64,000 nucleotides of DNA from Yoonia sediminilitoris (GTDB lineage Bacteria; Pseudomonadota; Alphaproteobacteria; Rhodobacterales; Rhodobacteraceae), in the NCBI RefSeq assembly GCF_003058085.1, contig NZ_QBUD01000003.1, positions 186,001 to 250,000 on the forward strand, written 5' to 3'. A model generated the notes under the pieces. It searched no databases, was not told where the DNA came from, and saw only the letters and a list, made by a program, of their open reading frames with translations. A program made the position numbers and the translations under genes. This document shows, piece by piece, positions 1 to 64,000 of the stretch (position 1 is its first letter; each line of letters opens with the position of its first letter).

Positions 1-183
1 CTATTGCGAGATATCTGTGCCGTGAACCCGTTTACGCATGCGGTGGAATTGATCCGCTTTGCGCTGTACCTTGATTTCAACGGCGCCGCTCTGGGGTGGA
101 CAGTTCTGGCGACAGTCGTTTTCACTTCCGCCGCACTTTGGGGCTATAGCCCCGAAGGAACAGGCATTCGCCGCCGCGGCTAA
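1..183 (+). CDS. ABC-2 type transporter permease, C-terminal fragment
   Basis: The window opens inside an open frame that ends at TAA 181-183; about 60 residues are visible. The segment NPFTHAVELIRF followed by a hydrophobic helix (ALGWTVLATVVFTSAALWGY) and a short basic tail is typical of the last part of ABC-2 (NodJ/DrrB-like) inner-membrane export permeases. The following genes resemble regulators of PQQ-dependent alcohol oxidation in other proteobacteria, where an ABC-2 permease is often found nearby, so this may belong to such a cluster. That link is inference. The start lies outside the window. Confidence 0.6.
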   Translation, partial: LLRDICAVNPFTHAVELIRFALYLDFNGAALGWTVLATVVFTSAALWGYSPEGTGIRRRG

Positions 184-259
184 AGAGGGCGACGGGTATA
201 TTGGCCTTTAGACCTTTGGCGAAGTGGTCGACAGATGAAACGCTTGCTAAGCTAACCGC

Positions 260-961
260 ATGGCCCCGATCCCAGATACCCGCACGGCCCCTGCCGTCAC
301 CAAACCGCCGAAAGGCTGGGCCTTGATCATTGACGATCACCCTTTGTTTTGCGACGCGCTGGAATTGACCTTGCGGGCTTTGGACAGCTTCACCGAAGTG
401 CGGACCGCCGACTGCATGGAGGCGGGTTTGCGACAACTGGAAGGTGCGCCTGCACCTGACCTGATCCTGCTGGATCTCAACCTGCCGGATGTCAGCGGGC
501 TTGACGGGTTGATCCGGATCAAACGCTGCGCCGAACAGTCACCTGTCCTGATCGTTTCATCGATGACTGACAATGCGATCATTATCGGCGCGATTGCCGC
601 CGGGGCATCAGGTTTTGTGCCAAAACATTCGGGCAGAGCCGTTTTCAAGGAAGCCCTCGCTGCGATCGCCACGAACACAGTCTATAAGCCGCCCGGATTT
701 GTAGAGGCCCCGGACGGGACAGATCATGCCCGCGTTATCGCGCGTCTGTCATCGCTTACAAATCAGCAAGGCCGCATTCTGGAACTGATTTGTCAGGGCA
801 AACTGAACAAGCAAATCGCATATGACCTGTCCATCGCCGAAGGGACGGTCAAGGCGCATGTCACCGCGATCATGCGCAAACTGGGCGTCCAACGCCGCAC
901 GCAAGCCGTTCTGGTCGCGCAAGAGGCGCGCTTTTTTAACGCCTTGCCAAAAATAAAATGA
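260..961 (+). CDS. LuxR/NarL-family response regulator
   Basis: A 233-residue two-component response regulator. An N-terminal receiver domain (about residues 20-135) has the acidic pair D25-D26, the probable phosphoacceptor D72 (LILLDLNLPD), S100 and the conserved K122. A C-terminal LuxR-type helix-turn-helix follows (about 163-222, with LSIAEGTVKAHVTAIMRKLGV). It is a DNA-binding activator presumably phosphorylated by the hybrid kinase encoded two genes downstream. Overall it resembles the ExaE/ErbR regulators of PQQ-dependent alcohol oxidation, but its target cannot be told from sequence. The gap to the next gene is only 37 nt, so the three regulatory genes are probably co-transcribed. Confidence 0.85.
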   Translation: MAPIPDTRTAPAVTKPPKGWALIIDDHPLFCDALELTLRALDSFTEVRTADCMEAGLRQLEGAPAPDLILLDLNLPDVSGLDGLIRIKRCAEQSPVLIVSSMTDNAIIIGAIAAGASGFVPKHSGRAVFKEALAAIATNTVYKPPGFVEAPDGTDHARVIARLSSLTNQQGRILELICQGKLNKQIAYDLSIAEGTVKAHVTAIMRKLGVQRRTQAVLVAQEARFFNALPKIK

Positions 962-998
962 TGGTTCTATCCTAGATTGTTCGGGGAGGAGCAATTTG

Positions 999-2153
999 AT
1001 GACCACGGAACTTTCGTTGCGTGAAAGTCTGCTGTGCAAAGCGCAGGTCAGTTGGAGTGTGAGTGCACCCGTGGCGCAGTTACACGAACAACTGGGCCGG
1101 GAACCCTTGAGCCTGCTTTTCTTGTTTGTGACACCATACGCGGATTTCAACGCTGTCGTGTCAGAAACCGAAAAGCTCTACCCCGGCACAGACGTGGTCG
1201 CCTGTACGACGGCCGGTGAAATTGGGGCTACCGGGTACGACGAAGGGCTGATTGTGGCCGTCGGCTTTCCCGCATGCGATTTCGCGTCCACATGCCTTGC
1301 GTTTCCGCGCCTCGATCAATTGCAGATCAATGCAGAAACGGACCGCATTGCACAAGAACGGGTCGCGTTGCAGGAACGCAGTCCGCAAATGGAGACAGGC
1401 TTTGCCTGCCTTATGGTCGACGGGTTGTCACGACGCGAAGATGCGCTGACGGCGATGATCTCGCCTGCTTTACGCGACATGCCGATGTTCGGGGCCTCGG
1501 CCGGGGACGGCACCGACTTTCAAACCACGTTGGTCGCCCTGAACGGGCGCATCATGATCGGTGGGGCCGTTCTCAGCCTTGTGCGCACAACTCACAAAAC
1601 AAAGGTTTTCAGTCTTGATCATCTGGTGCCGACAGACACGCGGATGGTTGTCACCGAAGCCGACCCCGCGCTGAGAATCGTCAAATCGATCAATGCAGAA
1701 CCCGCCGGGCGCGAATATGCCCGCATTGTCGGCAAGGACCCCAATCAGCTGGACAGGTTCACATTTGCGTCGCATCCGGTTGTTGTGCGGATCGGCGACG
1801 ACCACCATGTGCGCGCCATCCAGCAGGTCAATGAGGCGGGCGAGCTGGTTTTCTTTTCAGCTATCGACGAGGGCATGGTGCTCACCGTGGCAAAGCCACT
1901 GAACATGGCCGACCACCTGCGCCAGAAACTCGAAAGCATGTCGGAAAAGGAACATTTCACTGATATTATCGGTTTTGACTGTATCTTGCGCAAGATTGAG
2001 GCCGAGCAAAGCCAGATGTCACTACGCCTGTCAAAGGTCATGGCCGAATATAACGTGACGGGTTTTTCCACCTACGGTGAACAGATCGGCCCCCTGCACG
2101 TCAACCAGACCATGACAGGCGTCGCTTTCTACCCCAAAGAACCGGCAGGCTGA
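999..2153 (+). CDS. FIST-domain sensory protein (NosP-like)
   Basis: A cytoplasmic protein of 384 residues with FIST_N and FIST_C domains. Recognisable segments are ACTTAGEIG near residue 70 and MFGASAGDG near residue 165. FIST proteins bind small ligands; the NosP subgroup is described as a haem-based nitric-oxide sensor that acts on a partner histidine kinase (NahK). The stop overlaps the start of the kinase gene by one base (TGATG), so translation is coupled and the kinase is the obvious partner. ATG 999 is preferred to the TTG at 996 because GGGGAGGA lies 8-15 nt upstream. Whether this member binds haem cannot be seen. Confidence 0.85.
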   Translation: MTTELSLRESLLCKAQVSWSVSAPVAQLHEQLGREPLSLLFLFVTPYADFNAVVSETEKLYPGTDVVACTTAGEIGATGYDEGLIVAVGFPACDFASTCLAFPRLDQLQINAETDRIAQERVALQERSPQMETGFACLMVDGLSRREDALTAMISPALRDMPMFGASAGDGTDFQTTLVALNGRIMIGGAVLSLVRTTHKTKVFSLDHLVPTDTRMVVTEADPALRIVKSINAEPAGREYARIVGKDPNQLDRFTFASHPVVVRIGDDHHVRAIQQVNEAGELVFFSAIDEGMVLTVAKPLNMADHLRQKLESMSEKEHFTDIIGFDCILRKIEAEQSQMSLRLSKVMAEYNVTGFSTYGEQIGPLHVNQTMTGVAFYPKEPAG

Positions 2154-4357
2154 TGTCGATCATTGATCCTTCTGACACCGTCGAGCGGCAGAATGAAAAG
2201 CTTCTGCAAATCGCACAATCCCTTATGCGCCGGGTCGAGGAAAAACACGACCAATCCGGACTTGCCTACCAACAGTTTGAACGTGCGGCTATGCTGGAAA
2301 CACAGGTCAGGCAGCGCACGCAAGAACTGGAACGCACGCTGGACCTTTTGCAGGAATCCAATGCGCAGCTTGAGCAGGCCAATGTCGCAACAGAACGGGC
2401 AAGGTCCAACATCACCGAAGCGATCGAGACGATCAACGAAGGCTTTGCTCTTTTTGATCCTGACGAAAGGCTAGTGCTGTTCAACAGCCGTTTCTGTCGC
2501 GATATCGCGGATATAACCGATCATCTGACCGAAGGGATGCATTTCAGCGACTATGTGACCCTAGTGTCGCGCAGCCAGCATCTGGCCCTATCCAAAGGTG
2601 AAACAGCACGCGACTGGGCAACCCGTCGGCTGGCCCGCCACAGCAGCGATCATGTCGTCTTTAACGTGCGACTGATGTGGAATCGCTGGTTGCAAATCAG
2701 CGAACATCGCACCGCACGCGGCGGCACGGTTATCCTGCAGACCGACGTCACCGACATCATGCGGCTGGAACGCCAGCAGCGCGACCGGATGCTGGATCAG
2801 CAGGCGAAAATCCTGCAAGCGACGTTGGACCATCTTAATCAGGGTGTGTGCATCTTTGATCACCACAAGAAACTTGTCGGCTGGAACAAGACCATGAATG
2901 GTTTATTGTCATTGCCACCGCAGCGCAGCGTTCAGGGCCTGACATTTTCCAAACTGCTCAGCATGTTGAAAAGCGATCTGACGTTTGAAGGCTCGTTCGG
3001 GCACGACAGCCTCGAGAATTGGGCCAACTTGCGCGATCGCCGTCAGCCAATCGCCTTTGAAATCACCCGCAACAAGGTCCAGACGCTCAGCGTTTTTGCA
3101 CAGGAAATGCCCGACCGCGGATTTGTTATCAGCTTTACGGATGTGACCGCAGAACGCGAAACCGCGCGGGCCTTGTCGGATATGAATGAAACGCTTGAAC
3201 GGCGCGTGTCGCAACGGACCCAAGCGCTTGGCGAAGCGCTGGCAGAGGCAAAACGCGCGAACGCCTCCAAATCGCGGTTTGTTGCTGCTGCCAGTCATGA
3301 CCTTTTGCAGCCCCTTTCTGCCGCCAAGCTGTTCATGTCGTCGTTGAGTGACCAGTTGGATGACGCGGGTGCTGCCGTCACGCTGGGCAAAGCCGAAAAC
3401 GCATTGCAAAGCGTTGAAAACATTATCGCGGCCTTGCTGGATATCTCCAGGCTCGACGCGGGCAAGGCCGTTTTTGATATTCGGAACGTGCCACTCTCGG
3501 CGATCCTGAAACCCTTGCGGGACGAATTAACCCCTGTGGCTGCAGCCAAAGGGTTGGAGCTGACAATCATGGATTGCGACCTGCGTGTCGTCAGCGACCC
3601 GGGCTATCTGCGCCGCATCCTGCAAAATCTGATTGGCAACGCAATCCGCTACACCCAAACCGGCAAAGTGCTTGTCGGCGTGCGCCGCAACGGCGGTTCG
3701 GCGCGGGTCGAGGTTTGGGATACCGGTCCCGGCATCGCCGCACATAACAGAAAGACCATTTTCCAAGAGTTTGCCCGCCTTGACGCGACCAGCACCAACG
3801 ACGGATTGGGGCTTGGTCTGGCCATTGTCGAACGGGCGGCCAAGGGACTTGGCCATGATCTGAGCCTTTGGTCCGAAGTCGGTCAGGGCAGTTGCTTTTC
3901 GATCAACCTCAAGATTGCGCCCCCGACTGACACACCATCACACAGGCGATCCGATATCCAGCCGTCGTGGGAGGACGCGTTAAGCGGTCTGATTGTGATG
4001 CTGGTCGAGAATGACGAACAACTTGCCAACGCCATGGCCCTGATGATCGAAAACCACGGCGCCGAAGTCCTGCTGGCCCACAGCGCGCAGGACGCTATCG
4101 ACCTGCTTAGCGAAATTCAACTGACCCCCGATGTCATGTTGCTGGATTACCAACTGGGTAGCGATGCAGATGGCGTTGCTCTGCTGGACGATATTCGCAT
4201 GCATCACGGCCCCGTTCCCGCAGCGATTATTTCCGCTGACCGCAGCAAGGGCTTGCAGCAAGACTGTACCATTCGCGGGCTGCACCTGCTGGCAAAGCCG
4301 ATCGACAAGGAAAAACTGCTGGGGTTCCTGGCAACCGTTTCCGAAGCCTGCACTTAG
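2153..4357 (+). CDS. NahK/ErcS-type hybrid sensor histidine kinase/response regulator
   Basis: A soluble hybrid kinase of 734 residues without clear membrane segments. In order: a coiled-coil (about 1-90), two PAS-like domains (about 90-205 and 220-345), a dimerisation/phosphoacceptor helix with H382 in AASHDLLQPL, a HATPase_c domain with NAIRYT (N box), DTGPGIA (G1) and GLGLGLAI (G2), and a C-terminal receiver with probable phosphoacceptor D665 (DVMLLDYQLG). The architecture matches the NahK/ErcS family. It is translationally coupled to the upstream FIST gene and presumably relays to the upstream LuxR-type regulator. It converges on serB with a 10-nt gap. Confidence 0.88.
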   Translation: MSIIDPSDTVERQNEKLLQIAQSLMRRVEEKHDQSGLAYQQFERAAMLETQVRQRTQELERTLDLLQESNAQLEQANVATERARSNITEAIETINEGFALFDPDERLVLFNSRFCRDIADITDHLTEGMHFSDYVTLVSRSQHLALSKGETARDWATRRLARHSSDHVVFNVRLMWNRWLQISEHRTARGGTVILQTDVTDIMRLERQQRDRMLDQQAKILQATLDHLNQGVCIFDHHKKLVGWNKTMNGLLSLPPQRSVQGLTFSKLLSMLKSDLTFEGSFGHDSLENWANLRDRRQPIAFEITRNKVQTLSVFAQEMPDRGFVISFTDVTAERETARALSDMNETLERRVSQRTQALGEALAEAKRANASKSRFVAAASHDLLQPLSAAKLFMSSLSDQLDDAGAAVTLGKAENALQSVENIIAALLDISRLDAGKAVFDIRNVPLSAILKPLRDELTPVAAAKGLELTIMDCDLRVVSDPGYLRRILQNLIGNAIRYTQTGKVLVGVRRNGGSARVEVWDTGPGIAAHNRKTIFQEFARLDATSTNDGLGLGLAIVERAAKGLGHDLSLWSEVGQGSCFSINLKIAPPTDTPSHRRSDIQPSWEDALSGLIVMLVENDEQLANAMALMIENHGAEVLLAHSAQDAIDLLSEIQLTPDVMLLDYQLGSDADGVALLDDIRMHHGPVPAAIISADRSKGLQQDCTIRGLHLLAKPIDKEKLLGFLATVSEACT

Positions 4358-4367
4358 GATCCTGACC

Positions 4368-5258
4368 CTATGCGCCGAGGTCTGGCGTGATGAATTCGTT
4401 CTTGGCGTAGCCTTGTAAATACAGCAGCCCGGTCAGGTCCCCGTGATTGATCCGGATATCGCATTTTTCCTGTACCGACGGCTTGGCGTGCAGCGCAACA
4501 CCTGTGCCCGCCCGGCCCAGCATCCCAAGGTCATTGGCCCCGTCGCCCACTGCAATCACGTCCGCTTCGGTGATGCCCAGTTTGCCGGTGACATCTTCAA
4601 GGGCCTGCACTTTGGCGGCCTGACCCAGAATCGGCAATCCCGGCGCGCCAGTCAGCTTGCCATCCTGCACCAACAAGGTATTTGCACGGTTTTCATCAAA
4701 GCCAAGGGTTGCCGCAATATGCGCGGTAAAGGCCGTAAACCCGCCCGACACCAGCGCCGCATAGCCCCCCTGCGCCTTCATCGTCGCCACCAATGCAGGG
4801 CCGCCCGGCATCAGGGTGATCCGCTCGGCCAGCACCTTGGCGATCACCGTCTCTGGCAGCCCTTTCAGCAGGCCAACTCGCTCTGTCAGCGCTTCTTCGA
4901 AATCCAACGCGCCATTCATGGCACGTTTCGTGATGTCCGCGACACGCGGGCCAACGCCCGCCTCAACGGCCAGTTCGTCGATACATTCCTGCTCGATCAT
5001 GGTGCTGTCCATATCGGCCAAAAGCATCTTTTTACGCCGATTCTCAGTCCTTTGGACGATCAGGTCTGTTTGGGTCGATTGCAGATCAGCCCACACGTCC
5101 CAGCGATTGCCGGGAATCGCCGCCACCTGAAACTCCGCCGCCTCGTCGGGGGCAAGCCACAGCGCGTCACTGCCCCCCCATGCATTACGCAGGGCATCAA
5201 CCATTGCCCCGTCCAGTGTCGGATTAGCGGGCGAAGTCAGCAGAGTAACAGTAAACAT
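4368..5258 (-). CDS. serB: Phosphoserine phosphatase SerB
   Basis: Removes phosphate from O-phosphoserine in the last step of serine synthesis. This HAD-superfamily enzyme has 296 residues: an N-terminal regulatory part of about 75 residues, then the nucleophile motif DMDST (D82, D84), the SGGFTAF motif that supplies the conserved serine, and GDGANDLGML. The length fits the SerB family. AGGAA lies just upstream of the chosen ATG. The gene is divergent from serC and serA, so all three dedicated serine-pathway genes are together in this window. Confidence 0.95.
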   Translation of the reverse strand: MFTVTLLTSPANPTLDGAMVDALRNAWGGSDALWLAPDEAAEFQVAAIPGNRWDVWADLQSTQTDLIVQRTENRRKKMLLADMDSTMIEQECIDELAVEAGVGPRVADITKRAMNGALDFEEALTERVGLLKGLPETVIAKVLAERITLMPGGPALVATMKAQGGYAALVSGGFTAFTAHIAATLGFDENRANTLLVQDGKLTGAPGLPILGQAAKVQALEDVTGKLGITEADVIAVGDGANDLGMLGRAGTGVALHAKPSVQEKCDIRINHGDLTGLLYLQGYAKNEFITPDLGA

Positions 5259-5340
5259 CAGTTTCCTATGGGCGTCAGACCGGGTGCGGAATTGTACATC
5301 GACGGCGGTCTAGCGTCATTTTGCCTGTTGTGAAAGCCCC

Positions 5341-5411
5341 GCGCGCTGCGTATGTCCGGCGGTGGGACACCCTTCCCCAACGAAGGGCGCATATCTGTGA
5401 GGATACCACTG
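5341..5411 (+). promoter_or_regulatory. Structured serC leader, candidate serC RNA motif
   Basis: Two hairpins abut each other just before serC. The first is TGTCC/GGACA (5353-5357 with 5365-5369). The second is CCCTTC/GAAGGG (5370-5375 with 5382-5387). GAGGA at 5399-5403 and the serC ATG at 5412 follow. A conserved RNA structure called the serC motif is known upstream of serC in alphaproteobacteria. Position, order and spacing fit my recollection of it, but a covariance-model search was not possible. The leader also argues that serC starts at 5412 rather than at the in-frame ATG 5352, which would lie inside the first hairpin. Confidence 0.55.
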
Positions 5412-6551
5412 ATGGTACAGCAAAAACCGGCAACGCGGCCGGCCAATCCGCGTTTTTCTTCTGGCCCCTGCGCCAAACCCCCCGTTTGGAATCTTGAAGC
5501 ACTGAGCGACGCCGCATTGGGCAGATCGCACCGGGCGGCTGTGGGCAAGGCCAAGCTCGCCGAAGCCATTGAGCTGACCCGTGAAATCCTCGGCGTGCCA
5601 GATGATTACCGGATCGGAATCGTGCCCGCCTCTGACACTGGTGCATTTGAGATGGCGATGTGGTCGCTGCTGGGCGAACGGCCCGCAGAAATGGTCGCAT
5701 GGGAAAGCTTTGGCGCAGGCTGGGTTACTGATGTGATCAAGCAACTCAAGATCGAGGCAACGACCCATACCGCCGATTATGGCGAAATCGTCGATATGGC
5801 AGCACTGAACTACGACAATGATGTCTGCTTTACGTGGAATGGCACGACATCTGGCGTGCGCATGGTCTCTGGCGATGCCATTCCTGCCGACCGGGCCGGC
5901 CTGACACTATGTGACGCAACCTCTGCTGTATTCGCGCAGGACCTGCCATGGGACAAATTGGATGTGACAACATTCAGCTGGCAAAAGGTCATGGGCGGCG
6001 AAGCTGCACACGGTATGCTGATCCTATCGCCAAGAGCCGTGGAACGGCTCGAAAACTACACGCCCGCTTGGCCACTGCCCAAAATCTTCCGCCTGACCAA
6101 AGGCGGCAAGCTGATCGAAGGAATCTTCCGGGGCGAAACGATCAACACACCCTCGATGCTGGCGGTCGAAGATTACCTCGTGGCGCTCAAATGGGCAAAA
6201 TCCATCGGCGGGCTGGACGCGCTGATCCATCGGGCCAATGCCAACGCACAGGCGATCTGGAATTTCTGCGCCGAACAGCCATGGATTGCCAATCTGGCGG
6301 TTGATCCGGCGACACGGTCAAACACCTCAGTCTGCCTGAAGTTCACCGACGACCGGATCACCGATGGGGCTGCGTTCGCGAAATCCGTGGCCAAACGGCT
6401 CGAGGCTGAAAATATCGCGCTTGATATCGGGGCCTACCGTGATGCGCCCGCGGGTCTGCGAATCTGGTGCGGTGCGACAGTCGAAACCTCCGACATCGAA
6501 GCCATGCTGCCGTGGCTGGCATGGGCATTCGAGACCGAGATCACAGCGTAA
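5412..6551 (+). CDS. serC: Phosphoserine aminotransferase SerC
   Basis: PLP-dependent transaminase converting 3-phosphohydroxypyruvate and glutamate to phosphoserine and 2-oxoglutarate. With the start at 5412 it has 379 residues, opening with a typical family N-terminus ([16 protein letters not shown]). The PLP lysine should be K192 in [14 protein letters not shown]. An in-frame ATG at 5352 would add 20 residues but overlaps the leader hairpins and lacks a clear ribosome site. SerA follows 57 nt downstream on the same strand. The TAA stop lies inside the left arm of an intergenic hairpin repeat. Confidence 0.95.
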
Positions 6552-6570
6552 GATGGGTTTTAACCCATCC
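6547..6570. repeat. Intergenic hairpin repeat, partial copy after serC
   Basis: CGTAAGATGGGT (6547-6558), loop TTTA, then ACCCATCC. The 12-nt left arm is identical to the perfect hairpin found after serA at 8220-8247, but here the right arm matches for only six bases. The serC stop codon is part of the left arm. It looks like a member of a dispersed palindromic repeat family. Confidence 0.6.
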
Positions 6571-6608
6571 CCCCTTCCAAATTAACGACACACCAAGGAG
6601 CGGCACAA

Positions 6609-8201
6609 ATGGCCCCCAAAGTCCTCATTTCCGACAAACTCTCTCCTGCTGCCGTGCAGATCTTCAAGGATCGCGGCATCGAGGTCGATTTCCAACCCGA
6701 CCTCGGCAAAGACAAGGCCAAACTGCTGGAGGTCATCGACCAATATGACGGTCTGGCCATCCGTTCTGCGACAAAGGCCACCGAAAAGATCATCAACGCA
6801 GCAACCAATCTCAAGGTCATTGGTCGCGCCGGTATCGGCGTGGATAATGTTGACCGTGAAGCAGCGTCCCGCAAAGGGATCATCGTGATGAACACGCCTT
6901 TCGGCAACATGATCACAACCGCAGAACATGCGATTGCAATGATGTTTGCGGTGGCGCGACAAATCCCCGAAGCCAGCGCCTCCACCCATGCGGGCAAATG
7001 GGAAAAGTCGAAATTCATGGGGGTAGAATTGACTGGCAAGACCCTCGGCGTGATTGGTGCAGGCAACATTGGTTCCATCGTCTGCGACCGCGCACGCGGG
7101 CTCAAGATGAAAGTCATCGCGATGGACCCGTTCCTGTCCGAAGAACGGGCCACCGAGATTGGTGTTGAAAAGGTCGAACTGGATGACCTTCTCGCGCGTG
7201 CAGACTTCATTACGCTGCATGTGCCGCTGACAGCGGACACAAAAAACATCCTGAGCGCCGAAAACCTGGCCAAGACCAAGAAAGGCGTGCGGATCATCAA
7301 CTGTGCCCGTGGCGGTCTGGTGGACGAAGCCGCATTGGCAGAGCTTTTGAAATCAGGTCATGTGGGCGGGGCGGCCTTTGACGTCTTTGCAGAAGAACCG
7401 GCCACCGAAAACCCCCTGTTCAACCTGCCCAACGTCGTGGTCACACCGCACCTTGGGGCCGCCACAACCGAAGCGCAGGAAAACGTGGCGCTGCAAGTGG
7501 CCGAACAAATGTCGGATTATCTGCTGACCGGTGCCGTGCAAAACGCGCTGAATATGCCATCGGTGACCGCCGAAGAAGCCAAGATCATGGGGCCCTGGAT
7601 CAAACTGTCTGGTCATCTTGGCAATTTCATCGGGCAAATGACGGACGAGCCGATCAAGGCGATCAATATCCTGTTTGACGGCCAAGCCAGCGAAATGAAC
7701 CTCAAGGCGCTGACAGCCGCGACTGTTGCGGGGATCATGAAAACGGGCAACCCGGACGTAAACATGGTGTCAGCGCCAGTGATAGCAAAAGAGCGCGGCG
7801 TCAAAATCTCGACCACCAAGCAGGACCAGTCAGGGGCTTTCGAAGGCTATGTAAAAGTGACTGTCGTCACAGAACATCGCGAACGGTCCATCGCGGGCAC
7901 AGTATTCAGCGATGGCAAGCCACGGTTTATCCAGATCAAGGGCATCAATATCGATGCCGAGATTGGTGAACATATGATTTATACCACCAACGAAGATGTG
8001 CCCGGTATTATCGGGACGCTGGGCATGACCATGGGGGCAAACAACGTCAACATCGCCAACTTTACCTTGGGGCGTTCCACCGCCAAGGGCGAGGCAATCG
8101 CCCTGCTTTATGTGGACGAAGCAGTGCCCCATGATGCCGTTACCGCCCTGCAGGCGACTGGCATGTTCAATCAGGTCAAGCCATTGAGGTTTGACGTCTG
8201 A
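6609..8201 (+). CDS. serA: D-3-phosphoglycerate dehydrogenase SerA
   Basis: Catalyses the first committed step of serine synthesis, oxidation of 3-phosphoglycerate with NAD. The 530-residue length indicates the long bacterial form: a catalytic domain split around a Rossmann fold (GVIGAGNIGSIV near residue 145), the catalytic NCARGG and HLGAAT segments, then an intervening domain and a C-terminal ACT domain (about 455-530) expected to bind serine for feedback control. AAGGAG lies 9 nt before ATG 6609. It follows serC and is probably co-transcribed with it. Confidence 0.96.
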   Translation: MAPKVLISDKLSPAAVQIFKDRGIEVDFQPDLGKDKAKLLEVIDQYDGLAIRSATKATEKIINAATNLKVIGRAGIGVDNVDREAASRKGIIVMNTPFGNMITTAEHAIAMMFAVARQIPEASASTHAGKWEKSKFMGVELTGKTLGVIGAGNIGSIVCDRARGLKMKVIAMDPFLSEERATEIGVEKVELDDLLARADFITLHVPLTADTKNILSAENLAKTKKGVRIINCARGGLVDEAALAELLKSGHVGGAAFDVFAEEPATENPLFNLPNVVVTPHLGAATTEAQENVALQVAEQMSDYLLTGAVQNALNMPSVTAEEAKIMGPWIKLSGHLGNFIGQMTDEPIKAINILFDGQASEMNLKALTAATVAGIMKTGNPDVNMVSAPVIAKERGVKISTTKQDQSGAFEGYVKVTVVTEHRERSIAGTVFSDGKPRFIQIKGINIDAEIGEHMIYTTNEDVPGIIGTLGMTMGANNVNIANFTLGRSTAKGEAIALLYVDEAVPHDAVTALQATGMFNQVKPLRFDV

Positions 8202-8219
8202 CCCCCACAGCCAATGCAA

Positions 8220-8247
8220 CGTAAGATGGGTTTATACCCATCTTACG
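8220..8247. repeat. Perfect intergenic hairpin repeat after serA
   Basis: CGTAAGATGGGT (8220-8231), loop TTAT (8232-8235), then ACCCATCTTACG (8236-8247): a perfect 12-bp stem with a 4-nt loop. There is no T-run, so it is not a classic terminator, although it could stabilise the serC-serA mRNA. The left arm recurs after serC at 6547. Confidence 0.75.
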
Positions 8248-8280
8248 GTTTGGCCTCACCCCCACACCGGAGCAAAGCGC

Positions 8281-9072
8281 ATGACCCCGATTTATGCCAT
8301 CGGCGATATTCACGGGCAAAAGGACATGCTCGACCGCGCGCTGTCACTGATTGCAACAGACGGCGGGCCCGATGCGCATGTGGTATTCTTGGGTGACTAC
8401 ACCGACCGCGGCCCAGACAGCCTTGCTGTGGTTCAGACATTAATTGAAGGCAAATCCACCGGACGCAACTGGACCCTGCTCAAAGGAAATCACGACCGGC
8501 TGTTTTCCAACTTCGTGCGTCACGGCATTGCGCATGATGCGCGTATCAAATCGGGCCTGAGCTGGCTCAATAGCCGACTTGGCGGCGAAAACACATTGAA
8601 GTCCTACGGCATCGATGGACAGATGCATTTTGACCCTCACTCCCCACCGCAGTTGGAAAGGCTCGCCCATTTCGAAGGGCCCACGGGGTGGACTGACAAG
8701 GCCGGGCTGCACCTGTTGGCACAACGGGCCGTCCCAACAGCGCATCTGGATTTTCTGGACGGCCTGCCGCTGACATTTGAAACCGATGATCTGATCTTTG
8801 TGCATGCAGGGCTGCGCCCCGGCATCGCGATCAATGATCAGGATATTGAAGATTTGATTTGGATCCGTGATGGTTTCCTTGACAGCAAGCACGACTTTGG
8901 AAAGCTGGTGGTGCATGGCCATACCGCGATTGATTATCCCGCACATTTTGGCAACCGCATCGATCTTGACGGTGGCGCGGGCTACGGCAGGCCCTTGGTC
9001 CCTGCTGTTTTTGAAGGGCGCGAGTGTTGGCTGCTGACCGGTCAGGGCAGAGTCGCGCTCACCTCTGATTAG
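8281..9072 (+). CDS. Metallophosphoesterase, PPP-type serine/threonine phosphatase-like
   Basis: A cytoplasmic protein of 263 residues carrying the signature metal-binding motifs of the calcineurin-like PPP family in order: GDIHG near residue 8, GDYTDRGPDS near residue 38, GNHD near residue 67, and later HAG and HGHT. These ligands bind two metal ions. The size and motifs resemble bacterial PrpA/ApaH-like phosphatases. The substrate is not evident. ATG 8281 is chosen because the first motif follows at once; the upstream extension runs through the hairpin repeat. Confidence 0.85.
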   Translation: MTPIYAIGDIHGQKDMLDRALSLIATDGGPDAHVVFLGDYTDRGPDSLAVVQTLIEGKSTGRNWTLLKGNHDRLFSNFVRHGIAHDARIKSGLSWLNSRLGGENTLKSYGIDGQMHFDPHSPPQLERLAHFEGPTGWTDKAGLHLLAQRAVPTAHLDFLDGLPLTFETDDLIFVHAGLRPGIAINDQDIEDLIWIRDGFLDSKHDFGKLVVHGHTAIDYPAHFGNRIDLDGGAGYGRPLVPAVFEGRECWLLTGQGRVALTSD

Positions 9073-9149
9073 CAGGCCCCAGCGCGGCTCCGCCATTGAC
9101 ACCACCGCCCGTTCACCGCATCCAATTATGCACAAGGCAGGGCCACACC

Positions 9150-9482
9150 ATGACAAAGAAAATATCAAAGCAAAAAGTATATACACTGCTGGTCGAAGTG
9201 GGGCGGACAGCAAACGATGGCCTGCCCGAAGGGGCGACAGGCGGCGCGCTGATGTGCTTTTCCAGCGGCATTGACGAGGAAGAAGCCGTGCGCGAGACGG
9301 TCGCCATTCTCAAACAGGCCGACCTCGCGCCGCTGGACGTGTCCGGCTATGGCACGCTCGAAGAGCGGCTTGCCGAGGGGCACGATATATCTGACGATGA
9401 AAAGGCGTTGATGGCGCGCGCGCTGGAAGAAAACAGCGTGATTGTCGCCCAGATGACGCCATTCTTTGATGAACCTGCCTAA
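9150..9482 (+). CDS. Conserved hypothetical small acidic protein
   Basis: A soluble protein of 110 residues with a lysine-rich start (MTKKISKQKVYTLLVEVGRT) followed by an acidic, helical-looking body. There is no signal peptide or membrane segment and I do not recognise a domain. Start 9150 is preferred to the upstream in-frame ATG 9096 because the added residues look non-coding. It sits 77 nt after the phosphoesterase and may share its transcript. Confidence 0.6.
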   Translation: MTKKISKQKVYTLLVEVGRTANDGLPEGATGGALMCFSSGIDEEEAVRETVAILKQADLAPLDVSGYGTLEERLAEGHDISDDEKALMARALEENSVIVAQMTPFFDEPA

Positions 9483-9487
9483 GCTGC

Positions 9488-9736
9488 TCAGATCATTTTC
9501 ACGACTTCATCGGTTTGGTCGCTCTCCCTGCGCACTTGTGGCAAGAACCTGTCTTCTTGATGCGTGACCAGCCATTGGTCATGCTGAAGCGCGTCGATTT
9601 CACCTGAAACCCTGATCAGGTGACCTTGTCGTTCGCCCAGATCGACGGCATTGCCGGTGCGCTGGCGCTTCGCCTCCTGCGGACCCGCCGGACCGGGCCC
9701 GGTGATAGAAAGGCAAATTGCATCTGCCCGCCGCAA
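9488..9736 (-). CDS. Possible small hypothetical protein
   Basis: An 82-codon open frame on the minus strand fills the gap between the small acidic protein and dapE. The product is hydrophilic, without signal peptide, membrane segment or recognised domain. It is reported only because nothing else occupies this gap; it could be chance, since high-GC sequence often carries open frames. Confidence 0.25.
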   Translation of the reverse strand: MRRADAICLSITGPGPAGPQEAKRQRTGNAVDLGERQGHLIRVSGEIDALQHDQWLVTHQEDRFLPQVRRESDQTDEVVKMI

Positions 9737-9767
9737 AGGTTAGCCATGCCGCCAAAGGAGCCCGCCC

Positions 9768-10916
9768 ATGTCTGACCCCATTGACCCTGTCGCCCTGACC
9801 GCTGATCTGGTCCGCTGCCCCTCGATTACTCCGACCGAAGGCGGCGCGCTGGTCTTGCTGGAAAGACTGTTAAGCGACGGTGGCTTTGACTGCACCCGTG
9901 TTGATCGTGGCGACACATCCAACCTCTATGCCCGATGGGGGCGCAAAGGTGCCAATCGGACCTTTGGGTTCAATGGCCATACCGATGTTGTGCCTTTGGG
10001 CAATGAGGCCGACTGGACCGTTGCCCCCTTTGGTGCCGAAATCAGGGATGGCTATCTTTACGGGCGGGGTGCGACCGATATGAAATCAGGCGTCGCCGCC
10101 TTTGCCGCAGCCGCACTTGATTTTGTGGCGGAAACACCGCCCGACGGGGCTGTCGTTCTGGCAATTACCGGGGATGAAGAAGGCGACGCCACCGACGGCA
10201 CCGTCGCCCTGCTGGACTGGATGGCAGACCAAAACGAGGCGATGTCCGTCTGCCTTGTCGGCGAACCCACCTGCCCCGATGTCATGGGCGAGGCGATGAA
10301 AATCGGCCGGCGCGGGTCACTGACCGCGTGGCTGACAGTGCGCGGCACGCAGGGCCATGCGGCCTATCCACACCGCGCCAACAACCCTATTCCGGCGATG
10401 GCGCGCCTTGTCGACCGATTGTCATCGCATGTATTGGACAAAGGGACCGACCATTTTGATCCGTCTACCCTTGCGGTCGTGACCATCGACACAGGCAACC
10501 CGGCGACAAATGTGATCCCCGCAGCATGCGCGACAACCGTCAACGTACGCTTCAATGATGCGCATAGCAGTCAGGACATCATTACATGGATGCAGGCCGA
10601 GGTTGCGCGCATCAGCTGGGAGTTCGGGGTCGAGGTCGACAGCAAGATCAAGGTTTCCGGCGAAAGCTTTCTGACACCGCCGGGCGATCTGTCCGAGCTG
10701 GTGGCTGCCGCGGTCATGGCGGAAACCGGGGTGACGCCCGTGCTGTCGACATCCGGAGGGACATCAGATGCGCGTTTTGTCAAAGATCATTGCCCCGTCG
10801 TTGAATTCGGTCTGGTTGGCAAAACCATGCACCAGGTGGATGAGCGGGTGGCCGTAGAGCAGATCAATCAGCTCAAGGCGATCTACAAGCGTATTCTGAC
10901 CGACTATTTCGCGTAG
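9768..10916 (+). CDS. dapE: Succinyl-diaminopimelate desuccinylase DapE
   Basis: Zinc M20-family amidohydrolase that removes succinate from N-succinyl-LL-diaminopimelate in lysine and peptidoglycan precursor synthesis. It has 382 residues. Metal and catalytic residues are visible: H71 and D73 in GHTDVVP, D104 in GATDMKSG, and E137-E138 in [16 protein letters not shown] near the C-terminus is also typical. AAAGGAG precedes ATG 9768. It stands alone ahead of rnr. Confidence 0.95.
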
Positions 10917-10943
10917 CGTGCACAAAGCCGTGCATTGAGGATG

Positions 10944-10961
10944 ACGCGCGCAATCGCGCGT
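10944..10961. other. GC-rich hairpin between dapE and rnr
   Basis: ACGCGCG, loop CAAT, CGCGCGT: a perfect 7-bp stem lying 15 nt before the rnr start. There is no T-run. It may affect rnr translation or end the dapE message weakly; no function can be assigned. Confidence 0.35.
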
Positions 10962-10975
10962 GCTAGGCGGTCTTC

Positions 10976-13216
10976 ATGACAAAGATCCCTTCAAAATCCG
11001 AAATCCTGTCATGGATTTCCGAAAACCCAACCAAGACCGCCAAGCGCGACATCGCCAAGGCGTTTGGAATCAAGGGGGCCGCGCGGATCGACCTCAAGCG
11101 CGTGCTGAAGGAGTTGCAGGACGACGGCAAACTGGCCAAGCGCCGGAATTCCTATCGCGATGCCGAAGAGCTTCCACCCGTTGCCGTGCTGGAAATCACC
11201 GGTCCCGACGCCGATGGAGACCTGTTTGCGCGGCCGCTGGAATGGCAGGGCAAAGGGCCGGAACCTGTGGTGTTGATGATGCTCCGCGCATCTGATCCGG
11301 CACTTGGTGCGGGCGACAGGATCCTTGGCCGTCTGACCGTGGACGCCACCGAAAGCCATTCGCACACAGCCCGGATGATCCGCCGGATCGGGGCCAATCC
11401 GCTACGCGTTCTGGGGGTGTTCCGGGCCGGGTCGGAAGGGGGCCGTATCGTGCCCATTGACAAGGGCGCCGACAAGGAATGGAGCGTCCCTGCGGGTGCC
11501 GCGGGAGGTGCAAAAGACGGCGAACTGGTCGAAGCCGAACAAGCCGGGCCCAAGGGCCGGATGGGTCTGCCAAAAGCGCGCATCGTGGCACGGCTGGGTG
11601 ATCCCTCTGCGCCGCGGGCGGTGTCGCTGATTGCCATCCACCAGCATGGCATTCCCGACCATTTCCCTGACGAAGTTGTGGCGGATGCGGACAGCGCAAA
11701 GCCCGCCCAGCAGGGCAAACGCACCGATTTGCGCCACCTGCCCCTGATCACGATCGACCCGTCGGACGCCCGCGATCACGATGATGCCTGCTATGTCGCG
11801 CGCGACGGCGACGGGTTTGTCATCTGGGTCGCGATTGCGGATGTGGCGCATTATGTAAGACCTGCCTCCGCGCTTGACCGCGAAGCACGCAAGCGCGGCA
11901 ACTCCACCTATTTCCCCGACCGCGTTGTCCCGATGTTGCCCGACCGGCTGTCTGGCGACCTGTGTTCCCTGCACGAAGGGGTCGAACGCCCCTGTCTGGC
12001 CGTGGCGATCAAGATCGACGCCGGTGGGCACAAGACGGGGCATGAATTCCACCGTGGCCTGATGAAATCTGTCGCATCACTCAGTTACGAAGACGTGCAA
12101 GACGGCATGGACGGGCGGCCCAACGCCAAGGTCGCCCCACTGATGGATGATATCATCCGTCCGCTCTATGAAGCCCATGAAGCATTGAACAAGGCACGCG
12201 AATTCCGGCAACCGCTGGAACTGGACCTGCCCGAACGCAAGATCGTTCTGGATGACGACGGCAAAGTCCGGTCTGTCAACTTCAAAGACCGGCTGGACGC
12301 CCACCGCCTGATCGAAGAATTCATGGTGCTGGCCAATGTCTGCGCGGCGGAAACGCTGATCGCCAAGAAATCTCCCTTGCTTTTCAGGGTCCACGAAGAA
12401 CCAAGCGCCGACAAGATGGATGCGCTACGCGATGTCGTACAAGCCTCTGGCCTTGTGCTGGCCAAGGGGCAGGTCCTGAAGACCGCCCATCTGAACCGGC
12501 TGCTGCGGCAGGCAGCGGAAACCGAACAGGCCGAACTGGTCAATATGGCAACCCTGCGGTCCATGACGCAGGCCTATTACAACCCCGAAAACTTCGGGCA
12601 TTTTGGGCTGGCGTTGCAGGCCTACGCGCATTTCACATCGCCGATCAGGCGCTACGCCGACCTGATCGTGCACCGCGCATTGATTACAGCGCACGGCTGG
12701 GGCGATGACGGGCTGACCCCTTGGGATATTGAGCATCTGGCCGATACCGGCAAGATCATCAGCGATACGGAACGCCGGTCGATGATGGCCGAACGGGACA
12801 CGACCGACCGCTACCTCGCTGCCTTTCTCTCCGACAGGATCGGGGCGGAAATGTCCGGACGGATCAGCGGGATTGCCAAGTTCGGTGTCTTTGTACGGCT
12901 GGACGAAACTGGCGCTGACGCGATGATTCCCATTCGCACGCTCGGGGCAGAATATTTTCACTATGACGCCGAGAGCCAGACCCTGATGGGGGCGGACAGT
13001 GGCCGCATCATCAGCCTGGGCCAGCGCGTGACCGTCAAACTCGCCGAGGCCGCCCCCGTCACCGGCGGACTGATCGTCGAACTGCTGACCCTCGCAGGGG
13101 AAGACGTGCCAAAGGGACCATCGCGCGGACGCGGGAAGCCGCCCCGGCGCAAGGTAAGCGCGTCCCGCAAAAAGGCCGCCAAGACAGCGCGCAAGGTGAA
13201 ACGCAAACGCCTCTAG
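10976..13216 (+). CDS. rnr: Ribonuclease R
   Basis: A 3'-to-5' exoribonuclease of the RNase II family, 746 residues, acting on structured RNA in decay and quality control. It has an N-terminal helix-turn-helix-like part, cold-shock domains, and the RNB catalytic domain starting near residue 245, with IDPSDARDHDDACYV carrying the metal-binding aspartates. A C-terminal S1 domain follows (about 620-700), then a strongly basic lysine/arginine tail typical of RNase R rather than RNase II. Confidence 0.95.
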   Translation: MTKIPSKSEILSWISENPTKTAKRDIAKAFGIKGAARIDLKRVLKELQDDGKLAKRRNSYRDAEELPPVAVLEITGPDADGDLFARPLEWQGKGPEPVVLMMLRASDPALGAGDRILGRLTVDATESHSHTARMIRRIGANPLRVLGVFRAGSEGGRIVPIDKGADKEWSVPAGAAGGAKDGELVEAEQAGPKGRMGLPKARIVARLGDPSAPRAVSLIAIHQHGIPDHFPDEVVADADSAKPAQQGKRTDLRHLPLITIDPSDARDHDDACYVARDGDGFVIWVAIADVAHYVRPASALDREARKRGNSTYFPDRVVPMLPDRLSGDLCSLHEGVERPCLAVAIKIDAGGHKTGHEFHRGLMKSVASLSYEDVQDGMDGRPNAKVAPLMDDIIRPLYEAHEALNKAREFRQPLELDLPERKIVLDDDGKVRSVNFKDRLDAHRLIEEFMVLANVCAAETLIAKKSPLLFRVHEEPSADKMDALRDVVQASGLVLAKGQVLKTAHLNRLLRQAAETEQAELVNMATLRSMTQAYYNPENFGHFGLALQAYAHFTSPIRRYADLIVHRALITAHGWGDDGLTPWDIEHLADTGKIISDTERRSMMAERDTTDRYLAAFLSDRIGAEMSGRISGIAKFGVFVRLDETGADAMIPIRTLGAEYFHYDAESQTLMGADSGRIISLGQRVTVKLAEAAPVTGGLIVELLTLAGEDVPKGPSRGRGKPPRRKVSASRKKAAKTARKVKRKRL

Positions 13217-13302
13217 GGTCCAAATTCCCTGGATCACCTGCTGATCTGGTTAATCAACTCTTAACGAAATCGCGGGCACTGTAGGGCATGGTCGTCCCTA
13301 CT

Positions 13303-13968
13303 ATGCGAAAGACGCAGTTTCACATGACTGATATCTTGCCTGCAACACTCCTTTGTCTAAGCCTTCTTAGTCTGTCCGGCTGCGGCAGTGGTGGATCGGA
13401 TGAGCAGTTAACCGTTGGGAACATCACTGACCAATATCTCAGCCTTGCTGAAAAGATTGACAGCAGCGCACTCGCCCCTGCGTCCGACATTCCGACAACC
13501 GGCAGCGCCAACTATTCGGGATATGTGAACACTTTTGTCGACACCCAAAGCTTTGGGGACGGTCTGATCGTGGGCGATCTGTCACTGCGCATTGGATTTT
13601 CCGGCGATGGTGAGGTGGAAGGCAAAGTGGATGACTTTGTCTTTATCGATTTGCAGGACAACAGCAACAACCTTCCTCCCCGCTCCGACCCTGTCCTGAG
13701 CCTTGACGGGCGGCTGAATATCAGTGGAGGGTCAATCACCCGCGCAACCCGCACCAATCCGACACAGTTTCAGGCGAACCTTGCCGGTGGCATCACGCTG
13801 CCACCATCAATTTCGGGGGCTGACAGCGACGCAACGGCACAGGTCGCAGGCAAGATGAACGGCGATTTCGTTGAAGGCGGTGTCAGAGGATCCATCGTGG
13901 CCACATCCGCAGTTCCCGGCCTGCCGGGCGTCCCCCTTGACGGAAGTTTTGGAGCAGAGCGGGACTGA
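13303..13968 (+). CDS. TbpB-like beta-barrel lipoprotein, first of a tandem pair
   Basis: A predicted lipoprotein of about 220 residues. A signal peptide with basic start (MRKTQF) and hydrophobic core ends in the lipobox LSGC. The mature part is acidic and rich in Gly, Ser and Asn, with alternating beta-strand patterns (GKVDDFVFIDL; ISGGSITRAT; VAGKMNGDFVEGGVRGSI) resembling the C-terminal barrel of transferrin-binding-protein-like surface lipoproteins. The next gene is a diverged duplicate. Start 13303 is chosen for the basic n-region; 13288 or 13324 are alternatives. Ligand unknown. Confidence 0.65.
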   Translation: MRKTQFHMTDILPATLLCLSLLSLSGCGSGGSDEQLTVGNITDQYLSLAEKIDSSALAPASDIPTTGSANYSGYVNTFVDTQSFGDGLIVGDLSLRIGFSGDGEVEGKVDDFVFIDLQDNSNNLPPRSDPVLSLDGRLNISGGSITRATRTNPTQFQANLAGGITLPPSISGADSDATAQVAGKMNGDFVEGGVRGSIVATSAVPGLPGVPLDGSFGAERD

Positions 13969-14110
13969 CATACTTGTTTTCTGCCGTGGCCCGGTCATCC
14001 GAACAGCACGATATGCCATAGGGTGCAGACAAACCGCTCAACCAACCATGTGATAGCGCCACTAGGCCAAGTTTCTCTTGTGCATTTTCACAGTTTAGAG
14101 GGTTTATCAT

Positions 14111-14755
14111 ATGCAAATTTCAACCAAAACGGCTTTCATTTCTTGTTCTATCATCGCTGCCACGGCCTGTGGTGGTGGTGGTGAAGAGGAGACTTTTGGA
14201 GATATTGAGTACCGCTATCTTCCGGTGATGGAGCGGTTGCATAATAGCCCCGAACTGCCCAGCAGCGAGATTCCAACGACCGGCAAAGCAAATTATGCAG
14301 GCGTGGCATAGATCTCTGCACAATCGGCGGACTACGGTGCCGGGCTGATTGCGGGTGATATCGGTCTGACTATCGGTTTCGCCAATACGGGCTCAGTGAA
14401 TGGAAAAATAGATGAATTTGTCTTCGTGGACCTTGTAGAAGGAACTGATGAGTTCCCACAGGAGTCTGCGACTGTGATCAGCATGGATGGCGAACTGGAT
14501 ATTTCAAACGGTTCTGTTATTCGGGCGTCCAGGCGTGGCAGGCCCACCTTTTTCAATGCTGATATCGATGGGAATGTTACCCTACCGCCAGAGATTACCG
14601 GCGAAAGCACAGATCAGGTCGCGTCCATCACAGGCGACTTGAGTTTCGGTCGTTTTTATGAAGACGGCGTCGCCGGTGACATTGATCTCGTGGCCTCTGT
14701 CCAAGGGGTCGGTTCAGAGGAGTTGAACGGGCAGTTCGCCGCAGAAAATCAATAG
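14111..14755 (+). pseudogene. Second tandem TbpB-like lipoprotein, interrupted by an amber codon
   Basis: A frame of 214 codons parallel to the upstream lipoprotein: signal peptide with lipobox ATAC, a shared segment (SEIPTTGKANYAG against SDIPTTGSANYSG), then GKIDEFVFVDL and ITGDLSFGRFYEDGVAGDI matching the same regions of the paralogue. An in-frame TAG at 14309-14311 separates the first 66 residues from the rest. The reading frame does not change across it, so one substitution would restore a complete gene. It is a young pseudogene, a readthrough gene or a sequencing error. Confidence 0.75.
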
Positions 14756-14761
14756 GATGTA

Positions 14762-14780
14762 TTACGCCTTTGTGGCGTAA
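14762..14780. terminator. Hairpin after the lipoprotein pair
   Basis: TTACGCC, loop TTTGT, GGCGTAA: a perfect 7-bp stem 7 nt after the lipoprotein frame. No T-run follows on the plus strand, so termination is possible but weak. From here to 14946 (the end of gshB) I see no gene. Confidence 0.4.
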
Positions 14781-14946
14781 AAGAATTCCCCGCATGGCGT
14801 CATCCGCAAGGCGGGAAATGCTCTTTCGCGCACTATCGCGTTTCGCGAAAAGCCTTTCGCCCAGCTTTTCGGAAAACGCCGTGCGCCATTCATATGTCGT
14901 GGGGGTTTCGCAATTCGCTGGTGCCGCAGGTCAAAGCCGAAAGGCC

Positions 14947-15885
14947 TTAAAGGCGCGACTCGATCGCTTCCCAGATTTTTTCAGCGACATTAGTGCCGTC
15001 GAACCGCTCCAGTTCCTGAATACCGGTGGGCGAGGTCACGTTGATCTCTGTCAGCCAGTCGCCAATCACATCAATGCCGACGAATATCTGCCCCTTCTCA
15101 CGCAAAAGCGGGCCGATACGGGCACAAATCTCACGGTCGCGGTCGGTCAGGGCGACCTTTTCAGGCCGGCCGCCGACGTGCATGTTTGACCGGGTTTCAC
15201 CGGCGGCGGGGACCCGATTGATCGCACCGACAGGTTCGCCATCAATCAAAATGACACGCTTGTCCCCCGCACTGACCGCAGGCAGGAATTTCTGAATGAT
15301 GAGTGGTTCGCGATTGATGCCGCTGAAGAGCTCATGCAGCGAAGCAAGGTTGCTGTCCGCATAGTGCAGCTTGAAGACGCCCGCCCCGCCATTGCCGTAA
15401 AGCGGCTTGAGGATGACATCGCCATGCGCTTCGCGGAACCGCTTGAGTGTGGCAAGATCGCGCGCGATCATCGTGGGCGGGGTCAGGTCGGGGAAGTTCA
15501 AGACCAACAGTTTTTCGGGATAGTTGCGCACCCAAAACGGGTCATTCACAACCAGTGTCTCGGGGTGGATCATATCCAGAATATGGGTGGTTGTGATATA
15601 GCTCATGTCAAAAGGCGGGTCTTGCCTGAGCCAGACAACATCCATATCCGCAAGGTCAAGATTGGTTTCGTCACCCAATGAAAAATGATCGCCTTTGACC
15701 CGCCGGACCGTCAGTGGATGGCCACAGGCCACAACCTTCCCCTGATCATAAGCAAGCATGTCGGGCGTATAGTAGAAAAGTGCATGGCCGCGCGCTTGCG
15801 CCTCTTCGGCGATACGAAACGTGCTGTCCGCATCAATATCAATCGGGCCAATCGGGTCCATTTGAAAGGCTATCTTCAACGCCAT
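14947..15885 (-). CDS. gshB: Glutathione synthetase GshB
   Basis: ATP-grasp ligase joining gamma-glutamylcysteine to glycine, the second step of glutathione synthesis. With the start at 15885 it has 312 residues. The N-terminus [15 protein letters not shown], the phosphate-loop region [14 protein letters not shown] and the C-terminal [12 protein letters not shown] are family hallmarks. GAGG lies 6-9 nt upstream of this ATG; an ATG four codons earlier has no such site. It heads away from yraN and rsmI on the same strand, with a 71-nt gap. Confidence 0.93.
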
Positions 15886-15956
15886 ATCCAACCTCATTCA
15901 TGTGAGTTTTCCAGATGGATACATGACGCAGCAGACGACCATGCGCAATGGCTCTA

Positions 15957-16313
15957 TCAGGCTTCGGCAAAGGCGTTTTCGATCACCTGAACGGCCCCCG
16001 AGCCATCAACCATGGCGAGATCAAAACGCACATCGGTCAATTGTCCACGCGGTTCACCGGCCAGAAATTCGCTACCAGCGGCGCACAGGCGATCCATTTG
16101 CCGCCGCCCCAGACGGGTTGCGGCGCGGGCGAATGATTTGCTTTTCTTGACCTCGACAAAGACCACAGCATCGCCGTCGCGCATAACAAGGTCAATTTCG
16201 CCTGATTGTCCGCGCCAACGCCTTGCGGCCACACTGTGTTGGCGGCTTTCGTAATCGCTGGCGACGATATCTTCGGCAGCCAAGCCTGCCTGGTATCCCG
16301 TTTGACCCGTCAT
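15957..16313 (-). CDS. YraN/UPF0102 family endonuclease-like protein
   Basis: A protein of 118 residues of the UPF0102 (YraN) family, which has a restriction-endonuclease-like fold. The core GEIDLVMRDGDAVVFVEVKKSKSF contains the D and the ExK pattern of nuclease active sites. The ATG overlaps the rsmI stop by 4 nt, so translation is coupled. The rsmI-yraN pairing beside an LpoA homologue is widely conserved in proteobacteria. The biochemical role is unproven. Confidence 0.88.
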   Translation of the reverse strand: MTGQTGYQAGLAAEDIVASDYESRQHSVAARRWRGQSGEIDLVMRDGDAVVFVEVKKSKSFARAATRLGRRQMDRLCAAGSEFLAGEPRGQLTDVRFDLAMVDGSGAVQVIENAFAEA

Positions 16314-17170
16314 TCTTCTTGTCCCATCTTCAGCGCCAATTGATAGACCTGCCTGCGCGGCAAACCCAATGCGCCCGCCACAACCGTTGCAGCATCCTTG
16401 ACGCGCATTGTCTTCATCGCCTCAGCCAAGGCGGTTGTCACATCCACGTCTGCCACATCCTCCGCACCGGCACGGCCAACCAGAACGACCAATTCGCCTT
16501 TGACATTTCGGTCGGCGAAATGATCAGCCAGTTCCGAAAGCGTCCCGCGCGTGACCTCTTCAAACCGTTTGGTGAGTTCGCGACACACAACACCGGACCT
16601 TTCACCCCCAAACACATCGCACATACCAGATAATAATCCATGAATGCGTTTCGGACTTTCATAAAATACAAGCGTAAATGGTATGTCCCGCAGTTCCGCC
16701 AGTTCGGTATCGCGCTGTTGCTTGGCGGCAGGCAGAAACCCGATAAAGGCAAACCGGTCACTTGGCAGCCCCGACACCGTCAGCGCCGCCAGCACCGCGG
16801 AAGCCCCCGGCGCGCTTGTCACCATCAGCCCCTTTTCGATCATTGCGCGCCCCAGTTCATAGCCCGGGTCGGCAACAAGTGGCGTTCCCGCCTCGGACAC
16901 ATAGGCCACCGAACCACCTGCCTGCACCTTTGCGACAAGGCCCGCGATTGCCCCTGCATCGCTGTGATCATGCAGTGCGACAACCTTGCGCCCATTCAGG
17001 GCAACGCCATGAATTTCCATCAATTTTCGCGCTGTGCGCGTGTCTTCCGCGGCAATTAGGTCGGCCGAAGCGAGGATATCCAGCCCGCGCAACGTCATAT
17101 CACGCGCTGTCCCGATCGGTGTCGACACAAAGTACAATCCCGCCGCCAATGGTTTGTTGATGTGATTCAT
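16310..17170 (-). CDS. rsmI: 16S rRNA (cytidine-1402-2'-O)-methyltransferase RsmI
   Basis: SAM-dependent methyltransferase of the tetrapyrrole-methylase fold that modifies C1402 in the ribosomal P site. It has 286 residues. Signature segments are LYFVSTPIGTARDMTLRGLDIL, AEDTRTARKL, YVSEAGTPLVADPG and FYESPKRIHGLL. It is the first gene of the rsmI-yraN pair and is transcribed away from the LpoA-like gene, with about 105 nt between the two starts. Confidence 0.95.
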   Translation of the reverse strand: MNHINKPLAAGLYFVSTPIGTARDMTLRGLDILASADLIAAEDTRTARKLMEIHGVALNGRKVVALHDHSDAGAIAGLVAKVQAGGSVAYVSEAGTPLVADPGYELGRAMIEKGLMVTSAPGASAVLAALTVSGLPSDRFAFIGFLPAAKQQRDTELAELRDIPFTLVFYESPKRIHGLLSGMCDVFGGERSGVVCRELTKRFEEVTRGTLSELADHFADRNVKGELVVLVGRAGAEDVADVDVTTALAEAMKTMRVKDAATVVAGALGLPRRQVYQLALKMGQEE

Positions 17171-17275
17171 CGCTGGACCCGACTGCCCCCTGCTTTATGA
17201 TACGTCTCAATCGGCGGATAGCCCACAGCCAGATGGCACTGGCGTAATCCGCACTTTTTCAGGAGGGACGCCTTT

Positions 17276-18442
17276 ATGTTTGCTCGTTTCAGCATGGCCC
17301 GCAACCCGGCGGTGCGCTTTTTTGCATTTCTTTCTATGATGTGGCTGGCCGCTTGCGACACAGCCATCCTATCACCAACAGCCAACACCGGCCAGCAAAT
17401 CGACGCGGGCGCGCCTGTTCAGGTTGCCCTGCTGGTGCCCGGTGGGTCCGGAGCCGGCAGCGACGCCTTCTTGGCCCAAAACCTTGAAAACGCAGCGCGT
17501 CTTGCCATCGCTGATCTCAATGGCCCTGATATTCGCTTGCGGGTCTATAACACCGGTGCCAATCCTGTATTGGCTGCGGATGTGGCCCGGGCTGCTGTGG
17601 CAGATGGTGCACAGATCATTCTGGGTCCGCTCTTTGGTGAGGCCGCCAATGCCGCAGGCGTTGCGGTTGCCAGCCAGAACGTGAACGTCCTCGCCTTTTC
17701 GAACAACCCGACGATTGCCGGGGGCAATGTGTTTATTCTGGGTGCAACATTCCAGAATACCGCAGACCGCCTCGTGCGCTATGCAGGTCGGCAGGGTTTG
17801 AACCGCTTTTTGGTCTTGCATGGCGATGATGCGGGCGGTGCAATTGGTCGTGATGCAATTACCAGTGCCGTACAGAACAATGGCAGTCAGGTTGTGGCAA
17901 CGCAAAGCTATCCGCTTTCACAGCAGGGGATCATTTCTTCGACCGGTCGCATTGCGGCAGCCGCGCGCAATGCAGATGCCATCTTTATGACAGCCGGTGT
18001 GAACGCCGATCTGCCGATTTTGGCGACAACTTTGCCCGAGGCAGGCGTGACAAGCCGTTTTATCGGCCTGACCCGTTGGGACGCAGCCCCGCAGGCAGCA
18101 GCATTGCCGGGACTTCAGGGCGGTCTTTTTGCAACCGCTGACCGGGCAAGGACAAGCCTGTTCAACGACCGCTATGCCGCGACCTATGGCGAAAACCCGC
18201 ATCCGCTTGCCGGTCTGGCCTATGATGGAATTGCCGCAATTGGCGCGTTGGTCGCATCGGGTGAAAGCAACGCTTTGACCAAGGCAGCTTTAACCAATCC
18301 TCAAGGGTTTCAAGGCACGTCGGGCGTGTTTCGTTTCTTGCCAAACGGTCTGAACGAACGCGCATTGGCTGTTGCAACCTTTCAAGACAATCAGGTGGTG
18401 ATCCTTGAACAAGCCCCAAGAAGCTTTGGCGCCGGATTCTAA
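17276..18442 (+). CDS. Penicillin-binding protein activator, LpoA/YraM-like lipoprotein
   Basis: A predicted lipoprotein of 388 residues. The signal peptide ends in the lipobox LAAC near residue 27, and the mature part has the periplasmic-binding-protein fold of type-I ABC receptors (VALLVPGGSG; AAVADGAQIILGPLFGEAANA; LAYDGIAAIGAL). In the LpoA family such proteins stimulate penicillin-binding proteins from the outer membrane; an amino-acid-binding role cannot be excluded. AGGAGG lies just upstream of ATG 17276. The last 38 nt overlap the glnD coding region. Confidence 0.8.
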   Translation: MFARFSMARNPAVRFFAFLSMMWLAACDTAILSPTANTGQQIDAGAPVQVALLVPGGSGAGSDAFLAQNLENAARLAIADLNGPDIRLRVYNTGANPVLAADVARAAVADGAQIILGPLFGEAANAAGVAVASQNVNVLAFSNNPTIAGGNVFILGATFQNTADRLVRYAGRQGLNRFLVLHGDDAGGAIGRDAITSAVQNNGSQVVATQSYPLSQQGIISSTGRIAAAARNADAIFMTAGVNADLPILATTLPEAGVTSRFIGLTRWDAAPQAAALPGLQGGLFATADRARTSLFNDRYAATYGENPHPLAGLAYDGIAAIGALVASGESNALTKAALTNPQGFQGTSGVFRFLPNGLNERALAVATFQDNQVVILEQAPRSFGAGF

Positions 18443-21212
18443 TCCTGCGTCGACCCTCGCACACGCAGCGCCGGACAATCTGATTTGTCCGGCGAACGTG
18501 ATTTTTGATGCCCCCGGCATCCACGACGAAATCGCGCAAGCAATTGAGACTGCGGCGTCGGAAAAAGGCGTGCGCGAGGCTGTCGTGACGATCCTGTCGC
18601 GCGCCCTGAACTCGGGGCGTCAGGCCATCGCGGATGCGTTCCGCGCTGATCCTTTCGCCGCGCGTCCCACAACACGCGCCTATGCCTGGCTCACAGATCA
18701 GGTCATTCATCAGGTGCTCTGGGTGGTCAAGGACCGGCTGCACCCGCTTGCAAACCCGACCGAGGGGGAGAAACTGTCCCTTGTTGCCGTTGGTGGCTAC
18801 GGGCGCGGCGAAATGGCCGCATATTCAGACGTTGATCTGCTGTTTCTGACGCCCTACAAGGTCACCCCCTGGGCAGAGAGCGTGATCGAGTCCATGCTTT
18901 ATATCCTGTGGGACCTTAAACTGAAGGTAGGCCATGCCAGCCGCACCATCAAGGACTGCATCCGTCTGGCCCGCGAAGATTACACCATTCGCACGTCGCT
19001 GGTCGAATGTCGCTATCTTGCTGGCGACGCCCCCCTTGCGAGACAGTTGAATGAAACGCTCTGGACAGAACTTTTCCAGTCAACCGCGTCCGATTTCATC
19101 GAGGCCAAGCTGGCCGAAAGGTCCGAACGCCACCGCAAGCAAGGCGGACAGCGCTACGTGGTCGAACCCAACGTAAAGGAAGGCAAAGGCGGCCTGCGCG
19201 ATTTGCAATCGCTCTTCTGGATCAGCAAATACGTGCATGGCGTCACCGATACCGCCGAACTTGTGCGTCTGGGTGTTTTTACACAAGACGAATTTGAGAC
19301 ATTCGTCAAAGCAGAGAGTTTTCTTTGGGCCGTCCGCTGTCACCTGCATCTGCTCGCCGGTCGCGCCATGGACCAGTTGACATTCGACATGCAGGTCGAG
19401 GTGGCGAGCGCCATGGGTTATACTGACCACGGCGGCAGGCGCGCGGTTGAACATTTCATGCAGGCCTATTTCCGGCAAGCCACCCGCGTGGGCGAACTCA
19501 CGCGGATCGTTCTCACCGCGCTTGAGGCGGATCATACAAAACCCGAACCGATGCTGTTGCGCCTGCTGACCCGCCGCAAAAAGGCGAAAGCCCCGTACGC
19601 GATCAAGCAAAACCGGATCACGGTCGCGGATGAGACCGCGTTTCTGGCCGACAAGCTGAATATGCTGCGGATATTTGAGGAAGCCTTGCGCACGGGCACG
19701 CTCCTGCATCCTGACGCGATGCGCCTGATTTCGGCAAATCTTGATCTCATTGATGAGGACATGCGCAACAACAAGGAAGCGCGGCGCATCTTCCTTGATT
19801 TGATGCTCAAGCATGGCAACCCCGAACGCGGGCTGCGCCGGATGAACGAGCTTGGGGTTCTCGCCGCGTTCATACCGGAATTCGCCCCGATCGTGGCGAT
19901 GATGCAGTTCAACATGTACCACGCCTATACGGTCGACGAACATACGATCCAATGCATCAGCCATCTTGCCCAGATCGAACGCGAAGAGCTGATCGAGGAA
20001 CTGCCCGTTGCTTCCGGCATCCTGCGCCGCGGCGTGAACCGCAAGGTGCTTTATGTGGCCTTGCTTCTGCACGACATCGGCAAGGGCCGCCCGGAGGATC
20101 ATTCGATCCTTGGCGCGCAGATCGCTCGCAAGGTCGCGCCCCGGCTGGGGCTCAGCAAAAAGGATTGCGAGACTGTTGAATGGCTGATCCGCTATCACCT
20201 GCTGATGTCCGATGTGGCCCAAAAGCGCGACATTTCGGAGCCGCGCACGGTCAAGGGCTTTGCCAAGGCGGTCAAATCGGTTGAACGGCTCGAGCTTCTG
20301 ACCGTGCTGACCGTGTGTGACATTCGCGGCGTTGGCCCCGACACATGGAACAACTGGAAAGCGGTGCTGATCCGCAACCTCTACAAGGCCACCAAGGACG
20401 CACTGCAAAACGGGCTGGAGGACATCAACCGCGAAAACCGCGAGGCCGAGGCCAAACGCGCCTTGCGTGCCGCACTGTCGGACTGGAAGCCCAAGGAACT
20501 CAAAGAGGAAGTGGGCCGCCACTACGGCCATTATCTTCAGGGGATGCCATTGTCGGCCCAGGTCGTCTTTGCGGGCCTGCTCAAGGATATTTCCGACGAT
20601 GAAATCCGCGTTGATCTGATGCTGGACGAAGACAGGGACGCCACCCGCGCCTGTTTTGCGATGGTTGACCATCCCGGCCTGTTCAGCCGCATGACCGGCG
20701 CGCTGACCCTTGTGGGTGCCAACATTGTCGATGCGCGCACCTACACGACCAAGGATGGCTATGCGACCGCGGTATTCTGGATTCAGGACGATGACGGAAA
20801 TCCATTTGAAGAATCCCGCCTGCCGCGCCTGCGCCAGATGATTATGAAGACGCTACAGGGCGAAGTTGTGCCGGGCGAAGCCTTCAAGAAAAAGGAAATC
20901 AAGAAGCGCGAACGCGCCTTCAAGGTGCCCACTAACATCACCTTTGATAACGAGGGCTCCGAGATCTACACGATCATCGAAGTTGACACCCGCGACCGCC
21001 CCGGTTTGTTGTTCGATCTGACCCGCACATTGGCCGATAATTCGGTCTATATCGCCTCTGCCGTGATTGCGACCTACGGCGAACAGGTCGTCGATACCTT
21101 CTATGTCAAGGACATGGTGGGCATGAAGTATCACTCCGAAAACAAGCGTCAAATCCTTGAACGCAAGCTGCGCCATGCCATTACCCAAGTGGCAGAGCGG
21201 GCCGGGGCGTAG
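18405..21212 (+). CDS. glnD: Bifunctional [protein-PII] uridylyltransferase/uridylyl-removing enzyme GlnD
   Basis: Senses glutamine and uridylylates or de-uridylylates PII proteins to control nitrogen metabolism. It has 935 residues: a nucleotidyltransferase domain with GGYGRGEMAAYSDVDLLF near residue 130, a helical linker, an HD domain (LLLHDIGKGRPEDHS near 553) for de-uridylylation, and two C-terminal ACT domains (about 750 and 850) that bind glutamine. The best start is TTG 18405, preceded by AGGTGG, inside the end of the upstream gene; no in-frame ATG lies near the expected N-terminus. Confidence 0.95.
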   Translation: MNKPQEALAPDSNPASTLAHAAPDNLICPANVIFDAPGIHDEIAQAIETAASEKGVREAVVTILSRALNSGRQAIADAFRADPFAARPTTRAYAWLTDQVIHQVLWVVKDRLHPLANPTEGEKLSLVAVGGYGRGEMAAYSDVDLLFLTPYKVTPWAESVIESMLYILWDLKLKVGHASRTIKDCIRLAREDYTIRTSLVECRYLAGDAPLARQLNETLWTELFQSTASDFIEAKLAERSERHRKQGGQRYVVEPNVKEGKGGLRDLQSLFWISKYVHGVTDTAELVRLGVFTQDEFETFVKAESFLWAVRCHLHLLAGRAMDQLTFDMQVEVASAMGYTDHGGRRAVEHFMQAYFRQATRVGELTRIVLTALEADHTKPEPMLLRLLTRRKKAKAPYAIKQNRITVADETAFLADKLNMLRIFEEALRTGTLLHPDAMRLISANLDLIDEDMRNNKEARRIFLDLMLKHGNPERGLRRMNELGVLAAFIPEFAPIVAMMQFNMYHAYTVDEHTIQCISHLAQIEREELIEELPVASGILRRGVNRKVLYVALLLHDIGKGRPEDHSILGAQIARKVAPRLGLSKKDCETVEWLIRYHLLMSDVAQKRDISEPRTVKGFAKAVKSVERLELLTVLTVCDIRGVGPDTWNNWKAVLIRNLYKATKDALQNGLEDINRENREAEAKRALRAALSDWKPKELKEEVGRHYGHYLQGMPLSAQVVFAGLLKDISDDEIRVDLMLDEDRDATRACFAMVDHPGLFSRMTGALTLVGANIVDARTYTTKDGYATAVFWIQDDDGNPFEESRLPRLRQMIMKTLQGEVVPGEAFKKKEIKKRERAFKVPTNITFDNEGSEIYTIIEVDTRDRPGLLFDLTRTLADNSVYIASAVIATYGEQVVDTFYVKDMVGMKYHSENKRQILERKLRHAITQVAERAGA

Positions 21213-21225
21213 CCGGAGCACACCC

Positions 21226-22755
21226 ATGAAACCCATTCGGCTGATGGCCGGTTTCTTTACCGTCGGCATCTGGACCCTGCTTAGCAGGGTAATGGGTTTT
21301 GTGCGCGACATCATGATTGCCGCCTTCCTTGGCACCGGCCCCGTGGCAGAGGCGTTTCTGATCGCCTTTTCGCTGCCAAATCTGTTCCGCCGCTTCTTTG
21401 CCGAAGGGGCTTTCAACATGGCCTTTGTGCCGATGTTTTCCAAGAAGCTCGAAGCGGATGAGGGCGCGCAAAAGTTTGCACAGGATGCGTTTGTCGCTTT
21501 AGCGGCAATCCTGACCGCCTTTACCGTGATCGGCGTCATTGTGATGCCGGTTTTGGTGACGATGATGGCCAGCGGCTATATCGGGTCAGAGCGGTTTGAT
21601 CTGGCGGTCTATTTCGGACGCATCGCCTTTCCCTACATTCTGTTCATTTCGCTGGCAGCGCTTCTGTCCGGTGTGCTGAATGCAACAGGGCGCTTTGCGG
21701 CGGCGGCGGCGGCACCGGTTCTGCTGAACATCATTTTCATCACGGCAATTTTGTTGGCCGTGATTTTCGGGCAGGATGGGCCCGGCGAAATCGGCAGTGC
21801 GCTGGCCTATGCTGTGCCTGTGGCCGGGGTGGCGCAAATGGCCATGGTCTGGGTCGCGGCCAAGCGTGCCGGATACGCCCTGCACCCCGGCTGGCCCAAA
21901 TTCACGCCTGAACTCAAGCGGCTGGCGATGATCGCCGCCCCTGCCGCGCTGGCGGGGGGCGTCTTGCAGATCAACTTGCTGGTCGGGCGTCAGGTTGCCA
22001 GCTTCTTTGACGGGGCTGTGGCATGGCTGAATTATGCGGACCGGCTGTATCAATTGCCGCTTGGCGTGGTCGGGATCGCCATTGGTGTCGTTTTGTTGCC
22101 CGACCTGTCCCGCCGTCTTCGTGCAGGTGACGACAACGGGGGCCGCGACGCCTTCAACCGCGCCTGCGAATTCTGTCTGGCGCTGACGGTACCCGCGGCG
22201 GCTGCACTATTGGCCATCCCCGATGCGCTTGTTTCAACCTTGTTTGAACGCGGGGCCTTTACCGCAGAGGATACGGCAGCCACGGCCCTTGCGGTGGCAA
22301 TCTATGGGTTGGGGTTGCCCGCATTTGTGATGCAAAAGACGTTGCAACCGCTTTATTTCGCGCGCGAAGACACCAAGCGGCCATTCTATTTTGCGGTCGC
22401 CGCGATGTTCTTGAACGCAGGTTTGGCTGTCGGGCTGTCGCCGATCATCGGGTTCACTGCGGCCGCAGTTGGCACCACCGTGACAGGCTGGGCCATGGCG
22501 CTGCTGCTTTGGGTCGGGTCGCGCAACATGGGGAACGCGGCACGGTTTGACGCGCGCCTGATCCGCCGTGTCTGGCGCATTTGCACAGCGGCGGCGGCAA
22601 TGGGCTTGCTCTTGTGGCTGATCCCGCCGCTGCCGTTGCCGCGCGGGATTGAACTGTGCGTCCTGGTGACCGTCGGCATCGTCAGTTACTTCGGCATAGG
22701 CCATCTGATCGGGGCGTTCCGCCTGTCAGAGTTCAGATCAGCCCTGCGCCGCTAG
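21226..22755 (+). CDS. murJ: Lipid II flippase MurJ (MviN)
   Basis: Integral membrane protein of the MOP superfamily that flips lipid II across the inner membrane for peptidoglycan synthesis. It has 509 residues and about 14 hydrophobic helices. The N-terminus LLSRVMGFVRDIMIAAFLGTG and LFRRFFAEGAFNMAFVPMF are clear MurJ signatures. It starts 13 nt after glnD and is likely co-transcribed. Its stop overlaps the convergent rhomboid-like gene by 4 nt. Confidence 0.95.
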   Translation: MKPIRLMAGFFTVGIWTLLSRVMGFVRDIMIAAFLGTGPVAEAFLIAFSLPNLFRRFFAEGAFNMAFVPMFSKKLEADEGAQKFAQDAFVALAAILTAFTVIGVIVMPVLVTMMASGYIGSERFDLAVYFGRIAFPYILFISLAALLSGVLNATGRFAAAAAAPVLLNIIFITAILLAVIFGQDGPGEIGSALAYAVPVAGVAQMAMVWVAAKRAGYALHPGWPKFTPELKRLAMIAAPAALAGGVLQINLLVGRQVASFFDGAVAWLNYADRLYQLPLGVVGIAIGVVLLPDLSRRLRAGDDNGGRDAFNRACEFCLALTVPAAAALLAIPDALVSTLFERGAFTAEDTAATALAVAIYGLGLPAFVMQKTLQPLYFAREDTKRPFYFAVAAMFLNAGLAVGLSPIIGFTAAAVGTTVTGWAMALLLWVGSRNMGNAARFDARLIRRVWRICTAAAAMGLLLWLIPPLPLPRGIELCVLVTVGIVSYFGIGHLIGAFRLSEFRSALRR

Positions 22756-23468
22756 GGCCGTTGCCGCATCCGCGCGACGAACGACGTCCACCCGCCGGGC
22801 GCAAGCAGCACCGAAACAGAAAAACCCGCCACAAAAGCCCCGACCTCGGCCACCCACGTGGGCCAGCCATTGGACGCTTGCCCCATCACGACGATCACGA
22901 CGGTAAAGATTAACTGAATGGCAATCAGCACCCCGATCAGACGGAAGGCCAGCAACTGGTTCGATCCCGCTTTGCCCAGCCGCATCCACAGCACATAGGT
23001 GTAAGCCCCAATCAGCCCGAAAACCGGCGGATAAGCCCCCAGCAGGGCCAGCCCCTTTGGAAAGACCAACGCATAGGCAACAGCCCCCACCACAGCAGTC
23101 AGCACAAAGATACAGGCAAACTGCAAGGCGCCGTAAAATTCACTGACGAACTTGCCCAGTGCAAGGATCAGCGCCGACGCAAAAAGCGCCGGTGCCATGC
23201 CCTGATTGATGAAGGGATAGGTGAAAAAGGTCCAGATCGCGGACAGCGCATAGTCTTTGCGCACAAAGATCCGCTCCAGCGTGCCGGGGTCAAAGGCAAA
23301 CGCGTTGTAGGCATCCAGCCGCCAGCGCACCGCGCTGTTGGATGAAATGATCTGCCGATCCGCCAGTGAAAACGCCACTTCAATCCCTAACATCGCAAGA
23401 GAGGTCAGCACGACGATAAATGCAATCGGGTTCACCGGGCTTTCGGGTTTTGGATCTTCGAGGGTCAT
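22752..23468 (-). CDS. Rhomboid-family membrane protein lacking catalytic residues
   Basis: A protein of 238 residues with about six hydrophobic helices in a rhomboid-like order ([56 protein letters not shown]). The catalytic serine motif GxSG is replaced by G144-A-Y-P, and the helix-6 histidine position near AFVAGF carries E209. The first conserved histidine after TYPF is also absent. It is therefore probably a pseudoprotease that binds membrane partners rather than cutting them. Start 23468 is chosen where family-like sequence begins. Confidence 0.7.
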
Positions 23469-23552
23469 GCGTGGCTGCTTTGCGGGCTGTTGAAGTTGAC
23501 GAGGCTCTCTGGCAGGGGTAAGCGAGCATTGCCCCGAAATCCAGCCCCGGAC

Positions 23553-24575
23553 ATGATGATGACTGAAACAGCTTTTACCCCTCGCGTATTCTCTGGGATC
23601 AAACCCTCGGGTGGGCTTCAGCTTGGCAACTATCTGGGCGCGATCAAACGGTTTGTCGGCATGCAGGGCGAGATGGAGACGGTCTATTGCGTTGTCGATC
23701 TGCACGCCATCACGGTCTGGCAGGACCCTGCCGAACTGGCCAGCGCCACGCGTGAGGTGGCCGCAGGTTATCTGGCAGCGGGCCTCGATCCGACAAAATC
23801 GATCTTGTTCAATCAAAGTCAGGTGTCCGCGCACGCGGAACTGGGCTGGATTTTCAATTGCGTGGCCCGCGTCGGCTGGATGAACCGGATGACCCAGTTC
23901 AAGGACAAGGCAGGTGCAAATGCCGAAAAGGTATCGCTTGGGCTATATGCCTATCCATCACTGATGGCCGCCGACATCCTGCTGTATCACGCGACCCATG
24001 TACCGGTGGGCGAGGATCAGAAACAGCATGTGGAACTGACCCGCGATATCGCGGCCAAGTTCAACCATGATTACAAACAGGATTTCTTTCCAATCACGGA
24101 ACCAGTGACCGAAGGCCCGGCCACGCGCATCATGAACCTGCGCGACGGCACCAAAAAGATGTCCAAGTCCGGCGAAAGCGACATGGAACGCATCAACATG
24201 ACCGACAAGGCCGAAGTGATCGCCAAGAAGTTCAAAAAGGCGAAGACCGACCCGGAACCGCTGCCCGAAACAGTCGAAGGGCTGGCAGGCAGACCCGAAG
24301 CGCGCAATCTGGTCGATATCTATGCTGCCCTGAATGACACCACACCCGAGGCCGTCATTGCAGAATATGCCGGTGCGGGCTGGGGGCGTTTCAAACCGGC
24401 GCTGGCTGACCTTGCAGTCGCCAAACTCAGCCCGATCGCAGATGAGATGGCCCGCCTGATGGATGATCCGGCCGAGATTGACCGTGTGCTGGCAGACGGG
24501 TCCGCGCGCGCGCGTGAGATCGCGAACCCAATTCTACAAAAGACCTACGATATCGTCGGGCTTTTGCGATCCTGA
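23553..24575 (+). CDS. trpS: Tryptophanyl-tRNA synthetase
   Basis: Class I aminoacyl-tRNA synthetase of 340 residues charging tRNA-Trp. The HIGH-like signature is [15 protein letters not shown] near residue 22 and the KMSKS loop is KKMSKSG near residue 203. Three consecutive in-frame ATGs lie at 23553, 23556 and 23559, and no strong ribosome site separates them. The end of the gene overlaps the last codons of a decayed regulator on the other strand. Confidence 0.95.
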
Positions 24576-25102
24576 CACGCAACATTCGGTCGCTCGCCCA
24601 CGAGGATCGTGTCAATGATCGTGCTGAGAAGTTCACCACGTCCGTTGGTGCCGGACTTGCGATAGATCGCGTTCAGTTGTGCCTTGACCGTCCCCTACGC
24701 GCAGCCGCGAACAGATGCGATTTCAGCTATGTCCAGAGTCCAGACCTTTGACACGGAATGTCGCGATATCCGTTTCTGACGGTGACAATTTCCACTGAAT
24801 GAAATGTGAGACGATCACATCCTGCATTTCCGCGCTGGCGATATGCAACCCCTGTTCAAGCCGCGCCTTTTTTGGCGCAACAACGAAAGCAGATACCGCG
24901 TCTCGAACAAGATCGCGGCAAACATGCTGAGTTACGCAATCGCTTCGATCACCAGATGGAAAGGGAAACCGGCACTTTCCGGCGACTCGCCCATGTCGGC
25001 GATGACATCTGTCAGAAAGAAGACGGCACAGAACATTTGCACGGCCAACAACAAGGACAAACCAACCGGTACCTTAGGGTTGTTTTCAATACGTAGCGCC
25101 AT
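24546..25102 (-). pseudogene. Decayed membrane-anchored LuxR-family regulator
   Basis: Minus-strand translation from ATG 25102 shows a hydrophobic helix (GLSLLLAVQMFCAVFFLTDVI), a TAA after VIEAIA, a second helix (FAAILFETRYLLSLL) and a frameshift at an A-run. It continues as KARLEQGLHIASAEMQDV and LSPSETDIATFRVKGLD, then a second frameshift, DIAEIASVRGCA, a TAG, and GTVKAQLNAIYRKSGTNGR. The order matches two-helix LuxR-type regulators common in roseobacters. With two stops and two frameshifts it cannot make a full protein. The 3' end overlaps trpS. Confidence 0.8.
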
Positions 25103-25112
25103 CAACATGCGT

Positions 25113-25665
25113 TCAGCGCGCCGGAATGTATTTGTAGCCCCTTATCATCGCTTTTGGCAGGTTCACGCCTGTGCGTCTGCTTTCATAAAACACAGCGGCG
25201 ATATTCAGCAGGACTGAAATCTCTGTCCAGTGCACCGCGAATTCATGCACGGTTTCAGGCCACTCGACGCCCCAAAACATGTCCGTTGTCATCAGATACC
25301 CCGACAGTCCCACAACCAACAGTGCCAACAACAGAGTATAAATCATCAGCGCACCAAGCGGTGTGTGGCCCACGTGTACCTTGCCGCCTCTGCCCGTCAA
25401 TTCAGCGATTTGCTCTTTGGCCCCCCAGCACTTGGCGGAAAGCCTGAAAAGCGCGCGTATGTGCTGCCTAAAAAGCCCCGGACGATGCGGACCACGAGCA
25501 GTCCGACAACGGCGTAGCCAACCCATTCATGCAGATTACCGTCATAATCGATCACCAGCGCATTTGCGCCAAAAGGCCAACACCAATGACCAATGACCAA
25601 TGACCAATGACCAATGACCAATGAAACACCCCCACGAGCGGGTCCCATACCTTGATGCGATGCAT
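25113..25665 (-). pseudogene. Cytochrome b561-type gene, frame broken by a heptanucleotide repeat and a G6 tract
   Basis: From ATG 25665 the product begins MHRIKVWDPLVGVFHW, typical of membrane diheme cytochrome b561 proteins, then enters six copies of a 7-bp repeat. In the present state the frame ends soon after at MRW-stop. One extra repeat unit, or two fewer, would continue into FGANALVIDYDGNLHEWVGYAVVGLLVV. A second shift at GGGGGG (about 25422-25427) leads into AKEQIAELTG, HTPLGALMIYTLLLALLVV and VHEFAVHWTEISVLL. Candidate haem ligands are the histidines in VFHW, LHEW, GHTP and VHEF. It is either a decaying gene or one silenced by slippage. Confidence 0.75.
25582..25623. repeat. Six tandem copies of the heptamer ACCAATG
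   Basis: Six perfect copies (42 nt) lie near the 5' end of the cytochrome b561-type gene. On that gene's strand they encode a seven-residue unit SLVIGHW every three copies. Because 7 is not a multiple of 3, any gain or loss of a copy changes the reading frame, the pattern seen in slipped-strand phase variation. From 25666 to 25936 I see no gene. Confidence 0.9.
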
Positions 25666-25936
25666 GTCTTGTTCCTGTGCTTAGAATAGTGAACGGGCGA
25701 TGAGTAACGCCGCCCGTCAAAGGTCTGTTTTCAGCTCTGCGCTCAATCGCTGCTGGATCGCAGATGCCGCCAGATCTGGGGGGGCCACAGTTGCAAATTC
25801 GGGATATGGCCCCTTTGTTGTCTAAGATTGCAGCTACGGTTTAGAGTCCGTGGCTTCACCAGTCCTGTCCGGTCGCTCAGGTCTGCTTTACCTGCCCGCT
25901 TGCCCGCCATAAGCTGTGTGAAAAGAGGGGGAACAG

Positions 25937-26800
25937 ATGGCAACCGGCACTCATATTCGCACTTATTTTAATGGCGCATGGCATGATGGCGACGTGCCGA
26001 TCATGCGCGCTGCCGATCATGGGGCATGGCTGGGATCAACGGTGTTTGACGGAGCGCGCTATGTGAACGGGCTGGCGCCTGACCTTGATCTGCATTGCGC
26101 CCGTGTAAATCATTCTGCCAAGGCCCTGATGATCACACCCACGGTCAGCACAGACGACATGATTGCCATCGCCCGCGAAGGGCTTGCCCGCTATAACAGG
26201 AACGCGGCAGTCTACATCAGGCCGATGTATTGGGGTATTGCCGGTGACGCGACTGCCATTGTGCCTAGCCCCGACAGCACCGGATTTGCGCTCTGTCTGG
26301 AAGAAATACCTTTTGCTCCGGACACAGCCAGCACAACCCTTGGCCTGACCCGGTTCCGCCGCCCTGTCATGGAAGATGCCGTCGTCAATGCCAAGGCGGG
26401 GTGTCTGTATCCAAACAACGCGCGGATGTTGGCCGAAGTGCGCGCGCGCGGATTTGGCAATGCACTGGTGGCCGATGCCATGGGTAATGTTGCTGAAACG
26501 GCGACTGCCAATATCTTTATGGTCAAGGACGGTGAAGTCATGACCCCGATAGCAAACGGCACCTTCCTTGCCGGGATCACCCGCGCCCGGCACATCGCCA
26601 ACCTGAAAGCCGACGGGGTACATGTGCACCAGACTGTGCTGACATTCGACGATTTTCACAATGCCGACGAAGTATTCATGTCTGGCAACATGTCAAAAGT
26701 GACCCCTGTCACTGCCTTTGAGGACACGCAATATCAGGTCGGCCCGGTGACCCGCCGCGTTCGCGAGATGTACTGGGACTGGGCCGCATCCAACGGCTGA
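25937..26800 (+). CDS. Branched-chain amino acid aminotransferase, class IV
   Basis: PLP-dependent fold-IV transaminase of 287 residues, probably moving amino groups between branched-chain keto acids and glutamate. The PLP lysine is K153 in VVNAKAGCLYPNN; GNVAETATANIF and LAGITRARHI are also characteristic. No separate ilvE is visible. D-amino-acid transaminases and aminodeoxychorismate lyases share the fold, so the substrate is inferred. GAGGGGG lies just before ATG 25937. Confidence 0.85.
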   Translation: MATGTHIRTYFNGAWHDGDVPIMRAADHGAWLGSTVFDGARYVNGLAPDLDLHCARVNHSAKALMITPTVSTDDMIAIAREGLARYNRNAAVYIRPMYWGIAGDATAIVPSPDSTGFALCLEEIPFAPDTASTTLGLTRFRRPVMEDAVVNAKAGCLYPNNARMLAEVRARGFGNALVADAMGNVAETATANIFMVKDGEVMTPIANGTFLAGITRARHIANLKADGVHVHQTVLTFDDFHNADEVFMSGNMSKVTPVTAFEDTQYQVGPVTRRVREMYWDWAASNG

Positions 26801-26899
26801 TGCTGGCTGTTTGACCGCAACCGCAGACTTCGTCTTTCATTAGCCCGTTGCCAGTCGCGCACTGATCCTCCAATAATGCGAACAATAGGGAGAATAGTT

Positions 26900-27355
26900 A
26901 TGCGCAAATTTTTGGTCGTGCTGGATGATAGCCGCGAATGCCTGAATGCAATGCGCTTTGCGGCGATGCGGGCTGCACACTCGGGCGGAGGTGTGACAGT
27001 CTTGTCGATTATCCCGCCCGATGAGTTCAATCACTGGATTGGCGTCGGAGAGATCATGCGCGCCGAAGCCCGCGAGCGGATCGAAGTGCATTTCGAGGTC
27101 TTTGCGAAATGGATGCGTGATAAGCAGGGCGTACACCCCGAACTGGTGATCCGCGAAGGCGAGGCTTTGACGGAGATCATCGCACATATCAACGATGATA
27201 GTGAAATCGGCGTGCTGGTTCTGGGTGCAGGTACCGACAACAAAGGCCCTGGCCCCCTGATTACGCATCTGTCGCGGCAAGCAGGCACCCTGCCTATTCC
27301 CATCACCATCGTGCCGGGCGACTTGCCCAAAGAACGTCTGGAAGCGATCACCTGA
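26900..27355 (+). CDS. Universal stress protein UspA family
   Basis: A single Usp domain of 151 residues: beta-strand MRKFLVVLDDS at the N-terminus, LVLGAGTDNKGPGPLITHL around the nucleotide-binding loop, and PIPITIVPG at the end. The usual ATP-binding pattern is only partly kept, so nucleotide binding is uncertain. ATG 26900 follows AGGGAGAATA; the frame extends 24 nt further upstream without a better start. A strong terminator follows directly. Confidence 0.85.
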   Translation: MRKFLVVLDDSRECLNAMRFAAMRAAHSGGGVTVLSIIPPDEFNHWIGVGEIMRAEARERIEVHFEVFAKWMRDKQGVHPELVIREGEALTEIIAHINDDSEIGVLVLGAGTDNKGPGPLITHLSRQAGTLPIPITIVPGDLPKERLEAIT

Positions 27356-27357
27356 TT

Positions 27358-27392
27358 GGGCGACGACATGAGGCGACTCATGTCGCCCTTTT
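27358..27392 (+). terminator. Rho-independent terminator after the usp gene
   Basis: GGGCGAC (27358-27364) pairs with GTCGCCC (27382-27388), with an inner ATGAG/CTCAT stem, followed by TTTT. It starts 3 nt after the stop codon. Confidence 0.75.
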
Positions 27393-27768
27393 GGCAAATT
27401 GCCTGCTTTTTGCGGTCTGAACGGTGCCATTCCCGTGAATTGACCGAAATAATGGGCCATCACGCAAATGCGTGCGGCTGTAATTTGTGAACAGCGACTT
27501 GGCTGCGGGGCCGTTTTGACCAAGGCCAGAGGCCGTGGGCGCACCGAAGGCGGGGTCTATCTGTGCACGGGCGCACGCAAGCGCCGGACGGTCAACGCAG
27601 CGTTCATGTCAAGCACCAGACATCATCACATTTGTCACCATTTTCGTGATGGCGCAGGCCCTACCCAAACCCCCGTCGCGTGGCAATCTTTGTCTCATCA
27701 AACGCACCGCAGAGACTTTCTGCAATCCGCGAAAACCGCTCTGATGAGTAAACGAAAGGAAACCACTC
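27393..27768. other. Intergenic region with no recognised gene
   Basis: Between the usp terminator and the small secreted-protein gene. Short open frames exist in several phases but none has family-like sequence. AAAGGA just upstream of 27769 is the ribosome site of the next gene, so at least the 3' part is its leader. Confidence 0.5.
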
Positions 27769-28098
27769 ATGTCTATCAAGACTCTGATCCTCGCCGCCGC
27801 AGCCGCAACGGTCACCGCATCAGCAGGTGCCGCCGATACATATTTCGAGGTTGGTCCAAACCTTGAAGCGGGCGACATTCTTGAACTGGGGCTGATCACA
27901 GCCGATGGCAAAGGCATCGTCGAAATCTATGACTTCAGGACTGGCACCCAAGGCAAACTGTTGGGCACACAGTCACTGAACGCAGGCGCCAACCCGGACG
28001 TGCGGGTAAAAACCGGCCTGCCCGCAACCGGCAATGTTCTGGCTGTGGTCAAAGTTGACGGCGCAACTGCCGCGACAAAGTCATTCTACATCTACTAA
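27769..28098 (+). CDS. Small secreted hypothetical protein
   Basis: A protein of 109 residues with a cleavable signal peptide (MSIKTLILAAAAATVTASAGAA, cut expected after AGA-A or GAA-D). The mature part has repeated beta-strand patterns (DILELGLITADGKGIVEIYDF; GNVLAVVKVDG) and no cysteines, resembling small periplasmic beta-sandwich proteins. I do not recognise a family. Strong AAAGGA and a strong terminator imply an independent, possibly abundant transcript. Confidence 0.7.
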   Translation: MSIKTLILAAAAATVTASAGAADTYFEVGPNLEAGDILELGLITADGKGIVEIYDFRTGTQGKLLGTQSLNAGANPDVRVKTGLPATGNVLAVVKVDGATAATKSFYIY

Positions 28099-28155
28099 AA
28101 CATCTGCCCGGTCCGGCTGCATACCAGACCGGGCGCTCAATTTCCTTCCCTCGTG

Positions 28156-28189
28156 AAAAGCCGTGACCCCCTTGTGGTTGCGGCTTTTT
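28156..28189 (+). terminator. Rho-independent terminator
   Basis: AAAAGCCG (28156-28163) pairs with CGGCTTTT (28181-28188), followed by another T. A second hairpin, GCCCGGTC/GACCGGGC (28106-28134), lies between it and the small secreted-protein gene. The two together should end that transcript. Confidence 0.8.
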
Positions 28190-28269
28190 CCACTTTAGAA
28201 CCATTCCAAACACTTGACTTGAACGCATCACAGGCGCATATCTAAAGCCTGACAAAAAAGGTTGGCCCC

Positions 28270-28833
28270 ATGTTTATTCAGACTGAATCGACCCCGAATC
28301 CTGCGACCCTGAAATTTCTGCCCGGTCAGAATGTGTTAGAGGTTGGCACTGCTGATTTTCCCACCGCTGAAGCGGCGGAGAACTCGCCGCTTGCGCAACG
28401 CGTTTTTGCGACAGGCGGGGTGACTGGCGTGTTCTTTGGTATGGATTTCGTCACCGTGACCAAGGCTGATGATGTAGAATGGGACCATATCAAACCCGGT
28501 ATTCTGGGCGCGATCATGGAACATTACCAATCCGGCCAACCGGTAATGGCCGAAGATCACAAGCCTGCCAGTGGCCACGCCGAACATACAGGCGAAGACG
28601 GCGAAATCGTAGGCCAGATCAAGGAACTGCTTGATACGCGCGTGCGCCCCGCAGTGGCACAAGACGGCGGCGACATCACGTTCCACAGGTTTGACCGCGG
28701 CATCGTTTATCTGCACATGCAAGGCGCTTGCGCGGGTTGCCCGTCATCGACCCTGACTTTGAAGATGGGCATCGAAAATCTGCTGCGTCACTATATCCCA
28801 GAGGTGGTCGAGGTGCGCCCGGTTGCGGCCTGA
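28270..28833 (+). CDS. NifU-like Fe-S cluster scaffold/carrier (Nfu type)
   Basis: A protein of 187 residues with an N-terminal Nfu_N domain (MFIQTESTPNPATLKFLPGQ) and a C-terminal NifU domain in which CAGC (about residues 153-156, GACAGCPSSTLTLK) holds a bridging [4Fe-4S] cluster for delivery to target enzymes. The length is normal for alphaproteobacterial and mitochondrial-type Nfu. It precedes rimI by about 75 nt. Confidence 0.93.
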   Translation: MFIQTESTPNPATLKFLPGQNVLEVGTADFPTAEAAENSPLAQRVFATGGVTGVFFGMDFVTVTKADDVEWDHIKPGILGAIMEHYQSGQPVMAEDHKPASGHAEHTGEDGEIVGQIKELLDTRVRPAVAQDGGDITFHRFDRGIVYLHMQGACAGCPSSTLTLKMGIENLLRHYIPEVVEVRPVAA

Positions 28834-28908
28834 ATCCAAGCTCATTGCAGATGAAGGGTCGGCGGCACGATGTGCCGCTGCGTTGCTTTTTAGGGGATGA
28901 TATCATCC

Positions 28909-29334
28909 ATGACACCCGACGCGCTGGCGGCCCTCTACGGCGCTGCATTTCCTGACACACGCGGTTGGTCGGCCAGCGAATTTGAAAATCTGCTTGGCCA
29001 AAGCGGCGTAACCCTTTGCACGGACGGGCAGGCGTTTGCACTGTTTCGGGTCACGGTGGATGAAGCTGAACTTTTGACCATTGCGACCCACCCGACCGCC
29101 CGTCGGCAAGGTTTGGCAAGCGCCCTGCTAACCCGCGCAGAGGAAAGCGCCACACGCCAAGGCGCTACACAGATGTTTCTGGAAGTGGCCGAGGATAATG
29201 CAGCCGCCCGCGCACTTTACGTTGCGGCAAGCTACGTCACCATCGGAATGCGCCCCGGTTATTACCGCCGAGAGTGGAAATCGCCCGTGACGGCCTTAAT
29301 CCTTGGGAAACAACTCGTAGCGGCGCAATCATAG
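28909..29334 (+). CDS. rimI: Ribosomal-protein S18 alanine N-acetyltransferase-like (RimI)
   Basis: GNAT-family acetyltransferase of 141 residues. The acetyl-CoA loop ATHPTARRQGLASALL and the segment EVAEDNAAARALYVAASY are typical of RimI, which acetylates the N-terminus of ribosomal protein S18. Start 28909 (MTPDALAALY) resembles family N-termini; an in-frame ATG at 28897 is only 2-5 nt from the purine run AGGGG and is less likely. A general GNAT function is possible. Confidence 0.75.
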   Translation: MTPDALAALYGAAFPDTRGWSASEFENLLGQSGVTLCTDGQAFALFRVTVDEAELLTIATHPTARRQGLASALLTRAEESATRQGATQMFLEVAEDNAAARALYVAASYVTIGMRPGYYRREWKSPVTALILGKQLVAAQS

Positions 29335-29518
29335 TCAAAACCTAAATATTGTGCAGATGACCCTCCGTCGGTCGTTAAATCATCAAGAATCGGTTGATCT
29401 TCCCTGCCGGTAAGGGCCTTATCAGGCATGGAACCGGCGAAGACCGGCTCGATTTTGTTTTGGGTGGCAACGATTGGTCATGCGCCGCCTTTTTGTTCAA
29501 CGACTTGGGAGACATGAA

Positions 29519-30514
29519 ATGACCCTTATGCAAAAAATGCTTGGCGCATCTGCCGCATTGGCTTTGACTGCCGGCACAGCGGTGGCAGATCCAGCCATTC
29601 TGTTTGATCTTGGCGGCAAGTTCGACAAATCCTTCAACGAAAGCGCCTACAACGGTGCGCAGCGTTGGGCCGAAGAAACCGGCGGCAGCTATGCCGAAGT
29701 TGAGATCCAGTCTGACGCGCAGCGCGAGCAGGCGATCCGCCGTTTTGCTGAATCAGGTGCGAACCCGATTGTCATGGCTGGTTTTTCGTGGGCAACGCCA
29801 CTGGGCGAAGTTGCCGCTGATTATCCTGACACCAAATTTGCCATCATTGACATGGTTGTTGATGCGCCCAACGTCCGGTCGGTCGTTTTCAACGAACATG
29901 AAGGGTCTTACCTTGTCGGCATGATGGCCGCGATGGCGTCTGAATCCGGCACGGTGTCGTTCATCGGCGGTATGGATATCCCGCTGATCCGCAAATTTGC
30001 CTGTGGCTACGCGCAAGGCGCCAAGGCCGTGAACCCGGATGCAACCGTCATCGCCAATATGACCGGCACAACACCAGCCGCATGGAACGATCCGGTCAAA
30101 GGCTCTGAATTGACACTGGCCCAGATCAGCCAGGGCTCGGACGTGGTATATGCTGCGGCTGGCGGGACTGGCGTAGGCGTTCTGCAGACAGCTGCTGATA
30201 GCGAAATCCTGTCGATCGGCGTTGATGCGAACCAGAACTACCTGCACCCCGGCAAGGTTCTGACATCGATGCTCAAGCGCGTCGACAATGCTGTTTACGA
30301 TGCATTTACCCAAGGCGAGGCGCTGGAAACAGGCTTTAACGTCATGGGTGTGGGCAACGCAGGCGTGGGCTACGCGCTGGACGAATTCAACGCGCCACTG
30401 GTCAGTGATGAAATGAAGGCCGCAGTGGATGATGCCGCCGCCAAGATCGCGGCTGGCGAACTGGCCGTGCATGACTACACAAGCGACGAATCCTGCCCGG
30501 CGCTTAATTTCTAA
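29519..30514 (+). CDS. BMP-family nucleoside ABC transporter substrate-binding protein
   Basis: A periplasmic binding protein of 331 residues with a signal peptide (MTLMQKMLGASAALALTAGTAVAD). Segments such as ILFDLGGKFDKSFNESAYNGA, GSYLVGMMAAMASESGTVSFIGG and YAAAGGTGVGVLQTA belong to the BMP family (PnrA/BmpA, YufN), whose studied members bind purine nucleosides. It is first in an operon with ATPase, two permeases and a purine-nucleoside phosphorylase. TGGGAGA precedes ATG 29519; a longer frame upstream would disrupt the signal peptide. Confidence 0.92.
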   Translation: MTLMQKMLGASAALALTAGTAVADPAILFDLGGKFDKSFNESAYNGAQRWAEETGGSYAEVEIQSDAQREQAIRRFAESGANPIVMAGFSWATPLGEVAADYPDTKFAIIDMVVDAPNVRSVVFNEHEGSYLVGMMAAMASESGTVSFIGGMDIPLIRKFACGYAQGAKAVNPDATVIANMTGTTPAAWNDPVKGSELTLAQISQGSDVVYAAAGGTGVGVLQTAADSEILSIGVDANQNYLHPGKVLTSMLKRVDNAVYDAFTQGEALETGFNVMGVGNAGVGYALDEFNAPLVSDEMKAAVDDAAAKIAAGELAVHDYTSDESCPALNF

Positions 30515-30536
30515 AGCTGCCAGTCAGGCCAAAGAA

Positions 30537-30571
30537 AAAAGGGCCGCGCTGGAAACAGTCGCGGCCCTTTT
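30537..30571 (+). terminator. Hairpin terminator inside the nucleoside-transport operon
   Basis: GGGCCGC (30541-30547) pairs with GCGGCCC (30561-30567), flanked by A and T runs that extend the stem. It lies directly after the binding-protein gene. Partial termination here would give more binding protein than membrane components, a common arrangement in ABC operons. Confidence 0.8.
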
Positions 30572-30591
30572 GCATAACGAGGGAGCAGATC

Positions 30592-30948
30592 ATGACCGAT
30601 AAGACGGAAGCATTCTTTGAAGCATGGGGCATGACGGACGCAGCCGATCGCCTTGCAGCCTTGCAAGCGGCAGTGACCTCGGATGCCAGCTACGCTGACC
30701 CGCGCACAGACGCCCCTTTATCCGGCCCTGAAGCTATCGCCGCGTATGTCGGCATGTTCAGCCAAGCTGCCCCCGGCGCGGTTGCCGAGGTCGTCCACAC
30801 AGACACCCGCGACGGCGTGACCCGTGCAACAATTGCATTCAAGATGCCAAACGGTATGGAACAGATGGGCCAGTATTTCATCGAACACGATGCTGTTGGC
30901 CTGATCTGCCGGATGGTTGGATTTGTAGGAACCGGAACCCCCACATGA
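30592..30948 (+). CDS. NTF2/SnoaL-like small protein
   Basis: A protein of 118 residues with the cone-shaped NTF2-like fold suggested by an N-terminal helix (FFEAWGMTDAADRLAALQ), YADPRTDAPLSGPEAIAAYVGMF and beta-strands TRATIAFKMPNGM. Such proteins bind or isomerise small molecules; no catalytic residue can be named here. It is unusual inside a nucleoside ABC operon: its stop overlaps the ATPase start by 4 nt, so it is co-translated with the transporter. Confidence 0.7.
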   Translation: MTDKTEAFFEAWGMTDAADRLAALQAAVTSDASYADPRTDAPLSGPEAIAAYVGMFSQAAPGAVAEVVHTDTRDGVTRATIAFKMPNGMEQMGQYFIEHDAVGLICRMVGFVGTGTPT

Positions 30949-32483
30949 CTGAAGTCGCCCCCGCTATTGAACTCAAAGGTATATCAAAGGCGTTTGGCCC
31001 GGTGCAGGCCAACAAGGATATTTCCATCCGTGTCATGCCCGGCACCATCCACGGCATTATTGGAGAGAACGGCGCTGGAAAGTCCACGCTGATGTCGATC
31101 CTGTATGGTTTTTACAAAGCGGATGCGGGCGAAATCTATATCTCTGGCCAGAAAACGGCCATTCCGGATAGCCAAGCCGCGATTGCAGCCGGTATCGGCA
31201 TGGTGTTCCAGCACTTCAAACTCGTCGAAAACTTCACTGTTCTGGAAAATGTGGTTCTGGGGGCGGAGGACAGCGGCCTGTTGCGCCCGTCACTTGCCCG
31301 CGCGCGGCGTGAACTCAAAAGCCTTGCCGACGAATATGAACTGAACGTAGACCCCGACGCCCTGATTGAAGAGGTCGGCGTGGGCATGCAGCAGCGCGTT
31401 GAAATCCTCAAGGCGCTTTACCGCAAGGCCGATATTCTGATCCTTGACGAACCGACCGGCGTGCTGACCCCCGCCGAGGCCGATCACCTTTTTCGCATCC
31501 TTGAAAACCTCAAGCGCGAGGGCAAGACGATCATCCTGATCACCCACAAACTGCGCGAAATCATGGAAATCACCGATACCGTCAGCGTCATGCGCCGCGG
31601 CGAGATGACGGCGACGGTCAAGACAGTCGACACAAGCCCCGCGGAACTGGCCGAACTGATGGTGGGGCGCAAGGTGCTTTTGCGGGTCGACAAGGCGCCC
31701 GCGCAGGTGGGTGAGAAAACTCTTGAAGTCACGAACCTGAATGTGACTGACAGCAAGGGTGTGCACCGCGTCAAAGACGTCAGCTTTGATGTTCATGCCG
31801 GCGAGATTCTGGGCATCGCCGGTGTCGCCGGTAACGGGCAGTCCGAATTACTTGAGGTTTTGGGCGGATATGAAAAGGCCACCGGTTCAATCCGCATCAA
31901 CGGAGAGGAACTTGACCTGACAGGTGCTAAGTCGGATGGCCAGAGCAGACGTGCCAAAGGCATTGGCCATGTGCCCGAAGACCGGCAGCGCGAAGGGCTG
32001 ATCATGGATTTCCATGCGTGGGAAAACACCGTATTTGGCTATCATCATGATGCCCGCTATCAGCGATCACGGCTGTTTATGGATAATGCGGCCATCAAAG
32101 AGGATACCATCGGCAAGATGGCCCGTTTCGACGTCCGCCCGCCAGACCCGAACCTTGCCGCGAAAAGCTTTTCCGGCGGCAACCAGCAGAAAATCGTGCT
32201 CGCCCGCGAGATCGAGCGCAACCCCGACCTGCTGCTGATCGGCCAGCCCACACGCGGGGTGGACATTGGGGCGATTGAATTCATCCACCAGCAGATTGTT
32301 GCATTAAGGGATCAGGGCAAAGCAATTTTGTTGGTTTCCGTGGAGTTGGAAGAAATTCTGTCACTGTCAGATCGCATCGCCGTTATGTTCGACGGAAAAA
32401 TAATGGGCGAGCGGATGCCACTACAAACGGACGAAAAAGAACTGGGCCTGCTCATGGCCGGGATGAGCACGGAGGCCGCGTAA
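30945..32483 (+). CDS. Nucleoside ABC transporter ATP-binding protein, two fused ATPase domains
   Basis: A protein of 512 residues with tandem nucleotide-binding domains as in sugar- and nucleoside-type (RbsA/YufO-like) transporters. The first domain has Walker A GENGAGKST (residues 40-48) and Walker B ILILDEPTGV. The second has GVAGNGQSE and the signature SFSGGNQQKIVLAREI. In this subfamily the second P-loop is degenerate. It energises the BMP-dependent uptake system with the two permeases downstream. Confidence 0.95.
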   Translation: MTEVAPAIELKGISKAFGPVQANKDISIRVMPGTIHGIIGENGAGKSTLMSILYGFYKADAGEIYISGQKTAIPDSQAAIAAGIGMVFQHFKLVENFTVLENVVLGAEDSGLLRPSLARARRELKSLADEYELNVDPDALIEEVGVGMQQRVEILKALYRKADILILDEPTGVLTPAEADHLFRILENLKREGKTIILITHKLREIMEITDTVSVMRRGEMTATVKTVDTSPAELAELMVGRKVLLRVDKAPAQVGEKTLEVTNLNVTDSKGVHRVKDVSFDVHAGEILGIAGVAGNGQSELLEVLGGYEKATGSIRINGEELDLTGAKSDGQSRRAKGIGHVPEDRQREGLIMDFHAWENTVFGYHHDARYQRSRLFMDNAAIKEDTIGKMARFDVRPPDPNLAAKSFSGGNQQKIVLAREIERNPDLLLIGQPTRGVDIGAIEFIHQQIVALRDQGKAILLVSVELEEILSLSDRIAVMFDGKIMGERMPLQTDEKELGLLMAGMSTEAA

Positions 32484-32486
32484 GTC

Positions 32487-33581
32487 ATGGATGTCATGCC
32501 AAAATGGGCCGATGTGATCCTGATCCCGCTGATTTCGATCCTGCTGGCTGCCATCCTGTCGGCGCTTGTGATCCTTGCCATCGGGGAAAACCCGTGGGCG
32601 GCGCTGAAACTAATGGTGCAGGGCGCGCTGGGGTCTACCTATGGCTGGGGTTACACGCTGTATTATGCGACCAACTTCATCTTTACCGGGCTGGCCGTAT
32701 CCATCGCCTTTCACGCGCGCATGTTCAACATTGGCGGCGAAGGTCAGGCGTTGCTGGGCGGCTTGGGCGTGGCAATCGCCTGTCTGTACATCCCATGGCC
32801 GCATTGGTCGCTCGCGCTGCTGGGCGCATCCGCGATGGCTGCATTGTTTGGGGCCGCATGGGCGGCGATCCCCGCCTTTTTGCAGGCCAAACGCGGCAGC
32901 CATATCGTTATTACTACGATCATGTTCAACTTTATCGCCGCTGCGTTGCTGAATTACTTTCTGATTGGTGCGCTGAAAGTTCCTGGCTCGATGGAACCTG
33001 CGTCGGCCAAGTTCCCCGAACCCACGCACCTGCCATCGTTTCAGGATATGTTCAGCTTTGGCGAGGCAACGCTATTTCGTGGCGCACCCGCGAATGTCAC
33101 GTTCTTTGTGGGTATCGCGGCCTGCATCGCCCTTTGGGCGCTGATCTGGCGGACGCGGTTGGGCTATGAAATCCGGTCATTCGGCCATTCGGAGTCAGCG
33201 GCCAAATATGCGGGTATCAGCCCGACCAAAATCATCATGGTTTCCATGCTTATCTCAGGCGGACTTGCCGGCATGATGGCCATCAACAATGTCCAGGGCG
33301 AGGCCGAACGGCTGGTCCTGAACGCAGTCGAGGGCGCCGGTTTCATCGGTATTGCCGTCGCACTTATGGGGCGCAGCCATCCTTTCGGGGTATTGCTGGC
33401 GGCCCTTCTTTTCGGCTTTCTATATCAAGGCGGCGCAGAACTCGCCCTATGGACGTCGATCCCCCGTGAATTGATCATCGTAATACAGGCATTGGTGATC
33501 CTGTTCACGGGCGCACTGGATAACATGGTGCGGATGCCGCTTGAGCGGCTGTTTCTATCATTGAGGAGAGCAAGACAATGA
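32487..33581 (+). CDS. Nucleoside ABC transporter permease (YufP-like)
   Basis: An inner-membrane permease of 364 residues with about eight to ten hydrophobic helices. FHARMFNIGGEGQALLGGLGVAIA and GAGFIGIAVALMGRSHPFGVLLAALLFGF are characteristic of the BPD_transp_2 family. It pairs with the second permease at 34007. It starts 3 nt after the ATPase stop and overlaps the next gene by 4 nt. Confidence 0.93.
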   Translation: MDVMPKWADVILIPLISILLAAILSALVILAIGENPWAALKLMVQGALGSTYGWGYTLYYATNFIFTGLAVSIAFHARMFNIGGEGQALLGGLGVAIACLYIPWPHWSLALLGASAMAALFGAAWAAIPAFLQAKRGSHIVITTIMFNFIAAALLNYFLIGALKVPGSMEPASAKFPEPTHLPSFQDMFSFGEATLFRGAPANVTFFVGIAACIALWALIWRTRLGYEIRSFGHSESAAKYAGISPTKIIMVSMLISGGLAGMMAINNVQGEAERLVLNAVEGAGFIGIAVALMGRSHPFGVLLAALLFGFLYQGGAELALWTSIPRELIIVIQALVILFTGALDNMVRMPLERLFLSLRRARQ

Positions 33582-34003
33582 CAATGGCAGGACCATTCAA
33601 AATAGGTGTCGAAGATGACACCGGCGCCGATCTGGGCTTTGTGCTCAGCTGTTTGGCGTTTGGCATTATCACGATGGACGAACTGCACCAGTGGATCCAT
33701 CATGTGATCGCGCAAACACCTGGCGGCGATGTACCGCCGCATCTGGTGGCACTTCTGGCGTTGAAAAAGCCTGCAAGTGTTTTCCGCCCGAACGAAGCTG
33801 TAATGCATCGTATCCCGCATGATCCGTTCATTACCGACGAGCGGTTTGATGCGATGCTGGGGTTGCAGTTCTTCTTGCGCCGGGACCGGACACAAGCGGT
33901 CGATATCACCCAATCCGAGGCCGAAGAGGCCCTGCGCCGGAACCCCGAAGTGGCGAACCGCTTTTTCGATCTGTTCCCCTTCCTGATGGAGAAAGTAGAC
34001 TAA
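33578..34003 (+). CDS. Unknown protein between two nucleoside permease genes
   Basis: A soluble protein of 141 residues with no signal peptide or membrane segment. The N-terminal part reads like a small helical domain (LGFVLSCLAFGIITMDELHQWIHHVIAQ) and the C-terminal part is amphipathic (EAEEALRRNPEVANRFFDLFPFLMEKVD). I do not recognise a family. The start overlaps the upstream permease by 4 nt and only 3 nt separate it from the next permease, so it is co-translated with the transporter. A later in-frame ATG (33584) is possible. Confidence 0.75.
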   Translation: MTMAGPFKIGVEDDTGADLGFVLSCLAFGIITMDELHQWIHHVIAQTPGGDVPPHLVALLALKKPASVFRPNEAVMHRIPHDPFITDERFDAMLGLQFFLRRDRTQAVDITQSEAEEALRRNPEVANRFFDLFPFLMEKVD

Positions 34004-34006
34004 ACC

Positions 34007-34975
34007 ATGGATTTTGGGACGCTGCTGCAAATGCTGGACGCCACCGTGCGTCTGGCAACCCCGCTTTTGCTGGCCTGTCTGGCAGGACTCTTTTCAGAGC
34101 GGGCCGGTATCTTTGATATCGGACTGGAAGGCAAAATGCTGGCAGCAGCGTTCTTGTCCGCAGCGATTGCTGCGGTCACGGGGAACGTCTGGCTGGGGCT
34201 ATTGGCAGGTATCGGCGCGTCGATGGTGCTTTCCGCGATCCACGGGCTTGCCTCGATTACCTTTCGGGGCAACCAGTTGATTTCGGGCGTTGCGATCAAT
34301 TTTCTGGCCGCAGGGCTGACTGTCGTTATCGCCCAAAGCTGGTTTCGGCAAGGCGGGCGCACACCGCAACTGTCCGGCGATGGGCGCTTTAACCCCATCA
34401 CCCTGCCCTTTGCTGAAGCCTTGCGCGATGTCCCCATCATTGGCCCGATCTATTACGAACTGATTTCCGGCCATACCCCCCTTGTCTATATCGCGATCCT
34501 GATGGTCCCGCTCACGTGGTGGGTGCTCTTCCGGACCCGTTTTGGCCTGCGCCTGCGGGCGGTCGGTGAAAACCCGGCTGCTGTGGATACAGCAGGCGTG
34601 TCAGTGATTTTCCTGCGTTTTTCTGCCGTTGCGATTTGCGGTGTGCTTTGCGGCATTGCAGGTGCCTATCTTGCCACGGCATTGCAGGCGGGCTTTGTCA
34701 AAGACATGAGCGCCGGTCGCGGCTACATCGCGCTGGCTGCGTTGATTTTTGCCAAATGGCGGCCGTGGTATGCGCTTTATGCCTGTCTGCTGTTCGGTTT
34801 CCTCCAAGCCATGGCCCTGCGGTCCGACGTAATCGAAGGCGTCATCGGATTTGCAGTCAACGGTCAGTTGCTTGACGTACTGCCCTATATCCTGACCGTC
34901 ATCATTCTGGCCGGTTTTGTCGGCAAGGCAATCCCGCCACGCGCAGGGGGCGCACCCTATGTCAAAGAACGCTAA
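34007..34975 (+). CDS. Nucleoside ABC transporter permease (YufQ-like)
   Basis: The second permease, 322 residues, of the BPD_transp_2 family. LLACLAGLFSERAGIFDIGLEGKMLAAAF and SAGRGYIALAALIFAKWRPWYALYACLLFGF are typical, and EGKM matches the conserved loop of nucleoside and sugar permeases. Its last 17 nt overlap the start of the nucleoside phosphorylase gene. Confidence 0.94.
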   Translation: MDFGTLLQMLDATVRLATPLLLACLAGLFSERAGIFDIGLEGKMLAAAFLSAAIAAVTGNVWLGLLAGIGASMVLSAIHGLASITFRGNQLISGVAINFLAAGLTVVIAQSWFRQGGRTPQLSGDGRFNPITLPFAEALRDVPIIGPIYYELISGHTPLVYIAILMVPLTWWVLFRTRFGLRLRAVGENPAAVDTAGVSVIFLRFSAVAICGVLCGIAGAYLATALQAGFVKDMSAGRGYIALAALIFAKWRPWYALYACLLFGFLQAMALRSDVIEGVIGFAVNGQLLDVLPYILTVIILAGFVGKAIPPRAGGAPYVKER

Positions 34976-35765
34976 GGCGCTTGCCAACCAGATCCGCGCC
35001 ACAGCAGGTGCTGCACCTGTTCGTGTCGGTCTGATCCTTGGGTCCGGCCTGGGCCATATTGCCGATGCGGTTGATGGCGTGGCGATTCCTTACGGCTACC
35101 TGCCCGGCTTTCCCCATGCGGGCGTGTCCGGGCACAACCCAAACCTTGTGGTCGGTGATTTCGAAGGAGTGCGTGTTGCGGTCTTTGGTGGGCGATCGCA
35201 TTATTACGAACACGGCAAAGCCGACGCAATGCGCCTGCCCCTTGAAGTACTCAGGGAACTGGGTGCTGATACGATGATTGCAACCAATGCGGCGGGCTCC
35301 ATGCAGGCGGATATGCCCACCGGATCAATCATGTGCCTTTCGGACCACATCAATTTTTCGGGCCTGAACCCGTTGATTGGAGAACCCACCGATGCGCGGT
35401 TCGTGCCCATGAAAGACGCCTATGACCCCGACCTGCGCAAAGCCTTGCGCGCAGCGGCCACGGCGACTGACACAGAGATGGCCGACGGCGTCTATGCTTG
35501 GTATTCCGGCCCGTCGTTCGAAACGCCAGCCGAGATCAAGGCCATCGCCATGCTGGGCGCGGATGCTGTCGGCATGTCCACGGTGCCCGAAGTGATCCTT
35601 GCGCGTTTTCTGGGGCTCAAAGCCGCCGCGATTTCGACTATTACCAATATGGCCGCAGGGATGAGCGACGAAAACATAAGCCATGAGCACACCAAAGCCA
35701 TGGCGCCCATCGGGGCGGCAAAGCTGGAAAAAGTCCTGCGCCACACACTCGCGCATTTTTCTTAA
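34959..35765 (+). CDS. Purine-nucleoside phosphorylase, trimeric (PNP/XapA) type
   Basis: Phosphorolyses purine nucleosides to free base and ribose-1-phosphate. It has 268 residues: GLILGSGLGHIADAV (phosphate loop), FGGRSHYYEH, ATNAAGSM, YAWYSGPSFETPAEIKAI and STITNMAAGMS. It belongs to the trimeric class, unlike the DeoD-type enzyme at 46500. It is the last gene of the transport operon and overlaps the permease by 17 nt, which links uptake directly to breakdown of the imported nucleoside. Confidence 0.94.
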   Translation: MSKNAKALANQIRATAGAAPVRVGLILGSGLGHIADAVDGVAIPYGYLPGFPHAGVSGHNPNLVVGDFEGVRVAVFGGRSHYYEHGKADAMRLPLEVLRELGADTMIATNAAGSMQADMPTGSIMCLSDHINFSGLNPLIGEPTDARFVPMKDAYDPDLRKALRAAATATDTEMADGVYAWYSGPSFETPAEIKAIAMLGADAVGMSTVPEVILARFLGLKAAAISTITNMAAGMSDENISHEHTKAMAPIGAAKLEKVLRHTLAHFS

Positions 35766-35900
35766 GTCCAATTCAATAAGTCTGCTATATCCAAGTGGCT
35801 GATTTGCTGCATTTGCAGCATGAAATGGCCCGCACCATTTGACAGAACCGCCCGAAAGGTTTTTGTTGCTTTGCAGGGGCACAAGCGCCCGGATCAGTTC

Positions 35901-36818
35901 ATGCAGATTTACCTTCCTATCGCCGAGGTTTCGGTGAATGCCTTCCTTTTACTTGGACTTGGCGGAATTGTGGGCATTTTGTCCGGTATGTTTGGTGTTG
36001 GCGGCGGCTTTCTGATGACGCCTCTGCTGTTCTTTATCGGCATTCCGCCGGCTGTTGCGGTTGCGACAGAAGCCAACCAGATCGTGGCATCTTCATTCTC
36101 CGGCGTGCTCGCCCACCTGAAACGCAAGACCGTCGACCTGAAAATGGGCATTGTCCTTTTGATTGGCGGGCTTGTCGGGTCGGCGCTGGGTATCCTGCTG
36201 TTCAATTACCTCAAGGCGTTGGGCCAGGTCGAGTTGCTGGTCCAACTGTGTTACGTCGTCTTTTTGGGGATGATTGGGGCGCTGATGTTTATCGAAAGCC
36301 TCAACGCGATCCGAAAAACCAAGAAGTCACCCGGTGCCGCACCAGCCCGTCGCAAACACAATTGGGTACATAACCTGCCCTTCAAGATGAAATTCCGAGT
36401 GTCCGGGCTTTATATCTCTGTCATTCCGCCGCTTTTGGTGGGGGTCCTTGTGGGGGTCCTTGCCGCTATCATGGGTGTGGGTGGCGGCTTTATCATGGTG
36501 CCTGCGATGATTTATCTGTTGGGTATGCCAACCAAGGTGGTCGTGGGCACGTCGCTTTTCCAGATCATCTTTGTGACAGCCTTTACAACCATGTTGCACG
36601 CCACGACGAACTACACCGTTGATGTTGTTCTGGCAGTTCTGTTGCTGGTCGGCGGCGTGATTGGCGCGCAGATCGGCACCCGGATCGGGGTAAAGATGAA
36701 AGCAGAGCAATTGCGCATCCTGCTTGCCATCATGGTGCTGGCGGTCTGTGGCAAGCTGGCGTTTGATTTGCTGGTCCAACCTTCCGAATTATATTCAATC
36801 GGCGCAGGAGGCCACTGA
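35901..36818 (+). CDS. TauE/SafE-family sulfite or anion exporter
   Basis: A membrane protein of 305 residues with about eight helices. Two copies of a glycine-rich TauE motif are visible: LSGMFGVGGGFLMTPLLFFIGIPP near residue 30 and MGVGGGFIMVPAMIYLLGMPTKVVVG near residue 200. Family members move sulfite, sulfoacetate or other organic anions. Start 35901 (MQIYLPIAEVSVNAF) is preferred to 35820, whose extra 27 residues are polar and unlike the family. It overlaps the next gene by one base. Confidence 0.85.
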   Translation: MQIYLPIAEVSVNAFLLLGLGGIVGILSGMFGVGGGFLMTPLLFFIGIPPAVAVATEANQIVASSFSGVLAHLKRKTVDLKMGIVLLIGGLVGSALGILLFNYLKALGQVELLVQLCYVVFLGMIGALMFIESLNAIRKTKKSPGAAPARRKHNWVHNLPFKMKFRVSGLYISVIPPLLVGVLVGVLAAIMGVGGGFIMVPAMIYLLGMPTKVVVGTSLFQIIFVTAFTTMLHATTNYTVDVVLAVLLLVGGVIGAQIGTRIGVKMKAEQLRILLAIMVLAVCGKLAFDLLVQPSELYSIGAGGH

Positions 36819-37567
36819 TGCTGCGTCTGGCCACATTCTGTCTGCTTCTAGCCATGCCAGCGAGCGCCGAAGAAATCGTTCTGGGGCTCAGCCGTGACGA
36901 AGTCGCAATCACAGCCACTTTCGAGGGTTCTGAGATTGCCATCTTTGGTGCGATCAAACGCGAAGAACCCCTACCGACCGAGGGTGATTTGGGTGTCATT
37001 GTGACCGTTGCAGGGCCTGATATGCCAGTGACCGTTCGCCGCAAGGAACGCAGGCTTGGCATTTGGGTGAACACAGAAGCGGTAGATATTGACGTCGCGC
37101 CTTCATTCTACGCGGTTTCAACAAACCGGCCACTGGATGAAATCCTGTCCGACAGCGAAGATGTGAACACGCGGATCAGCACCCGCCGCGCAATTCGCTC
37201 TGTCGGCCCGTCAGAGCTTGGCAGCGATCAATTCACCAATGCGCTGGTCCGTATTCGCGCGGCCCAAGAACTGTACCAGACCATCCCCACCGGAGTCTGG
37301 GTCAAGGATGATACGCTGTTTCGCACGATCATCACCTTGCCTGCGAATCTGACAGAGGGTGATTACAAGGCCGAGATTTACCTGACCAGGGACGGCAGGA
37401 TCATCGACCTTTATTCAGCAGTCATTCCGGTGAAAAAAGTCGGGCTGGAGCGCTGGCTTTATAACCTTGCCCATGATCAAGCGCCCATTTACGGGATCAT
37501 GTCCCTGTCGATCGCGATTGCGGCGGGCTGGCTTGCCTCTGCTGCATTTTCGTTGCTGCGCCGCTAG
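36818..37567 (+). CDS. TIGR02186-family membrane-anchored protein
   Basis: A protein of 249 residues with a signal peptide (MLRLATFCLLLAMPASAEE), an extracytoplasmic beta-rich domain and one C-terminal transmembrane helix (IMSLSIAIAAGWLASAAFSLLRR). It resembles the uncharacterised TIGR02186 family, which often accompanies TauE/SafE exporters in alphaproteobacteria; here the two genes overlap by one base. It is probably a periplasmic partner of the exporter, but its function is unproven. Confidence 0.75.
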   Translation: MLRLATFCLLLAMPASAEEIVLGLSRDEVAITATFEGSEIAIFGAIKREEPLPTEGDLGVIVTVAGPDMPVTVRRKERRLGIWVNTEAVDIDVAPSFYAVSTNRPLDEILSDSEDVNTRISTRRAIRSVGPSELGSDQFTNALVRIRAAQELYQTIPTGVWVKDDTLFRTIITLPANLTEGDYKAEIYLTRDGRIIDLYSAVIPVKKVGLERWLYNLAHDQAPIYGIMSLSIAIAAGWLASAAFSLLRR

Positions 37568-37577
37568 ATTTCCGGAA

Positions 37578-39104
37578 TTACTGGTCCTCTGCGGTGAGTT
37601 CCAGCGCCGTTGGCGCCGCAGCCAGATCATCGATCCGTAACGCCCCGTGGGGTTTGGCCAACCTGTTGCGCACAACCCAACGCAACTGGTTTTCGGCACG
37701 CGTAATCGCAACATAGGTCAGCCGTTTCCAAAGTGGCTGCCCCGCCTCGACCCGGCCCATGCGAGAAGCTGCAAAGATGTCCGGCGCAAAGACCTGCACC
37801 GTGTCCCATTGCGACCCCTGCGCCTTGTGGATCGTCACGGCAGCCCCATGCAGGAACGTGGCCCCCATGCGGGCCGCAAAGGGAATGAAAGGCTCTGTAT
37901 CGCCTTCCTGTTCGATTTTCACGATGCTTGCGACTCCGACCTGCGGATCTTCGGCGCCCATGACGAACAGTTTGGAAAATCCTGGCCGTTTGCCCGGCCC
38001 CAGATAGACCACCTGCGCGCCTTTGATCAGGCCGCGCGCCTCAAGATCAAGACGCTTTTTGCGGTGTTTCACCGGCAGTTCGATCCCATCGCAAATCAAC
38101 GGCTCGCCCGCCAGCAGTTCATCTGGCGGCGCCCCAAATGCAGCGCGGAACGCATGGATCAGACGTATGCGCGTGGCATTGCGCCAGACCAGACAGGGTG
38201 AGCGCGCCATCAGGTCAGCCTCTACCCTTTGGGCCACGACGACCCGCTCATCGGTCTTGGCGGCATCTTCGACCATGCGCTCGAAGGCGTAGAAATCAAC
38301 CTGCGGGTCGGCGAGCGCGTGAGCCAGATCAAGAATGGGATTGCCCGCGTCCTGCCGGTGAATCCGGTTCAGGGCCAAAACATGCTTTGGCGGAAGGGTT
38401 TCAAAGACCATCCCGCCAGACGACTGCACCGGCGGCAATTGTGCCGGATCGCCGAACAGCAGCAAGGTGGGAAAAATCTCTTTCAGATCTTCGAATTGCT
38501 TTTCATCCAGCATCGAACTTTCATCGACAAACCCGATGTCCAGCGGCTCTTCGCGCCGTTTCCAGCCCGTGATGAAATCGCTGCCACGCAATCCGGCTGC
38601 GGCAAGGGCGGCAGGTACTGATTTGTTGACGCGGTAGGATTCGAATGCGCGGTCCAGCGAAATATCGGTCAGCCCTTCAATTTCGGGGCGTTCACCCTGC
38701 CCTGCCAGCCACTCAGCGACCTTTTCATATTCGGGGTCATAAACCGGTGTGTAAAGAATACGGTGGATCGTCGTGGCCGGCACGCCGCGATTACGTAGCA
38801 CGCTGGCGGCCTTGTTTGTGGGGGCAAGAATGGCAAGCGTGCGTCTGTCCTTACGTTTGCGCCCTTCCCAGTCGCCCGAGATCACGTCGACGCCCGCCTC
38901 TTCCAATGCCTTGTAGAGCCGGGCAAGCAGCATGGTCTTACCAGACCCCGCCTTGCCAATCACCGCCATTACCGAGGTGCTGTCAGACTTGGGCGGTGTG
39001 AGCAGACTGTCGTCCAGATCAATGCCCGACTGACGCAATGCAAGAGCGACGTTGTCCCAGGCTTCGGCCTGATCATCAGAGAATGTTATGGCAGGCATGT
39101 TCAT
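37578..39104 (-). CDS. SF1B RecD-like ATP-dependent DNA helicase
   Basis: A helicase of 508 residues. Walker A is GKAGSGKT (residues 50-57), then FVDESSML (motif II), LLFGDPAQLPPV (motif III), LNRIHRQ, and the C-terminal motifs TIHKAQGSQWDTV (V) and YVAITRAENQLRWV (VI). This order is that of the RecD2/Dda-like SF1B group; there is no RecB or RecC nearby. It starts 40 nt after luxI on the same strand and could be on the luxI transcript. Confidence 0.85.
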   Translation of the reverse strand: MNMPAITFSDDQAEAWDNVALALRQSGIDLDDSLLTPPKSDSTSVMAVIGKAGSGKTMLLARLYKALEEAGVDVISGDWEGRKRKDRRTLAILAPTNKAASVLRNRGVPATTIHRILYTPVYDPEYEKVAEWLAGQGERPEIEGLTDISLDRAFESYRVNKSVPAALAAAGLRGSDFITGWKRREEPLDIGFVDESSMLDEKQFEDLKEIFPTLLLFGDPAQLPPVQSSGGMVFETLPPKHVLALNRIHRQDAGNPILDLAHALADPQVDFYAFERMVEDAAKTDERVVVAQRVEADLMARSPCLVWRNATRIRLIHAFRAAFGAPPDELLAGEPLICDGIELPVKHRKKRLDLEARGLIKGAQVVYLGPGKRPGFSKLFVMGAEDPQVGVASIVKIEQEGDTEPFIPFAARMGATFLHGAAVTIHKAQGSQWDTVQVFAPDIFAASRMGRVEAGQPLWKRLTYVAITRAENQLRWVVRNRLAKPHGALRIDDLAAAPTALELTAEDQ

Positions 39105-39144
39105 GCCGTGACAGTATCCGGACCGTCACGGCGCTGCCAGCCAA

Positions 39145-39780
39145 TTACGCAGCCACCGCCACCTGCTGGACCGTGCGCCCAAAAGAGCGGTCGAACCAAT
39201 GTTCCGAGATTTCCGATGACAGGCCCGCGCGGCGCAACACCTTTGTGCGGTCTTCGGGCTTGAAAGCCCACAGGCCAACGCTGATTTTGTCGCGCCCTTC
39301 GCCCGCGCTGCCCAGCACCTCGGGTGACGCCCCGATCATCGAATAGATGCGCACCATGCGGGGGTCAAATACACCTAGCAGGTGCGTCAGTGAAAAGGCG
39401 CGCATCAACTCACCACCGGCCAGCATCATCGCTGCCGCAACCCGCGGATTCGATTTCTGCCCCAAGCAAAAGCGGGTGCATTCCCAGATGAACGGGCTGC
39501 AAATATCGGTCCCGTTCAACAGTTCGGCGAAATGGTCATTGACCATGGTGCGTTCTGTCGTGGGCAAAAACCGCATGGACCCACCGTGGCTGCCATCGGC
39601 ATTTTCCCAAATGACATAAAGCGGGTTCATGTCGTCATACTCATCCCGCTCCCATCCGTTTTCATCAACGCTGACGGCCCATTTGAGCCGTGCGGAAAAC
39701 TGGACTGCACGGTCAAGGTGCATAGAAGCCTGAAGTGCCGGATACTGTGCGAGGTCGTCTGCGTAAATGTAACGAAGCAT
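39145..39780 (-). CDS. luxI: Acyl-homoserine-lactone synthase, LuxI family
   Basis: Makes N-acyl-homoserine lactone from SAM and an acyl carrier. It has 211 residues with the expected invariant residues: R24, F28, W34, D46, D49, R70, F84, E100 and R103. The divergent C-terminal half sets the acyl chain, so the signal cannot be predicted. AGGGCAG precedes the ATG. It lies just downstream of luxR on the same strand, and a palindrome like a lux box is centred 57 bp upstream. Confidence 0.9.
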   Translation of the reverse strand: MLRYIYADDLAQYPALQASMHLDRAVQFSARLKWAVSVDENGWERDEYDDMNPLYVIWENADGSHGGSMRFLPTTERTMVNDHFAELLNGTDICSPFIWECTRFCLGQKSNPRVAAAMMLAGGELMRAFSLTHLLGVFDPRMVRIYSMIGASPEVLGSAGEGRDKISVGLWAFKPEDRTKVLRRAGLSSEISEHWFDRSFGRTVQQVAVAA

Positions 39781-39828
39781 ATCTGCTGCCCTTTGCTGAA
39801 TTTGCGATGGGTACAGATTATGGTTTCA

Positions 39829-39844
39829 ATCCCTAACGAGGGAT
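39829..39844. promoter_or_regulatory. lux-box-like palindrome before luxI
   Basis: ATCCCTAACGAGGGAT is a perfect inverted repeat with 6-bp arms around AACG, centred 57 bp upstream of the luxI ATG and between the luxR stop and luxI. LuxR-type proteins bind such elements around position -40 of target promoters. The sequence differs from the Vibrio lux box, so recognition by this LuxR is inferred from position and symmetry. Confidence 0.6.
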
Positions 39845-39885
39845 AAGACTGCCGTTCCAAGCGGGTAAGAGCTTTTTAACATCTG

Positions 39886-40677
39886 CTAGTTGGCAATTGA
39901 TTTTGGTTTATCTGATTCTTCTTCGTCGCGGCCGGGCCATTGCCCCTGCGCCGCCCGTGCAGAGCCCCCGACGATGATCAGCCCCTCGGTGATGGCGCGC
40001 GCAACCGCGTGTGTCGTATTCAGCGCCGACAGTTTGAACCGGGCACTTTCGATATAGGCCCGCAAGGTATGTTCCGAGATACTCAGCAAATCCGCCACCT
40101 GTCCTCGGCTGTACCCCATGCCCAGATACGTCAGTGCATCCGTCTCTCTGGGCGACAAAGTCCGGATCGGTTCAGGTGCCCGTCCTTTTTCCAGTTGCAG
40201 CGCCTTGTTGTTCAGGTAGTGCGCAATCAAGATGAAATCGCGGCGATGCGTTTCCATAAATGCACTCCAACTGTCGTCGTCAGTCGTGTGCGATGCCGTC
40301 AGGACAGCCAATTGCCCGTTGGGGCCACGAATAGGAATGGAAAAACCCTGATTGCCAATCCCATGTGCAATTGCATCTGCGCTGAATGCGCGCGCTGCCT
40401 TTGATGACCAATCGAGCCTGCGCCAGTCAACCGGGTCAAATCGCCGAAAACAACCTACGATGACTGGATCAATCCGCAGATAGTCCATTTCAGTATAGCG
40501 TTTGGCCCACGCCGCGCTGAAAGTCCCAAAGCCGTAAGGCTCACCATCTGCACTGATCCAGTGATAGACAACATGATCGATCTCATAGCTGTCGCGCAGT
40601 GCAACAATGAGACCCTGTATCTGTTCAAGCGCGTCTGCCGCTTCCAGTGCTTGTAAGAATTGATCGAGTTCCAGCAT
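39886..40677 (-). CDS. luxR: LuxR-family acyl-homoserine-lactone-dependent regulator
   Basis: A regulator of 263 residues with an N-terminal autoinducer-binding domain (1-165) and a LuxR helix-turn-helix (about 172-235). The ligand-pocket residues of the family fall at the canonical numbers W57, Y61, D70, P71 and W85, and the DNA-binding residues at E178, L182 and G188. So it should bind a homoserine lactone. The C-terminal tail is acidic (DEEESDKPKS). It is upstream of luxI on the same strand, and its start overlaps the small protein gene by 53 nt. Confidence 0.92.
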   Translation of the reverse strand: MLELDQFLQALEAADALEQIQGLIVALRDSYEIDHVVYHWISADGEPYGFGTFSAAWAKRYTEMDYLRIDPVIVGCFRRFDPVDWRRLDWSSKAARAFSADAIAHGIGNQGFSIPIRGPNGQLAVLTASHTTDDDSWSAFMETHRRDFILIAHYLNNKALQLEKGRAPEPIRTLSPRETDALTYLGMGYSRGQVADLLSISEHTLRAYIESARFKLSALNTTHAVARAITEGLIIVGGSARAAQGQWPGRDEEESDKPKSIAN

Positions 40678-40840
40678 AATCCCCTTGTGCTACCGGGGAC
40701 GTGTCGTCAACTTTTGCGGCAATCTCTACCGAAGCAACCAGCGCAGTTTCTTCCAGTTGCGCCGCGAGCAAAGGAAGCTCGTTTTGCTTTGCGAAGGTTT
40801 TCAAATCTGCAAGTACGTCGATAATCCACTCTTGTCCCAT
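40625..40840 (-). CDS. Small hypothetical protein upstream of luxR
   Basis: A frame of 71 codons (MGQEWIIDVLADLKTFAKQNELPLLAAQLEETALVAS by position) predicted to be mostly helical. From memory, similar small proteins precede quorum-sensing luxR genes in Rhodobacteraceae, but I have not checked this. It overlaps the luxR start by 53 nt in another frame, which would couple translation. No domain or function is known to me. Confidence 0.65.
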   Translation of the reverse strand: MGQEWIIDVLADLKTFAKQNELPLLAAQLEETALVASVEIAAKVDDTSPVAQGDYAGTRSILTSTGSGRRA

Positions 40841-40981
40841 GCACTATTTTCCTTAATAACCATTAACGAAGTGTTAATAAGTCATCGTAGCATGGGTGTT
40901 ACAGGATTATTATTCGCATCTTCGGTCCCCCCATAAATGGGGAGTAGACTGCTTTACCAAGGACAAGCGCATTCTCGATAA

Positions 40982-41009
40982 AAGGGCCCAACAGCTGCGT
41001 CGGGCCCTT
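40982..41009 (-). terminator. Terminator downstream of ccrA
   Basis: AAGGGCCC (40982-40989) pairs with GGGCCCTT (41002-41009). Read on the minus strand, which ccrA uses, the stem is followed by TTAT. From 41010 back to ccrA (41030) there is no other gene. Confidence 0.75.
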
Positions 41010-41029
41010 AAACGCTGCAATTTCCGGGC

Positions 41030-42322
41030 TCAACCTTTGGGCGAGGCCTCGAGCGCGTCCTCGAATGTCCGCAACCCGGTTTGGGGTGATTGGACAAGGA
41101 CAGCCATGTTCCCCGGCTTATGTTCATTCTTGCGCATTTTCGTATGGGCTTGCGGTATCTGTGCCCACTCGAAGCACTCTGACATGCATGGGTCAAGCCG
41201 CTGTTCGATCATTAGACGGTTTGCCGCGCTCGCCTGCTTGAGGTGGGCAAAATGGCTCCCCTGCAGGCGCTTTTGGTGCATCCACATGTAACGCACGTCA
41301 AATGTGCAGTTAAACCCTGTCGTGCCCGCGCAAATCACGACCATGCCGCCCTTTTTACAGACCAGCGATGACACCGGAAACGTCGCCTCGCCCGGGTGTT
41401 CAAAGACCATGTCAACATTGACGCCTTTGCCGGTAATTTCCCAGATCGCCTTGCCAAACTTTCGGGCTTCTTTCAGCCATGCATTATATTCGGGCGTGTT
41501 CACCGTGGGCAGCTGGCCCCAACACGCAAAATCATTCCGGTTAATGACGCCCTTTGCGCCCAGTGACATCACGAAATCGCGCTTGCTTTCGTCACTGATC
41601 ACACCAATGGCATTTGCGCCCGCCGTGTTGATCAATTGAATCGCGTAAGATCCAAGGCCGCCGGACGCCCCCCAGACCAGCACATTCTGCCCAGGCTTCA
41701 GATCATGCGGCTCGTGACCAAACAACATCCGGTAAGCTGTGGCGAGTGTTAGCGTGTAGCAGGCGCTTTCTTCCCAGGTCAGATGCTGCGGGCGCGGCAT
41801 AAGTTGCTGTGATTGCACGCAGGTAAACTGGGCAAACGATCCGTCCGGTGTTTCATACCCCCAGATACGCTGGCTCTCGGAAAACATCGGATCGCCACCG
41901 TTGCAATGTTCATCATCACCGTCATCCTGATTGCAGTGGATCACCACTTCGTCCCCGACTTTCCAGCGCTTGACCTTGTCACCCACGGCCCAAACGATAC
42001 CAGCCGCATCGGATCCGGCGATATGGTATTCTGCCTTGTGGACATCAAAGGGGCTGATCGGAATGCCCAAACCGGCCCAGACGCCGTTGTAGTTCACGCC
42101 CGCCGCCATCACGAGAACAAGAACCTCGTGGCTGTCGGGCTTGGGGCAATCAACGACTTCCACCTGAAACGCCTGCTCGGGCTCTCCGTGCCGTTCACGG
42201 CGAATGGTCCAAGCATACATCTGTGCGGGCACATGCCCCAGCGGCGGCATTTCCGCCACCTCATACAGATCCTTTTTCGGGGCATCATATGTTGCGTTCG
42301 GCGCGGATTGGTCCAGTGCCAT
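41030..42322 (-). CDS. ccrA: Crotonyl-CoA carboxylase/reductase
   Basis: Key enzyme of the ethylmalonyl-CoA pathway, carrying out reductive carboxylation of crotonyl-CoA to ethylmalonyl-CoA with NADPH. It has 430 residues of the MDR fold. LVMAAGVNYNGVWAGLG, VIHCNQDDGDDEHCNGGDPMF, NVLVWGASGGLGSYAIQL and HPGEATFPVSSLVCKKGGMVV are strongly characteristic of Ccr. Start 42322 (MALDQSAPN) follows GGAGA and matches the family N-terminus; an ATG four codons upstream lacks this. It allows acetyl-CoA assimilation without a glyoxylate cycle. Confidence 0.96.
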   Translation of the reverse strand: MALDQSAPNATYDAPKKDLYEVAEMPPLGHVPAQMYAWTIRRERHGEPEQAFQVEVVDCPKPDSHEVLVLVMAAGVNYNGVWAGLGIPISPFDVHKAEYHIAGSDAAGIVWAVGDKVKRWKVGDEVVIHCNQDDGDDEHCNGGDPMFSESQRIWGYETPDGSFAQFTCVQSQQLMPRPQHLTWEESACYTLTLATAYRMLFGHEPHDLKPGQNVLVWGASGGLGSYAIQLINTAGANAIGVISDESKRDFVMSLGAKGVINRNDFACWGQLPTVNTPEYNAWLKEARKFGKAIWEITGKGVNVDMVFEHPGEATFPVSSLVCKKGGMVVICAGTTGFNCTFDVRYMWMHQKRLQGSHFAHLKQASAANRLMIEQRLDPCMSECFEWAQIPQAHTKMRKNEHKPGNMAVLVQSPQTGLRTFEDALEASPKG

Positions 42323-42436
42323 CTTGGTCTCCATCGGTCAGGTCCATCGGTTTGCTGCACCGCAGAATCGGCGCTCTTGCTCTGAATACAAGACCAAAGA
42401 GTAACTATGCAATCATTTTTAGGTCATTTTTGTAAT

Positions 42437-43834
42437 TTAATTGCGCGCCAAATCCTTGGCTTCCGACGGCACGGCCTCTGCACCTTCGAAATGATGTATG
42501 ATCGAGTTGGCGTAATAGGCCAGCACTTCCTGTTTTTCGGAGCGGATCGTGCCCGTTTCAGCATCGACCGACAGGATACCGCGGTCTTCCAACTGTGCGA
42601 GTGCGGCTTTGACGACTGCAGAGGAATCTGGCTGCTTCGCGGGGAGCGTTTTTGGCCCCAGTTGCACAAGTGATTGTTCCACCGCCCTTTCCAATGCGCC
42701 GACTTCGGTGATGCCCTGCAACACATGCCGCGCAACAAGCGGGACATCAAGAACAGGCACGACCGCGGAAATCCGGCTCATGACTTCTGCGGCCACGGCG
42801 CGCGGCAAATCGATTTGCGGATCACGGGGCATTTCGGACAGCGCCAATGGTTCACCAAAACTTACCGATGCAGCGCCAAACCCGTCGAACTTGCGGGTTG
42901 CACGCAGCCAAAGATGGCGGGCCAACCGTTTGAGGATTTTCTTCAGCGGCGGACGAAACCGCCGTTTCCCTGATTTGTCAGCAGCAATCAGGTAAGTGTC
43001 TTCCAGCACACGGTCATAGTTCAGCGCAACCGGCACAAAGATCAAATCCCGCCGTGCGGGATCAAAATCTTCGATCATATAACTGATTATCCCCAATTTC
43101 GGCGATGCGATCTTGCCGTCCAGACTAAGCCCGCCTTCGGGGAAAACAGCCTGACTGACCCCGCCGCGCGTCGCCATTTGCACGTAGCGGGCCAGCACTT
43201 TTCGATAAAGCGCCCCGCGCGATTTGCGCCGGATGAAATAGGCACCCATCGCACGGATCAGAAATGACAACGGCCAGACCCGTGCCCATTCCCCCACAGC
43301 GTAGGACAATGCCCCCGCATTTGCCGCCAAATAGGTTACAAGCACATAATCCATATTGCTGCGGTGATTGATGACAAAGACAACCGTGGAGTCCGCATCA
43401 AGATGCGCGAGTGTTTCGCGGTCAAAATTACCCAACTTCACCTTATAAAGAGATGTGGACAGCCACCGCGCCAGCCTGATCCCGATGCTGAAATAGGCGG
43501 TCGCTGAAAAAGAGGGGACGATTTCGCGGGCGTACCTCCGGGCTTGTTCAAAAGCCACGTTTTCAGGGATGTTGTACTGGCGCGCGTGATCGACAATCGC
43601 CTGCGTGACGTCAGGATCATAGATCAGACGCTGGATCATATCGTAGCGGCGCGCGAGTTTGAACGGCTCGATCGGGCGTTGCAGGCGTTCGTTCAGACGG
43701 GCGATCACACGCTCGGCCCGTTTGCGAAAGAACCAGCGGACGGATGGGAACAGGAAATGCGACGCAAAGGTGACTGCCGCGAAAAGAACAATCAGAACAA
43801 ATATCCAGAGCGGCATAGAAACAGTTTGCGTCAT
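42437..43834 (-). CDS. 1-acylglycerol-3-phosphate O-acyltransferase-like (PlsC/PlsB family)
   Basis: A membrane-associated acyltransferase of 465 residues. The catalytic motif HX4D is HRSNMD in VFVINHRSNMDYVLV, and AVFPEGGLSLDG is the second conserved block (substrate phosphate binding). An N-terminal transmembrane helix (LWIFVLIVLFAAVTFASHFLF) anchors it. It is longer than standard PlsC. Start 43834 (MTQTVSMPL) is preferred to 43885, whose extra 17 residues look unrelated. It is divergent from ecm. Confidence 0.85.
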   Translation of the reverse strand: MTQTVSMPLWIFVLIVLFAAVTFASHFLFPSVRWFFRKRAERVIARLNERLQRPIEPFKLARRYDMIQRLIYDPDVTQAIVDHARQYNIPENVAFEQARRYAREIVPSFSATAYFSIGIRLARWLSTSLYKVKLGNFDRETLAHLDADSTVVFVINHRSNMDYVLVTYLAANAGALSYAVGEWARVWPLSFLIRAMGAYFIRRKSRGALYRKVLARYVQMATRGGVSQAVFPEGGLSLDGKIASPKLGIISYMIEDFDPARRDLIFVPVALNYDRVLEDTYLIAADKSGKRRFRPPLKKILKRLARHLWLRATRKFDGFGAASVSFGEPLALSEMPRDPQIDLPRAVAAEVMSRISAVVPVLDVPLVARHVLQGITEVGALERAVEQSLVQLGPKTLPAKQPDSSAVVKAALAQLEDRGILSVDAETGTIRSEKQEVLAYYANSIIHHFEGAEAVPSEAKDLARN

Positions 43835-43931
43835 CGGATTAACCTGACAGGGTTTGTCGCCGGGGTAAATCCCGTCATGCCGCAACGCAGCGAATTGACA
43901 GTGGCAGAAAATTTCCTATACCTGCATCAAC

Positions 43932-43948
43932 GCGCAATTAAGTTGCGC
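43932..43948. promoter_or_regulatory. Palindrome before ecm, candidate operator
   Basis: GCGCAA, spacer TTAAG, TTGCGC: a perfect 6-bp inverted repeat ending 23 nt before the ecm ATG. A closely related palindrome (CGCAA-TAAAG-TTGCG) lies before mcl2 at 56753-56767. Because both serve ethylmalonyl-CoA genes, a common regulator is plausible. Confidence 0.5.
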
Positions 43949-43970
43949 CCAGTGATTCAGGAGAGCCCGC

Positions 43971-45938
43971 ATGTCAGAAACACAAAAAGACCGCCCTTGG
44001 CTGTTCCGGACATATGCTGGCCATTCGACGGCTGCGGCGTCAAACGCGCTTTACCGTGGCAACCTGGCCAAAGGACAGACGGGATTGTCTGTCGCCTTCG
44101 ATCTTCCCACGCAGACCGGCTATGACAGTGACCACGTTCTGGCCAAGGGCGAAGTGGGCAAGGTCGGCGTACCGGTCAGCCATCTGGGCGACATGCGTGC
44201 GCTATTCAAGGACATTCCGCTGGATCAGATGAACACATCCATGACGATCAATGCGACCGCCCCTTGGCTTCTGTCGCTTTATATTGCGGTGGCACAGGAA
44301 CAGGGCGCTGATGTCAGTGCCCTGCAAGGCACTGTGCAGAACGACATTATCAAAGAATATCTTTCGCGGGGCACCTATATTTGCCCGCCAGAACCATCGC
44401 TGCGGATGATTACGGATGTGGCCGCCTATACCCGCGCGCACTTGCCGAAATGGAATCCTATGAACGTCTGTTCCTATCACTTGCAGGAAGCGGGTGCGAC
44501 GCCACAAGAAGAGCTCGCATTTGCATTGGCCACGGCAACCGCCGTGTTGGATGATCTTAAAGGAAAAGTCCCCGCAGAACATTTCCCCGCGATGGTCGGG
44601 CGCATTTCGTTTTTCGTAAATGCCGGTATTCGCTTTGTCACCGAGCTGTGCAAAATGCGCGCCTTTGTTGAGTTATGGGATGAAATCTGTGCCACACGCT
44701 ACGGCGTCGAAGATGCCAAATACCGTCGTTTCCGCTATGGCGTACAGGTTAATTCGCTGGGTCTCACCGAACAGCAGCCGGAAAATAACGTCTATCGCAT
44801 TCTGCTGGAAACGCTGGCTGTCACACTGTCCAAAAACGCTCGCGCCCGCGCGGTGCAATTGCCAGCCTGGAACGAAGCGCTTGGCCTGCCACGCCCTTGG
44901 GACCAGCAATGGTCGCTGCGGATGCAGCAAATCTTGGCCTATGAAACCGACCTTTTGGAGTTTGACGATCTTTTCGACGGCAATCCGGCAATTGATCGCA
45001 AGGTGAATGAACTCAAGCAAGGCGCCCGCGCCGAATTGGCCCAAATTGACGAAATGGGCGGGGCCGTTGGCGCAATTTCCTATATGAAATCACGGCTCGT
45101 CGAAAGTAATGCAGCCCGCATTGGCGGGATTGAGCGTGGCGAAACGACAGTTGTGGGCGTGAATAAATGGCAAGCGGGCGAGCCCTCACCGCTGACGGCA
45201 GGCGACGACGCAATCATGGTGTCAGACCCAAAGGCCGAGGCCGATCAACTCTCCCGGCTTGATGCTTGGAAGGAAGCGCGCAATCGCGATGCCGTCAACG
45301 CCGCATTGGCAGACCTGCGGCAGGCCGCGATCGACGGCAGCAACATCATGCCCCCTTCCATAGCCTGCGCGCAGGCGGGTGTGACGACTGGCGAATGGTC
45401 TGACGTGATCCGCGCGGTCTTTGGTCAATACCGTGCGCCCACCGGTGTCAGCAGAAACCCGTCCAACCGGACGGAAGGGCTGGATGATTTGCGCGAACAG
45501 GTGGATATGGTCAGCGCGGCACTGGGGCGCAGGTTGAAATTTCTGGTCGGCAAACCCGGATTGGACGGTCATTCAAACGGGGCCGAACAAATTGCCGCGC
45601 GCGCCCGTGACTGCGGCATGGATATTTCCTATGAAGGCATTCGCCTGACGCCGGACGAAATTGTGGCTGCGGCCCAAAATGATGATGCGCACGTCATTGG
45701 TCTTTCTATTCTGTCGGGGTCGCATATTCCACTTGTCCGCGATGTTATTGCCAAATTGAATGCCGCTGGTCTTGGCCATATCCCCGTGATTGCGGGGGGA
45801 ATTATCCCAGACGAAGATGCAATCGCGCTGCGCGAAATGGGCGTTGCAAAGGTCTATACCCCCAAGGATTTTGAGCTGAACAAGATCATGCGCGATATTG
45901 TCACTTTGGTTGATCCCACCCAATTAGCCGCCGAGTAA
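43971..45938 (+). CDS. ecm: Ethylmalonyl-CoA mutase
   Basis: Coenzyme-B12-dependent mutase that turns ethylmalonyl-CoA into methylsuccinyl-CoA in the ethylmalonyl-CoA pathway. It has 655 residues: an N-terminal substrate-binding barrel (GLSVAFDLPTQTGYDSDH; SMTINATAPWLLSLY) and a C-terminal cobalamin domain with the DxHxxG motif (DGHSNG near residue 533). Its single-chain layout and sequence resemble MeaA/Ecm rather than methylmalonyl-CoA mutase. CAGGAGAG precedes ATG 43971. ccrA is nearby on the other strand. Confidence 0.94.
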   Translation: MSETQKDRPWLFRTYAGHSTAAASNALYRGNLAKGQTGLSVAFDLPTQTGYDSDHVLAKGEVGKVGVPVSHLGDMRALFKDIPLDQMNTSMTINATAPWLLSLYIAVAQEQGADVSALQGTVQNDIIKEYLSRGTYICPPEPSLRMITDVAAYTRAHLPKWNPMNVCSYHLQEAGATPQEELAFALATATAVLDDLKGKVPAEHFPAMVGRISFFVNAGIRFVTELCKMRAFVELWDEICATRYGVEDAKYRRFRYGVQVNSLGLTEQQPENNVYRILLETLAVTLSKNARARAVQLPAWNEALGLPRPWDQQWSLRMQQILAYETDLLEFDDLFDGNPAIDRKVNELKQGARAELAQIDEMGGAVGAISYMKSRLVESNAARIGGIERGETTVVGVNKWQAGEPSPLTAGDDAIMVSDPKAEADQLSRLDAWKEARNRDAVNAALADLRQAAIDGSNIMPPSIACAQAGVTTGEWSDVIRAVFGQYRAPTGVSRNPSNRTEGLDDLREQVDMVSAALGRRLKFLVGKPGLDGHSNGAEQIAARARDCGMDISYEGIRLTPDEIVAAAQNDDAHVIGLSILSGSHIPLVRDVIAKLNAAGLGHIPVIAGGIIPDEDAIALREMGVAKVYTPKDFELNKIMRDIVTLVDPTQLAAE

Positions 45939-46048
45939 ACGCAGATAGACTTCCATTTATATGTCCTTTTGTGTAGTAGATTTCGATTAGGTGCTGCTTT
46001 GCAACTACCTGTTTGTTATGCACATTTCGTTCTTAATCGGAGATCAAA

Positions 46049-46393
46049 ATGAAACCAGACCTCAAATCAATGACCCGCAAAGAGTTGGAAAAACTTAAGG
46101 CGGACGTTGAAAAAGCGCTCGATCGTGTGGCGGCGAAAGAAATGAAAGCCGCACTTGCCGCTGCCGAAAAGGCAGCCGCAGCGCACGGTTTTTCACTTGC
46201 TGAAATCACAGGTGATGCGCCTGCTGAAAAGAAAACACGCAAATCCAAGACCGGCCCCAAAAAGCCCTCTGCGCCACGCTTTAAAAACCCCGAAAACCCT
46301 GATCAGACATGGACAGGCAAAGGCCGCCAGCCTGAGTGGTACAAAGCAGCCATTGCCGCGGGCAATACGCCCGAGCAGATGGAAATCAAATAA
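46049..46393 (+). CDS. H-NS family DNA-binding protein (HvrA-like)
   Basis: A nucleoid-associated protein of 114 residues. The N-terminal half is a charged coiled-coil (KELEKLKADVEKALDRVAAKEMKAALAAAEKA) for oligomerisation; a basic linker (KKTRKSKTGPKKP) leads to the DNA-binding core TWTGKGRQPEW. This matches the H-NS/HvrA type in Rhodobacterales, where HvrA modulates photosynthesis genes. The target here is unknown. Confidence 0.9.
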   Translation: MKPDLKSMTRKELEKLKADVEKALDRVAAKEMKAALAAAEKAAAAHGFSLAEITGDAPAEKKTRKSKTGPKKPSAPRFKNPENPDQTWTGKGRQPEWYKAAIAAGNTPEQMEIK

Positions 46394-46444
46394 GCGACCA
46401 AGACGGCTGTGTCGCCTGTCGCGGCATTGGCGTAAAACTCTGTT

Positions 46445-46491
46445 CCTCTTTTCATCTTTCGCGGCATAAGATGGCCGCAAATGAAAAGAGG
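46445..46491 (+). promoter_or_regulatory. deoD leader hairpin enclosing the Shine-Dalgarno site
   Basis: CCTCTTTTCAT (46445-46455) is perfectly complementary to ATGAAAAGAGG (46481-46491), 11 bp, with an inner GCGGC/GCCGC stem. The right arm contains AAGAGG, which by position (8 nt before ATG 46500) is the deoD ribosome-binding site. Pairing would hide it, so translation may be controlled by opening this structure. No T-run follows, arguing against a terminator. Confidence 0.6.
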
Positions 46492-46499
46492 ATACGACC

Positions 46500-47204
46500 A
46501 TGACAGTTCATATTGGCGCCGCCACGGGTGATATTGCACCCACGGTTCTTATGCCCGGTGATCCCTACCGCGCGAAATGGGCCGCCGAGACATTTCTGCA
46601 AGACGCACGATGCATCAATGAAGTGCGCGGCATGCTTGGCTTTACAGGCACATGGAACGGGCACCCGGTCACGATCCACGGATCCGGCATGGGGATGCCT
46701 TCGCTTTCTATCTACGCCAACGAATTGATCAAGGATTATGACGCGCAAACGCTTATCCGCATCGGGTCCTGCGGGGGGATGCAAGAACGGGTCAACATCC
46801 GCGACGTCATTCTGGCAATGACGGCATCGTCCCTGTCCACACCGTCGCTTGGTATGTTCAAGGAACTTAATTTCGCCCCTTGTGCTGATTACGGCTTGCT
46901 GGCGGCCGCCGAAAAAGCAGCCCGCGACAAAGGCGTGCCAACGCATGTCGGAGGCATTTATTCATCCGATGTCTTTTATGATGAACGGCCCGATCTGAAC
47001 GAACAGATGCAGCGCCATGGCATCCTTGGCGTCGAAATGGAGGCCGCCGAATTATACAACCTTGCCGCGCGCTATGGTCGCCGCGCTTTGGCGGTGCTGA
47101 CCGTCAGCGACCATCTGATCACCCACGAAGCCTTGCCATCGGAGGATCGCGAGAAATCCTTTGGTGATATGGTCGAAATCGCATTGCAGGCGGCCTTTGC
47201 ATGA
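46500..47204 (+). CDS. deoD: Purine-nucleoside phosphorylase, DeoD (hexameric) type
   Basis: An enzyme of 234 residues releasing purine bases from ribo- and deoxyribonucleosides. [50 protein letters not shown] and LTVSDHLIT are typical DeoD motifs. It is a second, unrelated purine-nucleoside phosphorylase in this window. The stop overlaps the aldo/keto reductase start by 4 nt. Confidence 0.95.
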
Positions 47205-48187
47205 AACAGCGCAAACTCGGGGCCGACGGGCCAATGGTAGGGGCACTTGGCCTAGGGTGCATGTCATTTGGTGCAACAGCGTCCGGTGCGACCGATCAGG
47301 CAACTAGTTACGCCGCCATGGATATGGCATGGGACATGGGACTGACCCATTTTGATACGGCCAATGTATATGGGCCGCACACGTCGGAACAGATTGTCGG
47401 GCAGTGGATGGCAGATCGCGGCCACCATCCCAGCATTGCGACAAAGGCAGGCATCCAGCGCGACCTCGATCACCCTGTCAACAATGACCCAGCCTATCTT
47501 GAGGTCGAGCTTGATGGTTCTCTTGCCCGCCTTGGTGTCGATCACGTCGACCTGTTTTATATCCACCGACGCGAACAAGCCGTCCCGATTGCCGATGTGG
47601 CCGGTTTTATGGGCCGGATGGTTGAAAAAGGGAAAATAGGCGGCTGGGGCTTGTCCGAAGTGTCACCAACAACGCTGCGGCTGGCCCATGCACAAACGCC
47701 CGTGCGCGCCGTGCAGAACGAGTATTCATTGTGGACGCGTCAGCCCGAGCTTGGACTGATAGCGGAATGCGCGCAACTTGGTGTCGCATTCGTGGCGTTC
47801 TCGCCACTGGCACGGGGCGTGTTCGGGCGGACGATCATCGACCCGAGCGATCCCGACTTTGGGCCTTTTCGGGCTGTCATGCCGCGTTTTCAACCCGATC
47901 TCTGGCCGCGGAACAAATGTCGCGCCGAAGAATTTGGCGAACTGGCGGCAAAGATTGGAACGACGCCCCCGGCACTGGCGCTGGCATGGCTGCTTGCACA
48001 AGGGGATCACATCATTCCGATTCCCGGCACGCGGACCGCCCACCACATGTCGGACTGGGCGGACGCAGACAAGATCGATATGACGCCGGCTCTTGTTGCG
48101 CAGATTGAAACTATTCTGCCCGTCGGTTGGGCTTGGGGGGATCGTTACGCCGACAGCCAGGCGCGCACCCCCGAAGCCTACTGCTAG
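47201..48187 (+). CDS. Aldo/keto reductase
   Basis: NADP(H)-dependent (beta/alpha)8-barrel oxidoreductase of 328 residues. The catalytic tetrad is visible: D52 and Y57 in [15 protein letters not shown]82 in IATKAG, and the histidine in YIHRRE. Its sequence is of the YajO/Tas-like group. It is translationally coupled to deoD, hinting at use of a nucleoside-derived aldehyde, but this is speculation. Substrate unknown. Confidence 0.9.
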
Positions 48188-48191
48188 AGCA

Positions 48192-49037
48192 TTATCGCCC
48201 GTGACTGCGATCATATGAATTGATGCGGGCCGGGGTCCATCCGGGCAAATCATCAGGGGCATAAACTTCTATCAACAACGGATAGCAGGCGGCGGTGTCG
48301 CTTGAATGTTCTGCGCTACAATCTCCACCGGGGCAGGCGCTAAGCACTGCCAGCAGGTCAATTTCGGCCAGAAACTCGATATAGTCACCGGGTCTGACCG
48401 GACTCGCCTTCATGAAATACTGGCCTGTATCGCGGGTGAAACCAGTGCACATGAAGACATTCAAAACGTCATGCACGTAGGCTTCGGCCTCAGTCAGGGG
48501 CAACCCTGTGTGATCAGCCAAGGCGCGGGTCAGGTTGGAATGACAGCAATGATGGTAGTTTTGCCCCGACAGCAGGCGCCCTGTGTAGGGATCGCAACGG
48601 GTGCCAATCACATCATGGACACTGCCACCAAACGCATCGATCCCGTACCAGCCCAGCGTGTCATGGGTTACGGTGGCCATCGGACGCATTGCAGGAAAAG
48701 ACGACCAAAGCTGGTCACCTTTGCTGACATGGGTGCCATGCAAGGCCCGCGTTTTGCCCGAATAGAAGCGTTCGTTCAGGTTATGCTGGTGAAATAGGTT
48801 CAAATCCCCGACCTGCGGCCCCTCGATACTGACGATCCGCATGAAATGGCCTGCGGGCACGACGATGCTGGCCGCTTCACGCGGCGGCACCGAAACCGCG
48901 TCAACCTTTGTCAGGTTTTGACGGGCTTGGTTGTAAAGCACCATGTCGGGCTGCGGCAAATGGTCGGTTGGATAGCAGATGACAGGCGGCACAGCGCGTC
49001 TGTCATCTGCGTCAATTGGCAGAGTTTGATCAGTCAT
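48192..49037 (-). CDS. DUF1989 (urea carboxylase-associated) family protein
   Basis: A soluble protein of 281 residues. The segments VVPAGHFMRIVSIEGPQVGDLNLF, LHGTHVSKGDQLWSSFPAMRPMATVTHDTLGWYGID and GTRCDPYTGRLLSG resemble the DUF1989 family annotated as urea carboxylase-associated. No urea carboxylase gene is in the window, so it stands alone. Several conserved His and Cys residues could bind a metal. It converges on the aldo/keto reductase. Confidence 0.8.
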   Translation of the reverse strand: MTDQTLPIDADDRRAVPPVICYPTDHLPQPDMVLYNQARQNLTKVDAVSVPPREAASIVVPAGHFMRIVSIEGPQVGDLNLFHQHNLNERFYSGKTRALHGTHVSKGDQLWSSFPAMRPMATVTHDTLGWYGIDAFGGSVHDVIGTRCDPYTGRLLSGQNYHHCCHSNLTRALADHTGLPLTEAEAYVHDVLNVFMCTGFTRDTGQYFMKASPVRPGDYIEFLAEIDLLAVLSACPGGDCSAEHSSDTAACYPLLIEVYAPDDLPGWTPARINSYDRSHGR

Positions 49038-49213
49038 GCTTTCTTATCGCTGCATATGCACTGCAGTGGCAATCCAATTTCACCATGATCGGCGTCAATT
49101 CCGCAGGTCAGCAACACTGGTCCGTCTTCCGCAGGTCGGCCTTTTTTCTGACAAACAAAGACTGTTTGTCCGTATTCAGCTCAAATTGTTTTGATTCTTA
49201 GGAGTGTTCGAAA

Positions 49214-49807
49214 ATGAACAAACTGAAATGCCTGTCAGCCGCCTGTCTTGTCTTCGCAAGTGCCTGCACAGATCAAATCATTGATGACAACACAACCTCG
49301 CGGTTCGTCACTCCCGAAGCAAACGGAGCAATTCTGTCACCAGGCGGCGCAACAGGCGGCTTCACGGACTCGTTCGGGCAAGGGTATGCATTCAAAGCGG
49401 GTAGCGACGGCGATGGCATAGCCGCCGTAGCCGGGGTTATTCCCGGCACCGTCGCAACTGAAGCGCCGACATCGGGCACTATCAGGTTTGAGGGCAACTA
49501 CCAGTTGGTCTCCGTCGGTGGCTTTTTTCTGGATGATGGCAACGTTGTCGGCATCTCAGTACCGGTCGCGGGCCCAATTTCGCTAAATGGGAACTTCGAT
49601 GATGGCACGTTGCGCGGATCAGCCGACCGCTTGTCGATTGATGGCCGTATTTCAGGCAATGCCTTATCCGGGAATGTTGAATATGACGGTGTTGAGGGTA
49701 AGTTAACCGGTGTCATCGGCGCAAACAAAGCGGTCGGCGCGTTCCACGGCAATGATGAAGACGACATTTATGCCGGTGGTTTCTACGCGACCGCACGGAC
49801 GGACTAA
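49214..49807 (+). CDS. TbpB-like beta-barrel lipoprotein
   Basis: A predicted lipoprotein of 197 residues. The signal MNKLKCLSAACLVFASAC ends in the lipobox ASAC. The mature part is acidic and glycine-rich with regular beta-hairpins, ending GVEGKLTGVIGANKAVGAFHGNDEDDIYAGGFYATA, which resembles the C-terminal barrel of transferrin-binding-protein-like and HphA-type surface lipoproteins. It shares general layout, not close sequence, with the pair at 13.3-14.8 kb. Ligand unknown. Confidence 0.65.
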   Translation: MNKLKCLSAACLVFASACTDQIIDDNTTSRFVTPEANGAILSPGGATGGFTDSFGQGYAFKAGSDGDGIAAVAGVIPGTVATEAPTSGTIRFEGNYQLVSVGGFFLDDGNVVGISVPVAGPISLNGNFDDGTLRGSADRLSIDGRISGNALSGNVEYDGVEGKLTGVIGANKAVGAFHGNDEDDIYAGGFYATARTD

Positions 49808-49811
49808 ATGC

Positions 49812-49850
49812 GGAAGGCCCGATAATGCAAATGCAGCACCGGGCCCTTTC
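49812..49850. terminator. Hairpin terminator shared by converging genes
   Basis: GGCCCG (49816-49821) pairs with CGGGCC (49840-49845), followed by CTTTC. It lies between the lipoprotein and sdhB, which point at each other, so it may work in both directions. Confidence 0.6.
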
Positions 49851-49852
49851 GA

Positions 49853-50632
49853 TCAGATAACGCGTTCGACCATCATCTTTTTGATATGGGCAATCGCCTT
49901 TGCCGGGTTCAGACCCTTCGGGCACGTCTTGGCGCAGTTCATGATAGTATGACAGCGATACAGTTTGAACGGATCTTCCAATTCGTCCAGACGCTCGCCT
50001 GTTGCCTCATCCCGGCTATCGATGATCCAGCGATAGGCGTGCAACAGGGCTGCTGGCCCAAGATAGCGGTCGCCGTTCCACCAATAAGATGGGCACGAAG
50101 TCGAGCAGGATGCGCACATCACACATTCATAGAGACCATCCAGCTTTTTGCGATCTTCGATTGATTGCTTCCACTCTTTGGCAGGGCGGTTTGTCTTGGT
50201 CTCAAGCCACGGCATGATTGACGCATGCTGGGCATAGAAATGCGTCAGATCGGGAATCAAATCCTTGATCACCGGCATATGGGGTAACGGATAGATTTTC
50301 ACGTCGCCCTTGATTTCATCCATTCCATAGATGCAGGCCAGCGTATTGATCCCGTCGATATTCATTGCACAAGACCCGCAAATCCCCTCGCGACAGGACC
50401 GGCGGAAGGTCAGGGTCGGGTCAATTTCGTTCTTGATCTTGATCAGCGCATCCAGAACCATCGGGCCGCAGTTATCCATATCAACGAAATAGGTATCCAG
50501 TGCGGGGTTCTTGTCGTCATCCGGGTTCCAGCGGTAGATCTGGACCTTGCGCAGATTAGTGGCCCCTTCCGGCTTTGGCCAGGTCTTGCCCGTCGTCATG
50601 CGCGAGTTCTTTGGAAGTGTCAGTTGTACCAT
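49853..50632 (-). CDS. sdhB: Succinate dehydrogenase iron-sulfur subunit
   Basis: Complex II electron-transfer subunit, 259 residues. The [2Fe-2S] ligands are in CREGICGSC and the later LAC; the [4Fe-4S] and [3Fe-4S] clusters use [16 protein letters not shown] and [17 protein letters not shown]. It is the last gene of the sdh operon and is separated from sdhA by two small lipoprotein genes, which is unusual compared with the standard sdhCDAB layout. Confidence 0.97.
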
Positions 50633-50673
50633 TCTATCATTCCTTCCGTCAGAGGCATTGCTGCCCCAAATCC

Positions 50674-50967
50674 TTAAATTGCTCGTAAACGCGGGGGCCG
50701 AATTGGCGGCTGCCCGGTCAGGTTCATGACGCAGCTTTCGTAGATCGCCAAAGGATCAGCGCCGCGGACAAAATCACTTGTGATGCCAATGCTTCCGCTG
50801 GCAAATGGGCCGGATTCACTGTTTGCGCCAATGGTCAATCCGACTTCGGGTCCCTGCGCGGCGCGCGCACGTTCTTCGCAGCGTTGGGCCGCCTGTTCAG
50901 GCGTTGGCGGCGTCGGCGCACATGCTGACATGGCCAAGCTGACCACTAATGCGGCGCGCCAGATCAT
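50674..50967 (-). CDS. Small lipoprotein in the sdh operon, second of two
   Basis: A protein of 97 residues with a lipoprotein signal ([16 protein letters not shown]) and a proline-rich linker. Two further cysteines (QRCEERAR and YESCVMNL) could form a disulfide. No family is recognised. It overlaps the previous lipoprotein gene by 4 nt and lies 41 nt before sdhB. It is predicted to sit on the periplasmic face of a membrane. Confidence 0.7.
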
Positions 50968-51305
50968 AGGGTGCCCAGCGCCCCCAGTATATTGCCCGCA
51001 GTCAGCGTCTTTTCTGCGATACAGCGCACCGACTCGGGGCGCTGCGCAATGCCAAGCACCAGTTGGGTGGTTTGCGTGGTGGACCCAACAACGGCGGCCT
51101 GTGCGATTTGCAGCACTTCCGCGCCCGTTGCATTGTCAATCACGCAGTCTGTCACCGGGCTGACGTCGACACCCGGATATTGGGCTGACAACACATTATT
51201 CACGACGCCTTTGGCCGTCTGCCGCGCAATCTGGTCGGCTTGTCCGGCCCCGTCTGCACAGGCTGCAAGGGCCAGCAGACCAACAGCGGCGATCAGTGCG
51301 CGCAT
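50964..51305 (-). CDS. Small lipoprotein in the sdh operon, first of two
   Basis: A protein of 113 residues with lipoprotein signal [16 protein letters not shown] (lipobox LAAC). The mature part is helical and has two cysteines (TDCVIDN and VRCIAEK) that may form a disulfide. No family is recognised. Its ATG overlaps the sdhA stop by one base, so its translation is coupled to the flavoprotein subunit. Confidence 0.72.
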   Translation of the reverse strand: MRALIAAVGLLALAACADGAGQADQIARQTAKGVVNNVLSAQYPGVDVSPVTDCVIDNATGAEVLQIAQAAVVGSTTQTTQLVLGIAQRPESVRCIAEKTLTAGNILGALGTL

Positions 51306-53110
51306 CAGAAAGTCCTTTCTTTTGGCGCAATCCGCGCCTCTGAAATACCACCCTCGGACTCTGTGGTCAGGGCTTCGGTTATGACCGGGCGGTAGCTCAG
51401 GTCTACCTTGGCCCCGTCGATGTGGCTGATGGTGTGCACCCGCCAGTTTTCATCGTCACGTGTGGCGTAATCCTCGTGCGCGTGCGCGCCACGGCTTTCC
51501 TTGCGCGCCTCGGCGCCAACGATCGTGGCCAGCGCGTTCGGCATCAGGTTGGTGAGTTCCAGCGTTTCCATCAGGTCGCTGTTCCAGACAAGGCTGCGGT
51601 CGGTGACAGACAGATCGTCCATCTTGCCCGCAATCGCCATCATCTTTTCAACGCCTTCGGCAAGGGTCTTGTCAGTACGGAACACAGCAGCATCGGCCTG
51701 CATCGCCTTTTGCATCTCAAGACGCAATTCAGCGGTTCCAACCGTCCCTTTCGCATGGCGCAAACCGTCGAAGCGGTCAAAGCATGCATCCACGGAAGCC
51801 TGATTCAGCGTTGGGTTCGGTGCATTCCGGTCCACGACCTCGCCCGCACGAATGGCCGCCGCCCGCCCAAAGACCACAAGGTCGATCAGCGAGTTGGACC
51901 CAAGGCGGTTGGCCCCATGCACCGATGCACACCCCGCCTCGCCCACAGCCATCAGGCCGGGCACAACGGCGTTTGGGTCCTTCTTGGTCGGGTTCAGAAC
52001 CTCGCCATGATAGTTCGTCGGAATACCGCCCATATTGTAGTGCACGGTCGGCAAAACAGGGATCGCTTCCTTGGTCACGTCAACGCCCGCAAAGATGCGC
52101 GCGCTTTCGGAAATCCCCGGCAAGCGCTCTGCCAAGGCTTCTTTGGGCAAGTGGTTCAGGTTCAGGTGAATATGGTCGCCATTGGTGCCTACACCGCGGC
52201 CTTCGCGAATTTCCATGGTCATGCAGCGGCTGACATAGTCGCGGGGGGCAAGGTCTTTGTAGTTGGGCGCGTAACGCTCCATGAACCGCTCACCTTCGGA
52301 GTTGGTCAGGTAGCCACCCTCGCCACGGGCCCCTTCGGTGATCAGGCAGCCCGCGCCATAAATACCGGTCGGGTGAAACTGGACAAATTCCATGTCCTGC
52401 AACGGCAGCCCCTGCCGCGCAACCATACCGCCACCGTCACCGGTGCAGGTGTGCGCAGACGTGGCGCTGAAATAGGCGCGGCCATAACCACCCGTTGCCA
52501 GAACAACAGTCTTGGCGTTGAACACATGCATGGTGCCATCGTCCAGCTTCCAGGCGATAACGCCCTGACAGACACCATCATCTGACATGATCAGATCAAG
52601 CGCAAAGTACTCGATGTAGAATTCAGCCTGCTGTTTCAGCGACTGGCCATAAAGAGTGTGCAAGATGGCGTGGCCGGTGCGGTCTGCAGCAGCACAGGTG
52701 CGCTGCACGGCGGGGCCTTCGCCAAATTCGGTGGTGTGGCCACCAAAGGGGCGCTGGTAAATCTTGCCTTCTTCGGTGCGGCTGAACGGCACGCCATAGT
52801 GTTCCAGCTCGTAAACCGCCTTGGGCGCTTCACGGGCAAGATATTCCATCGCATCCGTGTCACCCAGCCAGTCAGAGCCTTTGACCGTGTCATACATATG
52901 CCACTGCCAATGGTCAGGGCCCATGTTGGACAAGGACGCCGCGATGCCGCCTTGGGCCGCAACCGTGTGCGACCGTGTCGGGAACACCTTGGTGATACAG
53001 GCCGTCCGCAACCCCTGTTCGGCCAGACCCAGCGTTGCCCGCAGCCCAGCGCCACCAGCCCCTACAACAATCGCGTCATAGGTATGCGTTTCATATTCGT
53101 ATGCAGCCAT
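51305..53110 (-). CDS. sdhA: Succinate dehydrogenase flavoprotein subunit
   Basis: Complex II catalytic subunit, 601 residues, oxidising succinate to fumarate. [19 protein letters not shown] binds FAD and H48 in [10 protein letters not shown] is the covalent flavin-attachment residue. [21 protein letters not shown] and [19 protein letters not shown] are further hallmarks. It follows sdhD by 21 nt. Confidence 0.98.
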
Positions 53111-53131
53111 TTGTCAGTTGCTCCGGAGGAA

Positions 53132-53503
53132 TTAAAGTGCGAGCCGGACGATTGCGAAAACCGCAAATGCCGCAGCCGAGTAAGAAAGGCAGATCATCGC
53201 AATGATGGTGATCTTGCGTGCCGTGCCATGAACGTAGTCTTCGATAAGGGTTTGCACACCCAGCCGGAAATGGAACCAGCCCACCAGCATCGTCAGGATC
53301 GCCACCACCGCCGGGAATGGACGCTGGTAATAGGCGACGACCTCTTCGTAGGGCGCGCCGAGGATCATGCCAAAGGTAAAGACGAAAAGGGGCATCAGCA
53401 CGATCAATGCCGCCGAAGACACCATCATTTTCCAATGATGTTCGGTCCCTGTTTTTGCGGAGCCCAGCCCCTCGGCGCGTTTACGGTCTGTCAGAAATGC
53501 CAT
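53132..53503 (-). CDS. sdhD: Succinate dehydrogenase membrane anchor subunit
   Basis: Hydrophobic anchor of complex II, 123 residues, three transmembrane helices (MMVSSAALIVLMPLFVFTFGM; FPAVVAILTMLVGWFHFRLG; ITIIAMICLSYSAAAFAVFAI). The segment GVQTLIEDYVHG carries the conserved histidine region used for haem or quinone binding. It lies 14 nt after sdhC. Confidence 0.93.
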   Translation of the reverse strand: MAFLTDRKRAEGLGSAKTGTEHHWKMMVSSAALIVLMPLFVFTFGMILGAPYEEVVAYYQRPFPAVVAILTMLVGWFHFRLGVQTLIEDYVHGTARKITIIAMICLSYSAAAFAVFAIVRLAL

Positions 53504-53517
53504 TGATCAATTCCCCC

Positions 53518-53901
53518 TTACAGCACGATGACAGTGAAGATGGTCATCAGCACAGCGGCGATCATCATCACCTGCCCGGCCATTTCCGACTTGTCGACAT
53601 CCAGCATGCGACCGCTGTCCCAGATCAAATGCCGGATACCGCCGAACATGTGATACCACAGCCCCAGTACCGAAAAGAACATGACCAGATCGCCGAACCA
53701 ACTGGTCAAGAAACCATTCGCGGTCGCATACGCCTCTGGCCCCGTTGCGGCGGCGACGAACCACCAGACAATCAACAATCCCGATATCAGTAGCGCGTTA
53801 CCGCTGATCCGAACAAGGATCGAGGTGATCGACGTCAGTTGCGGGCGGTAAATCTCAAGATGCGGCGAAAGCGGGCGATTGCCCCGGTTTACATCTGCCA
53901 T
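53518..53901 (-). CDS. sdhC: Succinate dehydrogenase cytochrome b556 subunit
   Basis: Haem-binding anchor of complex II, 127 residues with three membrane helices. RPLSPHLEIYRPQLTSITSILVRISG is the family start and HMFGGIRHLIWDSG contains the haem-ligand histidine. It is the first gene of the sdh operon; two operator-like palindromes lie about 140-170 bp upstream. Confidence 0.95.
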   Translation of the reverse strand: MADVNRGNRPLSPHLEIYRPQLTSITSILVRISGNALLISGLLIVWWFVAAATGPEAYATANGFLTSWFGDLVMFFSVLGLWYHMFGGIRHLIWDSGRMLDVDKSEMAGQVMMIAAVLMTIFTVIVL

Positions 53902-54042
53902 GTCTATTCCCTTCGTTGGCTGTTGCCGTCTTTAGAAAAACGACGCCTTGCGCCACTTTTGCACCATTCACACAGCAGAGTCACGCAGACGAAGGTGACT
54001 AAGGCGTGAAAAAAGGTCGCGTTTGTCACAATTTTTCCACCT

Positions 54043-54073
54043 TGTGATCACAGAAAATTTTCTTGTGATCACA
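54043..54073. promoter_or_regulatory. Tandem TGTGATCACA operator pair before sdhC
   Basis: Two identical 10-bp palindromes TGTGATCACA at 54043-54052 and 54064-54073, start to start 21 bp, so on the same face of the helix. They lie between sdhC (start 53901) and mch (end 54118). The same pair with the same 21-bp spacing occurs before sucC. A dimeric repressor or activator bound to both sites is likely. Confidence 0.7.
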
Positions 54074-54117
54074 TAATGCCCAAATGGCCGCCGAGGTAGC
54101 AAAATGGATTGCCGCCC

Positions 54118-55143
54118 TCAGAGCGGCATCAAAGCCCAATAGTCGAGGTCCAGCAGCACGTCAGGCGCATATTTGCCGTCATCGGTGCGCAGCACACCTG
54201 CCGCACCTTTGGTCGCCACCAGCCGCAGCCTGATTGCGCCGACACCTGCGACGGCAGTTTCAGCCAGCTCCAGCACCTCTGACCAAGCGCGTACAGTATC
54301 GCCGGCAAAACAAGGGTTTGCATGTGCACCTGCGTTTAGCGCCACAATCATCTGGGCATTTGCAAGCCCGTTGAATGACAGCGCGCGGGCCAGTGAAATC
54401 ACATGTCCTCCATAGATCAGGCGCTTACCGTCAGCCCGGTTTGTCGCATCAAAATGCACCTTGGACGTGTTTTGCCACAGCCGGGTAGCAAGCATATGTT
54501 CGGACTCTTCAACCGTGACCCCGTCCACATGGTCAATTACCTCGCCCACGGCATAGTCACGCAAGCGATGCGGTTCGCCCGCCAATGTCGCGTCATAGTC
54601 ATTGAAGTGCAGACCATCCGGCACCTGCAAGTCAGACGGCGCAATCGCCGGGGCAAGCGTGGGCACAACAGTCGCCGGGGCATCGCCCTCGCTCCGTTTG
54701 CGCACCATGACCCAGCGGACATAGCTCAGCACGTCAGCCCCATGCTGGTTGCGCCCTGTGGTGCGCACCCAGACCACGCCGGATTTCCCGTTCGAGTTTT
54801 GCTTAATTCCGATCACCTCTGACACTGACGTCAGCGTATCGCCCGGATAGACGGGAGCGAGCCAGCGCCCTTCGGCATAGCCCAGATTTGCGATGGCATT
54901 CAGCGAAACATCAGGAACGGTTTTGCCAAAGACAGTGTGAAAGGTGATCAGGTCATCCAGCGGCGATGCGGGTAGTCCGCAATTGCGCGCGAATTCATCG
55001 GACGAATAGAGCGCGCCGCGGGCCGGATAAAGCGCGTGATAGAGCGCCCGCTCGCCCCCTGACATGGTACGCGGCACCGCATGCGTGATGACGTCACCCA
55101 CCGCATAATCTTCAAAGAACCGGCCCGCGTTGGTCTTGGTCAT
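54118..55143 (-). CDS. mch: Mesaconyl-CoA hydratase (beta-methylmalyl-CoA dehydratase)
   Basis: Hydrates mesaconyl-C1-CoA to beta-methylmalyl-CoA in the ethylmalonyl-CoA pathway. It has 341 residues with two MaoC-like hot-dog domains. The N-terminus GRFFEDYAVGDVITHAVPRTMSGGERALYHALYP and FHTVFGKTVPDVSLNAIANLGYAEGRW are distinctive for Mch. It is last in a tight four-gene operon with mcl2, nnrU and a DUF1737 gene; its start overlaps the DUF1737 stop by 4 nt. Confidence 0.92.
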   Translation of the reverse strand: MTKTNAGRFFEDYAVGDVITHAVPRTMSGGERALYHALYPARGALYSSDEFARNCGLPASPLDDLITFHTVFGKTVPDVSLNAIANLGYAEGRWLAPVYPGDTLTSVSEVIGIKQNSNGKSGVVWVRTTGRNQHGADVLSYVRWVMVRKRSEGDAPATVVPTLAPAIAPSDLQVPDGLHFNDYDATLAGEPHRLRDYAVGEVIDHVDGVTVEESEHMLATRLWQNTSKVHFDATNRADGKRLIYGGHVISLARALSFNGLANAQMIVALNAGAHANPCFAGDTVRAWSEVLELAETAVAGVGAIRLRLVATKGAAGVLRTDDGKYAPDVLLDLDYWALMPL

Positions 55144-55346
55144 TGGTGGCCCAGCTTCATGTCTTTGTCGTATGGTTTTTCAATGTCCTTGGTCACGGCC
55201 TGCCCGCAGCGCATCACACCATTGGCCTGATCGAACGCATAAGTCGGATCACCGTACAGAACCCAGCCCTTTGACAGGGCTTCGGACACTTTGTGGCAAA
55301 AGGCCGATGTGTCGTCTTCGGTCAGAAGTCGGTATATTTTGGTCAT
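55140..55346 (-). CDS. DUF1737-family small protein
   Basis: A soluble protein of 68 residues, starting MTKIYRLLTEDDTSAFCHKVSEALSKGWVLYGDPT, which matches the DUF1737 pattern (hydrophobic strand, helix, then W-x-L-x-G). Start 55346 fits the family; an ATG eight codons upstream would overlap nnrU. It sits between nnrU and mch in the same operon. Function unknown. Confidence 0.8.
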   Translation of the reverse strand: MTKIYRLLTEDDTSAFCHKVSEALSKGWVLYGDPTYAFDQANGVMRCGQAVTKDIEKPYDKDMKLGHQ

Positions 55347-55347
55347 C

Positions 55348-55902
55348 TTAACCCCAAGGTGGTACGCCAAGCGCGTAGTGAATGCCCATCACGACAACAA
55401 CAACGACAATGGTAACGACGACTGCCGTGATCTCTTTCTTGACCGGCGCGCGCGGGGGGCGCTGCCATGGGCCTTCCTGCGCGTTGATGATCAGGATTTC
55501 GACAATGGCCCATATCAGCAAGCCACCGAACAAGATGAACGACGGCGAGTCCCCATTGACCAACAAATGCGAAACGGCCCAGATCGAAAAGCCTGTCAAC
55601 TGCGGGTGCCGGACTTTTGTGCCCAGCCAGATCTTTGCGCCCTTGGCAGCACTGGCGGCGTAGAAATAGAAGGCAACGATCATCAGCAGATTGTTGATGC
55701 CGACCATCGCCGGGCTCCGGCCCCAATAGAACGCCCCGTCAGCCGACCGATAGCCAAGCACCATCAAGACGATACTGAGGATAATCAACACTGCCATGAC
55801 CGGATAGCCTGCAGTCCCCAGACCGGCACGCACGCCGGGCAAAAGGCGTTTAAACAGATGCGCCGCCCACCATAGGGCAACCCCGGAGATCAAAAGTGTC
55901 AT
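55348..55902 (-). CDS. nnrU: NnrU-family membrane protein
   Basis: An integral membrane protein of 184 residues with about six helices. LWWAAHLFKRLLPGVRAGLG, VRHPQLTGFSIWAVSHLLVNGD and FILFGGLLIWAIVEILIIN are typical of NnrU, originally linked to nitrate and nitrite respiration. No denitrification genes are visible here; the gene is part of the mcl2-mch operon, overlapping mcl2 by 4 nt. Confidence 0.88.
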   Translation of the reverse strand: MTLLISGVALWWAAHLFKRLLPGVRAGLGTAGYPVMAVLIILSIVLMVLGYRSADGAFYWGRSPAMVGINNLLMIVAFYFYAASAAKGAKIWLGTKVRHPQLTGFSIWAVSHLLVNGDSPSFILFGGLLIWAIVEILIINAQEGPWQRPPRAPVKKEITAVVVTIVVVVVVMGIHYALGVPPWG

Positions 55903-56741
55903 GCGCTCTCCAATTCAGAAATGGCTTCGGCTTTGGCCAAAGTCGCCCGCGCGGTCACGATATGCAAGTTTTCAACGATCCGCCCGTCAACGACAGCGAC
56001 CCCCTGCCCTGCGGCCTCTGCCGCTTCAAAGGCTTCGATTTGCCGTTGGGCCAGCGCGATTTCCTCCTCTGTGGGGGCAAAAGCGGCATTGGCGATGGCA
56101 ACTTGCGCCGGATGTATCAGCGTCTTGCCATCAAAACCCAGATCGCGCCCTTCGGCGCATTCGGCACGCAGACCATCATCATCCTTGAAGGCGTTGTAAA
56201 CACCGTCAAGCGCCACGATCCCCGCCGCTTTTGCAGCAAGGATGCATAATTGCAGGGACGTCATCAGGGCTGCACGGCTGCGCGAGTTCAAGTCCTTTGC
56301 CAGATCATTGGTCCCCAGAACAAAACCGGCGATCCTTGGATGATTCGCTATTTCGGCTGCATTCAGGATGCCTTGCGGTGTCTCCATCATGGCCCAGATC
56401 GGCAATTCGGGCACAAGGGCGGCCAAGGCATCTACATCCTTGGTGCTGTTGACCTTGGGCAACAAAATCGCGTCGCAGTCCATCGCCGCGACCGCCGCAG
56501 CATCAGCCGCGCCCCATTCGGTATCAAGTCCGTTGATCCGGACAATGCGCAGGCGCACGCCATAACCGTCGTCTGCGAGTGCTGCGGTCAGCGTGTCGCG
56601 GGCCGAGACCTTGGCATCGGGGGCAACAGCGTCTTCAAGATCAAAAAGGATAACATCAACGGGCAAGCCTCGCGCTTTCTCCAATGCGCGATCTTTCGAC
56701 CCGGGAATATAAAGGGCGGAGCGGTAGGGACGGGCCAACAC
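55899..56741 (-). CDS. mcl2: (3S)-malyl-CoA thioesterase, HpcH/HpaI-citrate lyase family
   Basis: Hydrolyses (3S)-malyl-CoA to malate, ending the ethylmalonyl-CoA pathway. It has 280 residues. RPYRSALYIPGSKDRALEKARGLPVDVILFDLEDAVAPDAK is close to the Mcl2 type rather than to the longer Mcl1 lyase. ILLPKVNS, METPQGILNAAEI and LGTNDLAKDL are CitE-fold motifs. It starts with GTG (56741) after GAGGAAG and leads the mcl2-nnrU-DUF1737-mch operon. A general citrate-lyase-like role is the alternative. Confidence 0.85.
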   Translation of the reverse strand: MLARPYRSALYIPGSKDRALEKARGLPVDVILFDLEDAVAPDAKVSARDTLTAALADDGYGVRLRIVRINGLDTEWGAADAAAVAAMDCDAILLPKVNSTKDVDALAALVPELPIWAMMETPQGILNAAEIANHPRIAGFVLGTNDLAKDLNSRSRAALMTSLQLCILAAKAAGIVALDGVYNAFKDDDGLRAECAEGRDLGFDGKTLIHPAQVAIANAAFAPTEEEIALAQRQIEAFEAAEAAGQGVAVVDGRIVENLHIVTARATLAKAEAISELESA

Positions 56742-56752
56742 TGATTCTTCCT

Positions 56753-56767
56753 CGCAATAAAGTTGCG
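56753..56767. promoter_or_regulatory. Palindrome before mcl2, candidate operator
   Basis: CGCAA, spacer TAAAG, TTGCG, centred 19 bp upstream of the mcl2 GTG. The arms are those of the ecm palindrome at 43932 and the spacer differs by one base. It lies next to the ribosome-binding site, so binding here would block transcription start or elongation. Confidence 0.45.
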
Positions 56768-56768
56768 C

Positions 56769-57042
56769 GAAAATGGTCAGAATTCGGCAGATTATTCAAG
56801 CGTGATTGCGCCGCAGCGCAGCAAAAAGAGACAAAGAGGGAACATTTTTGGTGTGGAATTTCTGATATGTTTCAATGACTCAGCGCCTCAGAACTTCTAA
56901 GGCACTGATATAGATGATGGAAAATTAGCCCACCGTCACGGTGTATTAACTAATTCCAGTCAAGTTCGTTTCAGACTTTGAAGACATACCGACTGCGACG
57001 GAGTAACAGCCGCGGTCCCCAATTCGCAGAAAGGTAATCGTC
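56769..57042. other. Intergenic region between divergent mcl2 and the small secreted-protein gene
   Basis: AT-rich in the middle, so it probably holds the two divergent promoters. No gene was recognised. GAAAGG just before ATG 57043 is the ribosome site of the next gene. Confidence 0.5.
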
Positions 57043-57357
57043 ATGAAGCGGAAACTATTCTTAATGTCCTTCGGGATCGGGGCCATGATGCTGGCCGCCA
57101 ATCACGCAAATGCCCAATCGCGCAATTGCGCAGCCCATGAAGCTGTTGTTGAACGGCTGGCTGATCGTTACGGCGAAAGCCGGAAATCAATCGGGCTTGG
57201 CAGCGACAACTCGGTGGTCGAGGTATTTGCCTCTGACACGACGGGCAGTTGGACCATCGTCGTAACGAAACCGGGTGGCCCCACTTGCCTCGTTGCCGCT
57301 GGTCAGTCATTCCAGACCGTGTCCGATGCGTTGCCCGACACAGACCAAGGCACCTAG
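57043..57357 (+). CDS. Small secreted hypothetical protein
   Basis: A protein of 104 residues with a signal peptide (MKRKLFLMSFGIGAMMLAANHANA, cut expected after ANA). The mature part has two cysteines (SRNCAAH and GPTCLVA) likely to form a disulfide, a helix (HEAVVERLADRYGESRKSIGL) and strands (VVEVFAS; SWTIVVT). It is similar in style to small conserved exported proteins of Rhodobacteraceae; function unknown. Confidence 0.7.
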   Translation: MKRKLFLMSFGIGAMMLAANHANAQSRNCAAHEAVVERLADRYGESRKSIGLGSDNSVVEVFASDTTGSWTIVVTKPGGPTCLVAAGQSFQTVSDALPDTDQGT

Positions 57358-57359
57358 GG

Positions 57360-59169
<1,810 letters not shown>

Positions 59170-59196
59170 AGCCTGCGTAACGATCACATCCCAAAG

Positions 59197-59224
59197 GGCA
59201 TCCGGTTGGGTGCCTTTTTTTTTT
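59197..59224 (+). terminator. Strong rho-independent terminator after mdh
   Basis: GGCATCC pairs with GGGTGCC around loop GGTT, followed by ten T residues (59215-59224). It separates mdh from the convergent glycosyltransferase gene and explains why mdh is not linked to the downstream suc genes. Confidence 0.92.
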
Positions 59225-59235
59225 GGCAGTACGAC

Positions 59236-60252
59236 CTAAGGCTGCGGGCGCTGCCCACCATGCATAAGTGCGGTGATGCCTTGCTTGTGCTCCGAAAGCC
59301 ACAGATCAACAGACGCATTGGTCAGATCAATTGCTTCACCGGGAAAATATGTGGCAAGCGCCTGCGTCACATCAAATGGCGGTCTTTGCAGCAAACCAAG
59401 TTCAGCCAACGCCGCGTAATCAGGCTGTTTGAGCCGGTCGTGCAACGCATCCGCCTCTGCCGGATCAGCCAAAAGCGCCGCCACCTGTCGCTTTCGATGC
59501 GGTGCGGGCGGCATTCCGTCATGATTGGCGAACGCATCCGCCATCCGCATCATTTTGAAGATCCAATGCCGAGTCGTAAGCCCCTCGAAATGCAGCAGTT
59601 CGACCGTGTCCGGTGCAATTCGCTTCACCGTCGGCCCATCATCAGCCAACGCTGCCTTTGGCCGATGGATCGAAAGCCGTAGGTCCCGGCCCGTCCGAAC
59701 GAAACATTTTCCCTGCGTATGCCCGGTCAGGCCGCGATTTGTCAGGTCGTAGTCTTTTCCGAAGGTGGCCCGCCCTTGCGCCTTTTTGCCCGGAAACGGA
59801 CGCCGAAAGGCCCCGGTCAGAAACGTTGGTTGCATATCCGGCGCACTGATCCGTTCAGCGACGGACAAGGCGCAACAATCCGTTTCATCATCCACCTCAG
59901 AAAGATAGTCTCCCAATTGCTCCTGCGTCCAAACGAACTCGTCCGCGTCACAATGCAAGAGCCAATCGCTTTGGCACAGACTGTAGGCATGGCGCGCATT
60001 GCGCATCTGACGCACCTCGTGCCGGTGTGGCCGTTTACAACCCAGATTGCGCCAATATGCTGCACCGCAAGCCGTTACTTGAACCTGTGGCAAATGGGAA
60101 AACAACGATTGCACCGGGTCATCTGGCCGGTCACAAAAGAGATTCACGGCAGTTGCGCCCAGTGACAGGTGCCACGCAACAAAGGCCTGTACCAACGCAG
60201 GTGGTTCATCAACCGTCGCGACAACGGCCCAACTATCAGCTTTGATACCCAT
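59236..60252 (-). CDS. Family 2-like glycosyltransferase
   Basis: A protein of 338 residues. [26 protein letters not shown] is the nucleotide-sugar-binding start, and [14 protein letters not shown] contains the DxD metal-binding motif. This type occurs in roseobacters as a single, cytoplasmic enzyme; acceptor and sugar unknown. Start 60252 ([10 protein letters not shown]) is chosen by family resemblance; an ATG at 60312 is possible. Neither has a strong ribosome site. It is divergent from sucC. Confidence 0.75.
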
Positions 60253-60326
60253 TTTTGGAAAGCTACCAGTCAAACGAATCTTTTCAAACCGTTCAATTCC
60301 ATGAAAAAGCATCCGAGCTTCATTTT

Positions 60327-60357
60327 TGTGATCACACCCTGAAAAACTGTGATCACA
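60327..60357. promoter_or_regulatory. Tandem TGTGATCACA operator pair before sucC
   Basis: Palindromes TGTGATCACA at 60327-60336 and 60348-60357, again 21 bp apart start to start, in the gap between the divergent glycosyltransferase and sucC (ATG 60456). The second is about 100 bp upstream of sucC. They match the sdhC pair in sequence and spacing. Confidence 0.7.
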
Positions 60358-60455
60358 AATGTCGGATTATCCACCGATCACCCATTTTTCAGTTAGAAAC
60401 CCCTAATTTCTTATGTTCTAAACATGACCAACCGAAGCCATATTGGATCATCCTC

Positions 60456-61649
60456 ATGAACATCCACGAATATCAGGCCAAAGCGCTCCTTGCCAGTTTT
60501 GGTGCCCCTGTTTCCGACGGCCGCGCCGTTTTGAAAGCGGAAGACGCGAAAACAGCCGCAGGCGAACTTGATGGCCCTCTCTGGGTGGTCAAGGCGCAAA
60601 TCCACGCGGGCGGTCGCGGCAAAGGCAAATTCAAAGAAGCCGACGCAGGCGAGGCCGGCGGTGTGCGCCTGACCAAATCCGTGTCAGAGGCGGCGGAAGA
60701 AGCCAAGAAAATGCTGGGCCGCACGCTGGTAACGCACCAGACCGGCCCCGCTGGCAAGCAGGTCAACCGTGTTTATATCGAGGATGGGGCCGGCATTGAG
60801 ACTGAAATGTACCTTGCACTGCTGGTCGATCGCCAGACCAGCCGCGTGGGCTTTGTCTGCTCGACCGAAGGCGGCATGGACATTGAAGAAGTCGCGGCAA
60901 ACACGCCCGAGAAAATCCTGAACTTCACCGTCGATCCCGCGACCGGTTATCAGCCGTTCCATGGCCGTCGCGTGGCCTTTGCCCTTGGGTTGACCGGCGG
61001 GCAGGTCAAACAATGCGTCAATCTGATGGGGCTTCTTTACAAAGCCTTCATCGAAAAAGACATGGAGATGCTGGAAATCAACCCGCTGATCATCACCGAC
61101 AAGGGCGATTTGAAGGTGCTGGATGCAAAAGTGTCCTTCGACGGCAACGCGGTCTATCGCCACGCCGACGTGGCCGCCCTGCGCGACGAAACCGAAGAAG
61201 ACCCCAAGGAACTCGCGGCCTCCAAGTATGACCTGAACTACATCGCGCTGGATGGTGAAATCGGCTGCATGGTCAACGGTGCGGGCCTTGCCATGGCGAC
61301 GATGGACATCATTAAGCTTTACGGCGCCGAGCCTGCCAACTTCCTTGATGTGGGCGGTGGTGCGACCAAGGAAAAAGTGACAGAGGCGTTCAAGATCATC
61401 ACTTCTGACCCGCAGGTCAAAGGCATTCTGGTCAACATCTTCGGAGGCATCATGCGCTGCGACGTGATTGCAGAAGGCGTTGTGTCGGCTGTCAAAGAGG
61501 TTGGTTTGAAAGTGCCGCTTGTCGTGCGTCTGGAAGGCACAAACGTCGAAAAAGGCAAAGAGATCATCAACAACTCCGGCCTCGATGTTATTGCCGCCGA
61601 CGACCTGAAAGACGGCGCGCAGAAAATCGTGAAGGCCGTGAAAGGATAG
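60456..61649 (+). CDS. sucC: Succinyl-CoA synthetase beta subunit
   Basis: TCA-cycle enzyme subunit of 397 residues with an N-terminal ATP-grasp domain ([34 protein letters not shown]) and a C-terminal CoA-ligase part ([30 protein letters not shown]). Start 60456 is the canonical MNIHEYQ; the frame extends upstream through the operator pair without a ribosome site. sucD follows 82 nt downstream. Confidence 0.97.
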
Positions 61650-61731
61650 TACGGCTTGCGGGTGTTACCCCGCAACGTACGTGATCGCGGACACACACCC
61701 GCACTACATAAGATTTTCCAAGGAGGCCCAA

Positions 61732-62613
61732 ATGGCCATTCTCGTAAACGAAAACACCAAAGTCATCTGTCAGGGCCTCACCGGCTCACAGGGGACATTC
61801 CACTCTGAACAGGCCATTGCCTATGGCACCAAAATGGTCGGTGGCGTGACCCCCGGCAAGGGTGGGCAGACCCATCTGGACCTGCCGATCTTCAACTCGG
61901 TTCACGAGGCGATGCACGCAACCGAAGCCAACGCATCGGTCATCTATGTCCCTCCACCCTTTGCAGCGGATTCAATCCTCGAGGCGATTGACGCCGAAAT
62001 GGAACTGATCATCTGCATCACCGAAGGCATCCCCGTGCTGGACATGATGAAGGTCAAGCGCGCACTGGAAGGGTCCAAATCGCGCCTGATCGGCCCCAAC
62101 TGCCCCGGTATCATCACGCCCGACGCATGCAAAATCGGCATCATGCCTGGCCACATCCACAAGCGCGGGTCGGTCGGCGTTGTGTCCCGTTCCGGTACGC
62201 TGACTTATGAAGCGGTCAAGCAGACATCAGATTCCGGCCTTGGCCAGTCTACTGCTGTGGGCATCGGCGGCGACCCCATCAAAGGGACGGAGCATATCGA
62301 TGTGCTCGACATGTTCTTGGACGATGACGAAACCCATTCCATGATCATGATCGGGGAAATCGGTGGTTCCGCCGAAGAAGAGGCCGCTGAATTCCTGACC
62401 GCCCAAAAGAAAAAGGGCCGCTGGAAACCCGTCGCCGGTTTCATCGCCGGACGCACCGCCCCTCCGGGTCGTCGCATGGGCCACGCCGGCGCGATTGTTG
62501 CCGGCGGCAAAGGCGACGCGGAAAGCAAGATCGAAGCGATGAAAGCCGCCGGGATCATTGTTGCCGACAGCCCCGCAACGCTTGGCGAGGCTGTACTGGA
62601 AGCGATTGGCTAG
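61732..62613 (+). CDS. sucD: Succinyl-CoA synthetase alpha subunit
   Basis: A subunit of 293 residues. [29 protein letters not shown] binds CoA; the phosphorylated histidine lies in [23 protein letters not shown] is placed 6-12 nt before ATG 61732, a very strong site. It works with sucC and precedes sucA. Confidence 0.97.
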
Positions 62614-62958
62614 AAAGGTGACACGCAAAGCCGCCATAAATGCCGGACTTGAGACGTTTTCCGCAAAGGGGCAACGCCCCAAGCGGACAAGTCTCCGGCA
62701 ATTCAGGCTCTTTGCGCCGCTCATCATGTTGGGTCTGGCATCACTGCGCGCATGGGGGCTGCGATTTTGCGGTCCGTCTGATCCGATGCGCAACAACGTC
62801 GAGATGTCAGGCCTGTTCACCCGATCAATCCATGTCCCTTCGCCACAAATGTTGCAGTGCGTGTTCTTTGCAGGTTCATGCGCCTTGCCCGCCTCTGCCC
62901 CTAAAACCATCAACCTGCCGACAGCAGATATTATCCGCCCAGCCCGAAGAGGTCCCTT
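62614..62958. other. Long gap between sucD and sucA
   Basis: 345 bases with no convincing gene. Open frames exist in this stretch but encode no family-like sequence. The last bases, GAAGAGG, supply the sucA ribosome site. The gap may hold an internal promoter or an RNA element; I see no clear terminator. Confidence 0.5.
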
Positions 62959-64000
62959 ATGAACGACCAATCTCCTAATGATGTCTACCACGCCTCCTCA
63001 TTCTTGCAGGGGCACAATGCTGAATATGTCGAACAGCTTTACGCCCGTTACGCCGACAATCCCGGCGCGGTAGATGAAAGCTGGCAGGCGTTTTTCCGGT
63101 CATTGGGTGACACGCCTGCGGATGCCAAGGCAGAGGCCTTAGGCCCATCATGGAGCCGGATGGACTGGCCGCCTGTTCCCAATGATGACCTGACCGCAGC
63201 GCTTGACGGGCAATGGCCAGCCGAACCGGAAGCGGCAGGCAAGAAGATCAAGGAAAAGGCCGCCGAAAAAGGCGTGAGCCTTGATGAAACGCAAGTGCGC
63301 GCCGCTGTGCTGGACAGTATCCGCGCGCTGATGATCATTCGTGCCTACCGGATCAGGGGCCATCTGATTGCCGACCTTGACCCCCTGGGCATGCGCGCAA
63401 ACACGCCCCATCCAGAGCTTGACCCGGCGTCCTATGGCTTTACCGCCGCCGACATGGACCGGCCCATTTTCATCGACAATGTGCTGGGTCTTGAAGTCGC
63501 TACGATGAACGAAATTCTGGCGATTGTGCAGCGGACTTATTGCGGCACTTTCGCCCTGCAATATATGCATATTTCCAACCCGGCAGAGGCAGGTTGGCTG
63601 AAAGAACGGATCGAAGGTTACGGCAAGGAAATCGCCTTTACCAAGGAAGGCCGCAAGGCGATCCTGAACTCGCTGGTCGAGGCTGAGGGATTCGAGAAAT
63701 TTCTGCACGTCAAATATATGGGGACCAAACGGTTCGGCCTTGATGGCGGCGAAAGCCTGATCCCCGCGATGGAACAGATCATCAAGCGCGGCGGGCAGCT
63801 GGGGCTTGATGAAATCGTGATCGGGATGCCCCACCGTGGGCGCCTGTCGGTCCTGGCCAACGTGATGGAAAAGCCCTACCGCGCCATTTTCAACGAATTT
63901 CAGGGCGGGTCTTTCAAGCCCGAAGATGTCGACGGCTCCGGTGATGTGAAATACCACCTTGGCGCATCCAGCGACCGCGCATTTGACGACAACACCGTGC
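62959..64000 (+). CDS. sucA: 2-oxoglutarate dehydrogenase E1 component, N-terminal part
   Basis: Thiamine-diphosphate enzyme of the TCA cycle. The first 347 residues are in the window: the typical start MNDQSPNDVYHASSFLQGHNAEYVEQLYARY, then MIIRAYRIRGHLIADLDPLGM, and KRFGLDGGESLIPAMEQIIKRGG with GMPHRGRLSVLANVMEKP, the beginning of the catalytic domain. The gene runs off the right edge, where sucB would be expected. Confidence 0.95.
   Translation, partial: MNDQSPNDVYHASSFLQGHNAEYVEQLYARYADNPGAVDESWQAFFRSLGDTPADAKAEALGPSWSRMDWPPVPNDDLTAALDGQWPAEPEAAGKKIKEKAAEKGVSLDETQVRAAVLDSIRALMIIRAYRIRGHLIADLDPLGMRANTPHPELDPASYGFTAADMDRPIFIDNVLGLEVATMNEILAIVQRTYCGTFALQYMHISNPAEAGWLKERIEGYGKEIAFTKEGRKAILNSLVEAEGFEKFLHVKYMGTKRFGLDGGESLIPAMEQIIKRGGQLGLDEIVIGMPHRGRLSVLANVMEKPYRAIFNEFQGGSFKPEDVDGSGDVKYHLGASSDRAFDDNTV

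Follow-up and report, generated by a model that had tools for sequence, protein, structure and literature searches.

The window, by which we mean the whole 64-kb stretch of DNA analyzed here, carries the sdhCDAB and sucCD genes of Yoonia sediminilitoris, and a tandem pair of the palindrome TGTGATCACA lies upstream of each set.

49853..50632, minus strand: sdhB (Pfam Fer2_3 and Fer4 domains)
51305..53110, minus strand: sdhA (Pfam FAD_binding_2 and Succ_DH_flav_C)
53132..53503, minus strand: sdhD (Pfam Sdh_cyt, 3.2e-14)
53518..53901, minus strand: sdhC (Pfam Sdh_cyt, 8.2e-27)
53979..53984, minus strand: GTGACT, putative -35 element for sdh at offset 58 relative to the promoter-proximal palindrome, proposed from GTGAC[AT] in the sdh promoters of relatives
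54043..54052, unstranded: TGTGATCACA, promoter-proximal palindrome of the sdh pair (exact match)
54064..54073, unstranded: TGTGATCACA, distal palindrome of the sdh pair, 21 bp from the proximal one (exact match)
59236..60312, minus strand: glycosyltransferase-like gene, divergent, in the sucC intergenic region (Pfam Glyco_tranf_2_4, 7.3e-16)
60327..60336, unstranded: TGTGATCACA, distal palindrome of the suc pair (exact match)
60348..60357, unstranded: TGTGATCACA, promoter-proximal palindrome of the suc pair (exact match)
60456..61649, plus strand: sucC (Pfam ATP-grasp_2, 2.4e-70, and Ligase_CoA)
61681..62613 (ORF as listed), plus strand: sucD (Pfam CoA_binding and Ligase_CoA)
62959..64000, plus strand: sucA, first part (ORF named by eye)

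The true start of sucD is probably slightly downstream of the listed ORF start. Past the window end, sucB and then lpd follow; sucA, sucB and lpd (ORFs named by eye) run in the same direction as sucCD, and no separate pair was found for sucA, which lies downstream of sucCD. Between the sdh and suc clusters, the minus strand of 54118-56741 holds a hydratase-like ORF and a CitE/malyl-CoA-lyase-like ORF, both named from weak NCBIfam matches below the cut-off.

The four copies of TGTGATCACA begin at 54043, 54064, 60327 and 60348, exactly as an earlier note on this DNA had claimed. Its start-to-start spacing of 21 bp holds for the sdh pair and the suc pair alike, and it was right that the window has no other copy, as zero further exact matches were found. 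Four copies compare with 0.07 expected in the 64-kb window, and none of 100 dinucleotide-preserving shuffles of the window gave four. All four sites contain the core GTGATCAC. The nearer palindrome of each pair lies 141 bp from the sdhC start codon and 98 bp from the sucC ATG (60456), respectively. In the whole genome of 4,668,162 bases, the TGTGATCACA 10-mer occurs at eight places, four of which are the window sites; three of the four single copies elsewhere sit within ORFs (loci L001, L002 and L007). The fourth (L008:1501-1510; C13:32840 in the genome) lies about 90 bp upstream of an ORF with iron-sulphur-type cysteines, a possible extra target. Random scatter of the pair, named in the same note as evidence against a regulatory role, was not observed in the 4.67-Mb genome: a search for 21-bp pairs with up to three mismatches returned the two places in the window only, and the reversed control returned none.

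The pair is also conserved. In a family set of 199 genomes, each at least 90% complete and essentially one per genus, the 21-bp pair with two mismatches or fewer was present in 165, and the reversed control pattern in none. When the loci of 30 relatives were retrieved and the placements checked from start codons and by regular expression, the pair stood before sucC in 22, before sdhC in seven, and before a sucA-like ORF in one (G157), so that the predicted retention upstream of sdhC and sucC in relatives was indeed found. One relative, G175, has a triple palindrome at 21-bp spacing before sucC (C6:255056-255107). In another, G037, a third pair is located about 120 bp before the fumarase C gene (L082:6293-6322; C16:228292), indicating that the regulon can reach further around the TCA cycle. 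Class-wide, the pair was detected in five of 289 genomes, and outside the family in one of 284 (G324, from another family). In G324, it lies at L147:991-1021, directly upstream of a GntR/FCD gene that is divergent from an ORF resembling a TonB receptor, and a third, degenerate palindrome is found upstream of the pair.

We then considered which protein might bind these sites. RSP_0981 and AkgR of Rhodobacter sphaeroides, which we take to be the same gene, define a regulon reportedly described by Imam et al. in 2015. In the accessible text of one paper, the GntR protein RSP_0981 is predicted to control succinyl-CoA synthetase, succinate dehydrogenase and oxoglutarate dehydrogenase (PMC4344238); in that of another, GTGATCAC is cited among the sites of AkgR, which is called an activator (PMC6365646). 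The GntR class, the activator role, the GTGATCAC site and the target operons are taken from these sources, to the extent of their accessible text, and regulator, palindrome and target operons are already in print for R. sphaeroides. A literature search for TGTGATCACA gave no title recognizably on topic, and searches on GntR and the TCA cycle and on Rhodobacteraceae GntR and sdhC gave no obvious further description, as judged from the listings.

A profile search of the genome yielded 25 PF00392 (GntR) matches. None of them falls in the window, and a regulator within the window near sdhB was rejected on this ground. When the loci of 20 relatives were searched with all 25 GntR proteins of the genome, one of them, G046, was found to have a GntR gene, located two ORFs past sdhB; we liken this relative to R. 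sphaeroides. The best match of the G046 gene in the Y. sediminilitoris genome, with 75% identity (the next has 30%), is the following gene.

C3:257678-258331, minus strand, 7.7 kb past the window end: akgR orthologue (probable), 218 aa, with GntR and FCD domains

From its sequence, the product is probably the AkgR orthologue. Its nearest named relatives, among the matches listed, belong to Yoonia and Loktanella. In the best 80 of 262 named near relatives, lpd lies within 6 kb of akgR in 67 and sucB in 65, and sdhB in none. The nearest solved sequence relative of the protein is McbR of Escherichia coli (PDB 4p9f, E 5.7e-18), which is likewise a GntR/FCD protein but distant, with other recognized DNA and other targets.

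The distribution of the gene follows that of the motif. Strong akgR matches, defined by E <=1e-79 (weakest included, G163 at 4.4e-80; next best value, 5e-47), were obtained in 179 of the 199 family genomes. A free-spacing search for exact GTGATCAC cores separated by a gap of 3-33 bases, run after pairs at 20 bp had been seen, also detected a pair in 179 of the 199: 177 of the 179 genomes with the gene had one, versus two of the 20 without it. The free-spacing pair was thus absent from 18/20 genomes without the gene and 2/179 with it (Fisher 2e-21), and the strict 21-bp pair from 18/20 and 16/179 (Fisher 2e-14), both values being overstated because related genomes are not independent. The exceptions are G035 and G139, with the gene and no core pair, and G018 and G105, with a pair and no strong gene match, both fragmented assemblies. 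Four of the 20 gene-negative genomes gave intermediate matches (1e-37 to 1e-47), which might be diverged or cut akgR copies. We sought sdhA in 30 of the 36 genomes lacking the gene or the strict pair and found it in 26. Among the 16 gene-negative genomes with sdhA, a pair before sdhC was present in G105 only; the best candidate in each of the other 15 has at least seven mismatches. On an SdhA tree of a chosen subset (46 rows: these 26 sdhA-positive genomes, 19 with the pair, and Y. sediminilitoris), absence of the gene is scattered, with 10 changes, at least six of which are forced by well-supported branches.

The spacing within the pair is nearly fixed. At 75 plus-strand places among the free-spacing matches listed, it is 21 bp in 62, 20 bp in six and another value in seven. 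Four relatives that seemingly lacked a pair before sdhC have one there at 20-bp spacing, and two further relatives have one at 21 bp with three mismatches; in four relatives carrying the gene (G135, G163, G178 and G053), no clear pair was seen upstream of sdhC. The strict 20-21-bp tandem, as read from these sequences, is possibly new.

A palindrome also occurs at the start of the regulator gene. Of 79 akgR loci (from the best 80 of 262 named relatives, one being without upstream DNA), 62 have a palindrome with no more than one mismatch, in every case roughly 12 to 67 bases upstream of the matched akgR start; it is missing in the other 17. Elsewhere in the same loci, the background is 12 in 894,247 positions, or about 0.006 per 420 bases. 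When the 25 GntR loci of Y. sediminilitoris were scanned for the exact motif, none had a palindrome at its start, yet a site with one mismatch, TGTAATCACA, was later seen at its own akgR (C3:258334-258343), 3 bases before the TTG start. The 140 bases preceding akgR in G046 show no recognizable palindrome. One of the seven odd-spaced pairs, in G166, lies about 43 bp before the akgR of that genome. The co-conserved GntR-type gene that the earlier note had proposed to look for therefore exists: it tracks the motif, and in most near relatives a palindrome stands at its start. Together with the conservation of the pairs, it supports the note's idea of one DNA-binding protein for both operons, as far as sequence comparison can tell.

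In our view, the AkgR orthologue of this roseobacter, a GntR/FCD regulator, very probably uses the pairs as tandem operators. This assignment is based on sequence (the sites, their conservation, the co-occurrence with the gene and the palindrome at the gene) and on the printed record. As in the AkgR/RSP_0981 regulon, according to the accessible accounts of it, a GntR-family regulator is combined with the GTGATCAC palindrome and with sdh, sucCD and the oxoglutarate dehydrogenase genes as targets: the pairs stand before sdhC and sucC, with sucA, sucB and lpd behind sucCD. The present case differs in genus and in the place of the gene, beyond lpd instead of near sdhB; sequence comparison contributes two further features, the spacing of the tandem and the palindrome at the start of akgR.

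It is improbable that the pairs are bound by a different regulator, such as a GntR paralogue of the same genome, to which the AkgR orthologue is merely similar. The genome does have 25 GntR matches, and palindromic sites are common to GntR proteins: in the accessible text, PS417_07240 of Pseudomonas simiae, a GntR-like protein 32% identical to AkgR, is also proposed to act on GTGATCAC, whereas this regulator of a deoxyribonate cluster has a single palindrome at its own operon and other targets, with no TCA operons among those given there (PMC6365646). The sole pair-bearing genome outside the family, G324, has its pair directly before its own GntR/FCD gene. The AkgR candidate, however, both tracks the motif and has it at its own start. 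A control paralogue, L018, the one among the 25 matches compared in this way, has a strong orthologue in only two of the 199 genomes (G000 and G172) and is ruled out, since the pair is found in 165 of them.

Binding by a CRP/FNR-type protein is very unlikely. The CRP consensus half-sites are TGTGA and TCACA, which the half-site letters resemble, but in all pairs seen these are joined into a 10-bp palindrome without the 6-bp separation of CRP/FNR half-sites, which bears out the earlier judgement that CRP is a poor fit. Nor is R. sphaeroides predicted, in the text accessible, to possess a CRP analogue (PMC4344238). We give just as little weight to CceR, a LacI-type regulator of central carbon metabolism: it is predicted or reported on succinate dehydrogenase in R. 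sphaeroides, but its predicted motif in the same accessible text, a GTT-N6-8-AAC inverted repeat, does not fit TGTGATCACA (PMC4344238). CceR may act elsewhere in the sdh and suc promoters. Chance, which the single palindromes inside coding ORFs (L001, L002 and L007) also illustrate, or a non-regulatory repeat is already refuted as the origin of the pairs by their uniqueness in the genome, their conservation in the family and their placement before sucC and sdhC, and the shuffles (0/100), the reversed control (0/199) and the fixed location and spacing leave it a negligible probability.

We also examined the geometry of the promoters. The sigma-70 scan was noisy, and the GTGAC[AT] element was chosen from it by eye. 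Among 37 distinct sdh promoters, 28 have this element 56-59 bases downstream of the proximal palindrome and four have it at off-cluster offsets of 47, 68, 77 and 78; it is absent in five. Where two matches were present (3/32 sdh promoters), the farther one was taken, and the offset of 68 (L063) depends on this choice. The distance from GTGAC[AT] to the start codon of the sdh promoters is much looser (standard deviation 15.7). The four off-cluster shifts are close to whole turns of the helix, four cases being too few to test this formally. Among 40 suc promoters, 37 have the palindrome 96-115 bases upstream of the start and three have it at 129-149; many carry a T-rich element at +46 to +48, about one turn nearer than the element at sdh. 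The suc promoter of Y. sediminilitoris itself showed no convincing -35 or -10 and no clear T-rich element in the sigma-70 scan. From these elements, start sites would lie about 80-95 bases after the palindrome, and the putative promoters would place the palindromes at roughly -97/-118 (sdh) and -87/-108 (suc). Retention of the putative sdh promoter at steps of about 10 bp from the tandem is possibly new as well.

These observations suggest a mechanism in which one AkgR dimer would occupy each 10-bp palindrome, and two dimers, bound to one face of the DNA with two helical turns between them, would lie upstream of the promoters of sdhC and sucC, jointly activating sdhCDAB and sucCD-sucAB-lpd. 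Through this joint activation, the succinyl-CoA-to-fumarate part of the TCA cycle and oxoglutarate dehydrogenase would answer to one signal. Two dimers per promoter, positioned upstream, would fit the activator role, and the lone palindrome at the akgR start suggests negative autoregulation. The name AkgR alone hints at 2-oxoglutarate as the effector. The suc pair (60327-60357) starts about 15 bp from the glycosyltransferase-like ORF, which runs away from it; at this distance from its start, AkgR binding could affect that gene too, making it a possible bystander target. More tentatively, and with somewhat less than even confidence, we propose that AkgR is a fixed-geometry activator using tandem operators, with dimers 20-21 bp apart, about one hundred bases upstream and on one helical face, paired sites serving activation and the lone akgR site self-repression. 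One helical face is proposed because the sdh promoter distance, where changed, shifts in whole turns.

Taken together, the results would place the published AkgR regulon across almost the whole family, and the regulator gene can be named in the Y. sediminilitoris genome. Regulator and operator appear to have been lost together several times. The conserved tandem spacing and promoter phase may provide a simple, testable rule for a GntR/FCD protein that activates instead of repressing.
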